Shown here: piece after piece, positions 1 to 64,000 of the stretch
How the letters are laid out: the number at the start of each line of letters is the position of its first letter
Position numbering within the stretch: the first letter of the stretch is position 1
NCBI GenBank assembly: GCA_036703275.1
Contig: DATNPK010000096.1
Coordinates: 1 to 64,000 of the forward strand
Direction of reading: 5' to 3'
Source: Coleofasciculaceae cyanobacterium
GTDB taxonomy: Bacteria; Cyanobacteriota; Cyanobacteriia; Cyanobacteriales; Xenococcaceae
Length of the DNA stretch: 64,000 nt
The notes under the pieces: generated by a model
The model's database searches: none
What the model was told of the DNA's origin: nothing
What the model saw: the letters and a program-made list of their open reading frames with translations, nothing else
Position numbers and translations under genes: made by a program

Positions 1-528
1 GATTATCCATATGGTTATAGTCCAAAGGGAGAAAGATGTTATGCACTTAAATCTGGAAAGAGAAAAGAGAGAGTTAGTTGGGTTGCCGCATTAAAAGAAG
101 GAAAAGTATTTGCTCCATTAACTTTTGAGGGGTCATGCAATCGAGATTTATTTGAAACATGGCTGGAAAAAAGTTTGATTCCTCAACTTCAACCAGGGGA
201 TATCATTATTATTGACAATGCTACTTTTCACAAAGGACAAAATATTCAAGAAATAGTAGAAGAGGTGGGATGTCCTAAAGGACGACGCGAAGCTAGTGGT
301 TTACCATACCGCTTCGCGACGCGTAGGACGCGGAGCTAATCCTTTAGGGCTAGTCCTTTAGGGCATATGAAATTTGGTATCTACCTCCCTATTCTCCTGA
401 TTTGAACAAGATAGAGCGTTGGTGGTCTGTTCTCAAAACTTGGATGAAGCAAAGAGTCAAGGAATTTGAAACTGTTCGAGAATGTGTTGATACAGCTTTC
501 AAAAAATGTCAAACACGTATATGCGTAA
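1..528 (+). mobile_element. IS630-family transposase, partial and disrupted
   Basis: This is the C-terminal part of a DDE transposase of the IS630/Tc1 type, which cuts and pastes DNA at TA sites. Frame 1 reads from the window edge through IIIIDNATFHKGQ (second catalytic Asp, DN motif) to TGT at 271-273. The frame then runs into a foreign 95-bp segment and a stop at 337. The family motif YLPPYSPDLNKIE, carrying the final Glu, resumes in another frame at 369 and continues through WWSVLKTWMKQR to a stop at 526-528 if one small indel near 512 is allowed. The 5' half lies outside the window. Sequence after about 533 is condensation-domain code, so the element sits in an NRPS gene. It is non-functional as it stands. 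Confidence 0.88.
274..368. repeat. MITE-like palindromic repeat inserted in the transposase
   Basis: This 95-bp segment splits the transposase exactly between the codons for VEEVGC and EIWYLPPYSP. It begins CCTAAAGGAC (274-283) and carries the perfect reverse complement GTCCTTTAGG at 353-362, so it has 10-bp terminal inverted repeats. Inside, CGCGAAGC (286-293) pairs with GCTTCGCG (311-318) around a 17-nt loop. Positions 335-364 are identical to 55637-55666. A related element lies near 35.3 kb. No reading frame of its own is visible. The six bases 363-368 outside the right repeat could be part of the element or of the target. Confidence 0.7.
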
Positions 529-540
529 CGCTATACAAGC

Positions 541-3143
541 TTAAACTCTCTGGGATTCGTTGTCATGACTCTCTACTGCTAGAACTTAATTACGATCGCA
601 GTTACTTCTCGCCAGAAGCTATTGAGAGTATTGCTAGGCAGTTTCAAACTTTGTTAGAAGATGCCATACAGCATCCAGAGTCAAGGATAGAGCAATTATC
701 TATTTTGCCTCTGAGCGATCGGCATAAAATTCTCCAAGAGTTTAATCAAACTGCAAAAGACTATCCCCAAAACAAATCTATTCAGCAACTATTTGAGGAG
801 CAGGTACAAAAAACTCCCAATGACATGGCGATTATTTTTGAGGAGCAGCAGTTAACCTATGCCCAACTCAATCAGCAAGCCAATCAATTAGCCCATCACT
901 TGCGAAAGAAGGGAGTTAAACCCGAAGTTTTGGTGGGATTGTACTTAGTAAAAATCCTCTTTAGCCATTGTCGGGCTTTTAGGCATTCTCAAAGCAGGTG
1001 GCGCATACTTACCCTAGATGCCAATCTGCCTACAGAAGCCTTGAGGGAGCGCTTAGAAGATACTCAGATAATCTTAACTCAGCAAAATTTAGTTTCTAAT
1101 TTACCTCAATCTACTAGAGAAATAATTTGTCTAGATGCAGACTGGGAAAAAATAGAGAGTGAAAACGATCTTAATCTAATCAACGCCACAACCAAAGAAA
1201 ATTTGGCATATGTCTTGTTTACTTCTGGTTCGACTGGAAAACCCAAAGGAGTAGCTATTGAGCAGCAACAACTCCTCAATTATTACTATGCTGTTGCCGA
1301 CAGGTTTAATTTAGAAGAGAACAAAAGTTTTGCTCTGGTTTCTTCCCTCGCAGCCGATTTAGGGAATACCGTTGTCTTCCCTGCTTTGTTAACTGGTGGT
1401 TGTCTGCATCTTATCTCGCGCGAAAGAGCAACCAATCCCGAAGCATTTGCTGATTATAGCGCTCGCTATTCCCTAGACTGTCTTAAAATCGTTCCCTCGC
1501 ACTTAAATGCTTTACTTAAGTGCGACCAACCCAGAGAAAATATTGCCCAAAAAATGCTTAATCTTGGGTGGAGAAACCTTAAGCTGGCGATTAGTCCATA
1601 AAGTTCAACAGTATCAACCAAAATGCCAAATTTTCAACCACTATGGTCCTACAGAAACCACTGTCGGAGTTTGTACTTTTGCCATTTCCCCAGAAACAAA
1701 TATTTCTGCATCCGCAACAGTACCTTTAGGAAAACCTTTAGTTAATACTCAAATTTACTTACTCGATCGCAGTTTACAACCAGTACCCATCGGTGTACCA
1801 GGAGAACTCTATATTGGGGGCAAAAATCTCGCACGGGGCTATTTTAACCAACCAGAATTAACTGCTGAAAAATTTATTAAGTTTCAGTCCCATTTGAAGG
1901 CAAGTGAGCAAAGATTATATAAAACTGGAGATAAAGCACGTTATTTAGAAGATGGTAATTTAGAATTCTTAGGCAGAATCGACCGTCAAGTTAAAATTCG
2001 GGGTTATAGGATTGAATTAGGTCAAATAGAGTCCACATTACAACAACATCCTAGTATTAAAGATGCGGTCGTCACAGTTACAGTTGACAAGTGCGATCGT
2101 AAACGTCTTGTTGCTTATATCGTCAAAGATCAACAGCAGAGATTAACTGACGAAGACTTACAAAATTTTCTCAGTCAGAAATTTTACCAGACTATATGAT
2201 TCCCCCTGTCTGGGTACAATTAAAGGCTTTACCTCTGACCCTTAATGGCAAGGTAGATCGACAAGCATTACCAGCACCAGAGTCAGTAAAACCCACTTCA
2301 AGCAAGAATTTTATTTCTCCGCGTAATCCGACAGAGACAGTCCTAGCAGATATTTGGGCGCAGGTATTAGAAATTGAACGAGTCAGCATTGATGATAATT
2401 TCTTTGAGCTTGGGGGAGACTCAATTTTAAGTATTCAAATCGTCGCCAAAGTTAATCAAGCTGGTCTACAAGCTACCCCCAAACAAATTTTTGAATATCT
2501 TACCGTCGCTAGTTTAGCAGTAGAGGTAACTACTAAAGATGCTTCATCAGAGATTGGCTTAACCTCCCCAAAAAATAATAGTTATGAACTCTTATTACCA
2601 GAATTAAAAGATAAAATTCCATCCAATCTTATAGATTCAATTGTAGACATCTATGAACTGACACCCATACAAAAAGGAATCCTGTTTCACAGCTTATATG
2701 ATTCGCAAAACGGACTGTACTTATTCCAAACCACATTTACTGTAAAAGCATTGCTTGATATTGATGCTTTTGCTGAAGCTTGGCAACAAGTAGTACAAAG
2801 ACACATTATCTTACGCACAGGTTTCTATTAGAAAGATGTGTCACAACCGCTACAAGTTGTTTATCAACAAGTAACTGTTCCCTTAGAACATTATGATTGG
2901 CGAGAAATTGAGGTCGAGCAACAGCAAGAACAATTGAACTCTTTTTTAAACAGCGATCGCGCTAATGGCTTTGATCTAGAGAAACCCTGTCCGATGCGCT
3001 TGACTTTATTCCGCCTCGCTGATGACGCCTACGAAGTGGTTTGGACTAGACACTTTATTGTAGCAGATGGTTTGACAATTTTACTACTTCTGAGTGAAGT
3101 CGCACAAATTTATCAAGCTATATGTGAACAACAGTCATTTTAA
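541..3143 (+). pseudogene. NRPS remnant: C(tail)-A-PCP-C(N-half)
   Basis: This is a fragment of a modular peptide synthetase. The order is: the last part of a condensation domain (DSLLLELNYDRSYFSPEAIE, about 570-730), an adenylation domain (A3 LFTSGSTGKPKG near 1216, A5 NHYGPTETTVGV near 1637, A8 about 1975-2020), a carrier (LGGDSILSIQ near 2408, Ser for phosphopantetheine), then the first 170-odd residues of another condensation domain (YELTPIQKGILFHSL). Reading the selectivity positions by eye gives DLTKIGHVGK, close to the published Asp code DLTKVGHIGK. Lesions: two compensating frameshifts near 955 and 1012, frameshifts near 1553 and 2180, and a TAG at 2829-2831 where a Trp is expected. 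The last condensation domain has HF instead of the HH pair in its active-site motif and stops at 3141. Non-functional. Confidence 0.9.
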
Positions 3144-3181
3144 ATAATCGCCTAATTTAATCACCAAATTTAAAAGATCTC

Positions 3182-4440
3182 ATGAAAATTTCTGAACAGT
3201 ACGAATCAAATGTTAGAAGTTACTGCCGTAGCTTTCCTACTATATTTAACAAAGCTAAAAAATCAATTATTTATTCTGAATCTCAGGAATACATCGACTT
3301 TTTAGCAGGGGCAGGAGCATTAAACTACGGACATAACAACGATTACATCAAACAAAAAGTAATAGATTACTTAAATGCTGATGCGATCGCTCATGGTTTG
3401 GATTTTTATACTGCCGCTAAAGAAAAATTTATCGCCAAATTTCATAGTTCTATCCTGTCACCAAGAAAACTAGACTATCGTTTACAATTTTGTGGATCCA
3501 CAGGAACAAATGCGGTGGAAGCTGCCTTGAAACTAGCGAGAAAAGTCAAACAAAGAACGGGAATATTTTCCTTTATGGGGGCATTCCATGGCATGATATC
3601 AGGCAGTTTATCAATTACAGGTAATAAAGAAATTCGGGCTGGTATCTCTGGTATTGCTAATGACGTTACCTTTATGCCTTATTCCCACGGCAAAATGGCA
3701 AATTTTGATACTCTGGAATATTTAGAATCTGTACTCGATGATTCTCATTCAGGTATCGCTAAACCAGCAGCAATTATTTTTGAACCCGTACAAGCAGAAG
3801 GAGGAATTATTGTTGCCCCCAGACAATGGATGCAAGAATTAAGAGCTTTGTGCGATCGGCACGATATTTTATTAATCTGTGATGATATTCAAGTTGGTTG
3901 TGGTCGTACTGGGTCTTTTTTCTCCTTTGAAAGAGCAAATATAGTTCCCGATCTAGTTATTCTTTCTAAATCTATTAGTGGTTATGGTTTTCCTATGTCA
4001 TTAGTCTTAATTAAACCAGAACTAGATATCTGGAAAGCAGGTGAACATACAGAAACTTTTCGAGGAAATCAATTAGCATTTGTGGGGCAACTGCTGCACT
4101 TGAATACCGAGAAAACATCGATATAGAAAAAAAAGTTAAACGAAAATAATTCTTCTTGGAAAACTTTTTAAATCAAAAAATCAAACCAATAGATGATCAA
4201 ATAAAAATAACCGGAATTGGGATGATTTGGGGCATCGATCTTAGTAAATTTAATAATCCAAGTCTAGTCAAAAATATAGGCAATTGCTGTTTTGACCGAG
4301 GATTAATTATTGAACGAGTCGGCAGAGAGGATACCGTTCTCAAGATTTTACCCCCTTTGAATATTGAAATGTCGATTTTGCAACAGGGTTGTTCAATAAT
4401 TCAAGAAGTTCTAATTGATTGTTTAACTAAAGATATTTAA
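3182..4440 (+). pseudogene. Diaminobutyrate--2-oxoglutarate aminotransferase (EctB-like), broken
   Basis: This is a class III PLP aminotransferase. The N-terminus NVRSYCRSFPTIF, the FLAGAGALNYGHNN block, GSTGTNAVEAALKLARK, ICDDIQVGCGRTG and the PLP-lysine block LSKSISGYGFPM are those of 2,4-diaminobutyrate aminotransferases, which make L-2,4-diaminobutyrate from aspartate semialdehyde. Those enzymes supply ectoine, siderophore and lipopeptide pathways. The frame is lost at the GGGG run near 4084-4087. It continues as ATAALEYREN in another frame, hits TAA at 4147, and the C-terminal domain (GIGMIWGIDLSKF to KDI) follows to 4440. The gene sits where the middle of a condensation domain should be: half of one ends 38 bp upstream and the last 40-odd residues of one begin right after. 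It probably supplied a building block to the synthetase. Confidence 0.88.
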
Positions 4441-4441
4441 G

Positions 4442-6554
4442 CAACAAACTGTTGAATTATTTAGTAAATATTATCTTAATGCCTTAATAGCTAATATCAA
4501 TAATGTTGACAATTGTCAAATAGCCGATCTGAGCTTAATTACTGAAGGCGATCGCACTCAGATTTTACAAGAGTTTAATCATAATAGTCGAGAGTATCCA
4601 GTTACCAAAACTATCGATCATTTATTTGAAACACAAGTAAATAGCACATCCGATCGCATTGCAGTCAGCTATAAAAATAATCATTTAACCTATCAACAAC
4701 TGAACCAGAAAGCGAATCAATTAGCGAGATTACTTCAGCGATTAAAGATCCAGCCAGGAGAATTTATCGCTGTTATTAAAGCCAGAGATATTAATTTTTT
4801 AATCTCAATTCTGGCAATTTTAAAAGTAGGCGGGGTTTATATACCGATTGATAGTACTTATCCACCTGAAAGAATTAAACACATGGTTACGGATAGTCAA
4901 GTGAAGATTATTTTAACCGATGCAGCTAGTAAAGAATTTTTAAACGAATTAATTGTAGATTGTCCCGAAGTAAAGCATCTGGTTTGTTTAAATGGAGAAG
5001 AAGTAGGGGCGCAAACCTTGCGCCCAGGAAATAAAGAACACAAAGTAGAGATTAATGATTTCAGGTTTTCTTCAGTAGGAGAAAATTTCGATAATCTTAA
5101 TTTAGAGAGAGCAGGAACAGATTTAGCATATACCATCTACACTTCAGGTTCTACGGGATTGCCCAAAGGAGCGATGATAAGACATGGTTGGGCGATTAAT
5201 CATATTTTTGCTCAATTTGAGGCTTTAAACTTAACCCAAGATTTTACTTTCCTTCAAAGTGCGCCTGCTTCTTCTGATATTTCCGTCTGGCAATTTCTCG
5301 CACCTATCCTTATTGGGGATAAGACTATTGTTGTCGATACGGAAACCACCTGTGATCCTCTCCAGCTATTTCAAACCATTCAACAATCAAAAATCACTTT
5401 GCTCGAATTAGTACCAGCGCTACTTAAAGGGTTACTAGAGTATATTTCCCATTTAGCTCCTGAAGTTAGAAAATTACCATGTCTGCAATGGATGATGGTA
5501 ACAGGAGAGTCGGTTTCAGTAACTTTAGTCAATGATTGGCTCAAGTTATATCCTACTATCCCAATTGTTAATGCTTATGGCCCAAGCGAAGCTAGTGACA
5601 ATATTACTCAAGCAATTATTAAGCAACCCTTACCAGCCAACCAACGCACAGTTCCACATTGGCAAATCATTAGCCAACCTGAATTTATATGTTCTAGACA
5701 GGGATTTAAAATTATTACCTATCGGCGTACCAGGGGAAATATGCGTATCTGGTTATGGAGTTGGTGTAGGTTATTGGCAAAACGAAGAAAAAACCCAAGC
5801 TAATTTTGTTCCCAATCCTTTTCCTGAAACAGCCAAACTCTTACCAGGAGTAGAAATAGATTTACTTTATAAAAGAGATTTAGGGCGATGGTTAGATGAC
5901 GGCAGGATAGAATATCTCGGTAAAATTGATAATCAAGTTAAAATTCGCGGATTTCGGATTGAATTGGGAGAAATTGAAGCAGTTTTAAGTCAACATCCAG
6001 AGATTGAAGCCGCAGTTGCGATCGCTCTAGAAGATGATTCAAGAGATAAAACGTTAGTAGCCTATGTCGTACCTAAAAATATCGGTCTGGTAAATAATAG
6101 TGAACTCATTCTACAGCTACGCCAGTTTCTCGAAGCAAGATTACCCCAGCAGATGATTCCCTCCGCTTTAATGGCTTTACACGCCTTACCACTAAGCCCA
6201 AGTGGCAAAATAGATAAACGAGCATTACCTGAAATTCAAGATGCCCCCAAAGAATTTATCCCACCCCAGACATTGACCGAAAAAACTATAGCAACTATTT
6301 GACAAGAGGTATTAAAGCGAGCGCAAATTAGCTTAGACGATGACTTTTTCGCTCTGGGGGGACACTCTCTGTTAGCTACCCAAGTTATTTCACGCTTAAG
6401 GGAGCAATACCCACAAGAAATACCTTTACGTAGTTTATTTGAAGAGACAACAGTAGCTAAATTAGCTACTTATCTTGACAGGATGCAAAGCCTACAACAA
6501 TTACAGACTATCCCCACGGATCTAGCAAACGATCGCGAGGAAATTGAACTATGA
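4442..6554 (+). pseudogene. NRPS remnant: C(tail)-A-PCP
   Basis: Open reading in frame 2 starts directly after the aminotransferase stop and has no ATG until 4883. The first residues (QQTVELFSKYYLNALIA) are a condensation-domain tail. The adenylation domain follows: A3 IYTSGSTGLPKG near 5138, A4 SDISVWQF near 5275, A5 NAYGPSEASDN near 5569, A8 about 5922-5960. A frameshift near 5660 moves the frame. The selectivity residues read by eye are DIWEMTADNK, which I cannot assign to a substrate. A TGA at 6300-6302 replaces the Trp or Arg expected in the carrier's first helix; the carrier (FFALGGHSLLATQV) then runs to TGA 6552-6554. Its stop overlaps the next start codon (ATGA), so the two synthetases were translationally coupled. 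Confidence 0.9.
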
Positions 6555-9500
6555 AAACCATCAACGAGTTATTATCCCATCTTAATAGTTTAGATGTCAA
6601 ACTCTGGACTGAAGACATCCCAGGAGATACTTCCGAGGTGCGCTTGCGCTGCAATGCTCCGAAAGACGTACTTACACCAGACTTAAAAAGCGAACTAGCA
6701 CAACGTAAAGCAGAAATTTTAGAGTTTCTGCTTCAGCTTAACCTGTCTTCAACTGCGATCAAACCCGTTTCCCGAACTGATAATATCTCTCTATCCTTTG
6801 CTCAACAACGGTTATGGTTTGTCGATCGCTTAGAACCAGGGAATCCTTTTTATAATCAACCCGCTGCTTTACGTTTAACTGGTGAGCTTCAAATTGACAT
6901 CCTAGAACAGAGTTTGCAGGAAATTATTAGACGACATGAAATTTTAAGAACCACATTTACCACCGTCGCAAGACAAACCGTTCAAGTTATTAAGTCAGAA
7001 GTTAATTTTCAGCTTCTAGTCATCGATATAAGTAATTTATCACCAATCGAAAAAGAAGCAAAAGTTAAACAACTAGCACCACAAGAAGCGCGATATCCAT
7101 TCGACTTAGAACGAGACTTATTACTGCGAGTTAAACTGCTAAAATGCGATCGTCAAGAACATATAATTCTATTTACTACTCACCATATCGTCTCTGATGG
7201 CTGGTCAACAGGCATTTTAATTCAAGAAATAGCTACTCTCTATCAAGCATTTCTGGCAGGAAAACCATCCCCATTACCAGAACTTCCAATTCAATATGTT
7301 GACTTTGCTCTGTGGCAACGAGATTATTTGCAAGGAGAAACACTAGAGACTCAAAAAAATTATTGGCTCCAGCAATTAGAAAACGCTCCTAAAATTTTAG
7401 AACTACCTACAGACCATCCAAGACCAGCAACTCAAACTTTTCGAGGTGCAAAATACTCATTTAACTTATCTCAAGAATTATCCGCAGCTTTAAATAAATT
7501 GAGTCAGCAGCAGGGAAGTACCCTTTTTATGACTCTTCTAGCAGCATTCGAGACAATGCTATGGCGTTATACAGGACAAGAAGATATTGTAGTCGGTACT
7601 ACCATTGCCAATCGTAACCGAGCAGAAATAGAAGGGTTAATCGGGTTTTTCGTTAATACCTTAGTGTTGAGAACTAGTTTGACGGGAGAACCGAGTTTTG
7701 AAGAATTACTCAAGCGAGTGCGAGAAGTAGCATTAGGAGCTTATGCCCATCAGGATTTGCCTTTTGAATTGTTGGTTGAGCAATTACGACCAGAGCGACA
7801 CTTAAGCTATACACCACTTTTTCAAGTAATGTTTGTGCTTCAGAATGCTCCAATGTCGGCATTAGAGTTACCTGGTTTGACTTTGAGCACATTGGAAGGT
7901 GAAAGTGATACTTCTACTTCTAAGTTCGATCTAACTCTATATATGACAGAAACCGAGTCTGGATTAGAGGGATGTTTTGAATATAATACTGACCTATTTG
8001 AGCCTACAACTATTACTCGAATGGTAGGACATTTACAGACAATGCTTGAGGCAATTGTTGCTAATCCGCAACAGCGTTTGTCAGAACTACCATTCTTAAC
8101 TAAACCAAAACAGCAGCAGTTATTAGTCGAATGGAATAACACTCAGGTAAATTATTCTCAAGATCAATGCCTACATCAACTATTTGAAGCCCAGGTAGAG
8201 AAAACACCTGATGCGATCGCAGTTGTTTTTGAAGATGAAGCATTGACCTATACACAATTAAATCAAAAAGCCAATCAACTAGCGCATTATTTAAAGTCTC
8301 TCGAAGTTGCTTCGGGAGTGCTGGTGGGCATCTGTATTGAACCATCCTTAGAACAAGTGGTGAGCTTGCTGGGTATTCTCAAAGCTTAGATCCCAACTAT
8401 CCGCAAGAAAGACTGGCATTCATGCTGGAAGATTGCAATGTGCGTATCATATTGACGAAGTCAGAGGAGTTGCGCGAGCTTGCATCGCCCAAAGCTCTGA
8501 CTTGGCAATCTCTGACCGAAAAGATTTCTTCTCAACAAGCCCATATCGTCTGTCTGAATAGGGATAAAGATGCCATTGCTAGAGAAAGTGTTGCCAATTT
8601 AAATTATCAAACACCACTGGATGATCTGGCATATGCCATCTATACATCAGGCTCTACTGGAAGACCTAAAGCCGTTCTCGGAAAAATTCGCGGCATTGTC
8701 AATCGCCTGCATTGGATCTGGGAAACTATACCATTTACAGCAGATGAGGTTTGCTGTCAAAAAACATCCATCAATTTTGTCGACCATGTCGCGGAGATAT
8801 TTTCTCCTCTTCTCAAAGGAATTCCTCTGGTAATCGTTCCCGATAATGTACGGAGCGATATCCCCCAGCTAATGAGCTTGTTAAGCGATAAAAAAATAAC
8901 TAGAATTGTTCTCGTTCCATCATTGCTAAGAGTAATACTGAACAGTGCGCCCCAACAACTGTCACAACTTCAACATCTTAAATATGTCTTTTGTAGCGGG
9001 GAAGCCCTGCCATTAAAGTTGGCTGAAACATTTCACCAGAAACTCAGTTCAGCCAGATTGTTCAATTTTTATGGCTCTTCAGAAATTGCTGCTGATGTTA
9101 CCTGCTTTGAAGTTAATTTTTGGGAAACACGCCAAAGAATACTGCAATATTTCAAGCCAGAAGTTGTTCGTGGTGCATCTGAAGATCGGGTTCTTGGGGT
9201 TTATCAAAAACCTTTTACCAAGCCTGGCGTAAGTCCAGAAATGCTGGCTACAAAATTTCAACGGAGCGAGTTGCCTTTACATCCGATAACAGTTGACGAT
9301 TATCACGATAGATTTACCCAAGAGGTACTTCCATACGCGATCGATACAGCATCTCCTACATTTATTGGGCATATGACATCGGCTTTGCCCGATTTTATGC
9401 ACGATATGAGCAAGATTATCTCGCGATTAAACCAAAATCTAGTCAAAATCGAAACATCAAAGTCTTTGATCTTTTTGGAACGAGAGGCGATCGCCATGCT

Positions 9501-11777
9501 GCATCGTCTTGTTTACAGCTTTTCAGGTAAATTTTACACGGAAAATATTCAGCAGAAAAATTACAATCTGGGGATTATTACAACTGGCGGTACAACGGCA
9601 AACATTAGTGCCTTATTATGTGCGCGAAATTCAGGATTGTTAACCAAAGAAAAGTCTGGTGAGTTATCAAAAGAAAGCCTTTACAAAGTTCTGAGTCACA
9701 AAGGATATCAAGATATTGTTATCATTGGCTCTCGGCTAATGCATTACTCTCTCAATAAGGCAGCTTCCATATTAGGTCTGGGGACAGACAATATTGTTTT
9801 TATTGACAGTAATGATGACGCAAATTTAAATCTCAATCTGCTGGAAGCAAAAATCCGCGAGTGCAGAAGAAATAAGCTCTACATCCTGGCACTTGTGGGC
9901 ATCCCTGGAACAACAGAAACTGGTGAAATCGATCCTTTATGGGAAATGGGCGAAATCGCCCAGGAATTCGGCATTCATTTTCATGTGGATGGTGCTTGGG
10001 GTGGTGCGACGATATTTTCCGATAAGCATAAAGGAAAATTAAAAGGAATTGAGCGAGCTGATTCTATAACTATTTGTGGTCATAAACAGTTATATCTACC
10101 TCAAGGTATCAGTGTTTGTCTGTTTAAAGATCCGCAGATGTTAAACTCTGCGGCAACCACAGCTCGTTACCAAGCTCAGCAAGATACATTTGATGTGGGA
10201 CGATTCACAATTGAGGGATCACGCTCAGCGATTTCGTTGTGCTTACACAGTGCGCTTCATATTATCGGCAAAAGGGGATACGAGATCCTAATTAACAATG
10301 GCATAGAGAAAGCCCAATATTTTTCCAGACTTATAGAATTACTTAAACCGTTTGAACTTTTAATGCCACCAGCTTTGAATATCGTTAATTATCGATATAT
10401 TCCTAATGATTTAAGAGTAAAAGCACAACAAAAATCTTTGAGTGGCGATGACATCCAAAGAATTAATCAACTCAATACACAGATACAAAGAGAACAATTT
10501 GAACAGGGAATGATATCTAAGACTACTTTGATGGACACTGCCTATGGCAAAGACCAAGAAATTGTTGTATTTAGGGCTGTTTTGTCCAATCCAAATACAA
10601 CCGCTACAGATTTGCAAACTGTTCTTGAAGATCAATTGAGAATCGCCAATCAAATTGAAACAAGAAGTAACGATGAATCGAATGGTATAAAAGATCTCTC
10701 AGTTCAAGGAATTGGCTCGGATGATAGGGAAACTGCTGTCGTGCAAAAAGAAGCAATACATTTGCGGTTAGCGGACGATCTAAAAGCGGATTTAAAGAAT
10801 ATCTCCAAAAAAATACGGTTTCAATTGGAAAACCGATTGCCAACACACAAATATATATTTTGGACAAATATGGCAATCTTCTACCGCCGGGTATTACGGG
10901 GGAGCTATATGTAGGGGGAGATGGACTGGCACAAGGGTATTTAAATATGCCTGAGTTAACCCAGGAAAAGTTTATCCTCAATCCGTTTATTAAAGACAAC
11001 GGTAAAACTAAAAAAGCAAAAGAAGCAAGATTGTATCGGACTGGAGACTTAGCCCGCTGGCTGCCAAATGGTCATATCGAATTTCTAGGACGCATCGATC
11101 ACCAAGTGAAGGTTCGCGGTTTTCGCATCGAATTGGGAGAAATTGAAGCTGTTGTCAGCCAGCACCCAGCAGTCCGAGAAGCTGTAGTATTAGTCAGGGA
11201 AGACTCAGTAGATTCTCAACAAATAGTCGCTTATGTAGTTGCTCAACAAGAGCAAACTCTGACGATTACAGAACTACGGGAATTTTTGGAATCAAAGTTA
11301 CCAAACTACATGATTCCCAATGCTTTGCTTTTATTAGAGGCGCTACCATTAACACCTAATGGCAAAGTTGACCGTAAAGCACTACCTGTACCCGACCAAG
11401 TACGTCCTGAATTGGAAGCAGTTTATCTAGCACCTCAAACTGAGGTAGAAAAAACTATTGCTGATATTTGGCAAGAAGTTCTTGGTATTGAAGACGTTGG
11501 TATTCACGATAATTTCTTTTAACTAGGCGGTCATTCACTGCTTTTGGTTCAAGTTCATAGTAAGTTGCAAAAAATATTTCAGCAACTTTCATTAGTTGAT
11601 GTTTTTCAATATCCAACCATCAACTATTTAGCTAAATATTTAACTAAGTTACAGAAAAAAACACAAGTTGTTCGAGAAAATGTTCGTCAAAATAAAAGTC
11701 GCACGGCTTCAATGAATCGTCGAAAACAAGCTCGACAAAATTATCAGACTACAAAGTATCAATCAAATAAAGAATAA
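6551..11777 (+). pseudogene. NRPS remnant: TubC-C-A[PLP decarboxylase]A-PCP
   Basis: Residues 1-55 (MKTINELLSHLNSLDVKLW) form a TubC-type N-terminal docking domain. The condensation domain has the intact HHIVSDGWS motif near 7183. The adenylation domain starts about 8120. A 19-nt loss at 8385 removes the GGAYVP motif and ends the frame; it resumes as LDPNYPQERLAFM. A3 (IYTSGSTGRPKA), A4 (FVDHVAEIF) and A5 (NFYGSSEIAADVT, 9064) follow. Then comes a complete PLP decarboxylase (separate entry). From about 10818 the adenylation domain picks up in a frame shifted by one A lost from an A-run (VSIGKPIANTQIYILD, GELYVGGDGLAQGYL, GRIDHQVKVRGFRIELGE). The carrier is broken by TAA 11520-11522 where the Glu of FFELGGHS belongs. 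The tail after the carrier is basic and unlike a thioesterase. Confidence 0.92.
9118..10817 (+). other. PLP-dependent decarboxylase domain embedded in an adenylation domain
   Basis: About 567 residues, the size of a free-standing group II PLP decarboxylase, lie between core motifs A5 and A6. Visible landmarks are PTFIGHMTSALPDFMHDM (substrate-side N-terminal segment), ITTGGTTANISALL (phosphate binding), HVDGAWGGATIFSD (Asp523 of the local frame, pairs with the pyridine N) and GHKQLYLPQG (Lys555, Schiff base). The layout and the sequence around the Lys resemble the PanP/glutamate-decarboxylase group; PanP makes beta-alanine from aspartate. The domain itself has no stop or frameshift from start to end, although the host gene is broken on both sides. 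The substrate (Asp, Glu or other) cannot be fixed by eye; the beta-alanine-like code of the host adenylation domain favours Asp. Confidence 0.88.
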
Positions 11778-11856
11778 AGTTTATTCATTCATTTGATGAA
11801 ACGCTCTGCTCATAAACTATAAAACGTCAAGCAAAATTTACCAAAAAGCACTGTAA

Positions 11857-14800
11857 ATGGACATAGAAAATAATTTAGTTGATAGCTTTCATGATAAAGA
11901 TGAAATGGCTATTATCGGTATGGCAGGTCGTTTTCCTGGTGCAAATAACGTCAATATTTTTTGGCAAAATCTGCAAAATAGTATAGAGTCAATTTCTTTT
12001 TTTACTGATGAAGAATTATTATCTACAGGAGTAGAACCCACACTATTGAGTGACCATCGATATGTGAAAGCGGGTACTGTATTAAAAGATATAGAACTAT
12101 TTGATGCTTCATTTTTCGGTTTAACTCCTAAAGATGCAGAAATTACAGACCCGCAACACCGTATTTTCATGGAATGTGCTTGGTCAGCTTTACAAGATGC
12201 TGGTTATGATTCGGCAACTTATACTGGTCAAATAGGTCTTTTTGCTGGTACTACCGTCAGTAATTATTTATTATCAAATTTATATCCTAATCAAGATTTT
12301 ATAAAATCAGCTGGCGCGTTCCCCATTTTTATAGGCAATGATAAAGACCATCTAACTACACAAATTTCTTATAAGTTAAATCTTAAAGGACCAAGTGTAA
12401 ATGTTCAGACCACCTGCTCTACATCATTGGTGGCAGTTCACTTAGCCTCTCAAAGTTTATTAAATGGAGAAAGCGATATTGCACTTGCAGGTGGTGTTTC
12501 GATACAAGTTCCCCAAAAAACTGGTTATTTGTATCAAGAAGGAGAGATTAATTCTCCTGACGGACATTGCCGAGCCTTTGATGCTCAAGCTCAAGGAACT
12601 ATTTTCGGTAGCGGTTCGGGTGTGGTGGTCTTGAAGCGATTGTCAGACGCTGTTGTTGATGGCGATCGCATTCATGCGGTAATCAAAGCTTCAGCTATCA
12701 ATAATGATGGTTCTTTGAAGGTTGGATACACTGCTCCCAGTGTTGATGGTCAAACAGAGGTAATTTTAGAAGCACTAGCTTTGGCTGAAGTTGAACCAGA
12801 AACCATTAGCTATATCGAAGCTCATGGAACAGGAACCCCTTTAGGAGATCCGATTGAAATCGCGGCTCTCACACAAGCGTTCCGTACCAGAACAAATAAA
12901 AAAGGTTTTTAGCGCGATCGGGTCAGTCAAAACTAATATTGGGCATTTGGATGCAGCAGCGGGGGTAACAGGATTAATTAAAACTGTACTAGCACTAAAA
13001 AACAGACAAATACCTTCCAGTTTGCACTTTCAAGAACCAAATCCCCAAATAGATTTCGCCAATAGTCCCTTTTACGTTAATCATAAGTTATCAGAGTGGA
13101 AAACTAACGGGACACCTCGCAGAGCAGGTGTAAGTTCTTTTGGCATTGGTGGAACTAATGCCCATGTAATCTTAGAAGAAGCTCCCATGATTGAAGCTTC
13201 TGATGCTTCCCGTCCTTACCAATTATTGTTACTCTCAGCCAAAACCAGCACAGCTTTAGATACTGCAACAGCACAACTGCACACTTATTTTGAGCAAAAC
13301 CCCGATATTAACCTACCTGATGCAGCTTATACCTTACAAGTAGGTCGCCGGGATTTTGACTATCGCCGTGTAGTAATTTGCCAAGACCTAAATGATGCGG
13401 TGGAATCCCTTCACAGTCAAGACCCTCAAACTATTTTGAGTCACCATCATAAGTCAAATCACTGTCAGGTTATCTTCATGTTTTCAGGACAAGGCTCGCA
13501 ATATACAAACATGGGGAGAGAACTGTATGAAGTAGAACCAACATTTACAGAACATGTAGATATCTGCGCCGAAATTTTGCGATCGCACCTTGGTCTTGAT
13601 ATCCGTTCTCTACTTTACCCCAAGCACGAAGAGATTGAAACCGCTTCTAAACAACTTCAGCAAACAGCTCTCACCCAACCTGCTTTATTTGTTACAGAGT
13701 ATGCTTTAGCTCAGTTATTTTTATCTTGGGGAGTGTGCCCACAAGCAATGATTGGTCATAGTATTGGGGAATATGTCGCCGCAACTATTTCAGGTGTATT
13801 TTCTTTGGAAGATGCCTTAAAAACTGTGGCAAAAAGGGGACAGTTAATGCAACAAGTACCCCCAGGAAGTATGTTGGCAATTAAGCTTCCAGAAAAAGAG
13901 GTGTAGTTGTTGCTCGATAGAAACCAGTTGCCTCAACAATCCTTACAAATTGCAGTAGTTAACAGTCCATCTTCCTGTGTAGTTTCTGGAACAAACCAAG
14001 CCGTTGTAGCCTTAGAAAAGCAATTATCTTCTCAAGAAGTTCAATGTCGGCTGTTGCATACATCTCATGCTTTTCATTCTGTGATGATGGAACCTATCCT
14101 AAAAGCATTTAGCGAGGTATTCAAAACAGTCAAACTGAATGTACCACATATACGCTTTATTTCTAACGTAACTGGTGATTGGATTACTGAAAAACAAGCT
14201 ACAAATCCAGATTACTGGTGCCAACATTTACGAAAAACTGTAAGATTCTCGGATGGTATGTCCCAATTAGTACAGCAGTTTGAAGGTGTTTTTCTTGAAG
14301 TAGGACCGGAAAGAACTTTAAGCACATTGACGAGACAGCATTTAGATAGAAATACTCAGCAACAGATATTAACATCTTTACCTCATGTCAAAGAGCAACA
14401 ATCAGATGTTCGCTTTTTATTGCAAACATTAGGTTTGTTATGGCTTAGAGGTGTAGAAATAGATTGGTCGAAGTTTTATACTCATGAGCATCGTCATCGT
14501 TTGCCTTTGCCAACTTATCCTTTTGAACGACAAAGATACTGGATTGATGCTAAATCCCCTTCACCTTCTATAGATCAAAAATTAACAGCATCAGACAATA
14601 AACAAGATATCGCTAACTGGTTTTATGTGCCTTCATGGAAACGTTCTTTACTGTCTAATTCTCCCTCTAGTCAAATACAATCTAAATCAGAAAATTGGCT
14701 GTTTTTTATAGATGATCTAGAAATAGGCAAGCAATTAGTTGACGTATTTGGGAGTCAAGATAAAATGTTATTACTGTAAAGAAAGGAGAACAGTTTAGCA

Positions 14801-16282
14801 AATTAAGTGAAGACATTTATACAATAAATCCATTTAGAAGGGAAGATTACGATACTCTAATTAAAAAATTAGAATTATCAGGTCAAAAACTAGAACAAAT
14901 TGCTTATTTATGGAGCGTAAGTCATGATGAAACAAATCAATTAGGAAAATATTTAGAATTCAATAGTTTATTATTTCTCACCCAAAGCCTGAGTAAGCTA
15001 AAAATGAATAATAGCTTACGAATTTCGGTTATATCAAACAACATTCAAGATGTTAATGGTAATGAAAAACTCGACCCAGAGAAATCAGCAATATTAGTCT
15101 TGTGTAAAGTCATTCCGCAAGAGTATCCTAATATTAGCTGTAAGTGTATTAATATTGTTTTAACTAACCTCACAGACACACAAGAAAGACCAAAATATCA
15201 TCAAAGTATTATTGACCAACTTTTGATTGAGTTAACTTCTGTATCCTCAGATAATGTCGTTGTTTATCGCGATCGCTACCGTTGGATACAAACATTTGAA
15301 CCAGTTAGATTAGAATTAGTTGTTGACGAAAAAATACCTTTAAGAAAACAAGGCGTTTACCTATTTCCTGGAGGACTAGAAAGTATTGAAGTTGTGCTTG
15401 CAGAATACTTAGCAAAAACTTTTCAAGCGAAACTCATATTTATTGAGGATTCTACATTCCCAGAAAAAGATGATTTCTCACAATGGCTTGAAACTTATAC
15501 TAAAGATGATGAAGTGAGTTACAAAATTCAACAATTATTAGCATTAAAAAATAATGGGGCAAAAGTTTTAGTACTGCGTACAGATAAAACTAATTATGAG
15601 CAAATGTATCAAATCCTTGCCACTGAAAATATTGGACAAATTAACGGGGTTATTTGTTCAACTGAAATAAAGCGCAAACATATATTTGCTTCCATTCCAG
15701 AAATTACAACCACCAAATTAGAAAATAATTTAAAATTACAACCTCGTAAAATTTTAGTATTAGAACGAGTATTACAGAATAAAAACTTGGACTTTTGTCT
15801 AGTGTTTTCTTATTTATCTTCTATTTTAGGAGGATTTGGATTAGGTTTATATTCAGCAAGTAAGCAGTTAACAAATACTTTTATTAACCGACACAATCAC
15901 GATAATTGTTTACCATGCTATATTATAGATTGGGATAAATTAGAACTGAATGGAAATTAGAAACAAACAACGCTAGAGCAAGTATCTGGTTCAAAATTAG
16001 CTATTACCTCAACAGAAATAATAGAAGTATTCAAACGAATATTTTCTTTAAATTTAGGTGCGCAAATTATTCTTTTAACGGTAAATATAACTACGAGTAA
16101 AAATCAAATATTTAACCTGAATAAGAAAGAAAATGCACAATCTAATAATCAATTAGATTTAGGTTCGCATTACTCTAGACCTGGCCTTAGTATATTCCTA
16201 TGTTGCTCACACAAATAATTTAGAAAAACAAATTACGGAAATATGGCAAGAAGTACTTGGAATTGCAGAAATTGGTATGTAA
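11857..16282 (+). pseudogene. Type I polyketide synthase remnant: KS-AT-KR(degenerate)-ACP(start)
   Basis: A ketosynthase opens the protein: active-site Cys in TTCSTSLVA (near 12410) and His in EAHGTGTPLGD and NIGHLDAAAG. The acyltransferase has GHSIGEYVAA (near 13755) and HAFHSVMME; the HAFH motif is typical of malonyl-CoA specificity. A ketoreductase-type region follows. Its nucleotide loop reads GGLESIE instead of GGLGGIG and its active-site Asn position is Lys (LYSASK), so it may have been structural only. A carrier starts at ITEIWQEVLGIAEIG and is cut off at TAA 16280-16282. Lesions: frameshift near 12900, TAG 13904, frameshift near 14770, TAG 15958, frameshift near 16190. It sits 79 bp behind the NRPS and would have added one malonate unit. 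No thioesterase is seen. Confidence 0.9.
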
Positions 16283-16326
16283 TCCCCTAGATCTCTGGCT
16301 AGAAAGAGAATCAAAAAATCCAAGAT

Positions 16327-16440
16327 TATGAGAAATTTGAGCAATTTGTAAAGCAACATCAGGACAAGACACAACGTCAAATAGCAGAGTCGTGGGGAGA
16401 AAATCTGACTCAGCAAAACGTAAGTGATGGAATCAAAATA
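16327..16440 (+). mobile_element. IS630-type transposase N-terminal remnant
   Basis: The translation YEKFEQFVKQHQDKTQ, then RQIAESWGENLTQQNVSDGI, matches the helix-turn-helix start of IS630-type transposases, which typically read as a ...TQ..IA..WG...TQQNIS... pattern. Only about 38 codons remain and there is no catalytic part. It follows the truncated carrier domain by about 45 bp and so marks the downstream edge of the decayed synthetase cluster. It could come from the same element type as the transposase at the left edge. Confidence 0.65.
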
Positions 16441-16506
16441 TTGTCGATGCGGTGGCATTTGAATTGACAATATGTTGTCAATATAACTCGTAAGAAAGCC
16501 ACTAAC

Positions 16507-16665
16507 CTGAGGCCACACCCAACCACCGCCGAACAGTTCGACTCGAGTAACCCGCGATTTATCGCCGACAGATTTACGCTCCTCGCCCAGATGCGTGAGG
16601 AAGCTCCAGTAACATTCCTGCCCGCACTTAATGAGTTTAATACTTTCAAAATAGAAATAACGTAA
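16507..16665 (+). pseudogene. Cytochrome P450 N-terminal fragment
   Basis: The 52 codons before TAA at 16663 read AEQFDSSNPRFIADRFTLL, then AQMREEAPVTFLPALNE. This is the usual opening of bacterial cytochrome P450s (…F.adpy.l.a.mReeaPV…p…), which hydroxylate substrates. The rest of the enzyme, including the heme-Cys motif, is absent. G+C content is above that of the synthetase genes. It might have been a tailoring gene of the neighbouring cluster, or an unrelated arrival. Confidence 0.55.
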
Positions 16666-16677
16666 TTATTCACTCTC

Positions 16678-16797
16678 ATGCAAAATCAAGAACAAGCTGT
16701 AGTCTTCGACAAAGAATGCGCCTCTACCTAAGACGAAAGAGCGGCTAAACTTGCTCCGTTGCGTGACACACCTCATTTCAAGTTCTGTGGAAAATCT
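16678..16797 (+). pseudogene. SAM-dependent methyltransferase N-terminal fragment
   Basis: An ATG at 16678 opens MQNQEQAVVFDKECAST, a stop (TAA near 16729), then DERAAKLAPLRDTPHF. The pattern FDKxRAxxYDxRxAKLAPLRDAL is, as I recall it, the start of a class I methyltransferase group. The SAM-binding glycine motif is not present, so only the N-terminal stub survives. It is a fragment among fragments; the assignment rests on about 35 residues. Confidence 0.45.
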
Positions 16798-16815
16798 GAT
16801 TAGTGAATAATACTG

Positions 16816-16977
16816 ATGTTTGCCGTAATTGTTGGATTCGGTTACTTAGTTGCCAATACCGTCAACATCGGAATTAACCCCAATATTCCCCGGTTACTCC
16901 TTTACAGAGCAATAAGTGGCTCATATCATTTAGTTGGTATTTTGATGGTTAGCATTATTCTGGTTTCAATGAGATAG
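16816..16977 (+). CDS. Short hydrophobic ORF, unknown
   Basis: An ATG-initiated frame of 53 codons (MFAVIVGFGYLVANTVNIG … HLVGILMVSIILVSMR) ends at TAG 16975. It has two hydrophobic stretches and could be a small two-helix membrane peptide. It could equally be the 3' end of a lost membrane-protein gene, since its surroundings are all gene fragments. No clear ribosome binding site is seen. I do not recognise a family. Confidence 0.3.
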   Translation: MFAVIVGFGYLVANTVNIGINPNIPRLLLYRAISGSYHLVGILMVSIILVSMR

Positions 16978-17049
16978 TGATTTTGCCACCATTACTTACC
17001 CTGTTGTATATCCTTATTTGAACGACATTGAATAGAACGTAGGAAAAAA

Positions 17050-17568
17050 ATGAAAGCAATAATAATTAACGCATACGGCAATGAAGACGTTTTGGATTAC
17101 GTCGATGTCGAACGTCCAGAGCCGAAAGTGGACGAAGTTCTGGTGAAAGTTCACGTCGCGGCGGTCAATCCGGCTGACTGGAAAATCCGCGATGGGATGG
17201 GCGAAAGTTTCGGGTTCAAACTTCCGCCTCCCGATAATTTTCCACCTGACGATTGGCGGCGGCATAGTCCCCGCTTTCAAGGCGAGAATTTTTACCGCAA
17301 CTTAAAACTGGTCGAAGAAATCAAGCAAATCGCCGCTCAGAAACAGTGTACGCCTGCTTAACTTGCACTTGCCTGGCTGTTGGCAAAAGGCGAGGACATC
17401 ATCCCCATTCCCGGAACGAAATGTCAAGCACGGCTGCATGAAAATGTAGGGGCATTGGAGATTGTGTTGACGGCTGACGAACTGCAACAAATTGAAGCAA
17501 TGCTTCCGATTGGCTCTGCTGCGGGAACTCGCTATACCGAAGCATTAATGCACTTCGTTAATCGTTAG
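17050..17568 (+). pseudogene. Chimeric remnant: MDR oxidoreductase start joined to aldo/keto reductase end
   Basis: Codons 1-57 ([20 protein letters not shown] … [13 protein letters not shown]) are the start of a zinc-type alcohol dehydrogenase/quinone oxidoreductase. From about 17225 the same frame reads [17 protein letters not shown] and AAQKQCTPA, the C-terminal third of an aldo/keto reductase. TAA at 17359-17361 stands where the family has Gln (CTPAQLALAWLL), and the frame goes on through IPIPGTK and [14 protein letters not shown] to 17568. Two unrelated genes have therefore been joined, probably by a deletion, and the product is further broken by the stop. Confidence 0.75.
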
Positions 17569-17681
17569 TTAGACCGCAGCGCGCAGCTTAACTGAAGCAC
17601 CGATATCAATCAGAATGCTCATCATCATCAGACGGAACAATTTTTGCCCTTCAGGGGCTGAAACAATTACAGAACCTACTC

Positions 17682-18522
17682 ATGCAAAACACTTGCGAAC
17701 AAATGAAAGCAATGGCTGTGGACGAGTTCGGCGGACCAGATAAGCCAACTTTGCATACCTTACCGCTGCCTGCGGTGGACGCGGGCGAAGTTTTGATTCG
17801 CATCGAGATCGCCGGAATTGGCATCTGGGAGAGGTTGGAGCGCGAAGGTGAGCTAGTGTATAACGAAGTCCACTTCCCGCGCGTGCTGGTCGGCAACGGC
17901 GTCGAGCGGTTTGCCGTCGGCGATCGCGTTTACGCACAAATCTTCATGAATGACAAGGGAGGTAGCTATGCCCAATATGTCGTCGTCTCCGAAAAAACGG
18001 TCGCGCCAGTACCTGATGGTATCGATATGCTGATGGCGGGCGGACTGCCCATTGCCGGTGCGACGGCGCTAAACTAATTTGAATGTGCTGGGGACGGGCG
18101 AGGAGACCCGATTGATGCTGTGGGGTGCAAGCGGCGGCGTCGGTCACGTCGCGCTTCAACTGGCTCAAGCGCATGGGCGTGCAGGTTTTCGCCATTGCGC
18201 CCGACGGCTTTGATGCTGCGCTGGTGCTGGTGGGCGGCGACAAAGTTCAATCCAGCCTCAGTTTGGTGCGTCAGGGCGGGATCATTGCCTTCCCTAACGG
18301 CGTGATGCCTGAACCCAAAGCGCCCGAGGGTGTGGAACTGAAAAAGGCAATATGGCTTCGCCGACCCAGTGTTGTTCGACCAACTCAACCGATTGGTGAG
18401 CATCGGTGAGTTTCAAGTTCGCATCGCGCAGACGTTTCCGCTCGAAGAGGCGGCGCAAGCGCACAAAGCAATGAAAAAGCATTATCGGGGCAAAATCGTG
18501 TTGCGCGTGAGCGACGAATAAG
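17682..18522 (+). pseudogene. MDR-superfamily quinone oxidoreductase, G+C-rich, broken
   Basis: The start (MKAMAVDEFGGPDKPTLHTL), GVERFAVGDRVYA, LMLWGASGGVGHVALQLA (nucleotide-binding loop) and the end (FPLEEAAQAHKAMKKHYRG-KIVLRV) mark an NADPH:quinone-reductase-like medium-chain dehydrogenase. TAA at 18075, a frame change near 18165 and another near 18345 break it. About 30 residues after the nucleotide loop are missing (MGVQVFAIAPDGFDAAL). The DNA is clearly richer in G+C than its neighbours on both sides, which suggests acquisition from a high-G+C donor followed by decay. Confidence 0.8.
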
Positions 18523-18604
18523 AGCCTGTCTAAAGAATGTCGCTAGGAGTCTAGACGTGCGGTAGGTAATGTTCAATATGTAATGATAGGCTGTCCTACT
18601 GTCG

Positions 18605-18892
18605 TCACATCGGGGTATAACCGCTGAGCCAGTTCCACCGATAACGCTGATTCGCCTCGGGATACAGAAGCATCGGTGCATCAATGCTCGACTCCTCAAC
18701 CTCGACCTCACGGAGCAACTCGGCGACCTCTCGGCTTACCCCGACCACCAAGACGCAGGGGGCGTGCTCCTGCAAGTAGTCGGACAGACCCTTGGCTTCT
18801 CTCAGCCCCAGATTGGCGACTAGCCGCAGCGTCTTGACCAGCGGAACGACCCTTGACCCAGGCGACGTGACCCGGACTTGAAACTTCGACAT
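18605..18892 (-). CDS. Small protein resembling the ribosomal L7/L12 C-terminal domain
   Basis: This 95-residue protein contains VKTLRLVANLGLREAKGLSD and GVSREVAELLREVE. The pattern V(K)xxR…GLGLKEAK…V…GVSxExAExxxxxLE is that of the L7/L12 C-terminal domain, the part that contacts elongation factors. The N-terminal dimerisation part of L7/L12 is absent, so it is not the ribosomal stalk protein itself. A strong ribosome-binding site (AAGGAGG) lies seven bases before the ATG, and the frame is intact. The DNA is G+C-rich like the preceding pseudogene, so it may have arrived together with it. Its role is unknown. Confidence 0.6.
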   Translation of the reverse strand: MSKFQVRVTSPGSRVVPLVKTLRLVANLGLREAKGLSDYLQEHAPCVLVVGVSREVAELLREVEVEESSIDAPMLLYPEANQRYRWNWLSGYTPM

Positions 18893-18981
18893 TGTTGCCT
18901 CCTTGACTTTTTCGGTCGATCATTTAAGCTAACCCAACAGCGACAAACTTTGCAACTCAAACCCGGTGTCTAATGATCGGC

Positions 18982-19974
18982 TTATTTGCTCCATTCATCC
19001 CACACTGCTCGCGATATTTTTGCGATCGCTGCTTCACGAGTTGCAATATCAGCCTTGGCATCTGATACAAAGATTGCGATCGCAAAATGGTGCCCATTCG
19101 GTAGCGTCACAAGTCCTACATCATTGGTGGCAGCCGTAACCCCATCGACAGTACTCGATGTACCAGTCTTGTGAGCTACAGGTGTTCCTGTGGGCAACAT
19201 GCCTTTAATACGCTTTAAACCTGTAGATGTCTCCATCATCAATTGCAGCAATAAGGTTTGACTCGATTCTGAAAGCCCTTGTCCTTTATGGAATGAACGC
19301 AATAGAACGACAGTAGTATCAGATGTTGCATAGTTGCGATACTGCACTGCTTTGTCTTGTGCTAGCTCCTTCTCTGTGTTAGCCACAACGATGTCGTTGA
19401 CTCCAAGACTCTGCACATACTGAGTCACAATCTTGGGTCCACCGATAAGTCGTAACAGCATATCGCAAGCTGTATTATCACTGTCAGAGACCATGTACTT
19501 CAAGAGTTCAGCTAGACTGAATTCCTTCCCCTGCGAATTCTGGTCTAGGGCTACACTAAACTGGACAACATCGCTTCTCTCAACACGAACTCTTTGATCT
19601 AGTTTTAATTTTCCTCGATCAACCTGAGCTAGCACAGCCATTGCAATGGGAAGCTTATAAACGCTTTGCATCGGAAATCGCTGTTCTCCATTGAGCGTCA
19701 CTGATTGTCCGGTTTCTAGTACCATAGCTGTAACTCCAACGCGCCCCTGAGCAGTGCGAGTAATTTGCTCAATGCGTTGGCGTAGCCTCTCCTTTGGAGA
19801 ATCGCGTAATTCGTTTTCGTTGCCAGCGTTAGAGGTTATAACCTCTAACGGTAAATTCGTTTGGCTGTCTTGTTTGCCCTCTGTTTGATTGGAGCCACTG
19901 CCTTTACAACCAACAGTTAAAAAAGACAAGCAAACTATGTAAAGCCACACTCTTTTAATCATTACTTGAATCAT
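18982..19974 (-). CDS. Class A beta-lactamase, predicted lipoprotein
   Basis: This 330-residue serine beta-lactamase hydrolyses beta-lactam rings in the periplasm. Visible motifs are SVYK (Ser104-Lys107), SDN (165-167), a Glu-rich omega region (EKELAQ, 201-206) followed by YRNYAT, and HKTGTS (268-273). The YRNYAT block after the omega loop recalls the A2 subclass (PER/CfxA-like) rather than TEM, but this needs an alignment. The N-terminus has a hydrophobic run ending LTVGC (Cys23), a lipobox, so it is likely membrane-anchored. The first two Met codons (1 and 5) are both possible starts. The gene stands alone; base composition fits the host rather than the G+C-rich patch before it. Confidence 0.92.
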   Translation of the reverse strand: MIQVMIKRVWLYIVCLSFLTVGCKGSGSNQTEGKQDSQTNLPLEVITSNAGNENELRDSPKERLRQRIEQITRTAQGRVGVTAMVLETGQSVTLNGEQRFPMQSVYKLPIAMAVLAQVDRGKLKLDQRVRVERSDVVQFSVALDQNSQGKEFSLAELLKYMVSDSDNTACDMLLRLIGGPKIVTQYVQSLGVNDIVVANTEKELAQDKAVQYRNYATSDTTVVLLRSFHKGQGLSESSQTLLLQLMMETSTGLKRIKGMLPTGTPVAHKTGTSSTVDGVTAATNDVGLVTLPNGHHFAIAIFVSDAKADIATREAAIAKISRAVWDEWSK

Positions 19975-20214
19975 AAGCTCTGAATTGGAATCGTCAACAT
20001 TCTAGAAATATACTTGCTAATTACTAGATTTCCGATTTAAAGAGACCTTATCAGATTTTGGCAATTCTACTAACAGCTTTTATCCGTCCGCTGCTGTAGC
20101 GTGTTAGGTTTCACACTTGACCTGAAAATAGTGCAGCATAGCCCACGACTTCAACTGAGACCTTCCTAAACCGCTTCCTAAGGACTCGTTTCAAGCCCTC
20201 AAAAGCTGACATTA

Positions 20215-20420
20215 AGTAATATCTTTTTTCGCCAAACTGGAAAAAGTTTCAAGAATCTGTTCCATATAGCGTTGGAAAAGTAATTTAAGCATTAGATGGA
20301 GAATTAGACGAGTAAAGCCATTGTCGCCATTTAAACTAGCTAAATTAAAGCTAGCATCGAAACCATTCTCTGCGCCAAAAATAACGTAGACTTCACTGGA
20401 AGAACAATTGAGCGATCGCG
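20215..20420 (-). pseudogene. FG-GAP-repeat-like fragment in the gap between bla and the phosphoesterase
   Basis: On the minus strand the sequence reads SSEVYVIFGAENGFDASF, then NLASLNGDNGFT. This resembles one blade of an integrin-alpha/FG-GAP repeat (VYVVFG…GF…NL.SLDGSNGF). The following residues do not continue the pattern. There is no start codon or complete repeat. The rest of the 465-bp gap (19975-20439) shows no gene that I can support. Confidence 0.35.
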
Positions 20421-20439
20421 CTAAAGATTACAGCTAAAA

Positions 20440-21333
20440 TTAAGCTTGATAAAGAATTTCGTCTGATTGAATGCCAAAATCTTGATTCAACCAAACCAAA
20501 GAAATATTTTGCACCATTCCCTGACCTAGAGTTACCAAAGAGAAACTGCGTTTTGAACCTTGAGAACTTTTAGTGATGCGGGGTACACAGGCTGCATTGA
20601 AATACACCGTTCGCTCTCTTACTTCAACTATGTTTCTACGTTTGCCTCGGGGATTTTTTAAATCATGGTGCATATGTCCAAAGGTAACTAAAGGAATAGA
20701 CTTACCTAAATTAACTACCTGAGCGATCGCCTCAGTCAGATCGCGATCGCCATAATCTCCTCCCTCTGTTTTCCAATCGCGACCACAAATTGATTCGGTT
20801 TTGTCCCCCAAACCGTAAGGACCATTGTGAGCAATAAAAATTACGGTTTCGTAAGCAGCATTTTGAGCAGATTTAACAATTTGCTGAGTAGATTCCTCAA
20901 AGCTATTGATGCCATAGCGATCGCGATAAAATTGACTATTTCTCCAGGTAAAGCCTCCCCAGCTGAAGGGACGACTACCGACAACGGACAGATCGAACTG
21001 AGGAAAATCTAACTTATCAAACCCGACATGAGCTTGCTTCAATAGATCTAACTGCTGCTGTACTCGATCTTCTTTAGACTGGTCATAAGGAGCTTTTTGT
21101 CTTCCCCAAGAAGATGCGCTGTACCAGGCATCATGATTACCCAAGATGGCAGCTTTAGGTGTTTTGACTGCTGCAATTTGACGGACTATTTCTACCGCTT
21201 CGTTACCAAAATCTCCAACAAATAAAACTAAATCTATACCTAAGTGCTGCAAAGCTATTTCGTCTTCGTGTTCCCATAAATCATGAACATCGCCGACTAT
21301 AGCTATGGTAATTTTTGACTTATTCTGGGTCAT
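20440..21333 (-). CDS. Metallophosphoesterase (calcineurin-like), cyanobacterial type
   Basis: The 297 residues carry the dimetal phosphoesterase set in order: GDVHDLWEHED (11-21), GDFGNE (near 39), GNHDAWY (near 65), IAHNGPYGLG (near 169) and TFGHMHHD (near 217). These His/Asp/Asn residues bind two metals and hydrolyse phosphate esters. It most resembles a family kept in cyanobacteria and plants with no assigned substrate. It is a single gene with no operon partner. The start at 21333 is the first ATG and the sequence before the GD motif is short, as expected. Confidence 0.85.
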   Translation of the reverse strand: MTQNKSKITIAIVGDVHDLWEHEDEIALQHLGIDLVLFVGDFGNEAVEIVRQIAAVKTPKAAILGNHDAWYSASSWGRQKAPYDQSKEDRVQQQLDLLKQAHVGFDKLDFPQFDLSVVGSRPFSWGGFTWRNSQFYRDRYGINSFEESTQQIVKSAQNAAYETVIFIAHNGPYGLGDKTESICGRDWKTEGGDYGDRDLTEAIAQVVNLGKSIPLVTFGHMHHDLKNPRGKRRNIVEVRERTVYFNAACVPRITKSSQGSKRSFSLVTLGQGMVQNISLVWLNQDFGIQSDEILYQA

Positions 21334-21497
21334 TCAAACTAATTATCAAACTAATTATTATGTACAATATTATGTACAATTCTTGCAATACATTTTAAAA
21401 GCTCACTTAGTCAAGAGCTAAATTTAGCCTGAGAAATAATTAAAATGTTATTTTAACAGTATTAACTAATCATGAGCAGGTTTTATTGAGTACCAAT

Positions 21498-22472
21498 TTA
21501 AACCGCACCGTTGTTTTTACTAAAAACAATGATTAGAGTTTTTAAAATTAGTTTTAGATCGTATTTTAAACTCCAATTACGCTGATACTGCAAGTCTAGC
21601 TTAATCACATCTTCAAAGTTACGTACCTGAGAACGACCATTGACCTGCCACTCTCCAGTCATGCCAGGTTTGACATCTAGTCTTTGCCACTCTGGTATTT
21701 GATAGACTTCTACCTCTTCAGGAGTTGGGGGACGAGTCCCTACCAAACTCATATCACCCTTAAGAACATTCCAAAACTGAGGCAACTCGTCTAGACTAGT
21801 GCGGCGCAAAAAACTGCCGATAGGAGTAATGCGAGGGTCGTTATCATTTTTAAAAAAAGCTCCACTCGCCTGATTTTTCACCTGTTTCTTCATCAATTCA
21901 GCGTTGGCGTACATAGAGCGAAACTTCCAGATTTTAAACTTGCGACCCATCCAGCCACAGCGAGTTTGATAGAACAGAATTGGACCTTTACTGTTTAGCC
22001 TAATGGCGATCGCAATCGGGATAAAAATAATACCTGTAATAATTAGCCCAACAACCGAGCCAGTAATATCTATCAGCCGTTTAACTATCGATCTGACCGA
22101 AGGATGGGTTTCGGGCGATTCTTTAAAAGACCATTTAACCGAAGATTTAATACTTAGAACATCCATTAGTCCTGTCATTGACAGAGTAGCCATTACAGGA
22201 GGCTGAACTGATTCTAAAATGAGTTCTATGTTCTTCGCTTGCGCTGATTTTAAGTTGGCAATTAGCGCCCCAATTCCGCTACTATCGATAAATCTGGTTT
22301 TACTAAAATCAAGAAGTATCTGATGGTGAGGAAGATTTTGTTGCAGCAGTAGACCCACAGTTTGTTTGAAGATCAAGGCTTCTAAAACTGTCAAGCGTTC
22401 TGGTATTTCTACAACTGGGCTGTCCTGAATAGAGGACAGAGGAAACAAGATTTCTGGTGTCTCGTCAATCAT
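21498..22472 (-). CDS. STAS domain fused to a polyisoprenyl-phosphate sugar-1-phosphate transferase
   Basis: Residues about 15-115 form a STAS domain (LLDFSKTRFIDSSGIGALI, where the Ser pair is the phosphorylation site in anti-sigma antagonists). Residues about 130-324 are the catalytic domain of an initiating sugar transferase: a membrane segment (GSVVGLIITGIIFIPIAIAI), KIWKFRSM, NDPRITPIGSFLRR, LDELPQFWNVLKGDMSLVGTRP and KPGMTGEWQVNGR. Such enzymes load the first sugar phosphate onto undecaprenyl phosphate for exopolysaccharide assembly. The fusion suggests that polysaccharide initiation is gated by a partner-switching kinase or phosphatase. No other exopolysaccharide gene is adjacent. uppP, which recycles the same lipid carrier, lies 1.1 kb away on the other strand. 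Confidence 0.88.
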   Translation of the reverse strand: MIDETPEILFPLSSIQDSPVVEIPERLTVLEALIFKQTVGLLLQQNLPHHQILLDFSKTRFIDSSGIGALIANLKSAQAKNIELILESVQPPVMATLSMTGLMDVLSIKSSVKWSFKESPETHPSVRSIVKRLIDITGSVVGLIITGIIFIPIAIAIRLNSKGPILFYQTRCGWMGRKFKIWKFRSMYANAELMKKQVKNQASGAFFKNDNDPRITPIGSFLRRTSLDELPQFWNVLKGDMSLVGTRPPTPEEVEVYQIPEWQRLDVKPGMTGEWQVNGRSQVRNFEDVIKLDLQYQRNWSLKYDLKLILKTLIIVFSKNNGAV

Positions 22473-22753
22473 TAATTTTCAATTTTTAGCTATCAGCGAA
22501 ATCAAACTGTATTAACGATAAAAGTTGATCGATAAAAATCAGCAAATTTACTTACTTTGAACCAGAAAACTGAATCGGAGGATTAGCAACAGTTCAAAGA
22601 ACTATTTATTTAACTTACCCAAATACATAATGCTGCAAGCATTCATTTAGTTTCGTTAATTTAATTTAACATTAATTTGTCTCGATGAAGTTAGTCGCAC
22701 CAGCTTTTATGGAAGAATCCAATATGCTAATATGCTTGATTTGTCAATCAATT

Positions 22754-23413
22754 TTAGAGGCGATTTTCTCTTCTACCAACCGCTTCTCTTCCTTCTTGTG
22801 TTTTAGCTTTGTCCTTAGATGCACTACGTCGTAATGCTTGAAGCCGTTCCTCGTATTTTTTTCTTTTGCGACGACTAGGAGTCATTTCAATTAAAGTTTT
22901 CAAGGCGCTACCAAGACTTTTATAGGCATTGGGTAAAGAATAACCAAAACGAGTCGCTAGAGCGATCGCTTTTTCATCAGCTTCAATTGCTTCAGTAATT
23001 GTTTTTTCGCTACTATTTTTCTGCCACAGGCGATAGCCTGAGATTCCACATAAGGATAGAGCTAATAAAAGCAGCAAGCCGTCTTGTACCCATAGTTCAC
23101 CGACTGCACCGCCTAAGCCGATCGCTAAAGCTGCCATTTCCCATCCTTCCTTGGGAATTGTGTCGTTTTGTACCCTAGCTACCTCATGCCAAAATAGTAA
23201 ATTACGCTGATCGATCGCCAAACTGTCCCATTTAGCCAGATCGATCTGGATTTCGATCTCGTCTTTGCCGATTTCTTCGCTACGTACTAAAGGCGGGTTG
23301 ACTTCGGTTGAACCTTCGACAATCACCCAGCTTTGAAGTTCTGGGGGGAGCAAAGTTTTCAAACGACGCAGTTCATTAATTTCTGCTCTAGCGGAGGAGG
23401 TTGCATAACTCAT
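22754..23413 (-). CDS. DUF3318 membrane protein, cyanobacterial
   Basis: A 219-residue protein of a family confined largely to cyanobacteria (DUF3318), with no known function. Visible features: a conserved start (RAEINELRRLKTLLPPELQ), a WHEVARVQND segment, two hydrophobic stretches (about 93-127) forming a likely hairpin in the membrane, and a strongly basic tail (SRRKRKKYEERLQALRR). It is monocistronic and divergent from uppP. Confidence 0.75.
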   Translation of the reverse strand: MSYATSSARAEINELRRLKTLLPPELQSWVIVEGSTEVNPPLVRSEEIGKDEIEIQIDLAKWDSLAIDQRNLLFWHEVARVQNDTIPKEGWEMAALAIGLGGAVGELWVQDGLLLLLALSLCGISGYRLWQKNSSEKTITEAIEADEKAIALATRFGYSLPNAYKSLGSALKTLIEMTPSRRKRKKYEERLQALRRSASKDKAKTQEGREAVGRRENRL

Positions 23414-23576
23414 ACGTCTACCAAATTAATACTTTGATTACTAGTAATTTCTCAGTGTACTCACTTTATTATCATATCTAAATTTATTTGTTGGTTTAAA
23501 ATGGTTGGGTTTTGGAAGATTCCCAGATAAACTGAAGACTTAACAAATGTTTTTGATTTGAAATCAATATAATACT

Positions 23577-24569
23577 ATGTTTAGGCAGATTAAAAAATAT
23601 TCAAGCCTGATTTATTTTTTGTGCTTTGGTGTGATATTTAGCTTAATTTTGTCTGGACTAGACCATACTGCCGTAGCTAATAGCGCTCTTTTAGCTCAAG
23701 ACGCAGCAGTAGATGCTGTAGGTGGAGTAACTCAAGTAAATTTATTTCAGGCGATCGTTCTGGGTTTTGTCCAGGGAGCAACAGAGTTTATTCCTATTAG
23801 CAGTACAGCCCACTTAAAAGCTGTTCCCGTATTTTTTGGCTGGGGCGATCCTGGAGTTTCCTTTTCGGCTGTAATTCAACTTGGTAGTATTGCTGCGGTT
23901 ATCTCTTATTTTTGGTCAGATTTAAGTCAAATTACCACAGGGATGATTAAGGCAATTCGCTATTCTAATTATCAGTCCCAAGATTTTTGGTTAGCAGTGG
24001 GAATTAGTGTGGGAACAATTCCTATTTTAGTTATAGGTTTAGCTATTAAAATTTTAGTTCCCGATTTTGATAATTCTCCCCTCAGAAGTATGCCTTCAAT
24101 TGCTATTGTTTCCATTGTGATGGCTTTATTGTTGGCTTTGGCAGAATATGTGGGTAATCAAAAACGTAATTTTGCAGATTTGACAGCAAAAGATGGCATT
24201 TTAATTGGTCTTGCTCAAGCCTTAGCAATTATACCTGGAGTATCTCGTTCTGGTTCAACAATGACTGCTGGTCTGTTTAACAATATCGATCGCGCCTCAG
24301 CAGCGAGGTTTTCTTTCTTGTTAGGGATTCCTGCCATTACGATCGCAGGATTAGTTGAATTAAAGGATTTCATTGATACGGGTGTAAGTGGTTCGGGATT
24401 TTTACCTTTGATTGCTGGGTTAATCTCTTCGGCAATTTTTTCTTATTTAGCGATCGCCTGGTTATTAGAATTTCTTAAAAGAAGAAGTACTTGGGTGTTT
24501 GTTTGGTATAGATTGGGCTTTGGGGTATTTATCTTAGCTGCTGTCGCTTTAGGATGGATAAAAGGTTAA
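23577..24569 (+). CDS. uppP: Undecaprenyl-diphosphatase UppP/BacA
   Basis: This integral membrane enzyme dephosphorylates undecaprenyl diphosphate to recycle the lipid carrier of peptidoglycan and surface polysaccharides. The two signature blocks are present: GFVQGATEFIPISSTAHL (about 64-81) and IPGVSRSGSTMTAG (about 219-232), with the catalytic Glu, Ser and Arg. About 50 extra N-terminal residues precede the first block and include a hydrophobic stretch; this may be an additional helix. Length is 330 against 260-320 usual. The next gene starts 11 bp after its stop, so the two are probably co-transcribed. Confidence 0.95.
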   Translation: MFRQIKKYSSLIYFLCFGVIFSLILSGLDHTAVANSALLAQDAAVDAVGGVTQVNLFQAIVLGFVQGATEFIPISSTAHLKAVPVFFGWGDPGVSFSAVIQLGSIAAVISYFWSDLSQITTGMIKAIRYSNYQSQDFWLAVGISVGTIPILVIGLAIKILVPDFDNSPLRSMPSIAIVSIVMALLLALAEYVGNQKRNFADLTAKDGILIGLAQALAIIPGVSRSGSTMTAGLFNNIDRASAARFSFLLGIPAITIAGLVELKDFIDTGVSGSGFLPLIAGLISSAIFSYLAIAWLLEFLKRRSTWVFVWYRLGFGVFILAAVALGWIKG

Positions 24570-24580
24570 AAAAACAATAA

Positions 24581-25915
24581 ATGACTTTAGCTACCGTTCA
24601 ACCTGCCAAAATTAGTCGGGTGTTGCCAGATTCAATCGCCGCCGAGATTGGGTTTGAACCTGGTGATGCGATCGTTTCGATTAATCGTACTCAACCTCGT
24701 GACTTAATTGATTATCGTTTTCTCTGTAGTGATGAGTATTTGGAATTAGAAGTTGTGGATACTGCGGGAGAGATTCACCAAATCGAAATTGAAAAAGATT
24801 ACGATGAGGATCTGGGTTTAGAATTTGAGACAGCTTTATTTGATGGGCTAATTCAGTGCAATAATCATTGTCCTTTCTGCTTTATCGATCAACAACCGAC
24901 GGGTAAGCGGCAAAGCCTTTATGATAAAGATGATGATTATCGTCTTAGCTTTCTTTATGGTAGCTATCTGACTCTAACTAATCTTACCGAAAAAGAATGG
25001 CGACGAATCGAACAGATGCGGCTTTCTCCTTTATTTGTCTCGGTACACGCCACCGAACCAGATATCAGAACTCGCCTACTCAAGAATAATCGTGCTGGGT
25101 TAATCATGTCCCAGCTTAAGTGGTTTCAAAAGCGACGTTTACAAATACACGCTCAGGTAGTTATTTGTCCTGGCATTAATGACGGAGTACATTTAGAAAA
25201 AACTCTTTTAGATTTAGCCTCATTGCATCTAGGAGATCTTCCCGCCGTTGTCTCCGCAGCAGTTGTTCCTGTTGGCTTAACGCGGTTTCGACCAACCGAA
25301 GATGAATTAATTGCGGTCAACCAAGCCAAAGCGATCGAGGTAATTGAACAAGTACAGCAGCTACAAAAAAAGTTCAAACAACAGTTTGGCAGCACTTTTG
25401 CTTGGTTAGCCGATGAGTGGTTCTTGATTGCCAGAAAAAATGTTCCGCCAGAATCTCACTATGAAGACTATCCCCAGATTGGGAATGGTGTTGGTTCAAT
25501 CCGCTTATTTCTCAAGCAGTTTCAGGCTAAAGCTAAAGAGATGTTACCCAAAAAGATCGATCGTCCTCGTCGCTTTACTTGGGTAGTGGGTAATGCTGTC
25601 GAACAGGCTTTTCAGCCTTTAGTCAAACAACTAAATGAGGTAGAAGGATTAGAAATTAATCTAGTGGCTTTAAATAGCCAATATTGGGGGCAGGAAATTA
25701 CCGTCACCGGCTTGTTAACAGGACAAGATTTGCTTGCAGGTTTACCAGGAAAAGATTTAGGCGATGCTATTTTATTACCTTCGTTGATGCTGAAACACGA
25801 TGATACTAAATTTCTCGATGATTTGACGGTAGCTGATGTCAGTCGTCAGTTGGCAATTTCCATCTTTCCTGTGAGTGGTGTTGAGGAATTAATTAATCAG
25901 TGTATTGCTCGATAA
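24581..25915 (+). CDS. DUF512/radical-SAM-like iron-sulfur protein with PDZ start
   Basis: The N-terminus (about 5-65) is PDZ-like (ISRVLPDSIAAEIGFEPGDAI). Then CNNHCPFCFIDQQP (about 92-105) gives a Cys-x3-Cys-x2-Cys set, the motif that holds a 4Fe-4S cluster in radical SAM enzymes. The C-terminal part is DUF512 (TGLLTGQDLL). Cyanobacteria keep a single copy, described as a putative FeS oxidoreductase. The reaction is unknown. Spacing to uppP is 11 bp. The start ATG at 24581 puts the PDZ motif at the N-terminus, as in relatives. Confidence 0.85.
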   Translation: MTLATVQPAKISRVLPDSIAAEIGFEPGDAIVSINRTQPRDLIDYRFLCSDEYLELEVVDTAGEIHQIEIEKDYDEDLGLEFETALFDGLIQCNNHCPFCFIDQQPTGKRQSLYDKDDDYRLSFLYGSYLTLTNLTEKEWRRIEQMRLSPLFVSVHATEPDIRTRLLKNNRAGLIMSQLKWFQKRRLQIHAQVVICPGINDGVHLEKTLLDLASLHLGDLPAVVSAAVVPVGLTRFRPTEDELIAVNQAKAIEVIEQVQQLQKKFKQQFGSTFAWLADEWFLIARKNVPPESHYEDYPQIGNGVGSIRLFLKQFQAKAKEMLPKKIDRPRRFTWVVGNAVEQAFQPLVKQLNEVEGLEINLVALNSQYWGQEITVTGLLTGQDLLAGLPGKDLGDAILLPSLMLKHDDTKFLDDLTVADVSRQLAISIFPVSGVEELINQCIAR

Positions 25916-25933
25916 ATTAAAAAAAAGGGACAA

Positions 25934-25985
25934 AAGAAAAAGGTTTTGGGAGTCTTGCCGTGTTTCGACCCCAAAACCTTTCTCT
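25934..25985. terminator. Bidirectional hairpin terminator
   Basis: A perfect 12-bp stem, AAAGGTTTTGGG (25939-25950) with its complement at 25970-25981, closes a 19-nt loop. On the minus strand the stem is followed by a T-run. It lies between the DUF512 gene and dxs, which converge, and can end both transcripts. The remaining 120 bp to dxs hold nothing I can name. Confidence 0.7.
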
Positions 25986-26106
25986 CTTACACTTACTCCT
26001 CACACACTATTAATAGTGTACGAAAGCTACAGGATTTGTGCTGAGTTCAGATGCCACTTTGTATATTGTCATAATATTTTAAGGCAAACATTGATAATTT
26101 GTATTT

Positions 26107-28023
26107 TTAACTAACCACGGAAGGTTCTTTATCTTTACTATCAAAGAACGTTTTCAGGATCCTCTCTGCCATCTGAGGACTACTTAAACCCAAGCTAGCT
26201 TTTGATTGATCGGGAGTAGCATGATCGACCAGTATATCTGGTACACCAAAGCGTTTTACTGGTACAAGCACCTGATGCTCTTGTAAAGCTTCTATGACAG
26301 CTGAACCAAAACCACCCATGAGACAGCCTTCTTCTAGGGTTACAACCTTACCTATACTTTTGGCCAGAGGAACTATTAAATCTGTATCCAAAGGCTTAAC
26401 AAAGCGAGCATTAACTACTGTTGCTTCGATACCATGTTCACTGAGAATTTCTGCCACCTGCATGGCAGGATATACCTGAGTTCCATAGCCCGTTAAAAGC
26501 AAATCGTCACCATGACGCAATATTTCTCCTTTGCCGATTTCAATTGGTTCCCAACCTTCATCCATTAGTGGTACACCAACGCCATTGCCACGAGGATAAC
26601 GCATGGCGATCGCACCATCTTGGTAGTTAACGCCTGTGACTAGCATTCGCTGTAATTCGGCCTCATCTTTAGGAGCCATGACTACAATATTGGGAATACA
26701 GCGCAGATAAGCAATATCATACATTCCCTGGTGAGTTGGTCCATCTGCACCCACGATTCCCGCCCGATCTAAGCAAAAGAAGACAGGTAGCTTTTGGATA
26801 CAGATATCATGAATGATTTGATCGTAAGCTCGCTGTAAGAAGGTTGAATATATTGCTGCTACGGGTTTCATGCCTTCACAAGCCATTCCCGCTGCCAGAG
26901 TTACCGCGTGTTGTTCGGCAATACCCACATCAATATACTGCTTAGGCAATTTGCTTTGCAGCTTATCTAAACCCGTACCTGTTGCCATAGCGGCGGTAAT
27001 ACCGACAATTTTGGCATCGTTTTCTGCCAGGGTAGTAAGAGTATCGGCAAATACTTTGCAGTATTGAGGAGGTTTAGGTTTAGTAGCGGGAATACCTTTA
27101 CCTGTGGCTAGATTAAATGGGCTTTGAGCATGATAGCCTACCTGATCTTTTTCGGCGATCGCATATCCCTTACCCTTAACTGTCGCTACATGAACCAATA
27201 CTGGGCCAGGAACTTTATGTGCCTGTTTAAAGGTAGAAATTAATTCTGCTAAATTGTGACCATCAATCGGCCCAAAATATTTAAAGCCTAATTCTTCAAT
27301 TACTGCACCAACTTTAGGAACTGTTAGACGCTTCATTCCTTCTTTGACTCGTTCCATTTCAGGAGTCAGAGATTCACCAAAGAAAGGTAGCTGTTTAAAC
27401 TGTTCTTCTAAGTTATCGGACAGAAATTGAACGGGTTCAGATAGACGAACTTTATTAAGATAGCGAGAAATTGCTCCCACGTTAGGCGAAATAGACATTT
27501 CATTATCATTTAACACCACCATTAAGTTAGTGTTAGGTAAATGTCCTGCATGATTAATTGCTTCTAGTGCCATGCCTCCAGTCAAAGCACCATCGCCAAT
27601 AATCGCTACACACTTAAAATCTTCTCCCTTAGCATCCCTCGCCAATGCCATACCCAAGGCGCCAGAGATACTGGTAGAGGCGTGTCCCGCTCCAAAATGA
27701 TCGAACTTATTTTCACTTCTTTTTAGATAGCCCGCGACACCATCTTTTTGTCGCAGCGTATCAAATTTGCTATACCTGCCAGTCAGTAATTTATGAGGAT
27801 ATGCCTGATGTCCTACATCCCAAAGAACTTTATCGCGGTCTAAGTCTAGAGTTTGATATAGGGCGATCGTTAATTCTACGACACCTAATCCTGGACCTAG
27901 ATGACCTCCGATGGTAGCAACCGTTTGTAAATGTTTTTCTCTTATTTGGCGGGCAACATCCTCTAGTTGTCGGATTGATAAACCGTGCAACTGATTAGGG
28001 TGAGTTATTTCGCTTAAATGCAT
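26107..28023 (-). CDS. dxs: 1-deoxy-D-xylulose-5-phosphate synthase
   Basis: Dxs condenses pyruvate and glyceraldehyde 3-phosphate with thiamine diphosphate, the first step of the MEP pathway that feeds carotenoids, phytol and quinones. The 638 residues match the family length. Visible are [17 protein letters not shown], the ThDP motif [20 protein letters not shown], the catalytic-Glu segment [32 protein letters not shown] and the C-terminal GSAVIEAL domain. The start ATG at 28023 is followed by the usual [16 protein letters not shown]. It is monocistronic. Confidence 0.97.
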
Positions 28024-28431
28024 ACTGCCGTATTCTCTAATAACAGATTGTCTATTTTATTGCTTTGGTTATTATCCTACTTTCTCTGTCCCCAGAGCGA
28101 AAACCAGCTACTTTTCTTCTCTTGATTCGCAAATTCAAGAGTGTTTTTGCCAATTTAGCTTAATTTGAGGGATAAACATAGCAGGTATTATCTATAGTAG
28201 ATTAATCCAGTTGATCGGCGCTGTAAATATGAGATGATGCCAAGTAATTTTTGAGCGAGCCTGTAGTAACAAGTTTGAGCCAAACTAATTTCCCCTACTC
28301 ATTAAATCCCAGTAAATTTAATTAGAGAAAATCTTGAATAGCGCTCAATTAACAACAGCTAAATTAATAATTATTACAAGAGCTTAAGCTGATTAAATGG
28401 CACTAGCGATCTCTATGGTGTAATCATAATT
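28024..28431. other. Intergenic region between dxs and cysteine synthase
   Basis: The 408 bp hold the dxs promoter region (near 28024-28150, minus strand). I see no ORF with codon structure, no convincing hairpin terminator for the cysteine synthase gene upstream of it, and no repeat. Composition is A+T-rich, typical of spacers here. Confidence 0.5.
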
Positions 28432-29406
28432 TTAACTTGGCAACAAACCTTTACTTGCTAACCATTCTTGATTATAGATTCGAGATTGATATCTCGCCCC
28501 GCCATCGCATAAGATAGTCACTATGGTATGACCAGGACCCATCTGTTTAGCCAAAGCTAATATTGCACCAACATTGATACCTACCGAGCCACCCATAAAC
28601 AAACCCTCTTTATTCAGTAGCTGATAAAGGACGCGGATACATTCATGGTCATCAACTTGAATTGCATCATCGACGGGCGCACCTTTCATATTAGCTGTAA
28701 TTCGACTATTGCCAATACCTTCGGTAATTGAATTTCCTTCAGGGTTTATTTCTCCTGTCTTGACGTAGCTATAAAGACCGCTACCCATAGGATCGGCAAG
28801 TATACAGCGAATATCAGGATTTTTTTCTTTGAGATATATTGATACTCCTGCGTAAGTTCCACCTGTACCCGTGGCAGTTACCCAAGCGTCAATCTTACCA
28901 TCGGTTTGCGCCCAGATTTCTGGACCCGTAGTCTCGTAGTGTGCCTGTCGGTTAGCCAAATTGTCAAACTGGTTTGCCCAAATAGCGTTATCTAATTCTG
29001 CTGCCACCCGTCCCGATACTTTGACATAATTGTTGGGATTTTTATAAGGTACTGCGGGGACAAGACGTACTTCTGCTCCTAAAGTCCTTAAGGTATCGAT
29101 TTTCTCTTGAGATTGGGTTTCGGGAATGATAATTAGACATTTATAACCTTTAGCATTGCAGATATGAGCTAAACCGATACCCGTATTACCTGCTGTTCCT
29201 TCGACTACTGTGCCACCTGGTTTTAGCAATCCTTTTTTTTCCGCATCTTCGATGATATATAGGGCAGCCCGATCTTTTACCGAACCGCCAGGATTAAGAA
29301 ATTCTGCTTTTCCCAATATCTCACAGCCTGTTTCTTCGCTAAAGCTGTTGAGACGAATTAAGGGGGTGTTCCCCACCGTGGCGACAAACCCATTTTTGAC
29401 ATCCAT
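28432..29406 (-). CDS. cysK: Cysteine synthase A-type (PLP fold II)
   Basis: It makes cysteine from O-acetylserine and sulfide. The PLP lysine lies in NPGGSVKDRAA (about 37-47), the substrate loop is EGTAGNTGIGLA and the phosphate-binding loop is TGTGGTYAG; GGSVGINVGAIL and CDGGARYQSR close the domain. Length is 324. The opening VGNTPLIRLNSFSEETGCEI is the standard start. Some relatives in this subgroup act on cystathionine or other beta-substituted serines, so the exact substrate is not certain. It is not in an operon; the permease gene upstream is separated by about 100 bp. Confidence 0.9.
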   Translation of the reverse strand: MDVKNGFVATVGNTPLIRLNSFSEETGCEILGKAEFLNPGGSVKDRAALYIIEDAEKKGLLKPGGTVVEGTAGNTGIGLAHICNAKGYKCLIIIPETQSQEKIDTLRTLGAEVRLVPAVPYKNPNNYVKVSGRVAAELDNAIWANQFDNLANRQAHYETTGPEIWAQTDGKIDAWVTATGTGGTYAGVSIYLKEKNPDIRCILADPMGSGLYSYVKTGEINPEGNSITEGIGNSRITANMKGAPVDDAIQVDDHECIRVLYQLLNKEGLFMGGSVGINVGAILALAKQMGPGHTIVTILCDGGARYQSRIYNQEWLASKGLLPS

Positions 29407-29508
29407 ACCGATAAAATTAAAATTAGTCGACTCTCTAATCTTTAGATTAGCTGAATTTTGGACTCGAAAACCGATGAATCATTCTCTAGCCATATTCCCT
29501 TCGCCCTT

Positions 29509-30594
29509 CTACGTCTTGGAAGCTAAATCATGATGTCCTTCGGCGATTAACTTGGGTTTGAGATAAAGATTCTCTAGCAGCACTCCGATTCCCGCTACCC
29601 AGGGAGGGACAATTAATGCGCCAATAATGCCTAATACCTGTGCGCCACCCAGAACAGCCAATAATTGATAGAGAGGAGGAACTTTAACTGAGTTGCCGAC
29701 TAATAAAGGATCTAAGACATAGGTTTCTAAATTTTGAACAACGATAAATAATAGCAACACCCAAACGAAGGTAAGTCCACCCTGAGCAGTAGCGACGATT
29801 AAAGCAGGAATTGCCCCCAAAATTGGACCAAAAAAAGGAATTAAGTTAGTAAACCCGGCAATGACTCCCAAACCTAACGCTAACTCGGATAAGCCCAAAA
29901 AACTAAGGCTAAGGCTGATCACTATCCCCAAAATTCCTGAAACTACAATTCTGCCTTGAATATAGCCTCCCATTCTTGTTGCTACGGGTTTAATTTGTGC
30001 GGCTAACTGCTTATTCCAAGGATCGGGGAAAAGACTGATAATATCTTCTAGTAATTGTTTGGAAGCTGAGAGCATATAAGCCGAAAGCAATAAAGCCAAC
30101 AAAGCACTGAAAACGCTACCGATAATGCCTCTGGTGACGCTGTAGGAACGAACTACTAGCTGCTGACTCGAACGAATTGCCCACGAGATTAATCCTTGCA
30201 CGTCTAATAATTGATTGATAATGTCTGGTGCGCCTGTTTCGCTCAAGTTAAAGCGCAGAATCAATTCAGATAAAAGCGATCGCAATGCTTCTAAATAACC
30301 AGGAAACCTGCCAATTAAGCTTTGAATTTGCTCGACAACCGTTGGTCCGATAATTAGTCCAAAACCTGTTAAAGTACCGATTAAACCCGCGTAAACGATT
30401 AAAACAGCTAATAATCTAGGCAGTCCAGCCTTTTGCGTCGCTTTTACTATCGGCGCTAAAGTTGCAGCAAGTACTATAGAAATCATTAATACTACGATCA
30501 AGCTTCTTAACTGCCACAAAAGAATCAAGAGTAGAGGAAGAATAACCAGTAGGATAATATTGCTCAGGGAGATTGAAATCCGTTTATTGTTCAT
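29509..30594 (-). CDS. AI-2E/PerM-family membrane transporter
   Basis: A 361-residue polytopic protein with the family layout: paired N-terminal helices (IILLVILPLLLILLWQLRSL), a central soluble region (about 90-150), and four C-terminal helices with the typical PFFGPILGAIPALIVA and GNSVKVPPLYQLLAVLGG segments. Family members export varied small molecules (autoinducer-2, indole, or Na+/H+ exchange in some); the cargo cannot be read from sequence. Monocistronic, same strand as its neighbours. Confidence 0.88.
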   Translation of the reverse strand: MNNKRISISLSNIILLVILPLLLILLWQLRSLIVVLMISIVLAATLAPIVKATQKAGLPRLLAVLIVYAGLIGTLTGFGLIIGPTVVEQIQSLIGRFPGYLEALRSLLSELILRFNLSETGAPDIINQLLDVQGLISWAIRSSQQLVVRSYSVTRGIIGSVFSALLALLLSAYMLSASKQLLEDIISLFPDPWNKQLAAQIKPVATRMGGYIQGRIVVSGILGIVISLSLSFLGLSELALGLGVIAGFTNLIPFFGPILGAIPALIVATAQGGLTFVWVLLLFIVVQNLETYVLDPLLVGNSVKVPPLYQLLAVLGGAQVLGIIGALIVPPWVAGIGVLLENLYLKPKLIAEGHHDLASKT

Positions 30595-30656
30595 GTAATC
30601 GTGGCGATCGCTTAAATTAAACTATATTGATTCACGTTCAAGTTGAAAGATAGCTA

Positions 30657-31421
30657 TCAAACCAAAGATAGTTCAATTGTCTCTCCCGATTGAGGATCGA
30701 TTGCTTTGATAGGGAGATTGTTTTGCTGCAAAAGACGATTGAATTTTTCGACATCACCATCTGCTTTGATGATCGGCGCTAGCATCCCCTCAGAATCCAC
30801 GTCTCCTCCTGCTGCGGTAGACAAAATTACTTGAGGATTTAGCTGTTTACAGACCTTTAAAGCTGCTTCTTGACCTTTAATTACCGCTCCTACTAATGGT
30901 AGTTTCAGGCTGATCAGTGGGGTAATAATTACATCAATTGGTGCTATTTCATTTAGACCATCTGAATGATTACCATGAGGTTCATAATAGATGTTTTTGC
31001 CTGATGCTAAACCTTTAATAATGTAGCCATTTTCTACCAATGTTGGTCCAATTGGCGAACCTGGAACAGCCTGGATCTCTATCTGTTCTCCTAGGCGAAA
31101 AACTTCTCCATGCTTTAAGGCAGTAACGTTGGTATAGCCTAAGTCTTTGACTACTTTGGCTGCGTTAGGAGATGCTACAACAGGAAGATTATGGTCTAAT
31201 TTTGTGAGAGTGGGGGGATGAGCATGATCTTCTAATCCTTGGGAAAGAAGAATTAGGTCGATATTTTCGGGAATTGAGTGAAGATTGTTTTTATGACTTT
31301 TAAACAACCAAGCTTGATTGCTGAAGATTAAATCTCCTACTAGCCAGGGATCGAGCAAGATTCGGTTGCCGTCAATTTCTATGAGCCAGGAATTGCTATC
31401 TAAATAAGTAAGATTGATCAT
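30657..31421 (-). CDS. Metallo-beta-lactamase-fold protein with altered metal motif
   Basis: A 254-residue MBL-fold protein of the cyanobacterial/plant type. The fold is clear (YLDSNSWLIEIDGNRILLDPW, then LILLSQGLEDHAHPPTL, then PGSPIGP, YYEPHGNHSD). The usual HxHxDH reads QGLEDH: the first two His are missing while Asp and the last His remain. Metal binding may therefore be partial or absent. Substrate unknown. The gene precedes the permease gene on the same strand by about 60 bp and could share its transcript. Confidence 0.8.
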   Translation of the reverse strand: MINLTYLDSNSWLIEIDGNRILLDPWLVGDLIFSNQAWLFKSHKNNLHSIPENIDLILLSQGLEDHAHPPTLTKLDHNLPVVASPNAAKVVKDLGYTNVTALKHGEVFRLGEQIEIQAVPGSPIGPTLVENGYIIKGLASGKNIYYEPHGNHSDGLNEIAPIDVIITPLISLKLPLVGAVIKGQEAALKVCKQLNPQVILSTAAGGDVDSEGMLAPIIKADGDVEKFNRLLQQNNLPIKAIDPQSGETIELSLV

Positions 31422-31955
31422 GATTGTTTACGATATACCTTACTGATCATTGTAAATATTTGTTAAAAAAATAGCGCAAAGTAATCACAAAATTAACTCC
31501 ATCTTTGGGCTGATTCAGCAGTTCGTTATCGATATTTAAGTACAGTTAAGCGATAGCTAAGAGTATACTTTGCCAACGTCAGAATTAATCTCGGCAGGTT
31601 TATTAGCTCATATTTAACTAAAACTGTTCGCTTTCTCATAAAAACACTCACCAAGGATGACCATGATCGCCCGATCGCCTTTGCCAAAACAATGACTTGG
31701 CATTTCGCCATCATGGATCTAAATCACAAATATTTATAATAATTGTCCAAATTTAATGTAAGCTATTTTAACTACTTGTAAATGTCGATTCAAAAACGCT
31801 GAAGTGAAGCTTCAAAAACAGGTTAAGGATTAGTCAAAGAATCTTTTAACGAAAAGTTAAAATAGTCATAACTCTAACCGATTACGATTATTTTTAATGG
31901 CATTGAGAACATAGAGCGATATATAAATTATAAATATAAGAGCAAGAAAGTTTTT
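31422..31955. other. Intergenic region upstream of pstB
   Basis: The 534 bp between divergent genes hold no supported gene; a 62-codon minus frame (31526-31714) lacks family features. The right part has the inverted repeat described separately and is the likely control region for pstB. Confidence 0.5.
31820..31862. promoter_or_regulatory. Possible operator / Pho-box-like half sites upstream of pstB
   Basis: TTTTAAC (31844-31850), five bases, and GTTAAAA (31856-31862) form a perfect inverted repeat about 95 bp before the pstB start. On the minus strand CTTAACCT (31820-31827) and TTTAACTT (31854-31861) each fit the cyanobacterial Pho-box unit (Py-TTAA-Py-Py-T/A). They are 34 bp apart rather than the 11-bp period of a normal Pho box, so PhoB-type (SphR) control is only suggested. 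Confidence 0.3.
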
Positions 31956-32762
31956 ATGATTTACGACCAACAGACTGCTAAACAGACTGAGACAGTTCTG
32001 CAAGCGGAAAATGTCAATGTGTATTATGGCGATTTTTTAGCAGTAAAAGGTATTTATTTAGATGTACCTAAAAATAAAGTTACTGCTTTTATTGGTCCTT
32101 CTGGCTGTGGAAAAAGCACTCTGTTGCGCTGTTATAACCGTCTTAACGATCTAATTCCTATTTTCCGTTTAGAAGGATTGGTCACTTATCATAATCAAAA
32201 TTTATACGGAAAAGACATCGATCCAGTTCAGGTACGTCGCAAAGTGGGGATGGTTTTTCAAAGACCAAATCCTTTCCCAAAATCCATCTATGACAATATT
32301 GCTTTTGGCGCAAAAATCAACGGCTTTAAGGGCAACATGGATGAGCTAGTAGAGCGATCGCTTCGTAGTGCAGCACTGTGGGATGAGGTTAAAGATAAAC
32401 TCAAGCAGAGTGGTTTAGCTTTGAGTGGTGGACAACAGCAAAGATTATGTATTGCTAGAACTATTGCCCTCCAGCCTGACGTAGTATTAATGGATGAACC
32501 CTGTTCGGCTTTAGATCCGATCTCCACTCTTAAGGTAGAAGAACTAATACACCAGTTGAAGAAAAATTATACGATCGTGATCGTGACTCATAATATGCAG
32601 CAGGCATCACGGGTAGCAGATTATACTGGATTTTTCAACGTCACTGAGGTAGAGGGAGGAAATCGTCAGGGCTATTTAGCGGAATTTGCCCCAACCGAGC
32701 AAATTTTCCAAAATCCTCAAGAGGAAGCAACTCAGCAGTATGTAAGTGGTCGCTTTGGTTAA
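31956..32762 (+). CDS. pstB: Phosphate ABC transporter ATP-binding protein PstB
   Basis: The ATPase that drives high-affinity phosphate uptake with PstA/PstC. Walker [10 protein letters not shown] (about 47-55), Q-loop [13 protein letters not shown], signature LSGGQQQR, Walker [14 protein letters not shown] and the H-loop VTHNMQQA are all present, and NRLNDLIP plus FPKSIYDN are PstB-specific. Length is 268 including a short N-terminal extension. No pstS, pstC or pstA lies beside it, so the permease partners must be elsewhere. Confidence 0.95.
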
Positions 32763-32897
32763 TTTAAGAGCAGAAAGATCCTAAAAGATTGAGAGTTTAG
32801 TGCGATCGCGATTGGGCAACTTACTTGGCAATCGTCAAATCTGACGGTCAATTTCTTGATAGGATAAGTTGAACCTGGGATCGTTACATCTAAAATT

Positions 32898-33302
32898 ATG
32901 TTTTCCAAAAAATACTTATCTCGCATACTGGCTCTAGTTTTAATAGTTGCTATCAGCTTAATGGGCTGTAGTTCCAATCCTTCTGGATTGTCGGGAAATT
33001 ATCGCCAAGATACAATAGCCGTACTAGACAATCTAAGAACGGCTATTGACTTACCTGATGACGCTGCTAACAAAAAAGAAGTAGTTACTTTAGCGCGCCG
33101 ACAAATTAGCGATTATGCTTCTCGGTATCGTCGCAACTCCAATACTTCAGGTCTACGTTCTTTCACTACTATGCAAACCGCATTAAATGCGATCGCTGGT
33201 TACTATAGTTCTTACGGCAATCGTCCCGTACCAGAAAAGCTCAGAAAGCGTTTAGACCAAGAGTTTAAGTTAGTAGAAATCTCTTTAAAACGAAACGCAT
33301 AG
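32898..33302 (+). CDS. psb27: Photosystem II assembly lipoprotein Psb27
   Basis: Psb27 binds the luminal side of CP43 in assembling or repaired photosystem II and keeps the extrinsic proteins off until the Mn cluster is built. The 134 residues start with a signal ending LMGCSS (lipobox; Cys24), then the four-helix domain (NYRQDTIAVLDNLRTAIDLP, ARRQISDYASRYRR, TTMQTALNAIAGYYSSYG, PVPEKLRKRLDQEF). Length and motifs match the cyanobacterial protein. Confidence 0.95.
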   Translation: MFSKKYLSRILALVLIVAISLMGCSSNPSGLSGNYRQDTIAVLDNLRTAIDLPDDAANKKEVVTLARRQISDYASRYRRNSNTSGLRSFTTMQTALNAIAGYYSSYGNRPVPEKLRKRLDQEFKLVEISLKRNA

Positions 33303-33325
33303 CTTTAATCCAGATATACATTACG

Positions 33326-33355
33326 CTCCTCCTAGATCTTAGGGGGATTTTTTAT
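33326..33355 (+). terminator. Rho-independent terminator of psb27
   Basis: CCTCCTA pairs with TAGGGGG (one wobble) around GATCT, followed by ATTTTTT. It lies just after psb27 and overlaps the last codons of the convergent lpxB gene. Confidence 0.65.
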
Positions 33356-34499
33356 TAGCTAGATTAATGATTTCATGGGCAGCGCGATCGCCAACACCCA
33401 CCGAACCTAAAAGCGATCGCATTTGTTGATAGCCTGCGTTAATTTCTTGCTTGGTTTTAGAGTTAGATAATAGCGCGATCGCCGCGGTAGTAATGTTATC
33501 GGCAGTAACCGCTTCTTGCTGCAATTCAGGGATTATTTTGCGGTTAACAATCAAATTTGGTGGAGACATCAAAGGTACGGAAAAGCCTAGCCTACGTCCA
33601 ATCCAGGCAGTAAGAGGATGGATTCGATAGATAACCACCTGGGGAATGTTTAATAAGGCAATTTCTAGATTAACTGTGCCTGATTTAGCAATTGCCAGAT
33701 CCGCTGAAGCGATCGCATCAAGAGTTTTGCCATCAATAATTTTCGCAGGTAGATGATATTTCTTGATGGCTGCGCTGATTGCTGGGCGATAGCTAGGTAA
33801 GGATGCAGGAATCAAAAACGTGACGTCGCAAATTTGCTGCGAAATCTGCTGTGCTGCTTCACACATTACAGGCAAAAGATACTTGATTTCTTGCTGACGA
33901 GAAGCGGGTAATATAGTGATAATTTTGCGATCTGGTTCAAGCCTTAAATTTAGTCGTGCCTGATTTTGATCGGGGGCTTGCTGCATCCGATCTAGTAAGG
34001 GATGTCCGATCCAAACAGTATCAATATTTTTCTGCTTAAAATACTCATATTCTTGGGGGAAAATTGCCAGTAATTTGTCCACAAACTTAGCAATTTTAGG
34101 GACATTGTTTAACATCGGTACTGCCCAATCTTGAGGGGCAATATAGTAAATCACTGGGATTTGAGAATGTTTTTTGACATAGCTAGCCAAGGCTAAATTG
34201 GCAGCAGGATAATCAATCAAAACTAAAATATCGGGAGAATTTTTTTTCAGGTATTTTTTAGTTAAATTCTGAATTTTGATGGTTGGCAGAATAAATGGTA
34301 TCGCTTCGATAAAGCCCATTGAGCCGATCGCTGCCGTATTAGCTAGAATATTTGCTCCCGCTTCTTTCATGCGATCGCCACCCAAACCAGCAATTTCTAA
34401 ATCAAAATGGCGATCGGCAGCAGCTTTATACAGAGCTTTGACTAGCATTGCTCCCTGCAAGTCTCCTGAAACTTCTCCTGTACTGATAAAAATTTTCAT
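33339..34499 (-). CDS. lpxB: Lipid-A-disaccharide synthase
   Basis: LpxB joins UDP-2,3-diacylglucosamine and lipid X in lipid A synthesis at the inner membrane. The 386 residues open with FISTGEVSGDLQGAMLVKAL (the SGD motif), then GIGG-like AGLGGDRMKEAG, MGFIEAIPFI, VLIDYPAANLALA, YYIAPQDWAVP, PGSR-type LPASRQQEI and AIAKSGTVNLEIAL. The start at 34499 gives the standard MKIFISTGE. It converges on psb27. Confidence 0.95.
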   Translation of the reverse strand: MKIFISTGEVSGDLQGAMLVKALYKAAADRHFDLEIAGLGGDRMKEAGANILANTAAIGSMGFIEAIPFILPTIKIQNLTKKYLKKNSPDILVLIDYPAANLALASYVKKHSQIPVIYYIAPQDWAVPMLNNVPKIAKFVDKLLAIFPQEYEYFKQKNIDTVWIGHPLLDRMQQAPDQNQARLNLRLEPDRKIITILPASRQQEIKYLLPVMCEAAQQISQQICDVTFLIPASLPSYRPAISAAIKKYHLPAKIIDGKTLDAIASADLAIAKSGTVNLEIALLNIPQVVIYRIHPLTAWIGRRLGFSVPLMSPPNLIVNRKIIPELQQEAVTADNITTAAIALLSNSKTKQEINAGYQQMRSLLGSVGVGDRAAHEIINLANKKSP

Positions 34500-34629
34500 A
34501 TGGTGTCCAGTGACTCGGTATAAACAATAACCTATTGAAGTTGTAATTAGTTAGCTGGAATGTCTTTTAACTCTTGTACTTATTTATCATAAATATGAAA
34601 AGAACTGTTTTAGTTAGCTTAATACCGCC

Positions 34630-35031
34630 ATGACTAATAATAAGCCAAGTATCAATACAGAGTTAGCTAAAGAACGTAATCGTGCTGCTGCTGAACGTAC
34701 TTTGATGGCTTGGATACGTACCTGTTTGTCCCTGATTAGTTTTGGCTTTGGGGTCGATCGCATAGTTACAGCACTGCAACAATCAGTAATCTATGACTAT
34801 ATCGACGATCCGCCACATTTGACTCGAATTTTGGGTCTTTCTTTTATTGGTATTGGTACTTGTGCAATTATTTTAGCTGCTCTAGAACATCGTCAAGAGT
34901 TATATCATATTCAGCATGAAAATTATCGCTATAAATCTCGTTCTTCTTTAGCCTTTGTAGTTGCCGTGTCGATATTTTTTACAGGATTGTTTGCTTTTGT
35001 AGGTATTGTAATTAAGTCTTATACTGGTTAG
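34630..35031 (+). CDS. DUF202 (YidH-type) membrane protein
   Basis: The 133 residues contain LAKERNRAAAERTLMAWIRT-CLSLISFGFG, the DUF202 signature with the first helix, and two more helices (about 56-75 and 98-122). Function unknown. ATG 34630 is close to the signature as in relatives. Monocistronic. Confidence 0.8.
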   Translation: MTNNKPSINTELAKERNRAAAERTLMAWIRTCLSLISFGFGVDRIVTALQQSVIYDYIDDPPHLTRILGLSFIGIGTCAIILAALEHRQELYHIQHENYRYKSRSSLAFVVAVSIFFTGLFAFVGIVIKSYTG

Positions 35032-35437
35032 ATCAATAATTGTTTAACGTTAAATGTTCATTAATAAACTTTAATTCAAGAGTTTTAAATCAATTAATTA
35101 TACTTCTTGCATAAATATACTTTTTCGATGCTAGTTTTTAATTTCTGACTTCTGACTTCTGACCAAACATTGAACTCGCGAACATTGGGCCTTGAACAAG
35201 TTGTTGATCAATGTTAAATGATAAATGATAAATGATATGACTTTATGCGTTTGCGAAGGACGGACGCGATTGCCCGTGCATCATATAACTTCGTGTCGCG
35301 TAGGACGCGAAGCTTATCCGAAGGTGTCCTAAAGGATACCGCTACGCATATACCCTTTAGTGAATCATGCACGGGCAAGTCCGCAGGACTCAACAGTATC
35401 CTTTAGGGCTGACTTACCTAACCTTAAAGTGTTTAAT
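35032..35437. repeat. Intergenic region holding a palindromic repeat element
   Basis: The first 200 bp are A+T-rich with a short tandem run (AATGAT-type units near 35219-35238). From about 35250 to 35415 a repeat element begins. TTGCCCGTGCAT (35270-35281) has its perfect complement at 35367-35378, enclosing an 85-bp core with words shared with the elements near 0.3 and 55.6 kb (TCGCGTAGGACGCGAAGC, CCTAAAGGAT, ATCCTTTAGGGCT). The whole can fold into one large hairpin. No reading frame is seen in it. Confidence 0.65.
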
Positions 35438-36199
35438 TTATAAAAAGCCAAAATGCTTCAAACCTTCTAAAATACCCCCTGCACAAGGAGACTTAGCTAA
35501 GTAATTGTTGCGATCGCTATTGACTTCGTACCATTGAAGCAACTCTGGTTTAGCGTTACTGACAATCAAACTTTTTTCTTGTCCCTGAAACATGGAAATA
35601 TCATTGCCAGAATCACCACAAACAATGGTTTTTTTAGGTGAAATATCCCATCTACGTCGTAGAAATTGTACTGCCAAACCTTTATCGCCATTCTTGGGTA
35701 ATAAATCTAAGTCTTGACCAGCACTATAAATTAATTTAATCTCATAACCCCGCTCACTCAAAGCAGATTTCAGTTGGGATATAGTTTCTGCCGCTACTGC
35801 TTCGGCTAAATAGTAGCTAATTTTAAACGGATTTTGTTCCGAATTTGGCTGAGACTGTAGCTGTTTAAATTCACTGGCGATCGCGACTATTGCTTCGCGA
35901 TTCCAGCCCTGAGACAAAATTTCTGCCCATTCTAGGTCATACTGTGACTGATTTTGATCGAAATACATTTCTGTACCCACAGCGGTTATTAAGGCATCTG
36001 GAGGCAGCAAAGATTTCGCCTCCGCCAACAAACGGTATAGGTAAAGCGATCGCCCAGTAGCATAGACAATTTTGCTGTTATATTGTTCACGATGATTAGC
36101 TAATTTTTGGTTGAGTTCGGCTAATGCGGTATCGTCACCAACTAAAGTATTGTCTAAATCAGTTACAAATAGGAAGGGATTCGTATTTGGGGCATTCAT
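35438..36199 (-). CDS. spp: Sucrose-phosphate phosphatase (HAD superfamily)
   Basis: It removes phosphate from sucrose-6-phosphate, the last step of sucrose synthesis, used by cyanobacteria as compatible solute. HAD motif I is FVTDLDNTLVGDD (about 11-23), motif II YATGRS, motif III the Lys in PKNGDKG, motif IV CGDSGNDISMF. Length 253 matches stand-alone cyanobacterial SPP. No sucrose-phosphate synthase gene is nearby. The start at 36199 is the first ATG. Confidence 0.9.
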   Translation of the reverse strand: MNAPNTNPFLFVTDLDNTLVGDDTALAELNQKLANHREQYNSKIVYATGRSLYLYRLLAEAKSLLPPDALITAVGTEMYFDQNQSQYDLEWAEILSQGWNREAIVAIASEFKQLQSQPNSEQNPFKISYYLAEAVAAETISQLKSALSERGYEIKLIYSAGQDLDLLPKNGDKGLAVQFLRRRWDISPKKTIVCGDSGNDISMFQGQEKSLIVSNAKPELLQWYEVNSDRNNYLAKSPCAGGILEGLKHFGFL

Positions 36200-36545
36200 A
36201 AGGATACTTAAACTTAAAAATCAAAATGAGGTTTTATACACACACAACTATATAAACACTCTACTTAATAAATCAAAAGCTATTGTTTGCTCAAAGTAAA
36301 AAAAAATTACGAATGAACTCAACTATTTTGGCTTAAGGTAAAACATAATTTGAGAATTATTCTCTATTATTCGCAATTAAGATTGACAACAAATAGAGTA
36401 ATATAAGCGATTTTTACTAAGTAAAACCATAAAATTAGTCTAAGAAATTAATTGCGCTCTTTACAACTGGCGACACAAACTGGTTAGCTGGAGAATGGTT
36501 TAAATAATAACTTAAATAACTTAATGGGAAAAGAGGGATGAGATT
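36200..36545. other. Intergenic region between spp and ccmP
   Basis: The 346 bp separate divergent genes and must hold both promoters. I see no gene, strong hairpin or repeat. Two ATGs just before ccmP (36522, 36538) open only short out-of-frame peptides. Confidence 0.5.
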
Positions 36546-37187
36546 TTGGGTGTAGAACTTCGCAGCTATGTCTATTTAGATCGCTTACAATTGCAGCACG
36601 CAGCCTATATTGGCACTGTGGCATCAGGATTTTTGCCCCTACCAGGAGATGCCTCTTTGTGGATTGAAATATCTCCAGGAATCGAGATTAATCGCATTAC
36701 CGATGTTGCCCTCAAATCTGCGGTAGTTCGCCCAGGAGTTCAGTTTGTCGAGAGATTATATGGACTCCTAGAAATTCATGCTAGTAAACAAGGAGAAGTT
36801 AAAGCAGCGGGTAGAGCAATTTTAGACACGTTAGGGGTGAAGCAGCGAGATGGACTTAAACCTAGAGTTGTTTCTAGTCAAATTATCCGCAACATCGACG
36901 CATATCAGGCACAGCTGGTTAATCGTGACTGTCGTGGACAGATGCTATTAGAAGGTCAAACCCTATATGTCTTGGAAGTACAGCCAGCAGCCTATGCTTC
37001 TCTAGCTGCCAACGAAGCAGAGAAAGCAGCATTAATTAACATACTTAAGGTAACAGCAATCGGTAGCTTTGGCAGACTGTATTTAGGTGGTGAAGAAAGA
37101 GATATTATGGCAGGTTCAGCAGCAGCTTTAGCAGCTTTAGAAAGCGTCAGCGGTAGAGAAACTTTTACCCAGAAAAAGAACGAATAG
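36546..37187 (+). CDS. ccmP: Carboxysome shell protein CcmP (tandem BMC domains)
   Basis: CcmP stacks as double trimers in the beta-carboxysome shell with a large gated pore. The 213-residue protein opens [20 protein letters not shown]. Its first BMC-like half contains [20 protein letters not shown] and its second half ends [19 protein letters not shown], then a helix of Ala-rich turns, as in Synechocystis slr0169. No in-frame ATG exists upstream; TTG at 36546 is the best start, which gives the family length. It stands apart from any ccm operon in this window, as ccmP usually does. Confidence 0.82.
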
Positions 37188-37327
37188 TTTGCCGGAGGCA
37201 AAAGTATAAAAGTATAAGGGGTGCAATAGCAGTAAGTATTATTTGGTTTTTATGTTTAGATCTGTCTGTTTAGCGAGGATAATAGGTAAAGAAATTAAGC
37301 ATAAGCGATCGCGGGTAAGTATTATAA

Positions 37328-38224
37328 GTGGCAAATATTGAGTATCTATCCAAACTAAAACAAGGTGTAGCTAGTTGGATGAACTGGCTAGATAGTCATC
37401 ATCAACCAGAAATTGATTTAATTAATGCCGATCTTCACGGCGTAAACTTACCAGAAGCTTATTTAGTCAAAGCCAACTTATCAGGATCCGATCTCACTGG
37501 CGCACAGCTACGACAAGCCAATCTTACAGGGGCGAATTTAACAGAAGCAGAATTGATTGATGCTAATCTTCAACAGGCTAACTTGACAGGAGCCAATTTA
37601 CAGTCTGCTTATCTAATCAATGCGGATTTTTATCAGGCTAATCTAATTGGTTCAGATCTTAGATCGGTTATGGGACGAGGGGCAAACTTTAGTCAGGCTA
37701 ACTTGATTGGCACTTCGATTCGACAGGCAAGACTGCCCCAGGTTAACTTTATGGAGGCTAAATTAAATCGAGCCAACTTAAGTGAGACAAATTTGGTTAA
37801 GGCTAGTTTTGATCGCGCAGATTTATCGGGGGCTAACTTTTTTGAAGCGGAATTACAGTCGGCTAGTTTTTATCAGGCTAACCTATATCGGGTCAAAGCG
37901 ATCGCCACTCATCTAAGTTATAGTTATTTTCTGGCTAGTAATTTAGTTCAGGCTAGCTTGGTTCGATGCGATTTGCGTTGGGCAAACTTAAGCTACGCTA
38001 ACCTTCAAAGTGCAGACTTGCAGCAAACAAAATTGCGAGGTACAAATTTAACTAGAGCCAACCTGACAGGCGCAAATCTATCAGGGGCAAACCTCAGAGG
38101 AACAAACTTCACTAACGCCAATCTTTCTCAAGCTAATTTAACTGGGGCAGATATTGAAGATACAATTTTTAACAAGGCAATACTTACAGAAACAATTATG
38201 CCTGATGGTACAGTACATTATTAG
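37328..38224 (+). CDS. Pentapeptide-repeat protein
   Basis: From about residue 27 to the end the 298 residues are a run of A(D/N)LXX pentapeptides (ANLSGSDLTGAQLRQANLTG and so on), which fold as a right-handed square beta-helix. The first 25 residues (ANIEYLSKLKQGVASWMNWL) form a short helix cap. Start is GTG at 37328. Cyanobacteria have dozens of such proteins with mostly unknown function. No signal peptide is seen, so it is likely cytoplasmic. Confidence 0.88.
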   Translation: MANIEYLSKLKQGVASWMNWLDSHHQPEIDLINADLHGVNLPEAYLVKANLSGSDLTGAQLRQANLTGANLTEAELIDANLQQANLTGANLQSAYLINADFYQANLIGSDLRSVMGRGANFSQANLIGTSIRQARLPQVNFMEAKLNRANLSETNLVKASFDRADLSGANFFEAELQSASFYQANLYRVKAIATHLSYSYFLASNLVQASLVRCDLRWANLSYANLQSADLQQTKLRGTNLTRANLTGANLSGANLRGTNFTNANLSQANLTGADIEDTIFNKAILTETIMPDGTVHY

Positions 38225-38271
38225 GCTGGTTCTTAGTCAGCTTTGATCGGTGTCCAGAAAAAACCAAGGTT

Positions 38272-39309
38272 TTAAATCGCCTCCAAATACTTCTCTTTTT
38301 CTTGACGATTTGCTAAGCGCACAATTCCTAAAGAGCTTTCCCCAGAAAAGATAACGTAGCCGTAACCGTATTGCTTAACTACAGCTATTTGCTGTTGAAT
38401 TTCTGCCAAAGACTTTGGTTTTGACCACCAGCCAGCATAGATACCTACCGCTACGTCCACATACTTACTCACTTCCAATAAAATAGAATTATCGATCGCC
38501 AATGCGACTTGTAAGCTAGTTGGGCGATAAAGCTGCATCACTAATTCATCGAATAGTCCCGATTTAATCCAGGCTAGCCAGTCTTGAGAATATTTCTTTT
38601 GAGAAAACCCTAAAGGATTAGGAGATAGAGAGATAATCAAGTCTGGTCTAACTTTTCTAACTGCTTCAACAACTTGGTGGGTTAATTCTGTCATCGCCTC
38701 GGCTTTATTACCAAACTGGATTGGTATTCCCCAATGATCGTCTATCTGGATACCGTCAAGTTCGAGGTAGGATGCTGCAACTTCGGTAAATAAATTAACA
38801 AAATATTGCTGCACTTCAGGATTATCGGGATCTAACCACCAATGATTGTCAATCAGCTTTTCGTTACTGCTGGTAGTTAAAATCCAGTCAGGATGCTGCT
38901 GGGCTAATCTAGCGTTGGCAAAAGTCATCATGCCATGTTCGTACCAGGCATAAACTTTTAAACCTTGACGTTTACCTTCTGAAATAGCCGTCTTTAAAGG
39001 ATTAGTAAAAGGTAAAGACAAAAGATAGTTTCTCGGTGCATATTTACTAGAATAAGTTGTTCCGCCGTTGTAAACGTCAACATAAACTCGATTGTAATTC
39101 AGACGAGATAGCTGATAAAACACATTATCTGTCAAGGCAGTATAGGTCAAAAAAGCGCTGCCAACATGACTTAGCCAAACTCCTTTTATCGAATTAGATC
39201 GTTGTGGTGTATAGCTTGGCGCTAAGGTTAATCGGCTTAATATAATAAATATAATAATTCCGACAGCGAACCATAATAGCGATCGCTTGATTTGCTTGAT
39301 AACCATCAA
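38272..39309 (-). CDS. GHL10-type glycosyl-hydrolase-like protein
   Basis: The 345 residues start with a basic N-terminus and one hydrophobic helix (about 11-26), so the enzyme is secreted or membrane-anchored. The TIM-barrel part shows KGVWLSHVGSAFL, YAWYEHGMMTFANARLAQQHPDW and the acidic active-site strand DGIQIDDHWGIP, as in the DUF187/GHL10 family. Related enzymes act on polysaccharides or peptidoglycan; the substrate is unknown here. It converges on the pentapeptide gene. Confidence 0.82.
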   Translation of the reverse strand: MMVIKQIKRSLLWFAVGIIIFIILSRLTLAPSYTPQRSNSIKGVWLSHVGSAFLTYTALTDNVFYQLSRLNYNRVYVDVYNGGTTYSSKYAPRNYLLSLPFTNPLKTAISEGKRQGLKVYAWYEHGMMTFANARLAQQHPDWILTTSSNEKLIDNHWWLDPDNPEVQQYFVNLFTEVAASYLELDGIQIDDHWGIPIQFGNKAEAMTELTHQVVEAVRKVRPDLIISLSPNPLGFSQKKYSQDWLAWIKSGLFDELVMQLYRPTSLQVALAIDNSILLEVSKYVDVAVGIYAGWWSKPKSLAEIQQQIAVVKQYGYGYVIFSGESSLGIVRLANRQEKEKYLEAI

Positions 39310-39549
39310 AATTAATTAATAGCTACGATTATTTTTATTGGCATCACTCCCAACACAAGCGGAAATACCAAAATTAATTAAAGGAACAAAGGTATCATAT
39401 CCTGCATTTTCAGCTTTGCCCATGCCTGATGCTGGAGAGAAGATTATCGGTTTACCAATAGCTATGAAAGTTTTAAGCTCGTTTTAAGCAAACTTTGAGA
39501 ATTTAAATTATAGAGTTAAGGTAAAGGCGATATCCAGACATCACAAATC

Positions 39550-40332
39550 ATGAGAACCAATAAATATGAGTACTTTGAAGTAGCCATGCTAGTCTTACTT
39601 GGCATAACTTTAGCTGCTGCACCAGCCCAGGCGCAAGAAGCAGCGGGTCAAGGTGGCTTTAATCCTCAAGAATTATTACGAAATGCGCTGCAATGGGTTG
39701 ATAATTTAGGCGCGATTACCCTTTTTGGGATAGATTTGGCGATCGCACCAGTTGCTTTTATCCTAATTTATATTGTGGCTACGGTGGCATTTCTGCCTGG
39801 TTCGGTACTTACTTTGGGTGCAGGAGTGGTATTTGGCATAGTTCAAGGAACGATTTATGTCCTGATTGGCGCAACTGTTGGGGCAACTTTGGCTTTTTTA
39901 ATTGGTCGTTATTTAGCCAGACAATGGATCTCAAAAAAAATTGCGGAAAATCAAAAATTTAGAGCGATCAATCGCGCCATTAGCAAGGAGGGTTGGAAAA
40001 TAGTTCTCTTGGCCCGATTATCGCCAATATTTCCCTTTAATCTGCTTAATTATGGCTTGGGTGTTACGGGAGTATCTTTGAAAGACTATGTTTTAGCTTC
40101 GATAGGAATGATTCCTGGCACAATCATGTATGTCTATATTGGTTCTTTAGCTGGCAGCATTGCAACTATTGGTGGGGAAACGAATGCTAACCCGATAGCT
40201 CAATGGCCGCTCAGGATTATTGGTTTTATTGCTACGGTGGCAGTTACTCTCTACGTAACTAAAATTGCTCGTAAAGCCTTGGACGAATCAATCGAAGCTG
40301 GCGAACCCAGGGGGAATGAACAACAGATTTAA
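39550..40332 (+). CDS. VTT-domain (TVP38/DedA-like) membrane protein
   Basis: The 260 residues begin with a hydrophobic segment ending APAQAQEA, which reads like a cleavable signal. They then show the VTT core: FLPGSVLTLGAGVVFGIVQG, GATVGATLAFLIGRYLARQW, the conserved LLARLSPIFPFNLLNYGLGV loop and IPGTIMYVYIGSLAG. VTT proteins are proposed lipid scramblases or transporters. A flavin disulfide oxidoreductase gene follows within 20 bp; this pair recurs in cyanobacteria. Confidence 0.87.
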   Translation: MRTNKYEYFEVAMLVLLGITLAAAPAQAQEAAGQGGFNPQELLRNALQWVDNLGAITLFGIDLAIAPVAFILIYIVATVAFLPGSVLTLGAGVVFGIVQGTIYVLIGATVGATLAFLIGRYLARQWISKKIAENQKFRAINRAISKEGWKIVLLARLSPIFPFNLLNYGLGVTGVSLKDYVLASIGMIPGTIMYVYIGSLAGSIATIGGETNANPIAQWPLRIIGFIATVAVTLYVTKIARKALDESIEAGEPRGNEQQI

Positions 40333-40351
40333 TTTTTACCAGTGCTTAATT

Positions 40352-41896
40352 ATGAATAATCAAGACCATGCTGTTACCATCCTACCGATGGATAAATATA
40401 ACCAGGAGTTATTGGCAAACGTTCATCCGCCTGATTGGACAAACCCTACACCTACCGACTGTTACGATTTGCTCGTTATTGGGGCGGGTACAGCAGGATT
40501 AGTTACGGCTAAAGGTGCAGCGGGGTTGGGTATTGGTTTTAAGGTAGCCATGATTGAAAGGAATCTGATGGGGGGAGACTGTTTAAATGTTGGCTGTGTC
40601 CCTTCTAAGTGCTTAATTCGCTCTTCCCGTGTAGTGGCAGAGATTAAACAAGCTCTACCTTATGGAATTCAGCCTCCAGACCGTATTGAGGTAGATTTTT
40701 CGGCGGTGATGGCAAGGATGCGTCAGGTAAGAACTAAAATTAGTCCTGTAGATTCGGCGGTAGCAGCCAAAAAAGCAGGAGTAGATGTGTTTTTTGGTGA
40801 AGCAAGGTTTAAAAGCGAAAATACGATTGCCGTAAATGGACAAACCCTCAAGTTTAAAAAAGCAGTAATTGCTGCTGGGGCGAGAGCAGTTGAACCAAAA
40901 ATTGCGGGCATAGAAGAAGTTGGTTATTTGACGAATGAAACTGTTTTTTCTCTGACGGAATTACCAAAAAGATTGGCGGTAATTGGCGGAGGGCCAATTG
41001 GTTGCGAGTTGGCGCAGGCTTTTCAGCGTTTAGGTAGCCAAGTGATTTTATTTCACAAGGGCGATCGCTTGCTTAATAAAGAAGATCCAGAAGCAGCAGA
41101 GGTGGTGCAGCAGGCATTGAGCGAAGAGGGGATTCGTTTGGTATTAAATTGTCAGTTGCAGGAAGTAAAACAAAATCTTGAAGGCAAGATAATTAGCTTT
41201 GTTGGCGATGCAGGGTCAGAATCAGTTGTTGTAGATGAGATCTTGGTAGGCACGGGTAGACAGCCTAATATAGAAAACCTGAATTTAGCAGCGGCAAACG
41301 TAGAATATGACCCTAAAAAAGGAGTTAAAGTCAACGATCATCTGCAAACTACTAACTCTAAGATTTACGGTGCAGGAGATATCTGCATGAACTGGAAGTT
41401 TACCCATGCAGCGGATGCAGCAGCCAGAATTGTGATTAAAAATACTCTATTTGCTCCTTTTGGCTTGGGCAAATCCAAGCTTAGCGATCTGATTATGCCT
41501 TGGGTAACTTATACCGATCCTGAAATTGCTCATGTCGGAATGTATGAAGAAGAGGCAAAGGCAAAAGGAATTGACTGTCAGACAATTAAAATCGACTTTG
41601 ACGATCTCGATCGCGCTTTAGCTGACGGAGAAACAGAAGGCTTACTCAAAATATTACACAAACGCGGTTCGGACGAAATTCTCGGGGCTACTCTGGTTGC
41701 TCGTCATGGGGGAGAAATGATTAGCGAGATTACTACCGCGATGATTGGCGGGATCGGGTTAAGTAAGATGTCTACTGTCATTCACCCCTATCCGACTCAG
41801 GCTGCTGTCATAAAACAGGCTGCCGATGCTTATCGTCGGACTTTATTAACCGAGAGAACTAAGAAATTATTGGGTTTTTTGACTAAGCTCTCTTAA
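40352..41896 (+). CDS. FAD/NAD(P) disulfide oxidoreductase, mercuric-reductase-like
   Basis: The 514 residues have a FAD-binding GAGTAGLVTAKGAA, the redox disulfide GGDCLNVGCVPSKCLI, an NAD loop IGGGPIGCELAQAF, the second FAD motif IYGAGDI and a C-terminal dimerisation domain with HPYPTQAAV. MerA-type metal ligands (a C-terminal Cys pair, N-terminal HMA domain) are not seen, so it is probably not a true mercuric reductase. I place the start at ATG 40352; the longer frame from a TTG at 40265 would overlap the VTT gene by 68 bp and adds residues without family likeness. Confidence 0.88.
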   Translation: MNNQDHAVTILPMDKYNQELLANVHPPDWTNPTPTDCYDLLVIGAGTAGLVTAKGAAGLGIGFKVAMIERNLMGGDCLNVGCVPSKCLIRSSRVVAEIKQALPYGIQPPDRIEVDFSAVMARMRQVRTKISPVDSAVAAKKAGVDVFFGEARFKSENTIAVNGQTLKFKKAVIAAGARAVEPKIAGIEEVGYLTNETVFSLTELPKRLAVIGGGPIGCELAQAFQRLGSQVILFHKGDRLLNKEDPEAAEVVQQALSEEGIRLVLNCQLQEVKQNLEGKIISFVGDAGSESVVVDEILVGTGRQPNIENLNLAAANVEYDPKKGVKVNDHLQTTNSKIYGAGDICMNWKFTHAADAAARIVIKNTLFAPFGLGKSKLSDLIMPWVTYTDPEIAHVGMYEEEAKAKGIDCQTIKIDFDDLDRALADGETEGLLKILHKRGSDEILGATLVARHGGEMISEITTAMIGGIGLSKMSTVIHPYPTQAAVIKQAADAYRRTLLTERTKKLLGFLTKLS

Positions 41897-41961
41897 TTTT
41901 CCCGTAGGGTAGGTCAATCGTGGGTTAATTAATGGTCATGACTAGATCTACTAACCCTTAT

Positions 41962-43365
41962 TTATGTTGTACAGAGATTAACTGGTAGACAAATAATAAA
42001 ACAAGTTTTTCCTGGTTCAGATTCGAGGGAGACTGAGCCGCGATGACGATTCTCAACTATGCGCCGAACGTTATCTAAACCTAATCCTGAGCCTTTGCCA
42101 ACGGTTTTGGTAGTAAAAAAGGGTTCAAAGATACGAGACTGAATTTCAGAGGGAATACCACAGCCTGAATCAATGACTTTAACAATAATGCGATCGCCTT
42201 TATTCACGGTAATAATTTCCAGATTGCCTTTTTCTGACATCGCATCAATGCTGTTGTCGATTAAATTAGTCCAAACCTGATTTAATTCGCTGCCAAAAGC
42301 CAGTATTTTCGGTAGAGCGCGATCGTAGGTGCGTTTGATTTTTACTCCTTGTTTAAGCTTATGAGAGAGAAGCTGGATCGTGTCTTCCAAACCCTGATGG
42401 ACATCTACCTCTTGTTTGGCACCTCGATCTAAATGAGAATACGATCGCATTGACTGAACTAGATCGGAAACTCGTTCTGCACCCCGCAATCCAGACTGAA
42501 TCATTACCATCACTTCAAAAGACAAAGCCAGCCAGCGCAAACCCATATCTTTTAGTTCTGTGGTGTCGTCGCGCCAGCGCGCCATTAATTCATCTAACAT
42601 TATGGGTTGAACATTCCCTGCTGCCAAAGGTTCGGCTAGCTTCCAGGCTTCTTTTACGCCATAGTTTTCTAACCAGTCTAAAATCGCATCTTCTCGATCC
42701 ATCATCGCCAAAGGATCATAGCGATCGCTCTGGATGAAATCATAGCCCTCGTCTCTTAGCTTAAGCCATTGAGCTGTATGTGCTTCATCTACGTTGCGCT
42801 GTCCATAAACTAGATTCATGCGCTGTAGTTCCAGCATTGCTGGCATAATATCCTTGAGCGATCGCACTACCGCAGCAGCAGGGTTATTGAGTTCATGAGC
42901 CAAACCTGCTGCTAATGTCCCCAAAGCTGCCATTTTTTCCCGATTTTGAATAAAAGACTGCAATCCTTTGACTCGGCTTTGTACCGTTTTAAAAACTGTC
43001 CTTTCAAAGTCACGGCATTGATGTACAAGCTGCAAGAAATCTTCTGAAGTAATTTCATGAATCTGGCAATCGCTCAAAGCTCTTAGGGTAACTGGCACCA
43101 AATCGTCCGTCATGATCTGGATTTCACCAAAAAAAGCAGGCGCATGGTGTTGTCCAATCGGCATTTCTATCCCTTCACTAAATCGGGTAATACCAATACT
43201 GCCAGATGTCAGAATAAAAAAGCCTTGGTGAGGATCTCCCTCCTGTACCAAAGTGTCTCCCTTAGCCAATTCTAATTTACTAGCGCGATCGCATACCCAC
43301 TTTAGGCGATCGCTTTCCAACTTTTGAAACAACTCTAGCTTTAACAGTTCTTCAGAACACAGCAT
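41962..43365 (-). CDS. Sensor histidine kinase with N-terminal cyclic-nucleotide-binding-type domain
   Basis: Residues about 10-125 form a CAP-type effector domain (LAKGDTLVQEGDPHQGFFIL-TSG, GEIQIMT). The H-box is LAAGLAHELNNPAAAV (His near 158). The ATPase domain has NLIDNSIDAM, DSGCGIP, FEPFFTTK and GSGLGL. No membrane helix, so it is cytoplasmic. A long insert between H-box and ATPase (DIMPAMLELQRMNLVYGQRN onward) is shared with a cyanobacterial kinase group. There is no adjacent response regulator. The thioredoxin-reductase fusion at 53.9 kb belongs to a class that elsewhere sits beside such kinases. Confidence 0.88.
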   Translation of the reverse strand: MLCSEELLKLELFQKLESDRLKWVCDRASKLELAKGDTLVQEGDPHQGFFILTSGSIGITRFSEGIEMPIGQHHAPAFFGEIQIMTDDLVPVTLRALSDCQIHEITSEDFLQLVHQCRDFERTVFKTVQSRVKGLQSFIQNREKMAALGTLAAGLAHELNNPAAAVVRSLKDIMPAMLELQRMNLVYGQRNVDEAHTAQWLKLRDEGYDFIQSDRYDPLAMMDREDAILDWLENYGVKEAWKLAEPLAAGNVQPIMLDELMARWRDDTTELKDMGLRWLALSFEVMVMIQSGLRGAERVSDLVQSMRSYSHLDRGAKQEVDVHQGLEDTIQLLSHKLKQGVKIKRTYDRALPKILAFGSELNQVWTNLIDNSIDAMSEKGNLEIITVNKGDRIIVKVIDSGCGIPSEIQSRIFEPFFTTKTVGKGSGLGLDNVRRIVENRHRGSVSLESEPGKTCFIICLPVNLCTT

Positions 43366-43429
43366 GGTTAGATAATTTGGTTTTCTTACTTGAGAATTTT
43401 AAAGTATTTCACAGATGATGGTTAATTAT

Positions 43430-44690
43430 TCATTGAGCTGGCGATCGAAACGTCGATATTGCCAAAATAAATACTAAATGCAATTAATAAGTGTTCTAAA
43501 GATTTAATTAACCACCGAGCGTCTTGAATGTTTTGTAGCTGATAGTAAGTCACAATTAGGTAAATTTTTTTCTCCAGATCTGCTGTTGATTCAGGACAAA
43601 TTGTTTTGGCTGGGTAGCTAGAGCAGATCGACGATTAAAAAGCTAAACAGCTGGCGACAAGTCTGTAAAATTAGAGTTCTGTTGAGCGGTTTGGCATCTG
43701 ATTGAGGAAAGATGTCTGCTAATTTTTGTTCGAGCCTGGGTTTAAATTGATAGGTACTTTTTCTCGGTTTAATATTGCAGGTTAAGAAATGATATAAATC
43801 TTGTTTAAATACCTGATAATTATTGCGTAGGTCATATTAGAGCCATAAAACGTTGCGATCGCTCTAATATGGTTTGGTTATGTTCTATCTTACCTACATA
43901 CTGTTGCAAGGCAATTCTAAAAGCTTTTTCTCAGAGCAAACTAGGATTATCGACTTTGGTAATTATTTTCCCTGCGCCCTTTGCCAATAGCTTCATCTTG
44001 GCAAGCTGTTTTAATCTCAAACGATAAATAATATACTGAGACAACAAAATTTCCAAGTCTTTTTGACGATCTCGCTCTAACTTGTGGATAAATGTCGTCA
44101 GGCGATCGATCTGAGCCTTTTGAGGGCAAAAGTACTTATATAAATATGTGTAGCGTAATAAATAAGAGTTGACCAGAGTTTTACGATGGTTATTGCTGCT
44201 ATTTGATACTACTTCATTGGTTGCGATCACAGTGGCTAAATTATGATTGGCAATTGTTTGAGGATTAATAATCGCGATAACAGCTTTTAATTGCAGGTAT
44301 GATTCTGTCTGCTGATAATTTTTGATTAGTTGAATCAACTGTTTGCGACGGCGAGCGTATGATTTGAGCGAACCGATAGTATCAAAAGTATTTAGCAGTA
44401 GGGGAACATAAACTATTGTTTCTGGTTTGTTTAACCAACAGTCCAAAATTAAATAGCAACAATAGCTTAAGAATTTATCGAATTGTTGTGTCTGGGAGGA
44501 AAAAATTATCTTTTCTAGTGCTTTAGCTACTTTGAGATCTTTGTTCTTACCCTGATGAAATAGCTGTTCAAATTCTTGGATTACTGCTGATGGCGATCGA
44601 ATAGCTGCACATTGTCGCAGGTATTCCTAGACAATATTACAATCTCGATCAATTGCCTGGTGAGTCGAACCACTTATGTCTCTAATCACT
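43430..44690 (-). pseudogene. Decayed tandem copy of the downstream unknown gene
   Basis: The minus strand reads, in several frames, a relative of the 439-residue protein encoded at 44729-46048. EYLRQCAAIRSPSAVIQEFE (44.6 kb) matches its start; the intact frame 43931-44446 matches its middle (LSQYIIYRLRLKQLAKMK, KVDNPSLL); ARWLIKSLEHLLIAFSIYFG near 43.45 kb matches its end (APWLVKSLENLQVAFSIHFG). Stops at 43931, near 44630 and in between, plus frame changes, break it. The copies lie head to tail, so this is a tandem duplication with one copy lost. Confidence 0.78.
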
Positions 44691-44728
44691 ACGAGAAATT
44701 AAATATAAACTTTCGTCACATTTTAACC

Positions 44729-46048
44729 TCAGATAATTTGAATTAGAGAAAAGTCTGCTTCACCAAAATGAATGCTAAAAGCCACCTGCAAATTTTCTAA
44801 CGACTTGACTAACCAGGGAGCGCGATCTTCAGCTACGGTTTCGTAATGGGAAAAAAGAATGGAAAATCTCTGTTCTAAATAGGGTTTAACCTTGCCACAC
44901 AAGAGTACTAATTTTAACAATAAGCCGATAGTTCTTACTTCTCCTAAATGATTGACTAAATCTAAATAATGCTCATGATTAAAGTTGCTTTTGCCATCTA
45001 CCACCAAAAATTTAAACAGTTGGCAATAGGTTCGCAGAGTTAAAAACTCATCTAGCTCTCGATGATCGAAGTCGGTTAAAGTTTCTTGTAAATAATTATG
45101 TAGTTCGTGATAAAAATTCAGCTCACCGTATTTTGAATCTACGCCAGAGATAATATATTCATATAAATCAGCTTTAAATTCTCGGTAGGTTTTGACTTGA
45201 CTAGTATGAGTTAGAAAATTTTGTGCCAGATCGTAATAACTATAGTTTTGCTCTACCTTGCCTATGTAATGACGCAAAGCCTTGTCCAATTCGCGATCGC
45301 TTAGTAAGGTAGGATTGTCTACTTTTTTGACTAATCTTTTGGGAATTTTATTTTGATTAGCAGCTTTGTATTGTTTGACTAGTCTTGTCAATCGTACACG
45401 ATTGGTAATGTATTGAGATAAGTTTAGTTCATAGTTTGATTGAATCCCCGACTGAATAGTTTGCACGGTTTGTTGAAATTCGTCGGTGCTAGCTTCGGTT
45501 AACAAACAGTGTTGATGCAGATAGGGATAACGCTGAATCAGATCTCCGACTGAGTTAGTTACAGTTTCGATGCGATGACTACGGCGTTTATCTGGCTCTA
45601 AGCTACCATCAATTAAACGAGCCAAACGCTGAATCCTCAAGTAGTATTCGGTGTTTTGAAAATCTTTGACTAATTGTCTTAGTTTGCGGGAAGTTCGAGA
45701 ATAAGCTTCCCCTGGAGGTAATGCTCGTTCAATCAAAATTAGCAGTTCAACAATTTCATATTTCAAATTAGGCTGCATTTGCCAACGATTGATTATAATG
45801 TGACAGCAACGATTGAAAAACAAGGGAAATTCTAACTCTGCATTATTAGCATCAATGATTTTTTCCAAAGCAGTGCGAATGTGATTATCTTTGTAGCCAG
45901 TCGCTCTAACAAATAAATGATTAAATCTCTCTAATACTTCAATAGAAGATTCGCTTTTGACACAATACAACAAATGATTGTAGATTTGCTGCTGTTCTTG
46001 TTTGGTTGAATGTGAAGTTTGTCGCCGTTTTATTCTGGTCACAATCAA
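44729..46048 (-). CDS. Unknown cyanobacterial protein, 439 residues
   Basis: I do not recognise a family. The protein is helical and rich in Leu, Tyr, Gln and charged residues, without membrane segment or signal. It opens with basic residues (IVTRIKRRQT) and has repeated arginine/leucine-rich helices (RTSRKLRQLVKDFQNTEYYL, NLSQYITNRVRLTRLVKQYK) and a long C-terminal part (ELDEFLTLRTYCQLFKFLVV). The frame is intact and a decayed copy lies directly downstream. Nothing nearby indicates a role. Confidence 0.6.
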   Translation of the reverse strand: MIVTRIKRRQTSHSTKQEQQQIYNHLLYCVKSESSIEVLERFNHLFVRATGYKDNHIRTALEKIIDANNAELEFPLFFNRCCHIIINRWQMQPNLKYEIVELLILIERALPPGEAYSRTSRKLRQLVKDFQNTEYYLRIQRLARLIDGSLEPDKRRSHRIETVTNSVGDLIQRYPYLHQHCLLTEASTDEFQQTVQTIQSGIQSNYELNLSQYITNRVRLTRLVKQYKAANQNKIPKRLVKKVDNPTLLSDRELDKALRHYIGKVEQNYSYYDLAQNFLTHTSQVKTYREFKADLYEYIISGVDSKYGELNFYHELHNYLQETLTDFDHRELDEFLTLRTYCQLFKFLVVDGKSNFNHEHYLDLVNHLGEVRTIGLLLKLVLLCGKVKPYLEQRFSILFSHYETVAEDRAPWLVKSLENLQVAFSIHFGEADFSLIQII

Positions 46049-46273
46049 TTATCCTTCCCTGACTTTATTTAGGGGAAATACAATATAAACAATGCTTAAA
46101 ATTTTAGTTATAAAACTATAATTTATTCTTAAATAGTAAAACCTTATTTTGTTTAATGCTGTAAATTTTTAATCAAGTTTTTTGCTAATTATTTTGATTA
46201 CATCTACCAAAACAAGCAGCCTATAATAGCAGTGAAAAACTATAATTAAGTGTTTTCCGACCTAATTAGCACC

Positions 46274-47620
46274 ATGAACCTCTATTTTTCTTTAGCACAA
46301 CTCAGTATAATTCTTAAAACTAATCCCTTAAATCTTGCTGCAAATGATTTAGATTTATCGGTATTTGGTATTACTACAGATACGCGCACTATAAAACCCC
46401 AAGAAGTATTTGTGGCTCTAGTGGGAGAAAATTTTGACGGACACAACTTTGTAGATCGAGCTATAGCCAAAGGCGCGATCGCGATTATTGTTAACCATCA
46501 AATAGAATCTTTAAATGTTCCCCAGTTTATTGTTGAGGACACCTTAAAAGCGTATCAACAAATTGCCCGCTGGTGGCGCGATCGCTTTAATATTCCCGTG
46601 ATTGGGGTAACGGGTTCGGTAGGAAAAACCAGTACTAAAGAATTAATCTCTGCCGTCTTAAGCACGCAAGGTAAGGCACTAAAAACTGAGGCCAACTTTA
46701 ACAATGAGATTGGTGTTCCCAAAACCTTGCTCCAAATTACCTCAGAACATGATTATGCTGTGATTGAAATGGCAATGCGAGGAGAGGGAGAAATTGCGCT
46801 ACTGTCAGAGATCGCTCGCCCCACTATAGGAATTATTACCAATGTAGGAACGGCTCATATTGGTCGTTTAGGCTCAAGAGAAGCGATCGCCAGAGCTAAA
46901 TGCGAACTTTTGGCACAGATGCCCCATACTAGCACCGCTATTTTAAATTACGACAATTCTTTGCTAATTGCAACCGCCGACAAAGTTTGGCAAGGAAAAA
47001 CAATTACCTATGGCTTGACGGGGGGAGATATCAAAGGAGAAATCAACGGGGATACTTTAAAAACTTTGGCACATAATTTCCCTTTACCTCTACCAGGAGA
47101 ACATAATGCCAGCAATTTTCTGGCAGCAATTGCAGTTGCTCGAGTCTTAAACCTAGATCTTGCTCCCTTAGTTGCAGGGTTACAGGTTGAATTGCCCCAA
47201 GGGCGATCGCGACGTTATGATTTACCTAGTGACGTAGTTCTTCTCGATGAAACCTACAATGCAGGTTTAGAATCGATGCTGGCTGCGATCGAGATGCTGA
47301 AGCAAACCCCTGGCAAAAGACACATTGCGGTGTTAGGCACGATGAAGGAATTAGGCCAACACTCATCCCAGCTACATCGCCAAGTAGGAGAAAAAGTCCA
47401 AGAACTAGGTGTCGATCTTTTATTAGTCTTAGCAGACGAAGCTGCAACTCAAGAAATTGCTCACAGTGCCAAAGGAATTGCTGCCGAATGTTTCAGCGAT
47501 CGCATTACTTTAACTAATAGATTAACAGAGATCATGCGTCCAGGCGATCGTATTTTGTGCAAGGCTTCTAACTCTGTTGGTTTAAGTAAAGTTGTAGAGG
47601 AATTAATCTTAAAGCAATAA
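46274..47620 (+). CDS. murF: UDP-MurNAc-tripeptide--D-Ala-D-Ala ligase
   Basis: MurF adds D-Ala-D-Ala to the peptidoglycan precursor in the cytoplasm. Visible are the N-terminal substrate domain (ITTDTRTIKPQEVFVALVGE), the ATP loop GVTGSVGKTSTKELI, NFNNEIGVPKTLL, EMAMRGEGEI, GEHNASNFLAA, DETYNAGLESMLAAI and the C-terminal LGTMKELG. I prefer ATG 46274 (448 residues); a GTG at 46250 would add eight residues. Monocistronic, with a hairpin right behind it. Confidence 0.93.
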   Translation: MNLYFSLAQLSIILKTNPLNLAANDLDLSVFGITTDTRTIKPQEVFVALVGENFDGHNFVDRAIAKGAIAIIVNHQIESLNVPQFIVEDTLKAYQQIARWWRDRFNIPVIGVTGSVGKTSTKELISAVLSTQGKALKTEANFNNEIGVPKTLLQITSEHDYAVIEMAMRGEGEIALLSEIARPTIGIITNVGTAHIGRLGSREAIARAKCELLAQMPHTSTAILNYDNSLLIATADKVWQGKTITYGLTGGDIKGEINGDTLKTLAHNFPLPLPGEHNASNFLAAIAVARVLNLDLAPLVAGLQVELPQGRSRRYDLPSDVVLLDETYNAGLESMLAAIEMLKQTPGKRHIAVLGTMKELGQHSSQLHRQVGEKVQELGVDLLLVLADEAATQEIAHSAKGIAAECFSDRITLTNRLTEIMRPGDRILCKASNSVGLSKVVEELILKQ

Positions 47621-47621
47621 A

Positions 47622-47655
47622 AAATGCAGAGATTTTGAATTATATCCCTGCATTT
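47622..47655. terminator. Hairpin between murF and ndhJ
   Basis: AAATGCAG (47622-47629) pairs with CTGCATTT (47648-47655). It sits between the convergent murF and ndhJ genes and can stop both transcripts; the stem is A/T-flanked on each side rather than followed by a long U-run. Confidence 0.5.
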
Positions 47656-47677
47656 AGTACTTCTGATGACTAATTAA

Positions 47678-48226
47678 TTAATAAGCATCTTGTAGCTCAT
47701 AAAAGTCAGGAGATACATAATCTTTGCGCAAGGGAAAGCCTACCCAATCTTCGTTCATTAAAATGCGCTTGAGATTAGGATGTCCTTCGTAGATGATGCC
47801 AAACATATCGTAGCTTTCCCTTTCCTGCCAGTCTGCTGCTTTCCAAATCCAATACAGAGAAGGGACTCTCGGATTATCTCTAGTCAGAAAAACCTTGAGA
47901 CGGACTTCTTCTGGCTGCTCGATATCATCGCCAACTTTAATTAGATGGTAAAAGCTAACTAGCTCTTTTCCTGGGCCTAAATCGTAAGCTCCCTGACACT
48001 GGAGGTAGTTATAACCATAAGCATACAGCGCAGTGGCGATCGGCAGTAATAAATCTGCTTCTACCTTAATCATTTCCACATTAGAAGTATCGGGTGCTAA
48101 AGCCTCATTGTCAAAGCCATTTTCCGTAAGCCAGGTAGAAGTTTGACCCGCAGCAACTATCTCAGATGCTGCCTCATTTCCTTGAGGATTCTCTTGAGGA
48201 TTCTGATTTTCTTTTTCTTCAGCCAC
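47678..48226 (-). CDS. ndhJ: NDH-1 subunit J
   Basis: Subunit of the peripheral arm of the thylakoid NDH-1 complex (30-kDa subunit, NuoC-like). [63 protein letters not shown] (key family block, split here for length: about residues 129-170) identifies it. Length 182. Last gene of ndhC-ndhK-ndhJ; its ATG overlaps the end of ndhK by 8 bp, so translation is coupled. Confidence 0.96.
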
Positions 48227-48950
48227 GTTCCACCTCTTTCTCTGCTGATTCTATTGCCGGTAAAGGCATACCCATAGCTTCGGCAAGCTCTTTTGGTGGT
48301 GCTTGGCGAGTCTCAGACTGAATGTATTTACCATCAAAAATTGGCTCAACCGACTTCATATTGTGCATCGTGCTGTAGTAGCGATGAGTCTGTTCGACAG
48401 TTGAAGCTCTTTCCTGTATCGATTGATTAGAAATTTTTTTGCGTAGCTTAATGATGGCATCAAAAATAGCTTCTGGACGAGGAGGACAACCAGGCATATA
48501 TACATCCACGGGTATTAGCTTGTCTACACCCCTTACAGTAGTTGTAGAGTCAGCACTAAACATTCCTCCAGTAATGGTACAGGCACCCATCGCAATTACA
48601 TACTTAGGTTCGGGCATCTCTTCATAGAGGCGAACCAAAGCAGGAGCCATTTTCATGGTAATTGTGCCTGCGGTAATAATCAAGTCCGACTGACGAGGAC
48701 TAGAACGAGGTACTAAGCCATAGCGGTCAAAATCAAATCTAGAACCAATCAAGGCAGCAAATTCGATAAAACAACAGGCTGTACCATATAACATGGGCCA
48801 CAGACTAGATAGCTTTGCCCAATTATAGAGATCGTCTACCGTAGTCAAAATGACGTTTTCTGATAAATCCTGGGTTACCTTGGTCGGGCTAATCGGATTA
48901 AGTATTTTTTCTTGTTGCTGTTGTTCAAATGTTGAAGAATTCATGACCAT
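48219..48950 (-). CDS. ndhK: NDH-1 subunit K (4Fe-4S)
   Basis: NuoB-type subunit holding the last iron-sulfur cluster (N2) of NDH-1. The Cys ligands lie in [21 protein letters not shown] and [13 protein letters not shown]. The open frame runs 37 codons further upstream, but that part overlaps ndhC out of frame. GGAG sits ten bases before the ATG at 48950, and a second ATG at 48944 overlaps the ndhC stop (ATGA). I take 48950 (243 residues). Middle gene of the operon. Confidence 0.95.
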
Positions 48951-49303
48951 TCTAAAGCTCCTTTTCTCCACGCATACACTAAGGCAATTACCAAAATGGC
49001 AATAAAAATTAGGGCTTCTACAAATGCTAACAATCCTAAACGACTGAAAGCTACTGCCCAAGGATATAAAAACACTGTTTCTACATCAAAGACCACAAAC
49101 ACCAAAGCAAACATATAATAGCGGATGTTAAACTGAATCCAAGCACCGCCAATGGGTTCCATCCCAGATTCGTATGTTGTTTGGCGTTCTGGACCACCGT
49201 TACTAGGTCTTAATAGTTTAGAGGCAGTTAAAGCTAGGGCTGGGACTGCGCTACAAATGAGTAAGAAACCCAAGAAATATTCATAACCGTTGAGGACAAA
49301 CAA
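48941..49303 (-). CDS. ndhC: NDH-1 subunit C
   Basis: NuoA-type membrane subunit with three helices; 120 residues. The conserved [43 protein letters not shown] block identifies it. It leads ndhC-ndhK-ndhJ, and the promoter must lie in 49304-49467, an A+T-rich spacer. Confidence 0.96.
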
Positions 49304-49467
49304 TTTTTATTTATTACTCCCTAGTGAATTGTGTATGTCGTTACTATATTTGTTTACTTTATACTAATTGTAATGGAATTTAGAGATTGAAAAGGTAACA
49401 AGCGATCGCCAATAAATATTTTAATCTTAAAAGATTAATTTGAACTAAGACAAGTAGAAATCAGCAG

Positions 49468-49977
49468 TTACTGTAAGACTCCAATTACCCCATAGTAAAC
49501 ACAAGCACCAGCACTCAACAAATAAACCAACCAAGTCAGAAAAAACCCAACGGCGCGTCCTACTGATGGGCCATAAGTTTTGATTACTGCCCAAGCATGA
49601 AAAATGCGAGCAATAGTCAGCACACTGCCCAAAAGCCATAATAACCAAGCTGGTGAACTGACTGACTCCAGCAAGAGAATCAGCAGCAACGCCAAGGGAA
49701 CATATTCAACAAAATTACCAAAAGCTCTTACTTTACGCTGTAACATTCCATCATCGCGCTTTTTTGTCGCTACAAATTTTTGAGTATAGTTTTCGACGAA
49801 GGCTGCCCAGTTTCCAGGTTTTTCGAGATAGTTGGGTTGATTAGATATGTCTGCTTTTGACTCTCCATGCCAAACCCTGGTACTTGTTCGCTCCATCACT
49901 ACAAGATAAGATAAAGCGATCGCCATAAATCCGAATATTCCGCCGAAAAATGTTGCAATAGGAAGAGTATTGTTCAT
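49468..49977 (-). CDS. MAPEG-family membrane protein
   Basis: 169 residues with four hydrophobic helices and the family pattern ENYTQKFVATKKRDDGMLQR, then GNFVEYVPLALLLILLLE (the E-x-x-P motif) and ARIFHAWAVIK. MAPEG proteins are glutathione-dependent transferases or related membrane enzymes; cyanobacterial copies are little studied. A DUF2834 gene precedes it on the same strand by 48 bp. Confidence 0.85.
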   Translation of the reverse strand: MNNTLPIATFFGGIFGFMAIALSYLVVMERTSTRVWHGESKADISNQPNYLEKPGNWAAFVENYTQKFVATKKRDDGMLQRKVRAFGNFVEYVPLALLLILLLESVSSPAWLLWLLGSVLTIARIFHAWAVIKTYGPSVGRAVGFFLTWLVYLLSAGACVYYGVIGVLQ

Positions 49978-50025
49978 CTGTATTTACTGGAAAATTTGTT
50001 GTTGATCTAGAGAAAAATGATGCGA

Positions 50026-50367
50026 TTACGCTTCTTCTGAGATTATTTGTATCTGTGGCTCAGCTAGCCGCAGGGATCGCATTCCCAGAAATAAAGGCAA
50101 GGCAAAAGATAAACCAATGATTAAATCTAAGACAATATAAATCCAGAGAAATTTCATTTGCAATCTTGTCCCTTCTGTAACCACAAAGATCCAAAACACT
50201 ACCACAGAAATGAATAGATCTAAGGCAAAAAAGCTAGAAATTTGATTGATAAATAACTGTTTCCAGAATAAAGCTAAGTTAAAACCATGATCGGCAATAA
50301 AGGCAATAAATTGTGAGTAGGGTATGACTAAACCAAGTAAAGACAAGCAGAAATAAATTGGCTGCAT
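50026..50367 (-). CDS. DUF2834 membrane protein
   Basis: 113 residues with three hydrophobic helices and FALDLFISVVVFWIFV typical of DUF2834. Function unknown. It lies between an AraC-type regulator gene and the MAPEG gene on one strand, with about 108 and 48 bp between them, which suggests a small regulated unit. Confidence 0.7.
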   Translation of the reverse strand: MQPIYFCLSLLGLVIPYSQFIAFIADHGFNLALFWKQLFINQISSFFALDLFISVVVFWIFVVTEGTRLQMKFLWIYIVLDLIIGLSFALPLFLGMRSLRLAEPQIQIISEEA

Positions 50368-50475
50368 AATAACTATCTAGCAGAAGCTTTTCAATTAACT
50401 TGCCTATCAGTTTAGAAACTTCTTGTTTAACTGTCTTATCGATTCTTCCGAAAAATGTTTTATTCTTACGATTAA

Positions 50476-51366
50476 TTAAAATAAGTTTTGATAGGCCTTG
50501 GGCGTAATTTGAAAATGCTGACGAAATACCCTAGTAAAATGACTTTGGTTTTTGAATCCAACTTCCTGACATACAAGCGCAATTGGTAAATTTTTTTGCC
50601 GTAATAGCGTTTTAGCTTTTTCTAACCGACATTGAGTAATATATTGATGGGGTGGTAATCCCATACATTGCTTAAATAGACTAGCAAAGTAATGCGGACT
50701 AATTTGAATTAGATTAGCCAGTAAATCTAGACTTAGGTTTCGATCTAAATGTTCTTGAATGTATTCAATAATTATTTTTAATTGATATGGGGGCAATCCT
50801 CCCCTGTATTCTTTAATGAAATTTTTAACTGCATATCGTCGTAATAAATGCGCTGCTAGTGCTATTGTCATCGAATCAGCATAAAGCTTGCTATCTTCAC
50901 CAGCAATTTCTAATTCCGTCTTTAATGCTAATGCCATTTGTTGAATCAAAGGATCTTGGAATTTCAAATGCGATAACCCTCTGGGTACGCTTCGCGATCG
51001 CAATCTAACATTACTATCAGCAGTTTCGCCGACAGCTATCAAAACATCAGGAGACAAAAATAAATCGATCAAAGGTACTTCCCGATCCGTTTTTACTCTG
51101 GGAAAAAGTTCGCCAGCAGGGATAAGAGCTACATCGCCTTTGGTATATTGTTCATGATGCCACTGTCCATTAATTTGAAAACTCGCCTGAAATTCTCCTT
51201 GACAAACAATTAAAATGTGACTGGGAGTAACTGCTTCGGGCATCTCACCCGCGGGTTCTAATTCATAAACCAAACCAAGCTTATCCCATCCTGCTGTGTT
51301 GCTGGAAAGAAGATGCTCGTGTTCATCTTCACCGTATAAGTTGGTAAGAGACTGTTGTGAAGGCAA
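50476..51366 (-). CDS. AraC-family transcription regulator
   Basis: An N-terminal cupin-like sensor domain (about 45-110: LIVCQGEFQASFQINGQWHH, GDVALIPAGE) is followed by two helix-turn-helices at the C-terminus (LSLDLLANLIQISPHYFASL and ALVCQEVGFKNQSHFTRVFR, the AraC signature). 296 residues. Likely targets are the DUF2834 and MAPEG genes behind it. Codons near 50980-51000 (RSVPRG) coincide with a word of the palindromic repeat family (GGTACGCTTCGCGATCGC), so part of a repeat may have been absorbed into the coding region. Confidence 0.9.
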   Translation of the reverse strand: MPSQQSLTNLYGEDEHEHLLSSNTAGWDKLGLVYELEPAGEMPEAVTPSHILIVCQGEFQASFQINGQWHHEQYTKGDVALIPAGELFPRVKTDREVPLIDLFLSPDVLIAVGETADSNVRLRSRSVPRGLSHLKFQDPLIQQMALALKTELEIAGEDSKLYADSMTIALAAHLLRRYAVKNFIKEYRGGLPPYQLKIIIEYIQEHLDRNLSLDLLANLIQISPHYFASLFKQCMGLPPHQYITQCRLEKAKTLLRQKNLPIALVCQEVGFKNQSHFTRVFRQHFQITPKAYQNLF

Positions 51367-51504
51367 AATTAAAGATTAAGAGATTAAACTACAGAATATT
51401 ACTGTGTGTTGCTGTAAGTTCGAGATTTTTCTTTTCTTATTGAGTTTTATGCTCGACATTATTTACTACTTTCAATCCACTATTCCACGAAAAAACAACA
51501 CTAA

Positions 51505-51966
51505 CTACTTTAAGGGATCGCAGCGAATTTCAATAATAAAACCATCGGGATCGTAGATATAAAAACCTTTACCAGTCAGACGAGTCACCACGTCAATCGC
51601 CACAGGAATTTGAAGTTCTTTTATGGTTTTTACTGCATCATCAAATAGTTGCGGATCGATATCAAATGAAAGATGATTAGCGCGGGTAAACTGTTTCTCT
51701 GGATCTTGATTGGGCGGGTTTAGATCGGGTTCGGCAAATAAATCGAGAATTATGCCGTCAGGAGTTTTAAAATTACAAACTTTTCCTGCTGCGACTAACT
51801 TTACTAGCGTAGATGGAACTTCTTCTCCTGTTAGCTGATGTAAACCTAAAATATTGCCATAAAAATGCTTGGATGTGTTCATGTCTTTAACGTTTAAAGC
51901 AATGTGATGCACACGCCGTAAACTGCCAGATGCTAAACCTTGAGACTTTATTTCTTGTTTAAGCAT
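51505..51966 (-). CDS. VOC/glyoxalase-fold protein
   Basis: 153 residues from the ATG at 51966. The start RRVHHIALNVKDMNTSKHFY-GNILGLHQL, LSFDIDP and the end GFYIYDPDGFIIEIR carry the His/Glu metal ligand positions of vicinal-oxygen-chelate proteins. It could be a lyase, dioxygenase or resistance protein; substrate unknown. A TTG three codons earlier is possible but less likely. Confidence 0.82.
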   Translation of the reverse strand: MLKQEIKSQGLASGSLRRVHHIALNVKDMNTSKHFYGNILGLHQLTGEEVPSTLVKLVAAGKVCNFKTPDGIILDLFAEPDLNPPNQDPEKQFTRANHLSFDIDPQLFDDAVKTIKELQIPVAIDVVTRLTGKGFYIYDPDGFIIEIRCDPLK

Positions 51967-51999
51967 AATAACCAAATATTAATATAAGAGCGTTTGCCC

Positions 52000-52212
52000 T
52001 TACTGTAACTCTACTCGATGGGTTGTTCCTGCAACGGTAACGCGATCGCCTGTAACTAATTTACGCCCTCGTCTCATCTCTTCTTCGCCGTTTACCTCCA
52101 CCATGCCTTGTTTAATAATAATTTTGGCTTCTCCGCCAGTTTGGGCAATTCCCTGCCATTTAAGAAACTGATCGAGTTTGATGTGCGATCGCAATGTCGA
52201 ATTGTGGATCAT
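52000..52212 (-). CDS. S4-domain RNA-binding protein (YaaA/RlbA-like)
   Basis: 70 residues that are almost entirely an S4 domain (IKLDQFLKWQGIAQTGGEAK, EVNGEEEMRRGRKLVTGDRV), the fold used to bind structured RNA. Its ATG overlaps the TGA of a truncated acetyltransferase remnant (ATGA). Confidence 0.88.
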   Translation of the reverse strand: MIHNSTLRSHIKLDQFLKWQGIAQTGGEAKIIIKQGMVEVNGEEEMRRGRKLVTGDRVTVAGTTHRVELQ

Positions 52213-52385
52213 AAGCGATAAAAATACTGATAGACCTTAGTGAACCCTAATTTATTGTACAGATTTATTCCCTCTTGGTTCTCGGTTTCTACCTGAAGAT
52301 AGGCTTTAGTCGCACCGTTGGCTTTGCCCCAGTTCAACATGACTAAAATTTGAGCTAATTTTTGGTCTTGTACCGCTCGCTACAT
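52209..52385 (-). pseudogene. GNAT acetyltransferase C-terminal stub
   Basis: On the minus strand the frame ending at the TGA 52209-52211 reads AQILVMLNWGKANGATKAYL, then QVETENQEGINLYNKLGFTK and VYQYFYRL. This is the C-terminal half of a GNAT N-acetyltransferase. There is no acetyl-CoA loop or start codon; sequence upstream of about 52385 does not continue it. It is a relic of a gene that was coupled to the S4 gene. Confidence 0.7.
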
Positions 52386-52432
52386 GAGTGTTGACTATTG
52401 ACTGATAATGTTACTCTTTTACTAAAGTTTAT

Positions 52433-53086
52433 ATGATTGAACTGATGAGCGACAATCAAGATCAAATAGTCGAGCAACTTTCGATACAACTATCAGCGAT
52501 TCAGGAACAGTTAAGCCAGTTATCTAACCGTTTTGATAACTGGGAAAATAATCTCAGCGAAGTATCTAGCCTACCAGCCAAAATATCTCAGTTGGAAGAT
52601 GACCTAATGTTGTTGGGCGATCGCTATCGTTATCAAGATCTGCAAAAATATCTGGCAGCAAAAAACTGGTTTGAAGCGGATAAAGAAACTATTAGAGTAA
52701 TTTTAGCCGTTACAGCCAAGGAAATTGAAGAGTTGACTCCAGAAGATATTCAGCATTTTCCCTGTAATGACTTAATGGTAATCGATCGCCTTTGGACTAG
52801 GTACAGTGATGGACGTTTTGGCTTTAGTCCTCAACTAAAAATTTACCAAGAAAAAGGTGGTAGTTTTGACACGACTGTCGAACAAAATCAGCAGCTTGTC
52901 GAAACCTGGGGAGAACATTTGGGATGGCGCAAAGATAATCGCTGGCTTCCCTGTAGCGAATTGGATTTTAGTCTTAATGCACCCTTCGGTTGTCACCCTT
53001 CTCGTTGGTGGAATTCTCCTTACGGTTCAAAAATGACCAATTTTTTTTTAGGACGTTTGATTACCTGTGAGATCGCTGCTAAGTAA
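52433..53086 (+). CDS. GUN4-domain protein
   Basis: The C-terminal 150 residues are a GUN4 domain (YQDLQKYLAAKNWFEADKET, DLMVIDRLWTRYSDGRFGFS, WGEHLGWR, NAPFGCHPSRWW). GUN4 binds protoporphyrin IX and Mg-protoporphyrin and activates Mg-chelatase in chlorophyll synthesis. The N-terminal 65 residues are a predicted coiled coil (EQLSIQLSAIQEQLSQLSNR) rather than anything I recognise. Starts at ATG 52433 or 52445 are both possible. Whether this is the main Gun4 or a paralogue cannot be told here. Confidence 0.85.
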   Translation: MIELMSDNQDQIVEQLSIQLSAIQEQLSQLSNRFDNWENNLSEVSSLPAKISQLEDDLMLLGDRYRYQDLQKYLAAKNWFEADKETIRVILAVTAKEIEELTPEDIQHFPCNDLMVIDRLWTRYSDGRFGFSPQLKIYQEKGGSFDTTVEQNQQLVETWGEHLGWRKDNRWLPCSELDFSLNAPFGCHPSRWWNSPYGSKMTNFFLGRLITCEIAAK

Positions 53087-53173
53087 TACACATCAACATT
53101 TAGTTTATATTTAAAGCTAAAAGCTAATAGCCAGATCGTTATCGACTTCATACTTTAATCAACATTTTAAACT

Positions 53174-53806
53174 ATGGCTACTCTCTCTTTAGATAATAGT
53201 TTAACTACCGTAATGATTATTTTTGCGGTTGAACCAGAACAGCAGCAAGAACTTATTGATGCAATTAAAGAGTTTGTTGAGACTGTCAAAACTCAACCAG
53301 GCTTTGTTTCGGCTAATTTACATAAAAGTATTGACGGGGTAAAAGTCGTTAATTATGCCCAGTGGTCTAGTAGGTCGGCTTATGAATCTTTTGTAAATAA
53401 CGAAAAAGTACAGTCGCAAGCTGGCATTCGAGAATTTACTCCTCCAGATTCTCACGTATATGAAATAGTGACCTCAGAATCGAAAGTAGGTACGCCAGAA
53501 ATAAAAGAGGGAGAATACATCGTTCACGTTGCCGAATTTAGTATGTCGTCAGAGAATCAGCCAAAAATGGTAGAACTGGCTAAAGAACACGTAAAACCTG
53601 CAATGGAACAACCAGGATTAATCTCCGCTACTTTTCACCGCAGTTTAGATGGTACTCGCGTAATTAACTACGGACATTGGGCAAACAAAGAGGCTATTGA
53701 AGAACTTAGAAAACAACCAGGCTTTAGCAAAGATAAACCTTACTGGGAAGGACTTGCCGATAATGTATATCATCTTTATGAAGTAGTCCATACCGTTAAC
53801 TCATAA
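53174..53806 (+). CDS. Tandem ABM-domain (antibiotic biosynthesis monooxygenase-like) protein
   Basis: Two homologous halves (about 10-100 and 115-208), each a ferredoxin-like ABM domain: VETVKTQPGFVSANLHKSID, VNYAQW and then VKPAMEQPGLISATFHRSLD, INYGHW. ABM proteins are small heme-degrading or quinone-forming monooxygenases, or simply dimeric binding domains. It lies 57 bp before the regulator/reductase fusion on the same strand and may be co-transcribed. Confidence 0.82.
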   Translation: MATLSLDNSLTTVMIIFAVEPEQQQELIDAIKEFVETVKTQPGFVSANLHKSIDGVKVVNYAQWSSRSAYESFVNNEKVQSQAGIREFTPPDSHVYEIVTSESKVGTPEIKEGEYIVHVAEFSMSSENQPKMVELAKEHVKPAMEQPGLISATFHRSLDGTRVINYGHWANKEAIEELRKQPGFSKDKPYWEGLADNVYHLYEVVHTVNS

Positions 53807-53863
53807 TTTTGGTTAGGGCGAATAGCTATTCGCCCCTACGTTATTCTTCATTCTTTTATAAAT

Positions 53864-55531
53864 ATGGCTAAACCAACAATTCTTACCATAGATGACGATT
53901 TAGAAGTCTTACAGGCGATCGCCCGCGATCTCAGAAAAGAATATGGCGATCGCTTTCGCATTGTCCGCGCCAACTCTGGGGCATCGGCAATTGAAACCCT
54001 AGAACAACTTAAGTTGCGTAACGAGACGGTAGCTTTATTCCTCACAGATCAAAGAATGCCCGAAATGAACGGGGTAGAGTTTATCGAACAAGCTGCACCG
54101 ATGTTCCCCAAAGCTAAACGGGTATTGCTTACGGCTTATGCGGATACGAATGCAGCAATTCAGGCAATCAATAGCGCCCGACTCGATTATTATCTCCTCA
54201 AGCCTTGGGATCCTCCTGAAGAAAAACTATATCCTGTCTTAGACGATCTGTTAGAAGATTGGTTAGCCGTATATCGTCCTGCATTTGAAGGCATTAGAGT
54301 GATTGGCGATCGCTGGTCACCCTGTTCTCATAACGTAAAAGATTTTTTAGCCCGTAATCAGATTCCCTATCAGTGGCTGGATGTAGAAACTGAACCAGAA
54401 GCTACTAAACTGCTTGATTATGTATCAAATGGCAGTCAGCCTAAACTCCCTTTAGTCTTATTTGCCAACGGAGATAGATTAGAACAGCCCAGTAACCTGG
54501 AAGTTGCCGAAAAAATCGGGCTACAAACCCAAGCCGAAAAGCCTTTTTACGATCTGGTAATCGTTGGAGGAGGCCCAGCAGGCTTAGCAGCAGCGGTATA
54601 TGGCGCATCGGAAGGCTTAAGTACGGTAATGATCGAACGTTCTGCCCCTGGTGGACAGGCAGGTTCTAGTTCTCGCATTGAAAACTATCTCGGTTTCCCT
54701 GTTGGTTTAAGCGGTGACGACCTAGCTAGGCGTGGTGTAACTCAGGCAAGACGCTTTGGCGTAGAAATTTTAACTCCCCAAGAAGTTGTAGAAGTAAGGC
54801 TAGAAGATCCCTATCGCATTGTCAAGTTAGCCGATGGTAGCGAAATCAACTGTCATGCGTTATTACTAGCAACGGGAGTATATTGGCGCAAATTAAATTT
54901 GCCTGGGTGCGATCGCCTGACGGGTAGAGGTGTCTATTATGGCGCAGCAAAAACCGAAGCTTTATCTTGCCAAGATGAACATATTTATTTAGTTGGGGGG
55001 GCAAATTCGGCCGGACAAGCAGCGATGTATTTTTCGCAATATGCTTCTAAGGTAACTATGTTAGTGCGAGGAGACTCTCTGACTAAAAGTATGTCTCAGT
55101 ATCTGATCGATCAGATTGGTGCTACAGAAAACATCGAAGTGCTTCCCCATACCGAAATTGCGGCAGTACACGGCGAAAATAGTCTTACAGGACTGACTTT
55201 ACTCTATAACCAGACAGGAGAAACTGAAAAAGTAGAAACTAATTCTCTGTTTATCTTTATTGGCGCAAAACCTGAAACCGAATGGCTAGATGGCGTAATA
55301 GCCAGAGATGAGCGAGGCTTTATCTATGCGGGGGCAGATTTGAAGAAAAACGAGCATTTTCGGGGCTGGAATCGCGATCGCGATCCGTTCTTATTAGAAA
55401 CTAGCGTCCCTGGGATCTTTGTCGCAGGAGATGTGCGACATAACTCAGTTAAGCGGGTAGCTTCTGGTGTGGGAGAAGGTTCGATCTCCATTATGTTCGT
55501 GCATCGTTATTTAGCTGAAGTAGGTGCGTAG
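53864..55531 (+). CDS. Response regulator - glutaredoxin-like - thioredoxin-reductase-like fusion
   Basis: Residues 1-125 are a receiver domain (IDDDLEVLQ; phospho-Asp in LTDQRMPEMNG; Lys in YYLLKPW). About 140-215 is a thioredoxin-fold domain (IRVIGDRWSPCSHNVKDFLA) with a single Cys. About 225-555 is a FAD/NAD reductase of the thioredoxin-reductase fold (GGGPAGLAAAVYGASEG, GGANSAGQAAMYFS, GIFVAGDVRH). The redox CxxC of true thioredoxin reductase is replaced (GVYYGAAKTEA), so it cannot reduce thioredoxin in the usual way. Two-component phosphorylation presumably tunes a flavin redox reaction; the substrate is unknown. Confidence 0.88.
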   Translation: MAKPTILTIDDDLEVLQAIARDLRKEYGDRFRIVRANSGASAIETLEQLKLRNETVALFLTDQRMPEMNGVEFIEQAAPMFPKAKRVLLTAYADTNAAIQAINSARLDYYLLKPWDPPEEKLYPVLDDLLEDWLAVYRPAFEGIRVIGDRWSPCSHNVKDFLARNQIPYQWLDVETEPEATKLLDYVSNGSQPKLPLVLFANGDRLEQPSNLEVAEKIGLQTQAEKPFYDLVIVGGGPAGLAAAVYGASEGLSTVMIERSAPGGQAGSSSRIENYLGFPVGLSGDDLARRGVTQARRFGVEILTPQEVVEVRLEDPYRIVKLADGSEINCHALLLATGVYWRKLNLPGCDRLTGRGVYYGAAKTEALSCQDEHIYLVGGANSAGQAAMYFSQYASKVTMLVRGDSLTKSMSQYLIDQIGATENIEVLPHTEIAAVHGENSLTGLTLLYNQTGETEKVETNSLFIFIGAKPETEWLDGVIARDERGFIYAGADLKKNEHFRGWNRDRDPFLLETSVPGIFVAGDVRHNSVKRVASGVGEGSISIMFVHRYLAEVGA

Positions 55532-55867
55532 TTAACATTGAACATTGAACATTGAACATTTATCAGCCTTCAGGATAATAAGTTTCATCTTAGTTCGATT
55601 CTCATTATTTGCGACGCGAAGGACGCGCCTCCAGGCGCTAATCCTTTAGGGCTAGTCCTTTAGGGCGTAGCTTATCCTTTAGGACTTATTACGCTTTGCT
55701 AAAATTTACGAGCGCAATTGTTAACCAAGAAGTATTGGATGGCGATCGCCTGGTTGCTGTTTGCCAATTAATTATCTATATAATAATTAATCAAATACAA
55801 CTAGACTTCAGACCCTAAAAGATTTAGCATTAGCTACTAAGCAAAAAAATGTGATAGAGGAAAGAGT
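55532..55867. repeat. Intergenic region with a palindromic repeat element
   Basis: Four GAACATT-type units (55535-55560) follow the stop codon. At about 55608-55695 lies a repeat element: GCGACGCGAAGGACGCG, then the 30-bp block 55637-55666 identical to 335-364 in the transposase element, then another CTTATCCTTTAGGAC copy. The rest is A+T-rich and contains the leader of the TRAP genes. Confidence 0.65.
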
Positions 55868-56398
55868 TTGAGCAAGCTATTAAAAATAGCCCAGGCGATC
55901 GATATCTTAAATGAATGGATTGGTCGTATTATCTACTGGCTAGTATTGTTAATGGTTGCAGTAGGAGTATGGAATGTTTTGGGGCGATATTTAGGGCGGA
56001 TTATCGGGACTAATCTTACTTCTAACTCCCTCATCGAAATCCAGTGGTATCTGTTTGATGTGGTATTTTTGTTTGGTGCTGCCTATGCCCTTAAATATGA
56101 CGAACACGTTCGAGTAGATATTTTTTATAAAGGCTGGAGTCGTCGTCGCAAAGCTCTAGCTAATTTTTTAGGCAATGTTTTATTTTTAATTCCTTTTAGC
56201 AGTCTACTTATTTATTATTCTTGGGGAACAGTAGTTAATTCGTGGAGAATACAGGAAATGTCTCCCGATCCTGGTGGTTTACCGCGATATCCCATCAAGT
56301 TTGCCATCATTCTCGCTTTTATTTTGTTAATTTTGCAGGGCATCTCCGAAGCAATTAAAAACTGGAATATTTATACTAGTCGTGAGGATAGGCAATGA
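55868..56398 (+). CDS. TRAP transporter small permease (DctQ type)
   Basis: 176 residues, four hydrophobic helices with LLVLLMVAVGVWNVLGRYLG-like first helix, WYLFDVVFLFGAAYALKYDEHVRVDIFY (family block, about 62-90) and a final helix before the stop. TRAP small permeases pair with DctM to move carboxylates or amino acids with Na+. No upstream ATG fits; TTG 55868 follows GAGGAAAG. The stop overlaps the ATG of the large permease. Confidence 0.88.
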   Translation: MSKLLKIAQAIDILNEWIGRIIYWLVLLMVAVGVWNVLGRYLGRIIGTNLTSNSLIEIQWYLFDVVFLFGAAYALKYDEHVRVDIFYKGWSRRRKALANFLGNVLFLIPFSSLLIYYSWGTVVNSWRIQEMSPDPGGLPRYPIKFAIILAFILLILQGISEAIKNWNIYTSREDRQ

Positions 56399-57738
56399 GT
56401 TATGACTGGTTAAGCATAGTAATGTTCGCGGGTGCATTACTCTTTTTGTCCACTGGCTTTCCTGTCGCTTTTTCTTTAGGTGGGGTAGCAATTCTTTTCG
56501 CCTTAATTGGTACAGCATTAGGGGAATTTAGCTTAAGTTTTTTTCAGGCAATGCCAAGCCGTATTTTTGGAATTATGGCTAACTATACATTGCTAGCTAT
56601 TCCCTACTTCATTTTTCTCGGTTCGATGCTGGAAAAAACGGGCATTGCGGAGAAACTATTAGAAACTATGGGCATCCTCTTTGGTAGAGTAAGAGGCGGT
56701 TTGGCTTTAGCGGTGGTAATTGTTGGAGCATTGCTGGCAGCTTCTACTGGAGTGGTAGCTGCCACTGTGGTAGCGATGGGCTTGATTTCTTTGCCGATTA
56801 TGCTGCGCTATGGCTATAGCAAGGAGTTGGCTGCGGGGGTAATTGTCGCTTCTGGTACTTTGGGACAGATTATTCCGCCTAGCGTAGTACTGGTAGTCTT
56901 AGGCGATCAGTTGGGTGTTCCAGTCGGCGATCTGTTTGTTGGCTCATTAATTCCTGGATTAATGATGGCAATGGCTTTTGCCATTTATGTTTTGATTCTA
57001 GCTTATCTCAAGCCAGAAGTTGCCCCTGCTTTGCCTGCCAGCATGAGAATTAGTGGAAAAAAGCTGTTGATACGAGTAGTAACTGTAATGCTACCACCGC
57101 TTGTATTAGTGGTTTTGGTATTAGGCAGCATTTTCCTGGGTATCGCCACGCCAACAGAAGCAGGTGCATTAGGTTCGGTAGGGACAATAATTTTGGCAGC
57201 TATTAACCGCCAATTGAACTGGGCCGCGTTGCGAGAAGTATGTGATGCAACCATGCGAATTACCACCATGGTAATGTTTATTCTGATTGGTTCGACTGCT
57301 TTTAGCTTGGTGTTTCGAGGCTTGGGGGGAGACAGGTTTATGGAAAACTTGCTAGTTAATCTTCCTGGGGGAACAGGCGGCTTTTTGCTAGTTAATATGC
57401 TGGTGATTTTTTTATTGGGTTTCTTTATTGATTTCTTTGAAATCGCCTTTATTGTGATTCCCATCTTTGCTCCCGTGGCTCAACAGCTAGGATTAGATTT
57501 GGTTTGGTACGGCGTAATCATTGGAGCTAATTTACAAACCTCCTTCTTGACTCCTCCCTTTGGTTTTGCCCTTTTTTACTTACGAGGAGTTGCACCACCA
57601 GAACTCAAAACCAAAGATATTTATCGCGGGACAATACCTTTTATTCTGCTACAGCTTTTAGTTCTAATTCTGATTATTATTTTTCCTCAGATAGTAAACT
57701 TTTTGCCTTCTTTAAATTCGTCTCCAGGTTCAATTTAA
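56395..57738 (+). CDS. TRAP transporter large permease (DctM type)
   Basis: 447 residues, a 12-helix transporter. Typical blocks: LLAIPYFIFLGSMLEKTGIA, ALLAASTGVVAATVVAMGLI, GQIIPPSVVLVVLGDQLG, TPTEAGALGSVG and LGFFIDFFEIAFIVIPIFAP. It forms the channel with the DctQ-type protein (4-bp overlap). No substrate-binding protein gene (DctP/TAXI) is adjacent on either side, so the substrate cannot be guessed from context. Confidence 0.93.
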   Translation: MSYDWLSIVMFAGALLFLSTGFPVAFSLGGVAILFALIGTALGEFSLSFFQAMPSRIFGIMANYTLLAIPYFIFLGSMLEKTGIAEKLLETMGILFGRVRGGLALAVVIVGALLAASTGVVAATVVAMGLISLPIMLRYGYSKELAAGVIVASGTLGQIIPPSVVLVVLGDQLGVPVGDLFVGSLIPGLMMAMAFAIYVLILAYLKPEVAPALPASMRISGKKLLIRVVTVMLPPLVLVVLVLGSIFLGIATPTEAGALGSVGTIILAAINRQLNWAALREVCDATMRITTMVMFILIGSTAFSLVFRGLGGDRFMENLLVNLPGGTGGFLLVNMLVIFLLGFFIDFFEIAFIVIPIFAPVAQQLGLDLVWYGVIIGANLQTSFLTPPFGFALFYLRGVAPPELKTKDIYRGTIPFILLQLLVLILIIIFPQIVNFLPSLNSSPGSI

Positions 57739-57908
57739 ACTATTAAGGTTTTACTACTAGCTATTTTAGTTACTACTTATTTCTTGAAGTTGCGCTCGCT
57801 AATAATAATCTACTCCATGATTAATGCGATCGATTCCTGGGATAATCTATTTTTTAGCGAGCGCTTTATAGTTAGAGCTTTATAGTTAGAGCGATCGCAC
57901 TATGCTAA

Positions 57909-58364
57909 TTACTGATTTAACTCAGCAACTACAGACTGAGGCCAAAACCCCTGTATATCTTTGGGTAACATATTTGCTACATCTTCGATTTCGCCGCGAG
58001 TTACCCATTCAGATAAAACGGCGAAAACTCCTTCGATCAAGGCCTCGATCTCTACAGGATAGTGTCCTTGAGGTAAATTACTTTTGACTTTATCGACAAA
58101 AGCACTAACCGATCTTTCTTTGGTAGGGGTAGCTGCTGGCTTCCAACCTTGATAATAGAATCCTGCTAGCATTACCGGAAATTGCGCGCCTAGCTGTGCT
58201 GCTTCTTCTAAAGGAATGCGATCGCGTAGACTGTGCAAAACTGCTTTAATGCCGATAAATACAGTATGTTTATCTTCTAGATCAAGTTGCTCGGCAACAT
58301 CATTAATAAATTGGTGTGTTTTTTCTAAGGTACGGTCAAATACCGTTAATCCATTGGCAGACAT
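57909..58364 (-). CDS. DUF2267 protein
   Basis: 151 residues with the DUF2267 pattern: VFDRTLEKTHQFINDVAEQL, AVLHSLRDRIPLEEAAQLGA-QFPVMLAGFYYQGW and FAVLSEWVTRGEIEDVANML-P. It has two similar all-helical halves. The function is unknown; the domain is common in cyanobacteria and soil bacteria. Direct repeats GCTTTATAGTTAGAG just downstream (57860-57893) look like chance duplication. Confidence 0.85.
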   Translation of the reverse strand: MSANGLTVFDRTLEKTHQFINDVAEQLDLEDKHTVFIGIKAVLHSLRDRIPLEEAAQLGAQFPVMLAGFYYQGWKPAATPTKERSVSAFVDKVKSNLPQGHYPVEIEALIEGVFAVLSEWVTRGEIEDVANMLPKDIQGFWPQSVVAELNQ

Positions 58365-58550
58365 AATAATCTTGAAACTTTAATTAGTATTTGCGATCCC
58401 CACTTTGACATTATTCCTCTAAAAAAACTTCCCACTGAATATAGATTTACGCTCAGCCTAATTTTTAACTATTGATTACTTTTATACCTTGAGAGGTATA
58501 TCGCCACACTGAGTTATTTGTTGAAGATTATTTCGCTCTTGATTGAAAAA

Positions 58551-58592
58551 GCAAAAAGCCGCGAATACTCGTAATAGAGAATGCGCGACTTA
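58551..58592 (-). terminator. Rho-independent terminator of prk
   Basis: On the minus strand AAGTCGCGCATTCTC, a 6-nt loop and GAGTATTCGCGGCTT form a 15-bp stem with few mismatches, followed by a T-run (TTTTTGC). It lies about 40 bp after the prk stop codon. Confidence 0.78.
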
Positions 58593-58630
58593 AAAATAAT
58601 TATCAAATCAATTTGATTCAACTAGAAAAT

Positions 58631-59629
58631 CTATATTTTGGCTGGTTGGGCTGTTTTAGCAGTAAGCTTTTCATACGTTTCACGCATTTTTAAGCCAACT
58701 AATACTTGGAATAAACCAGTTCCGTTGCTAGAACCAGGATAGTCTTTATGCTTCAACAACAGCTCCGTCATTTCGCCGTAGTGACTAGTGCTAGTGTTAC
58801 TTAAATGACTCTCAATGTAGATCATCTGTTCGAGGTTTCCGAATTCACCATCTACCTCTAAAATCGATACTTCATTATTGTAAAAGCTATCAGGACCATA
58901 ATACATTTTGATGCCTGGAATAGGACATTGAAGTTTACGTCCACAAGGTCGCCAGTGAATTGTTGAACCTTCATCAAATAGATAGACAGTATTGAAGTTT
59001 TCTACACCTTCTTTCTGAATCAAACGAACTTTTAACAGATCGCTATCTTTATCTTTGACTAATTCTGTAGGTAATACCTGAATTACTACATCAGCAAACT
59101 CTCTCTGTACTTCAATATAGGCTTTAAAATCGGGTTCGCGAGCCTTGATAGAAGCCAAAATATCTTCGTAAGTATGACCCCTTTCAGCCATGTCACGCTG
59201 AATTTTCCACTGAATTTTAACTTCGTCGCTAATGTCTAAATAAACGCTGAAATCTACGAGTTCGCGGACTCTCTCGTCATATAGAGGGTGTAACCCTTCG
59301 ATGACAATTACCTTATTAGGGTAAACTTTTTCAGGAGGATCGAGTTCACCAGTTTCATGATTATAAATTGGCTTGTCGATCACATTACCTTCTTTGAGAG
59401 ACTTAACTTGCTCGTACATCAGGTCAAAGTTATTCGCTTTGGGATTTAAAGCTGTAACACCTGCTGCTCTTCTACCTTTGCGATCAAGACTATGATAGTC
59501 ATCAAGACAAATCACGGTCATAAACTCTTCGCCAAATAAGTCGCTCAGACGGCGAAGAAAGGTTGACTTGCCACATCCGGAGTCTCCTGCTACTCCGATA
59601 AGCACTACTCTGTCTAAATCGGCGGTCAT
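58631..59629 (-). CDS. prk: Phosphoribulokinase
   Basis: Makes ribulose 1,5-bisphosphate for Rubisco. P-loop GVAGDSGCGKSTFLRRL (13-29), CLDDYHSLDRKGRR, IVIEGLHPLYDERVREL and the C-terminal GRKLQCPIPGIKMYYGPD. 332 residues, the cyanobacterial/plant type. Cys20 is in the P-loop; the second Cys of the plant redox pair would be expected near CLDDYH (about 41), and a Cys stands there, so thioredoxin and CP12 control is plausible. Divergent from petH with 641 bp between. Confidence 0.97.
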   Translation of the reverse strand: MTADLDRVVLIGVAGDSGCGKSTFLRRLSDLFGEEFMTVICLDDYHSLDRKGRRAAGVTALNPKANNFDLMYEQVKSLKEGNVIDKPIYNHETGELDPPEKVYPNKVIVIEGLHPLYDERVRELVDFSVYLDISDEVKIQWKIQRDMAERGHTYEDILASIKAREPDFKAYIEVQREFADVVIQVLPTELVKDKDSDLLKVRLIQKEGVENFNTVYLFDEGSTIHWRPCGRKLQCPIPGIKMYYGPDSFYNNEVSILEVDGEFGNLEQMIYIESHLSNTSTSHYGEMTELLLKHKDYPGSSNGTGLFQVLVGLKMRETYEKLTAKTAQPAKI

Positions 59630-61476
<1,847 letters not shown>

Positions 61477-61562
61477 GATTGCTCAAGTTAAGTTGTGCAA
61501 TGGTGTGCAATAGGTTGTTTTTCTGGCTGAAGAAAACCTACGAAAAAACTCTATTCTGCAAT

Positions 61563-61600
61563 GCGTCTGCCAAGTGAATTTGGTAGGCGCTTTTATTTTA
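61563..61600 (+). terminator. Rho-independent terminator of petH
   Basis: GCGTCTGCCAA (61563-61573) pairs with TTGGTAGGCGC (61580-61590) through G-C, A-T and G-U pairs; a T-rich tract follows. Confidence 0.75.
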
Positions 61601-62127
61601 TTAAAAGATGAAAATTTTTATCTTAAATGAAGAATTAAGAACAAATGATCTCTACTGTGTGGATGGATATAACAATGAGGCAAGTTTTATATGCCAGGAA
61701 CTTTGCAAGTTAGTCGAAACTTGTCGATCGCTCTAACCATTTTTTAGCTAGTTTAAAAATAAAGCTATTGGCTTGTGTTCATTTTTAAAGCATCGATCCA
61801 TTACATTAAAAAGCATTTTGTGTCAAATATTGCATTAAAAATGAGAATTACGTTAAATTTAGTTAAGCAAGAGGTAATATTAAAGAAAAGAAACTTGACC
61901 TAAACAGCGTTTGGCAGCTTAAAGTACTTAAATTAAGTTTCATGCATAATACGAGCCAAAAAGATGTCATGCCTAGTTATTAGGTAGACATAAGGGAAGA
62001 GGTTGAATATCTGTACACCTAATATCAAGTGGCTTAGTCTGCTATAGCTTTTAGTCAATACTTTAGAACGGACAAAAAATAAGCTAATAAATCTAATAAA
62101 TATTTAATTTAGAACAAAACATACCCT
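61601..62127. other. Intergenic region upstream of ftsH
   Basis: About 530 bp with no coding frame that I can support. It is A+T-rich and presumably contains the ftsH promoter and a long leader. No hairpin or repeat of note. Confidence 0.5.
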
Positions 62128-64000
62128 ATGAAGAACTTTTCGTGGAGAATCGTATTACTTTGGACATTACCTTTACTGGTAGTAGGCTTTTTCCTGTGGC
62201 AAGGAACTTTTGCCGCGACTACTGCTAGTAATAGCCTCAGCGGCAACACAGCAAGTACCCGCATGACCTATGGTCGTTTTTTAGACTACCTCAATTCGGA
62301 CAGAGTTACTTCCGTAGAATTATATGAAAATGGAAGAACTGCTATTGTTCAGGCGATCGATCCAGAATTAGACAACCGCCTACAAAAGCTAAGAGTTGAT
62401 TTACCTGCTAATTCACCAGAGTTAATCGCTAAGTTGCGCGATGCTGATGTTAACTTCGACTACCATCCTGCTGGTAACGAAGGAGCGGTTTGGGGGCTTT
62501 TGGGTAATCTGATTTTCCCTGTAATCTTGATTGGAGCATTATTTTTCTTGTTCCGCCGTTCTAACAATATGCCTGGTGGGCCTGGTCAAGCAATGAGCTT
62601 TGGCAAATCTAAAGCCAAGTTCCAAATGGAAGCTAAAACAGGCATCATGTTCGATGATGTTGCCGGTATTGACGAAGCTAAAGAAGAACTACAGGAAGTT
62701 GTAACCTTCCTCAAGCAGCCTGAAAGATTTACCGCAGTTGGAGCGAAAATTCCCAAAGGTGTATTGCTAATTGGACCTCCAGGAACAGGTAAAACTCTTT
62801 TAGCTAAAGCGATCGCTGGTGAAGCTGGTGTTCCCTTTTTCAGTATTTCAGGTTCTGAATTTGTCGAAATGTTCGTTGGTGTCGGTGCATCTCGCGTCCG
62901 TGATCTATTCAAAAAAGCCAAAGAAAACGCTCCTTGTCTAATCTTTATTGATGAGATTGATGCAGTAGGTCGTCAACGTGGTGCTGGTATTGGTGGCGGT
63001 AATGATGAGAGAGAACAAACTCTCAACCAATTGCTGACTGAAATGGATGGTTTTGAAGGTAATACAGGGATTATTATTATCGCTGCTACTAACCGTGCCG
63101 ATGTTTTAGACTCCGCGCTAATGCGTCCTGGTCGTTTTGACCGCCAGGTAATGGTAGATAACCCCGACATTAAAGGTCGCTTAGAAATTCTCGAAGTTCA
63201 CTCTCGCAACAAAAAAATTGCTCCTGAAGTTTCTTTAGATGCGATCGCCCGTCGTACTCCTGGGTTCTCTGGTGCAGATCTAGCTAACCTGCTCAACGAG
63301 GCAGCTATTTTGACCGCTAGAAGACGCAAAGAAGCAGTTACCATGCTAGAGATAGACGATGCGGTAGATCGTGTTGTGGCTGGGATGGAGGGTACTCCTT
63401 TAACCGACGGGAAGAGTAAGAGACTGATTGCTTATCATGAAATCGGTCATGCGATCGTTGGTACCTTAGTGAAGGATCACGATCCAGTACAGAAAGTTAC
63501 TTTAATTCCTCGCGGACAGGCTCAAGGTTTAACTTGGTTTACTCCCAATGAAGAGCAAGGCTTGATTAGCCGTTCTCAGCTAATGGCACGAATTGCTGGT
63601 GCGATGGGTGGTCGTGCAGCCGAAGAAGAAATATTTGGTAACGACGAAGTAACTACTGGTGCGGGTGGTGACTTGCAGCAGGTATCAGAAATGGCAAGAC
63701 AGATGGTTACTATTTACGGAATGAGTGACCTCGGTCCTATTGCTTTAGGGGGACAAGGTGGTCAGGTATTCCTGGGTGCAGGCTTGACCTCTCGTGCTGA
63801 ATATTCTGAAGAGGTTGCTTCGCGCATTGACGATCAGGTACGTCAAATTGCTGAACATGGTCATCAATTGGCACGTAAAATTGTTAGAGAAAACCGTGAA
63901 GTAATCGATCGCCTAGTTGACCTGCTAATTGAGAAAGAAACTATTGATGGCGAAGAATTAAAGCAGATTGTTTCTGAATATGCTGAAGTGCCAGACAAAG
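62128..64000 (+). CDS. ftsH: ATP-dependent zinc metalloprotease FtsH (FtsH2 type), 3' end outside window
   Basis: The thylakoid FtsH protease degrades damaged D1 during photosystem II repair. 624 codons are present and only a few more are expected (627-630 usual). The N-terminal helix ([17 protein letters not shown]), a luminal segment, the second helix ([17 protein letters not shown]), Walker A GPPGTGKT, Walker B IFIDEID, the SRH region [20 protein letters not shown] and zinc motif HEIGH (near residue 438) are in order. The sequence [11 protein letters not shown] and the tail [10 protein letters not shown] match FtsH2 (slr0228) more than FtsH1/3/4. ATG 62128 gives the standard start. Confidence 0.96.

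What the first reader, a model, noticed from the sequence alone, without database searches (positions are those of the whole stretch)
8120..11500. NRPS adenylation domain interrupted by a complete PLP-dependent decarboxylase
Seen: one gene reads A3, A4 and A5 (NFYGSSE, 9064), then about 567 residues of a decarboxylase with PLP Lys (GHKQLYLPQG) and Asp (HVDGAWGG) intact, then A6-A10 and a carrier. The host frame is continuous with the decarboxylase at the 5' side. At the 3' side it is out by exactly one base in a run of seven A (restoring one A gives ISKKNTVSIGKPIANTQ). Known: interrupted adenylation domains usually carry methyltransferase, oxidase or ketoreductase parts, at other positions. 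I do not know a described case with an amino acid decarboxylase between A5 and A6. Inferred: a self-feeding module that decarboxylates aspartate beside the pocket that loads the product.
Basis: partly seen in the sequence, partly recalled or inferred. Interest (0 to 1): 0.92.

Follow-up and report, generated by a model that had tools for sequence, protein, structure and literature searches.

The report
Decarboxylase inside a peptide-assembly enzyme
In some cyanobacteria a complete aspartate-decarboxylase-like enzyme is built into the part of a peptide-making machine that picks its building block, so one protein probably makes and loads beta-alanine; the copy in this window is a recently broken one, and one such fusion was already noted in print in 2013.

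Summary
A complete PanP-like PLP decarboxylase lies between motifs A5 and A6 of an NRPS adenylation (A) domain. It is no chimera of this assembly: eight other genomes carry the same A(N)-decarboxylase-A(C)-carrier layout in one open frame. The window copy is a pseudogene: two frame changes and a premature stop in this gene, nine frame changes across the cluster, none in 15 ordinary genes further along. The architecture is not new in kind: JamL (jamaicamide) was described in 2013 as a Pyridoxal_deC domain embedded in an A domain, function unresolved. What I did not find in print is how it arose. The five best-matching uninterrupted A domains sit just upstream of free panP genes; 30 of 31 free panP loci have an NRPS or carrier part just upstream. 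One Nostoc assembly line corresponds but keeps the decarboxylase as a separate gene. In one genus the gene has apparently left the A domain again. Most likely role: L-Asp to beta-alanine, loaded by the surrounding A domain (inferred; no assay).

The parts
6551..8389 (+). Start of the same NRPS gene: TubC_N docking domain, condensation domain, A1-A2 of the A domain; its frame ends here
   Evidence: Pfam; frame compared with intact relatives
8371..9114 (+). A domain, N-terminal part (A2/A3 to A5), pocket code VDAVFSFAD; in a different frame from the condensation domain
9115..10790 (+). Inserted PanP-like PLP decarboxylase with linker (Asp in HVDGAWGG at 9982, Lys in GHKQLYLPQG at 10078), in frame with the A3-A5 part
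   Evidence: Pfam PF00282; TIGR03799 508 bits (cutoff 606); motif positions; matched stretch 9079-10698
10788..10881 (+). Zone of the 3' frame change between decarboxylase linker and A6
   Evidence: overlapping tblastn matches in two frames; contains a run of seven A
10788..11522 (+). A domain, C-terminal part (A6-A10) and the first part of the carrier domain, ending at a premature stop
11523..11774 (+). Rest of the carrier domain (LGGHSLL) after the premature stop
   Evidence: PF00550 with X at the stop
11857..16279 (+). PKS gene that also follows the module in Mastigocoleus and Plectonema; three frame changes, and its end is missing
   Evidence: match stops at residue 1483 of 1554 of the relative
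402..6551 (+). Upstream NRPS genes and EctB-like aminotransferase of the same decayed cluster; intact counterparts in a same-genus genome (G496)

Best explanation
The finding is the decayed copy of an interrupted NRPS adenylation domain of the JamL kind. In intact relatives one polypeptide holds C - A(N) - PLP aspartate-decarboxylase-like enzyme - A(C) - carrier. Most likely the embedded enzyme turns L-aspartate into beta-alanine at or beside the A domain, and that A domain adenylates beta-alanine and loads it on the next carrier, for the following module (a PKS in the window and in three of eight relatives, NRPS modules or a thioesterase in the others). By descent, a free decarboxylase gene encoded beside a beta-alanine-type NRPS module was moved once into the A5-A6 loop of such an A domain, came to be patchily spread among cyanobacteria, and in one genus was apparently set free again. 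Shown by sequence: architecture, intact copies, kept catalytic residues, purifying selection, gene neighbourhoods, trees, decay of the window copy. Inferred: substrate, reaction order, channelling, dimer formation, direction and number of the moves.
For: Eight intact copies, in open frames of 1789-3755 aa; dN/dS 0.086-0.171 in the 21 pairs of seven copies, window included. PanP (TIGR03799) is the best NCBIfam model for the window frame's decarboxylase and for three of three relatives tested (508-530 bits). PLP Lys, Asp, His and the C-terminal Arg are the same in seven of seven embedded copies examined and in the panP-type free enzymes (two distant free enzymes have Lys for the Arg). Pocket code VDAVFSLAD in eight of eight intact embedded copies (window VDAVFSFAD); VDWV[IV]SLAD in six of eight modules next to panP. 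The five best uninterrupted A-domain hits all lie beside a free panP gene. 30 of 31 free panP loci have an NRPS or carrier part just upstream on the same strand, 27 with an A-domain part. Nostoc sp. UHCC 0926: NRPS - panP - PKS (69% over 1550 aa) - C-A-T-TE (76% over 1370 aa) lines up with Mastigocoleus, where the decarboxylase is inside. Embedded A domains are one clade (100/100), joined to the VDW type with 100/99.
Against: Embedded enzymes score below PanP's equivalog cutoff (606.1) while three of three free relatives tested pass it. The pocket differs from the recalled beta-alanine code at two of nine positions, and a text search for that code found no paper. In Nostoc UHCC 0926 the module directly upstream of panP has a different code (DILQLGMIW) and the VDW-type domain is in the last module; another panP-side module (L106) reads DVWHISLID. 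The two trees place G667/G637 differently: with the window and Hyella in the decarboxylase tree (91/81), outside the other seven in the A-domain tree (90/91); on the latter, two insertions cost no more steps than one insertion and one escape. Both structure predictions failed (mean pLDDT 36 and 39). No assay, no product known.
Confidence: 0.6

Rival explanations
1. Load first, decarboxylate later: the A domain activates L-Asp through its side-chain carboxylate and loads it on the carrier; the embedded enzyme then removes the alpha-carboxylate from carrier-bound Asp, leaving beta-alanine on the carrier.
For: In AFC-BC11 biosynthesis the A domain AfcQ activates L-Asp, not beta-alanine, and the PLP decarboxylase AfcP acts on carrier-loaded Asp (PMC12186527, section 9 read). 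Methyltransferases inside A domains act only after loading (PMC11355689, passages). All nine embedded A domains have Ala at pocket position 239, where the nine VDW-type domains have Trp; this could make room for a carboxylate.
Against: The nine pocket positions hold no basic residue to bind the extra carboxylate, whereas an Arg is proposed for AfcQ from a model with docking. The sister A domains have what I recall as a beta-alanine code. PanP enzymes are named for free Asp. The pocket change is a single event in one clade.
Confidence: 0.22
2. The embedded enzyme handles a substituted aspartate (such as 3-methyl-Asp), and the module loads a substituted beta-alanine.
For: Methyl-beta-alanine is a unit of cryptophycin (PMC6835634, passages); that a decarboxylase makes it (CrpG) is recalled. 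The pocket differs from the recalled beta-alanine code at two positions.
Against: No methyl-aspartate-forming enzyme appeared among the eight Mastigocoleus neighbour proteins scanned; the rest of that genome was not searched for one.
Confidence: 0.12
3. The join is a misassembly, or a local rearrangement unique to this strain.
For: In the window the frame is broken on both sides of the A3-A5/decarboxylase stretch.
Against: Eight other genomes, among them six named genera, hold the same junction in one open frame.
Confidence: 0.01
4. The frame breaks in the window are sequencing errors and the gene is intact in the living strain.
For: Three of the eight zones examined contain a run of six or seven A; dN/dS of the window copy is not raised (0.110-0.164 against six relatives).
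Against: Nine frame changes in about 15.8 kb of the cluster against none in 15 of 15 ordinary genes, about 15 kb aligned, of the same contig compared with a same-genus genome. A premature stop in the carrier, a PKS whose match ends 71 residues early, and repeat-element matches at 1-537 and 16314-16438.
Confidence: 0.08

Closest known systems
JamL of the jamaicamide pathway (Lyngbya majuscula; UniProt Q6E7J8), in Milano et al. 2013, PMC3870968
   Same: Listed as KS-AT-ADH-KR-CP-C-HxxPF-A-PLP4-A-CP with PLP4 = Pyridoxal_deC, and described as embedded within the adenylation domain (abstract, passages and section 7 seen). Cyanobacterial; same order C-A-Dec-A-CP.
   Different: The text I saw gives no insertion point; I did not have the sequence, so same clade and same A5-A6 junction are untested. 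JamL carries a PKS module before its condensation domain. The paper says the function was not clarified.
Free PanP aspartate 1-decarboxylase (TIGR03799) encoded beside NRPS/PKS modules
   Same: About 42-49% identity, same catalytic motifs; found beside the modules whose A domains match the embedded one best. Also beside NRPS genes on plasmids of Gloeocapsopsis dulcis, Paenibacillus polymyxa M1 and Mycetohabitans rhizoxinica.
   Different: Separate protein; embedded copies form their own clade (with two freed genes inside it) and those tested fall below the PanP cutoff.
Interrupted A domains with methyltransferase, oxidase or ketoreductase inserts
   Same: A complete catalytic domain in an A-domain loop, giving a bifunctional A domain (PMC11355689, passages).
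   Different: Those insertions lie typically between a8 and a9, sometimes a2 and a3; here between A5 and A6, and the inserted activity probably makes the building block.
AfcQ/AfcP/AfcK of AFC-BC11 (Burkholderia), PMC12186527
   Same: A-domain protein, PLP decarboxylase and carrier jointly turn L-Asp into carrier-bound beta-alanine (section 9 read).
   Different: Three separate proteins, VinN-type A domain that activates Asp itself. Sequence relation to the embedded enzyme not tested.

Membership tests
Interrupted A domain with embedded Pyridoxal_deC (JamL kind) | PF00282 flanked on both sides by parts of one A domain | tested here: met
   AMP-binding in two or more stretches plus PF00282 in six of six named relatives, with A6-A10 placed after the insert by alignment; two more by BLAST of the parts; window pieces
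Interrupted A domain with embedded Pyridoxal_deC (JamL kind) | All parts in one polypeptide | tested here: met
   Met in eight of eight relatives without stops; not met in the window, which has frame changes on both sides and a premature stop
Interrupted A domain with embedded Pyridoxal_deC (JamL kind) | Same insertion point as JamL | not tested
   JamL sequence not held; the text seen does not state the point
PanP aspartate 1-decarboxylase (TIGR03799 equivalog) | Score above curated cutoff 606.1 | tested here: not met
   Window 508.3, three relatives 520.0-529.5; three of three free homologues tested pass with 609.3-627.4
PanP aspartate 1-decarboxylase (TIGR03799 equivalog) | PLP Lys, Asp, stacking His and substrate Arg present (roles by analogy with glutamate decarboxylase) | tested here: met
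   The same in seven of seven embedded copies examined
PanP aspartate 1-decarboxylase (TIGR03799 equivalog) | Decarboxylates L-Asp to beta-alanine | not testable with these tools
   Needs an assay
Beta-alanine-activating A domain | Pocket code VDWVISLAD(K) (recalled) | tested here: inconclusive
   Seven of nine positions equal in eight of eight intact embedded copies, six of nine in the window; the nine VDW-type sister domains match at seven to nine of nine

The most novel reading that the evidence does not exclude
An enzyme moved from an operon into the substrate gate it serves, and later out again. A free aspartate decarboxylase gene next to a beta-alanine-type NRPS module was swallowed whole by an A5-A6 loop. 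The pocket of that A domain changed at the same stage (Trp to Ala, Ile/Val to Phe), perhaps because it now holds aspartate by its side-chain carboxylate while the embedded enzyme decarboxylates it on the neighbouring carrier. In one genus the decarboxylase has gone back to a free gene with no NRPS parts on its contig.
Probability: 0.2. Interest if true: 0.8.

Novelty: new member of a known kind. Interest (0 to 1): 0.58.

Why it matters
Interrupted A domains are used to build bifunctional modules, but the ones in the review I saw carry tailoring domains at a8/a9 or a2/a3. A natural A5-A6 insertion of a 560-residue enzyme that probably makes the building block shows that this loop tolerates a large, probably dimeric guest, and offers a ready cassette for placing beta-alanine. 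The set of states found here (separate gene beside the module, enzyme inside the A domain, enzyme free again, broken copy) makes the route from operon to fusion testable with living strains. It also suggests that many genes annotated as panP for pantothenate in cyanobacteria serve peptide or polyketide assembly.

Tried and rejected
Structure prediction of the intact Mastigocoleus A-Dec-A stretch (10-row alignment; mean pLDDT 36.2) and of the decarboxylase alone (7 rows; 39.0) failed, probably for want of alignment depth; neither was searched against folds. A first tree and motif table read minus-strand loci on the wrong strand and are discarded; corrected. A search for JamL's kin in the family of G084, guessed to be Moorena's, gave 0 of 20 and tells nothing. 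Misassembly and sequencing error were considered and rejected (rival explanations). Literature: ten searches. The JamL word search drowned in an unrelated gene of that name. Passages of PMC3252866, PMC10127204 and PMC13126170 were seen and gave nothing on an embedded decarboxylase. A review of interrupted A domains (PMC8341866) is not held, and Edwards et al. 2004 on jamaicamide was not looked up, so prior art beyond Milano 2013 may exist.

Dropped or merged before counts: L037 is the same contig as L005 (G357, G505), and L065 (G518, G506) the same contig as L006; each counted once. The housekeeping control printed matches of at least 65% identity to frames of at least 200 aa. One search examined the 31 free panP loci; several share a genus; lower-ranked matches without a locus, the more distant decarboxylases and the two freed genes (L095, L096) were not in it. 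Of 14 plasmid records with a match five were viewed. The ninth frame-change zone was not examined for homopolymers. The genome-contig scan works by short peptide patterns, so its six loci are a lower bound.
Full report
What is in the sequence. The frame 8422-10914 holds an A-domain N-terminal part and, without a break, a PLP decarboxylase. The A-domain C-terminal part follows in another frame. The gene begins further upstream with a TubC_N docking domain and a condensation domain (6551-8389), and these too are in a different frame from the A3-A5 part. The carrier domain has a premature stop at 11520-11522.

Is it real? Yes. One pattern-based scan of a collection of 84,980 species genomes with the insert gave six loci: Plectonema (L002), a Richelia MAG (L003), Mastigocoleus testarum (L004), an Acaryochloris MAG (L005), Hyella patelloides (L006) and a Moorena MAG (L007). 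In six of six the match lies in one long open frame with condensation, AMP-binding, Pyridoxal_deC, AMP-binding_C and carrier domains; the alignment shows A6-A10 resuming after the insert. Two more copies (G667, G637) have the same layout in frames of 3222 and 3186 aa. In all eight, 557-574 residues stand between DVTxFEV (after A5) and IPIGKPI (A6), with no stop. In the two uninterrupted panP-side domains (of six tried) where the pattern could be measured, 10 and 13 residues follow VT before A6.

The window copy is dead or dying. Comparison with relatives shows nine changes of reading frame between about 0.46 and 16.28 kb, a premature stop and a PKS whose match stops at residue 1483 of 1554. 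The same test on ordinary genes at 20.4-39.4 kb against the same-genus genome G019 gave 15 of 15 in one frame, nearly full length. So this is not general sequencing error, and only three of eight zones examined contain a run of six or seven A. DNA matching a multi-copy repeat of same-genus genome G046 lies at the contig start (1-537) and at 16314-16438, just past the PKS end. Decay is probably recent: dN/dS of the window's decarboxylase against six relatives is 0.110-0.164, within the range of the relatives among themselves, 0.086-0.171. Intact versions of the upstream genes exist in same-genus genome G496, where the gene that matches the window's condensation domain (71%) goes on with an ordinary uninterrupted A domain.

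What the insert is. The best NCBIfam model is PanP, the PLP aspartate 1-decarboxylase (508 bits for the window, 520-530 for three relatives; cutoff 606), ahead of diaminobutyrate decarboxylase. PDB kin are mostly named as PLP decarboxylases, among them glutamate decarboxylase 1; the top one is labelled a diaminobutyrate transaminase. The PLP lysine, the aspartate, the histidine and the C-terminal arginine are the same in seven of seven embedded copies examined (roles by analogy). Three of three free cyanobacterial homologues tested pass the PanP cutoff, so formally the embedded enzymes are PanP-like, not PanP.

What the A domain selects. All nine pocket positions checked lie before the insertion (mapped by core motifs, numbering recalled). 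Eight of eight intact embedded domains read VDAVFSLAD, the window VDAVFSFAD. Modules next to free panP genes read VDWV[IV]SLAD in six of eight; the other two read quite differently. I recall VDWVISLADK as a beta-alanine code, but a text search did not find it. The embedded domains are one clade (100/100), joined to nine VDW-type domains with 100/99. Beta-alanine is therefore the best guess, with room for a changed or substituted substrate.

Where it came from. In a sample of 388 genomes of the class, the five best uninterrupted hits to the embedded A domain (54-58% identity) all lie directly upstream of a free panP gene (at most five candidates per genome were scored). The next two do not: G460 gave no panP match at 1e-100, and in G483 the hit is a later module. 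Conversely, 30 of 31 free panP loci examined have an NRPS or carrier part just upstream on the same strand, 27 of them an A-domain part. Of five plasmid loci viewed, panP follows an NRPS gene in three (Gloeocapsopsis dulcis, Paenibacillus polymyxa M1, Mycetohabitans rhizoxinica), a PKS gene in Chroococcidiopsis, and neither in Cupriavidus basilensis. The locus of Nostoc sp. UHCC 0926 (L104; the plasmid was identified by equal length and position) is the most telling. Its NRPS (condensation 75%, A C-part 68%, carrier 64% identical to Mastigocoleus) is followed by free panP, then a PKS (69% over 1550 aa), then C-A-carrier-thioesterase (76% over 1370 aa). In Mastigocoleus the same order exists with the decarboxylase inside the A domain and the PKS frame opening right after the NRPS; its genome gave no other decarboxylase match above 29% identity. 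Against a simple story: in Nostoc the A N-part just before panP is only 45% identical and has a different code, and the VDW-type A domain is in the last module; the last modules of Mastigocoleus and Plectonema are of that type too. The embedded enzyme may therefore feed two modules there. What follows the embedded module varies: a PKS in L002 and L004 and, by its first residues, L003; a thioesterase in L007; NRPS modules in L005, L006, G667 and G637.

One insertion, one escape. Embedded and operon-type free decarboxylases fall into separate clades (100/100). With two distant free enzymes in the tree, the embedded clade sits among the free panP enzymes with moderate support (86/86). Two genomes of the genus of G667/G637 (G652, G623) carry free genes 74-75% identical to the insert, on contigs of 11.0 and 6.1 kb without NRPS parts, beside a glycerol-3-phosphate-dehydrogenase-like gene named by eye. 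They group with the embedded copies of their own genus (100/100) inside the embedded clade, which reads most simply as release from the A domain. The place of this foursome is weak (91/81), and the A-domain tree puts G667/G637 outside the other seven (90/91); on that view two insertions would cost as many steps, though the shared junction and single A-domain clade favour one. Both free genes read WGV where the embedded copies read WGG.

How it may work. Shown: architecture and conservation. Inferred: the insert makes beta-alanine from Asp, the A domain loads it, and, since free enzymes of this fold are dimers or tetramers (PMC3870968, abstract), the guest may dimerise the synthetase. Whether decarboxylation precedes or follows loading is open. 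AFC-BC11 gives a precedent for decarboxylation of carrier-bound Asp, while the lack of a basic residue among the nine pocket positions speaks for beta-alanine as the adenylated substrate.

Comparison with the known. Milano et al. 2013 (abstract, passages and section 7 seen) list JamL as A-PLP4-A-CP and say that the decarboxylase is embedded in the adenylation domain with unclear function. That is the same kind of object. A 2024 review (passages) gives interruptions at a8/a9 and a2/a3 by methyltransferase, oxidase and ketoreductase domains and has no word beginning with 'decarboxyl' in its main text. My ten searches did not turn up a description of the separate-gene, embedded and released states, but the library lacks most subscription papers.

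Verdict. Observation confirmed; architecture real and rare (4 of 388 sampled genomes of the order and 2 of 388 of the class, the window's genome included in both); precedent known; window copy a pseudogene; the origin from a neighbouring gene is the new and testable part.

Noticed in passing
window 18982-19974 (-): Open 330-aa frame of the beta-lactamase enzyme family (PF13354, 8.1e-51), next to the decayed cluster in a stretch of about 50% GC. Resistance not tested.
   Followed up: partly
window 17050-18409: Broken pieces of quinone-oxidoreductase or alcohol-dehydrogenase-like genes (weak ADH_N matches in two pieces); DNA at 17677-18535 is 75-78% like a stretch of same-genus genome G046. More decay next to the cluster.
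   Followed up: partly
window 1-537 and 16314-16438: Matches a repeat of same-genus genome G046; the part 1-263 has at least 13 close copies there. Window 313-367 also recurs at 55608-55669. Probably an insertion element that ends the contig and borders the truncated PKS.
   Followed up: partly
L095:1652-3259 and L096:2029-3726 (genomes G652, G623): Free decarboxylase genes nested inside the embedded clade, both beside a glycerol-3-phosphate-dehydrogenase-like gene and with no NRPS parts on their contigs: a possible enzyme released from an NRPS.
   Followed up: partly
L008-L020, L038-L042, L070-L082: Free cyanobacterial panP genes lie just downstream of NRPS or carrier parts in 30 of 31 loci, so the automatic label 'pantothenate biosynthesis' (seen) may often be wrong.
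   Followed up: yes
window 3182-4126: EctB-like diaminobutyrate aminotransferase inside the NRPS cluster, cut by a frame change; intact at 437 aa in same-genus genome G496.
   Followed up: partly
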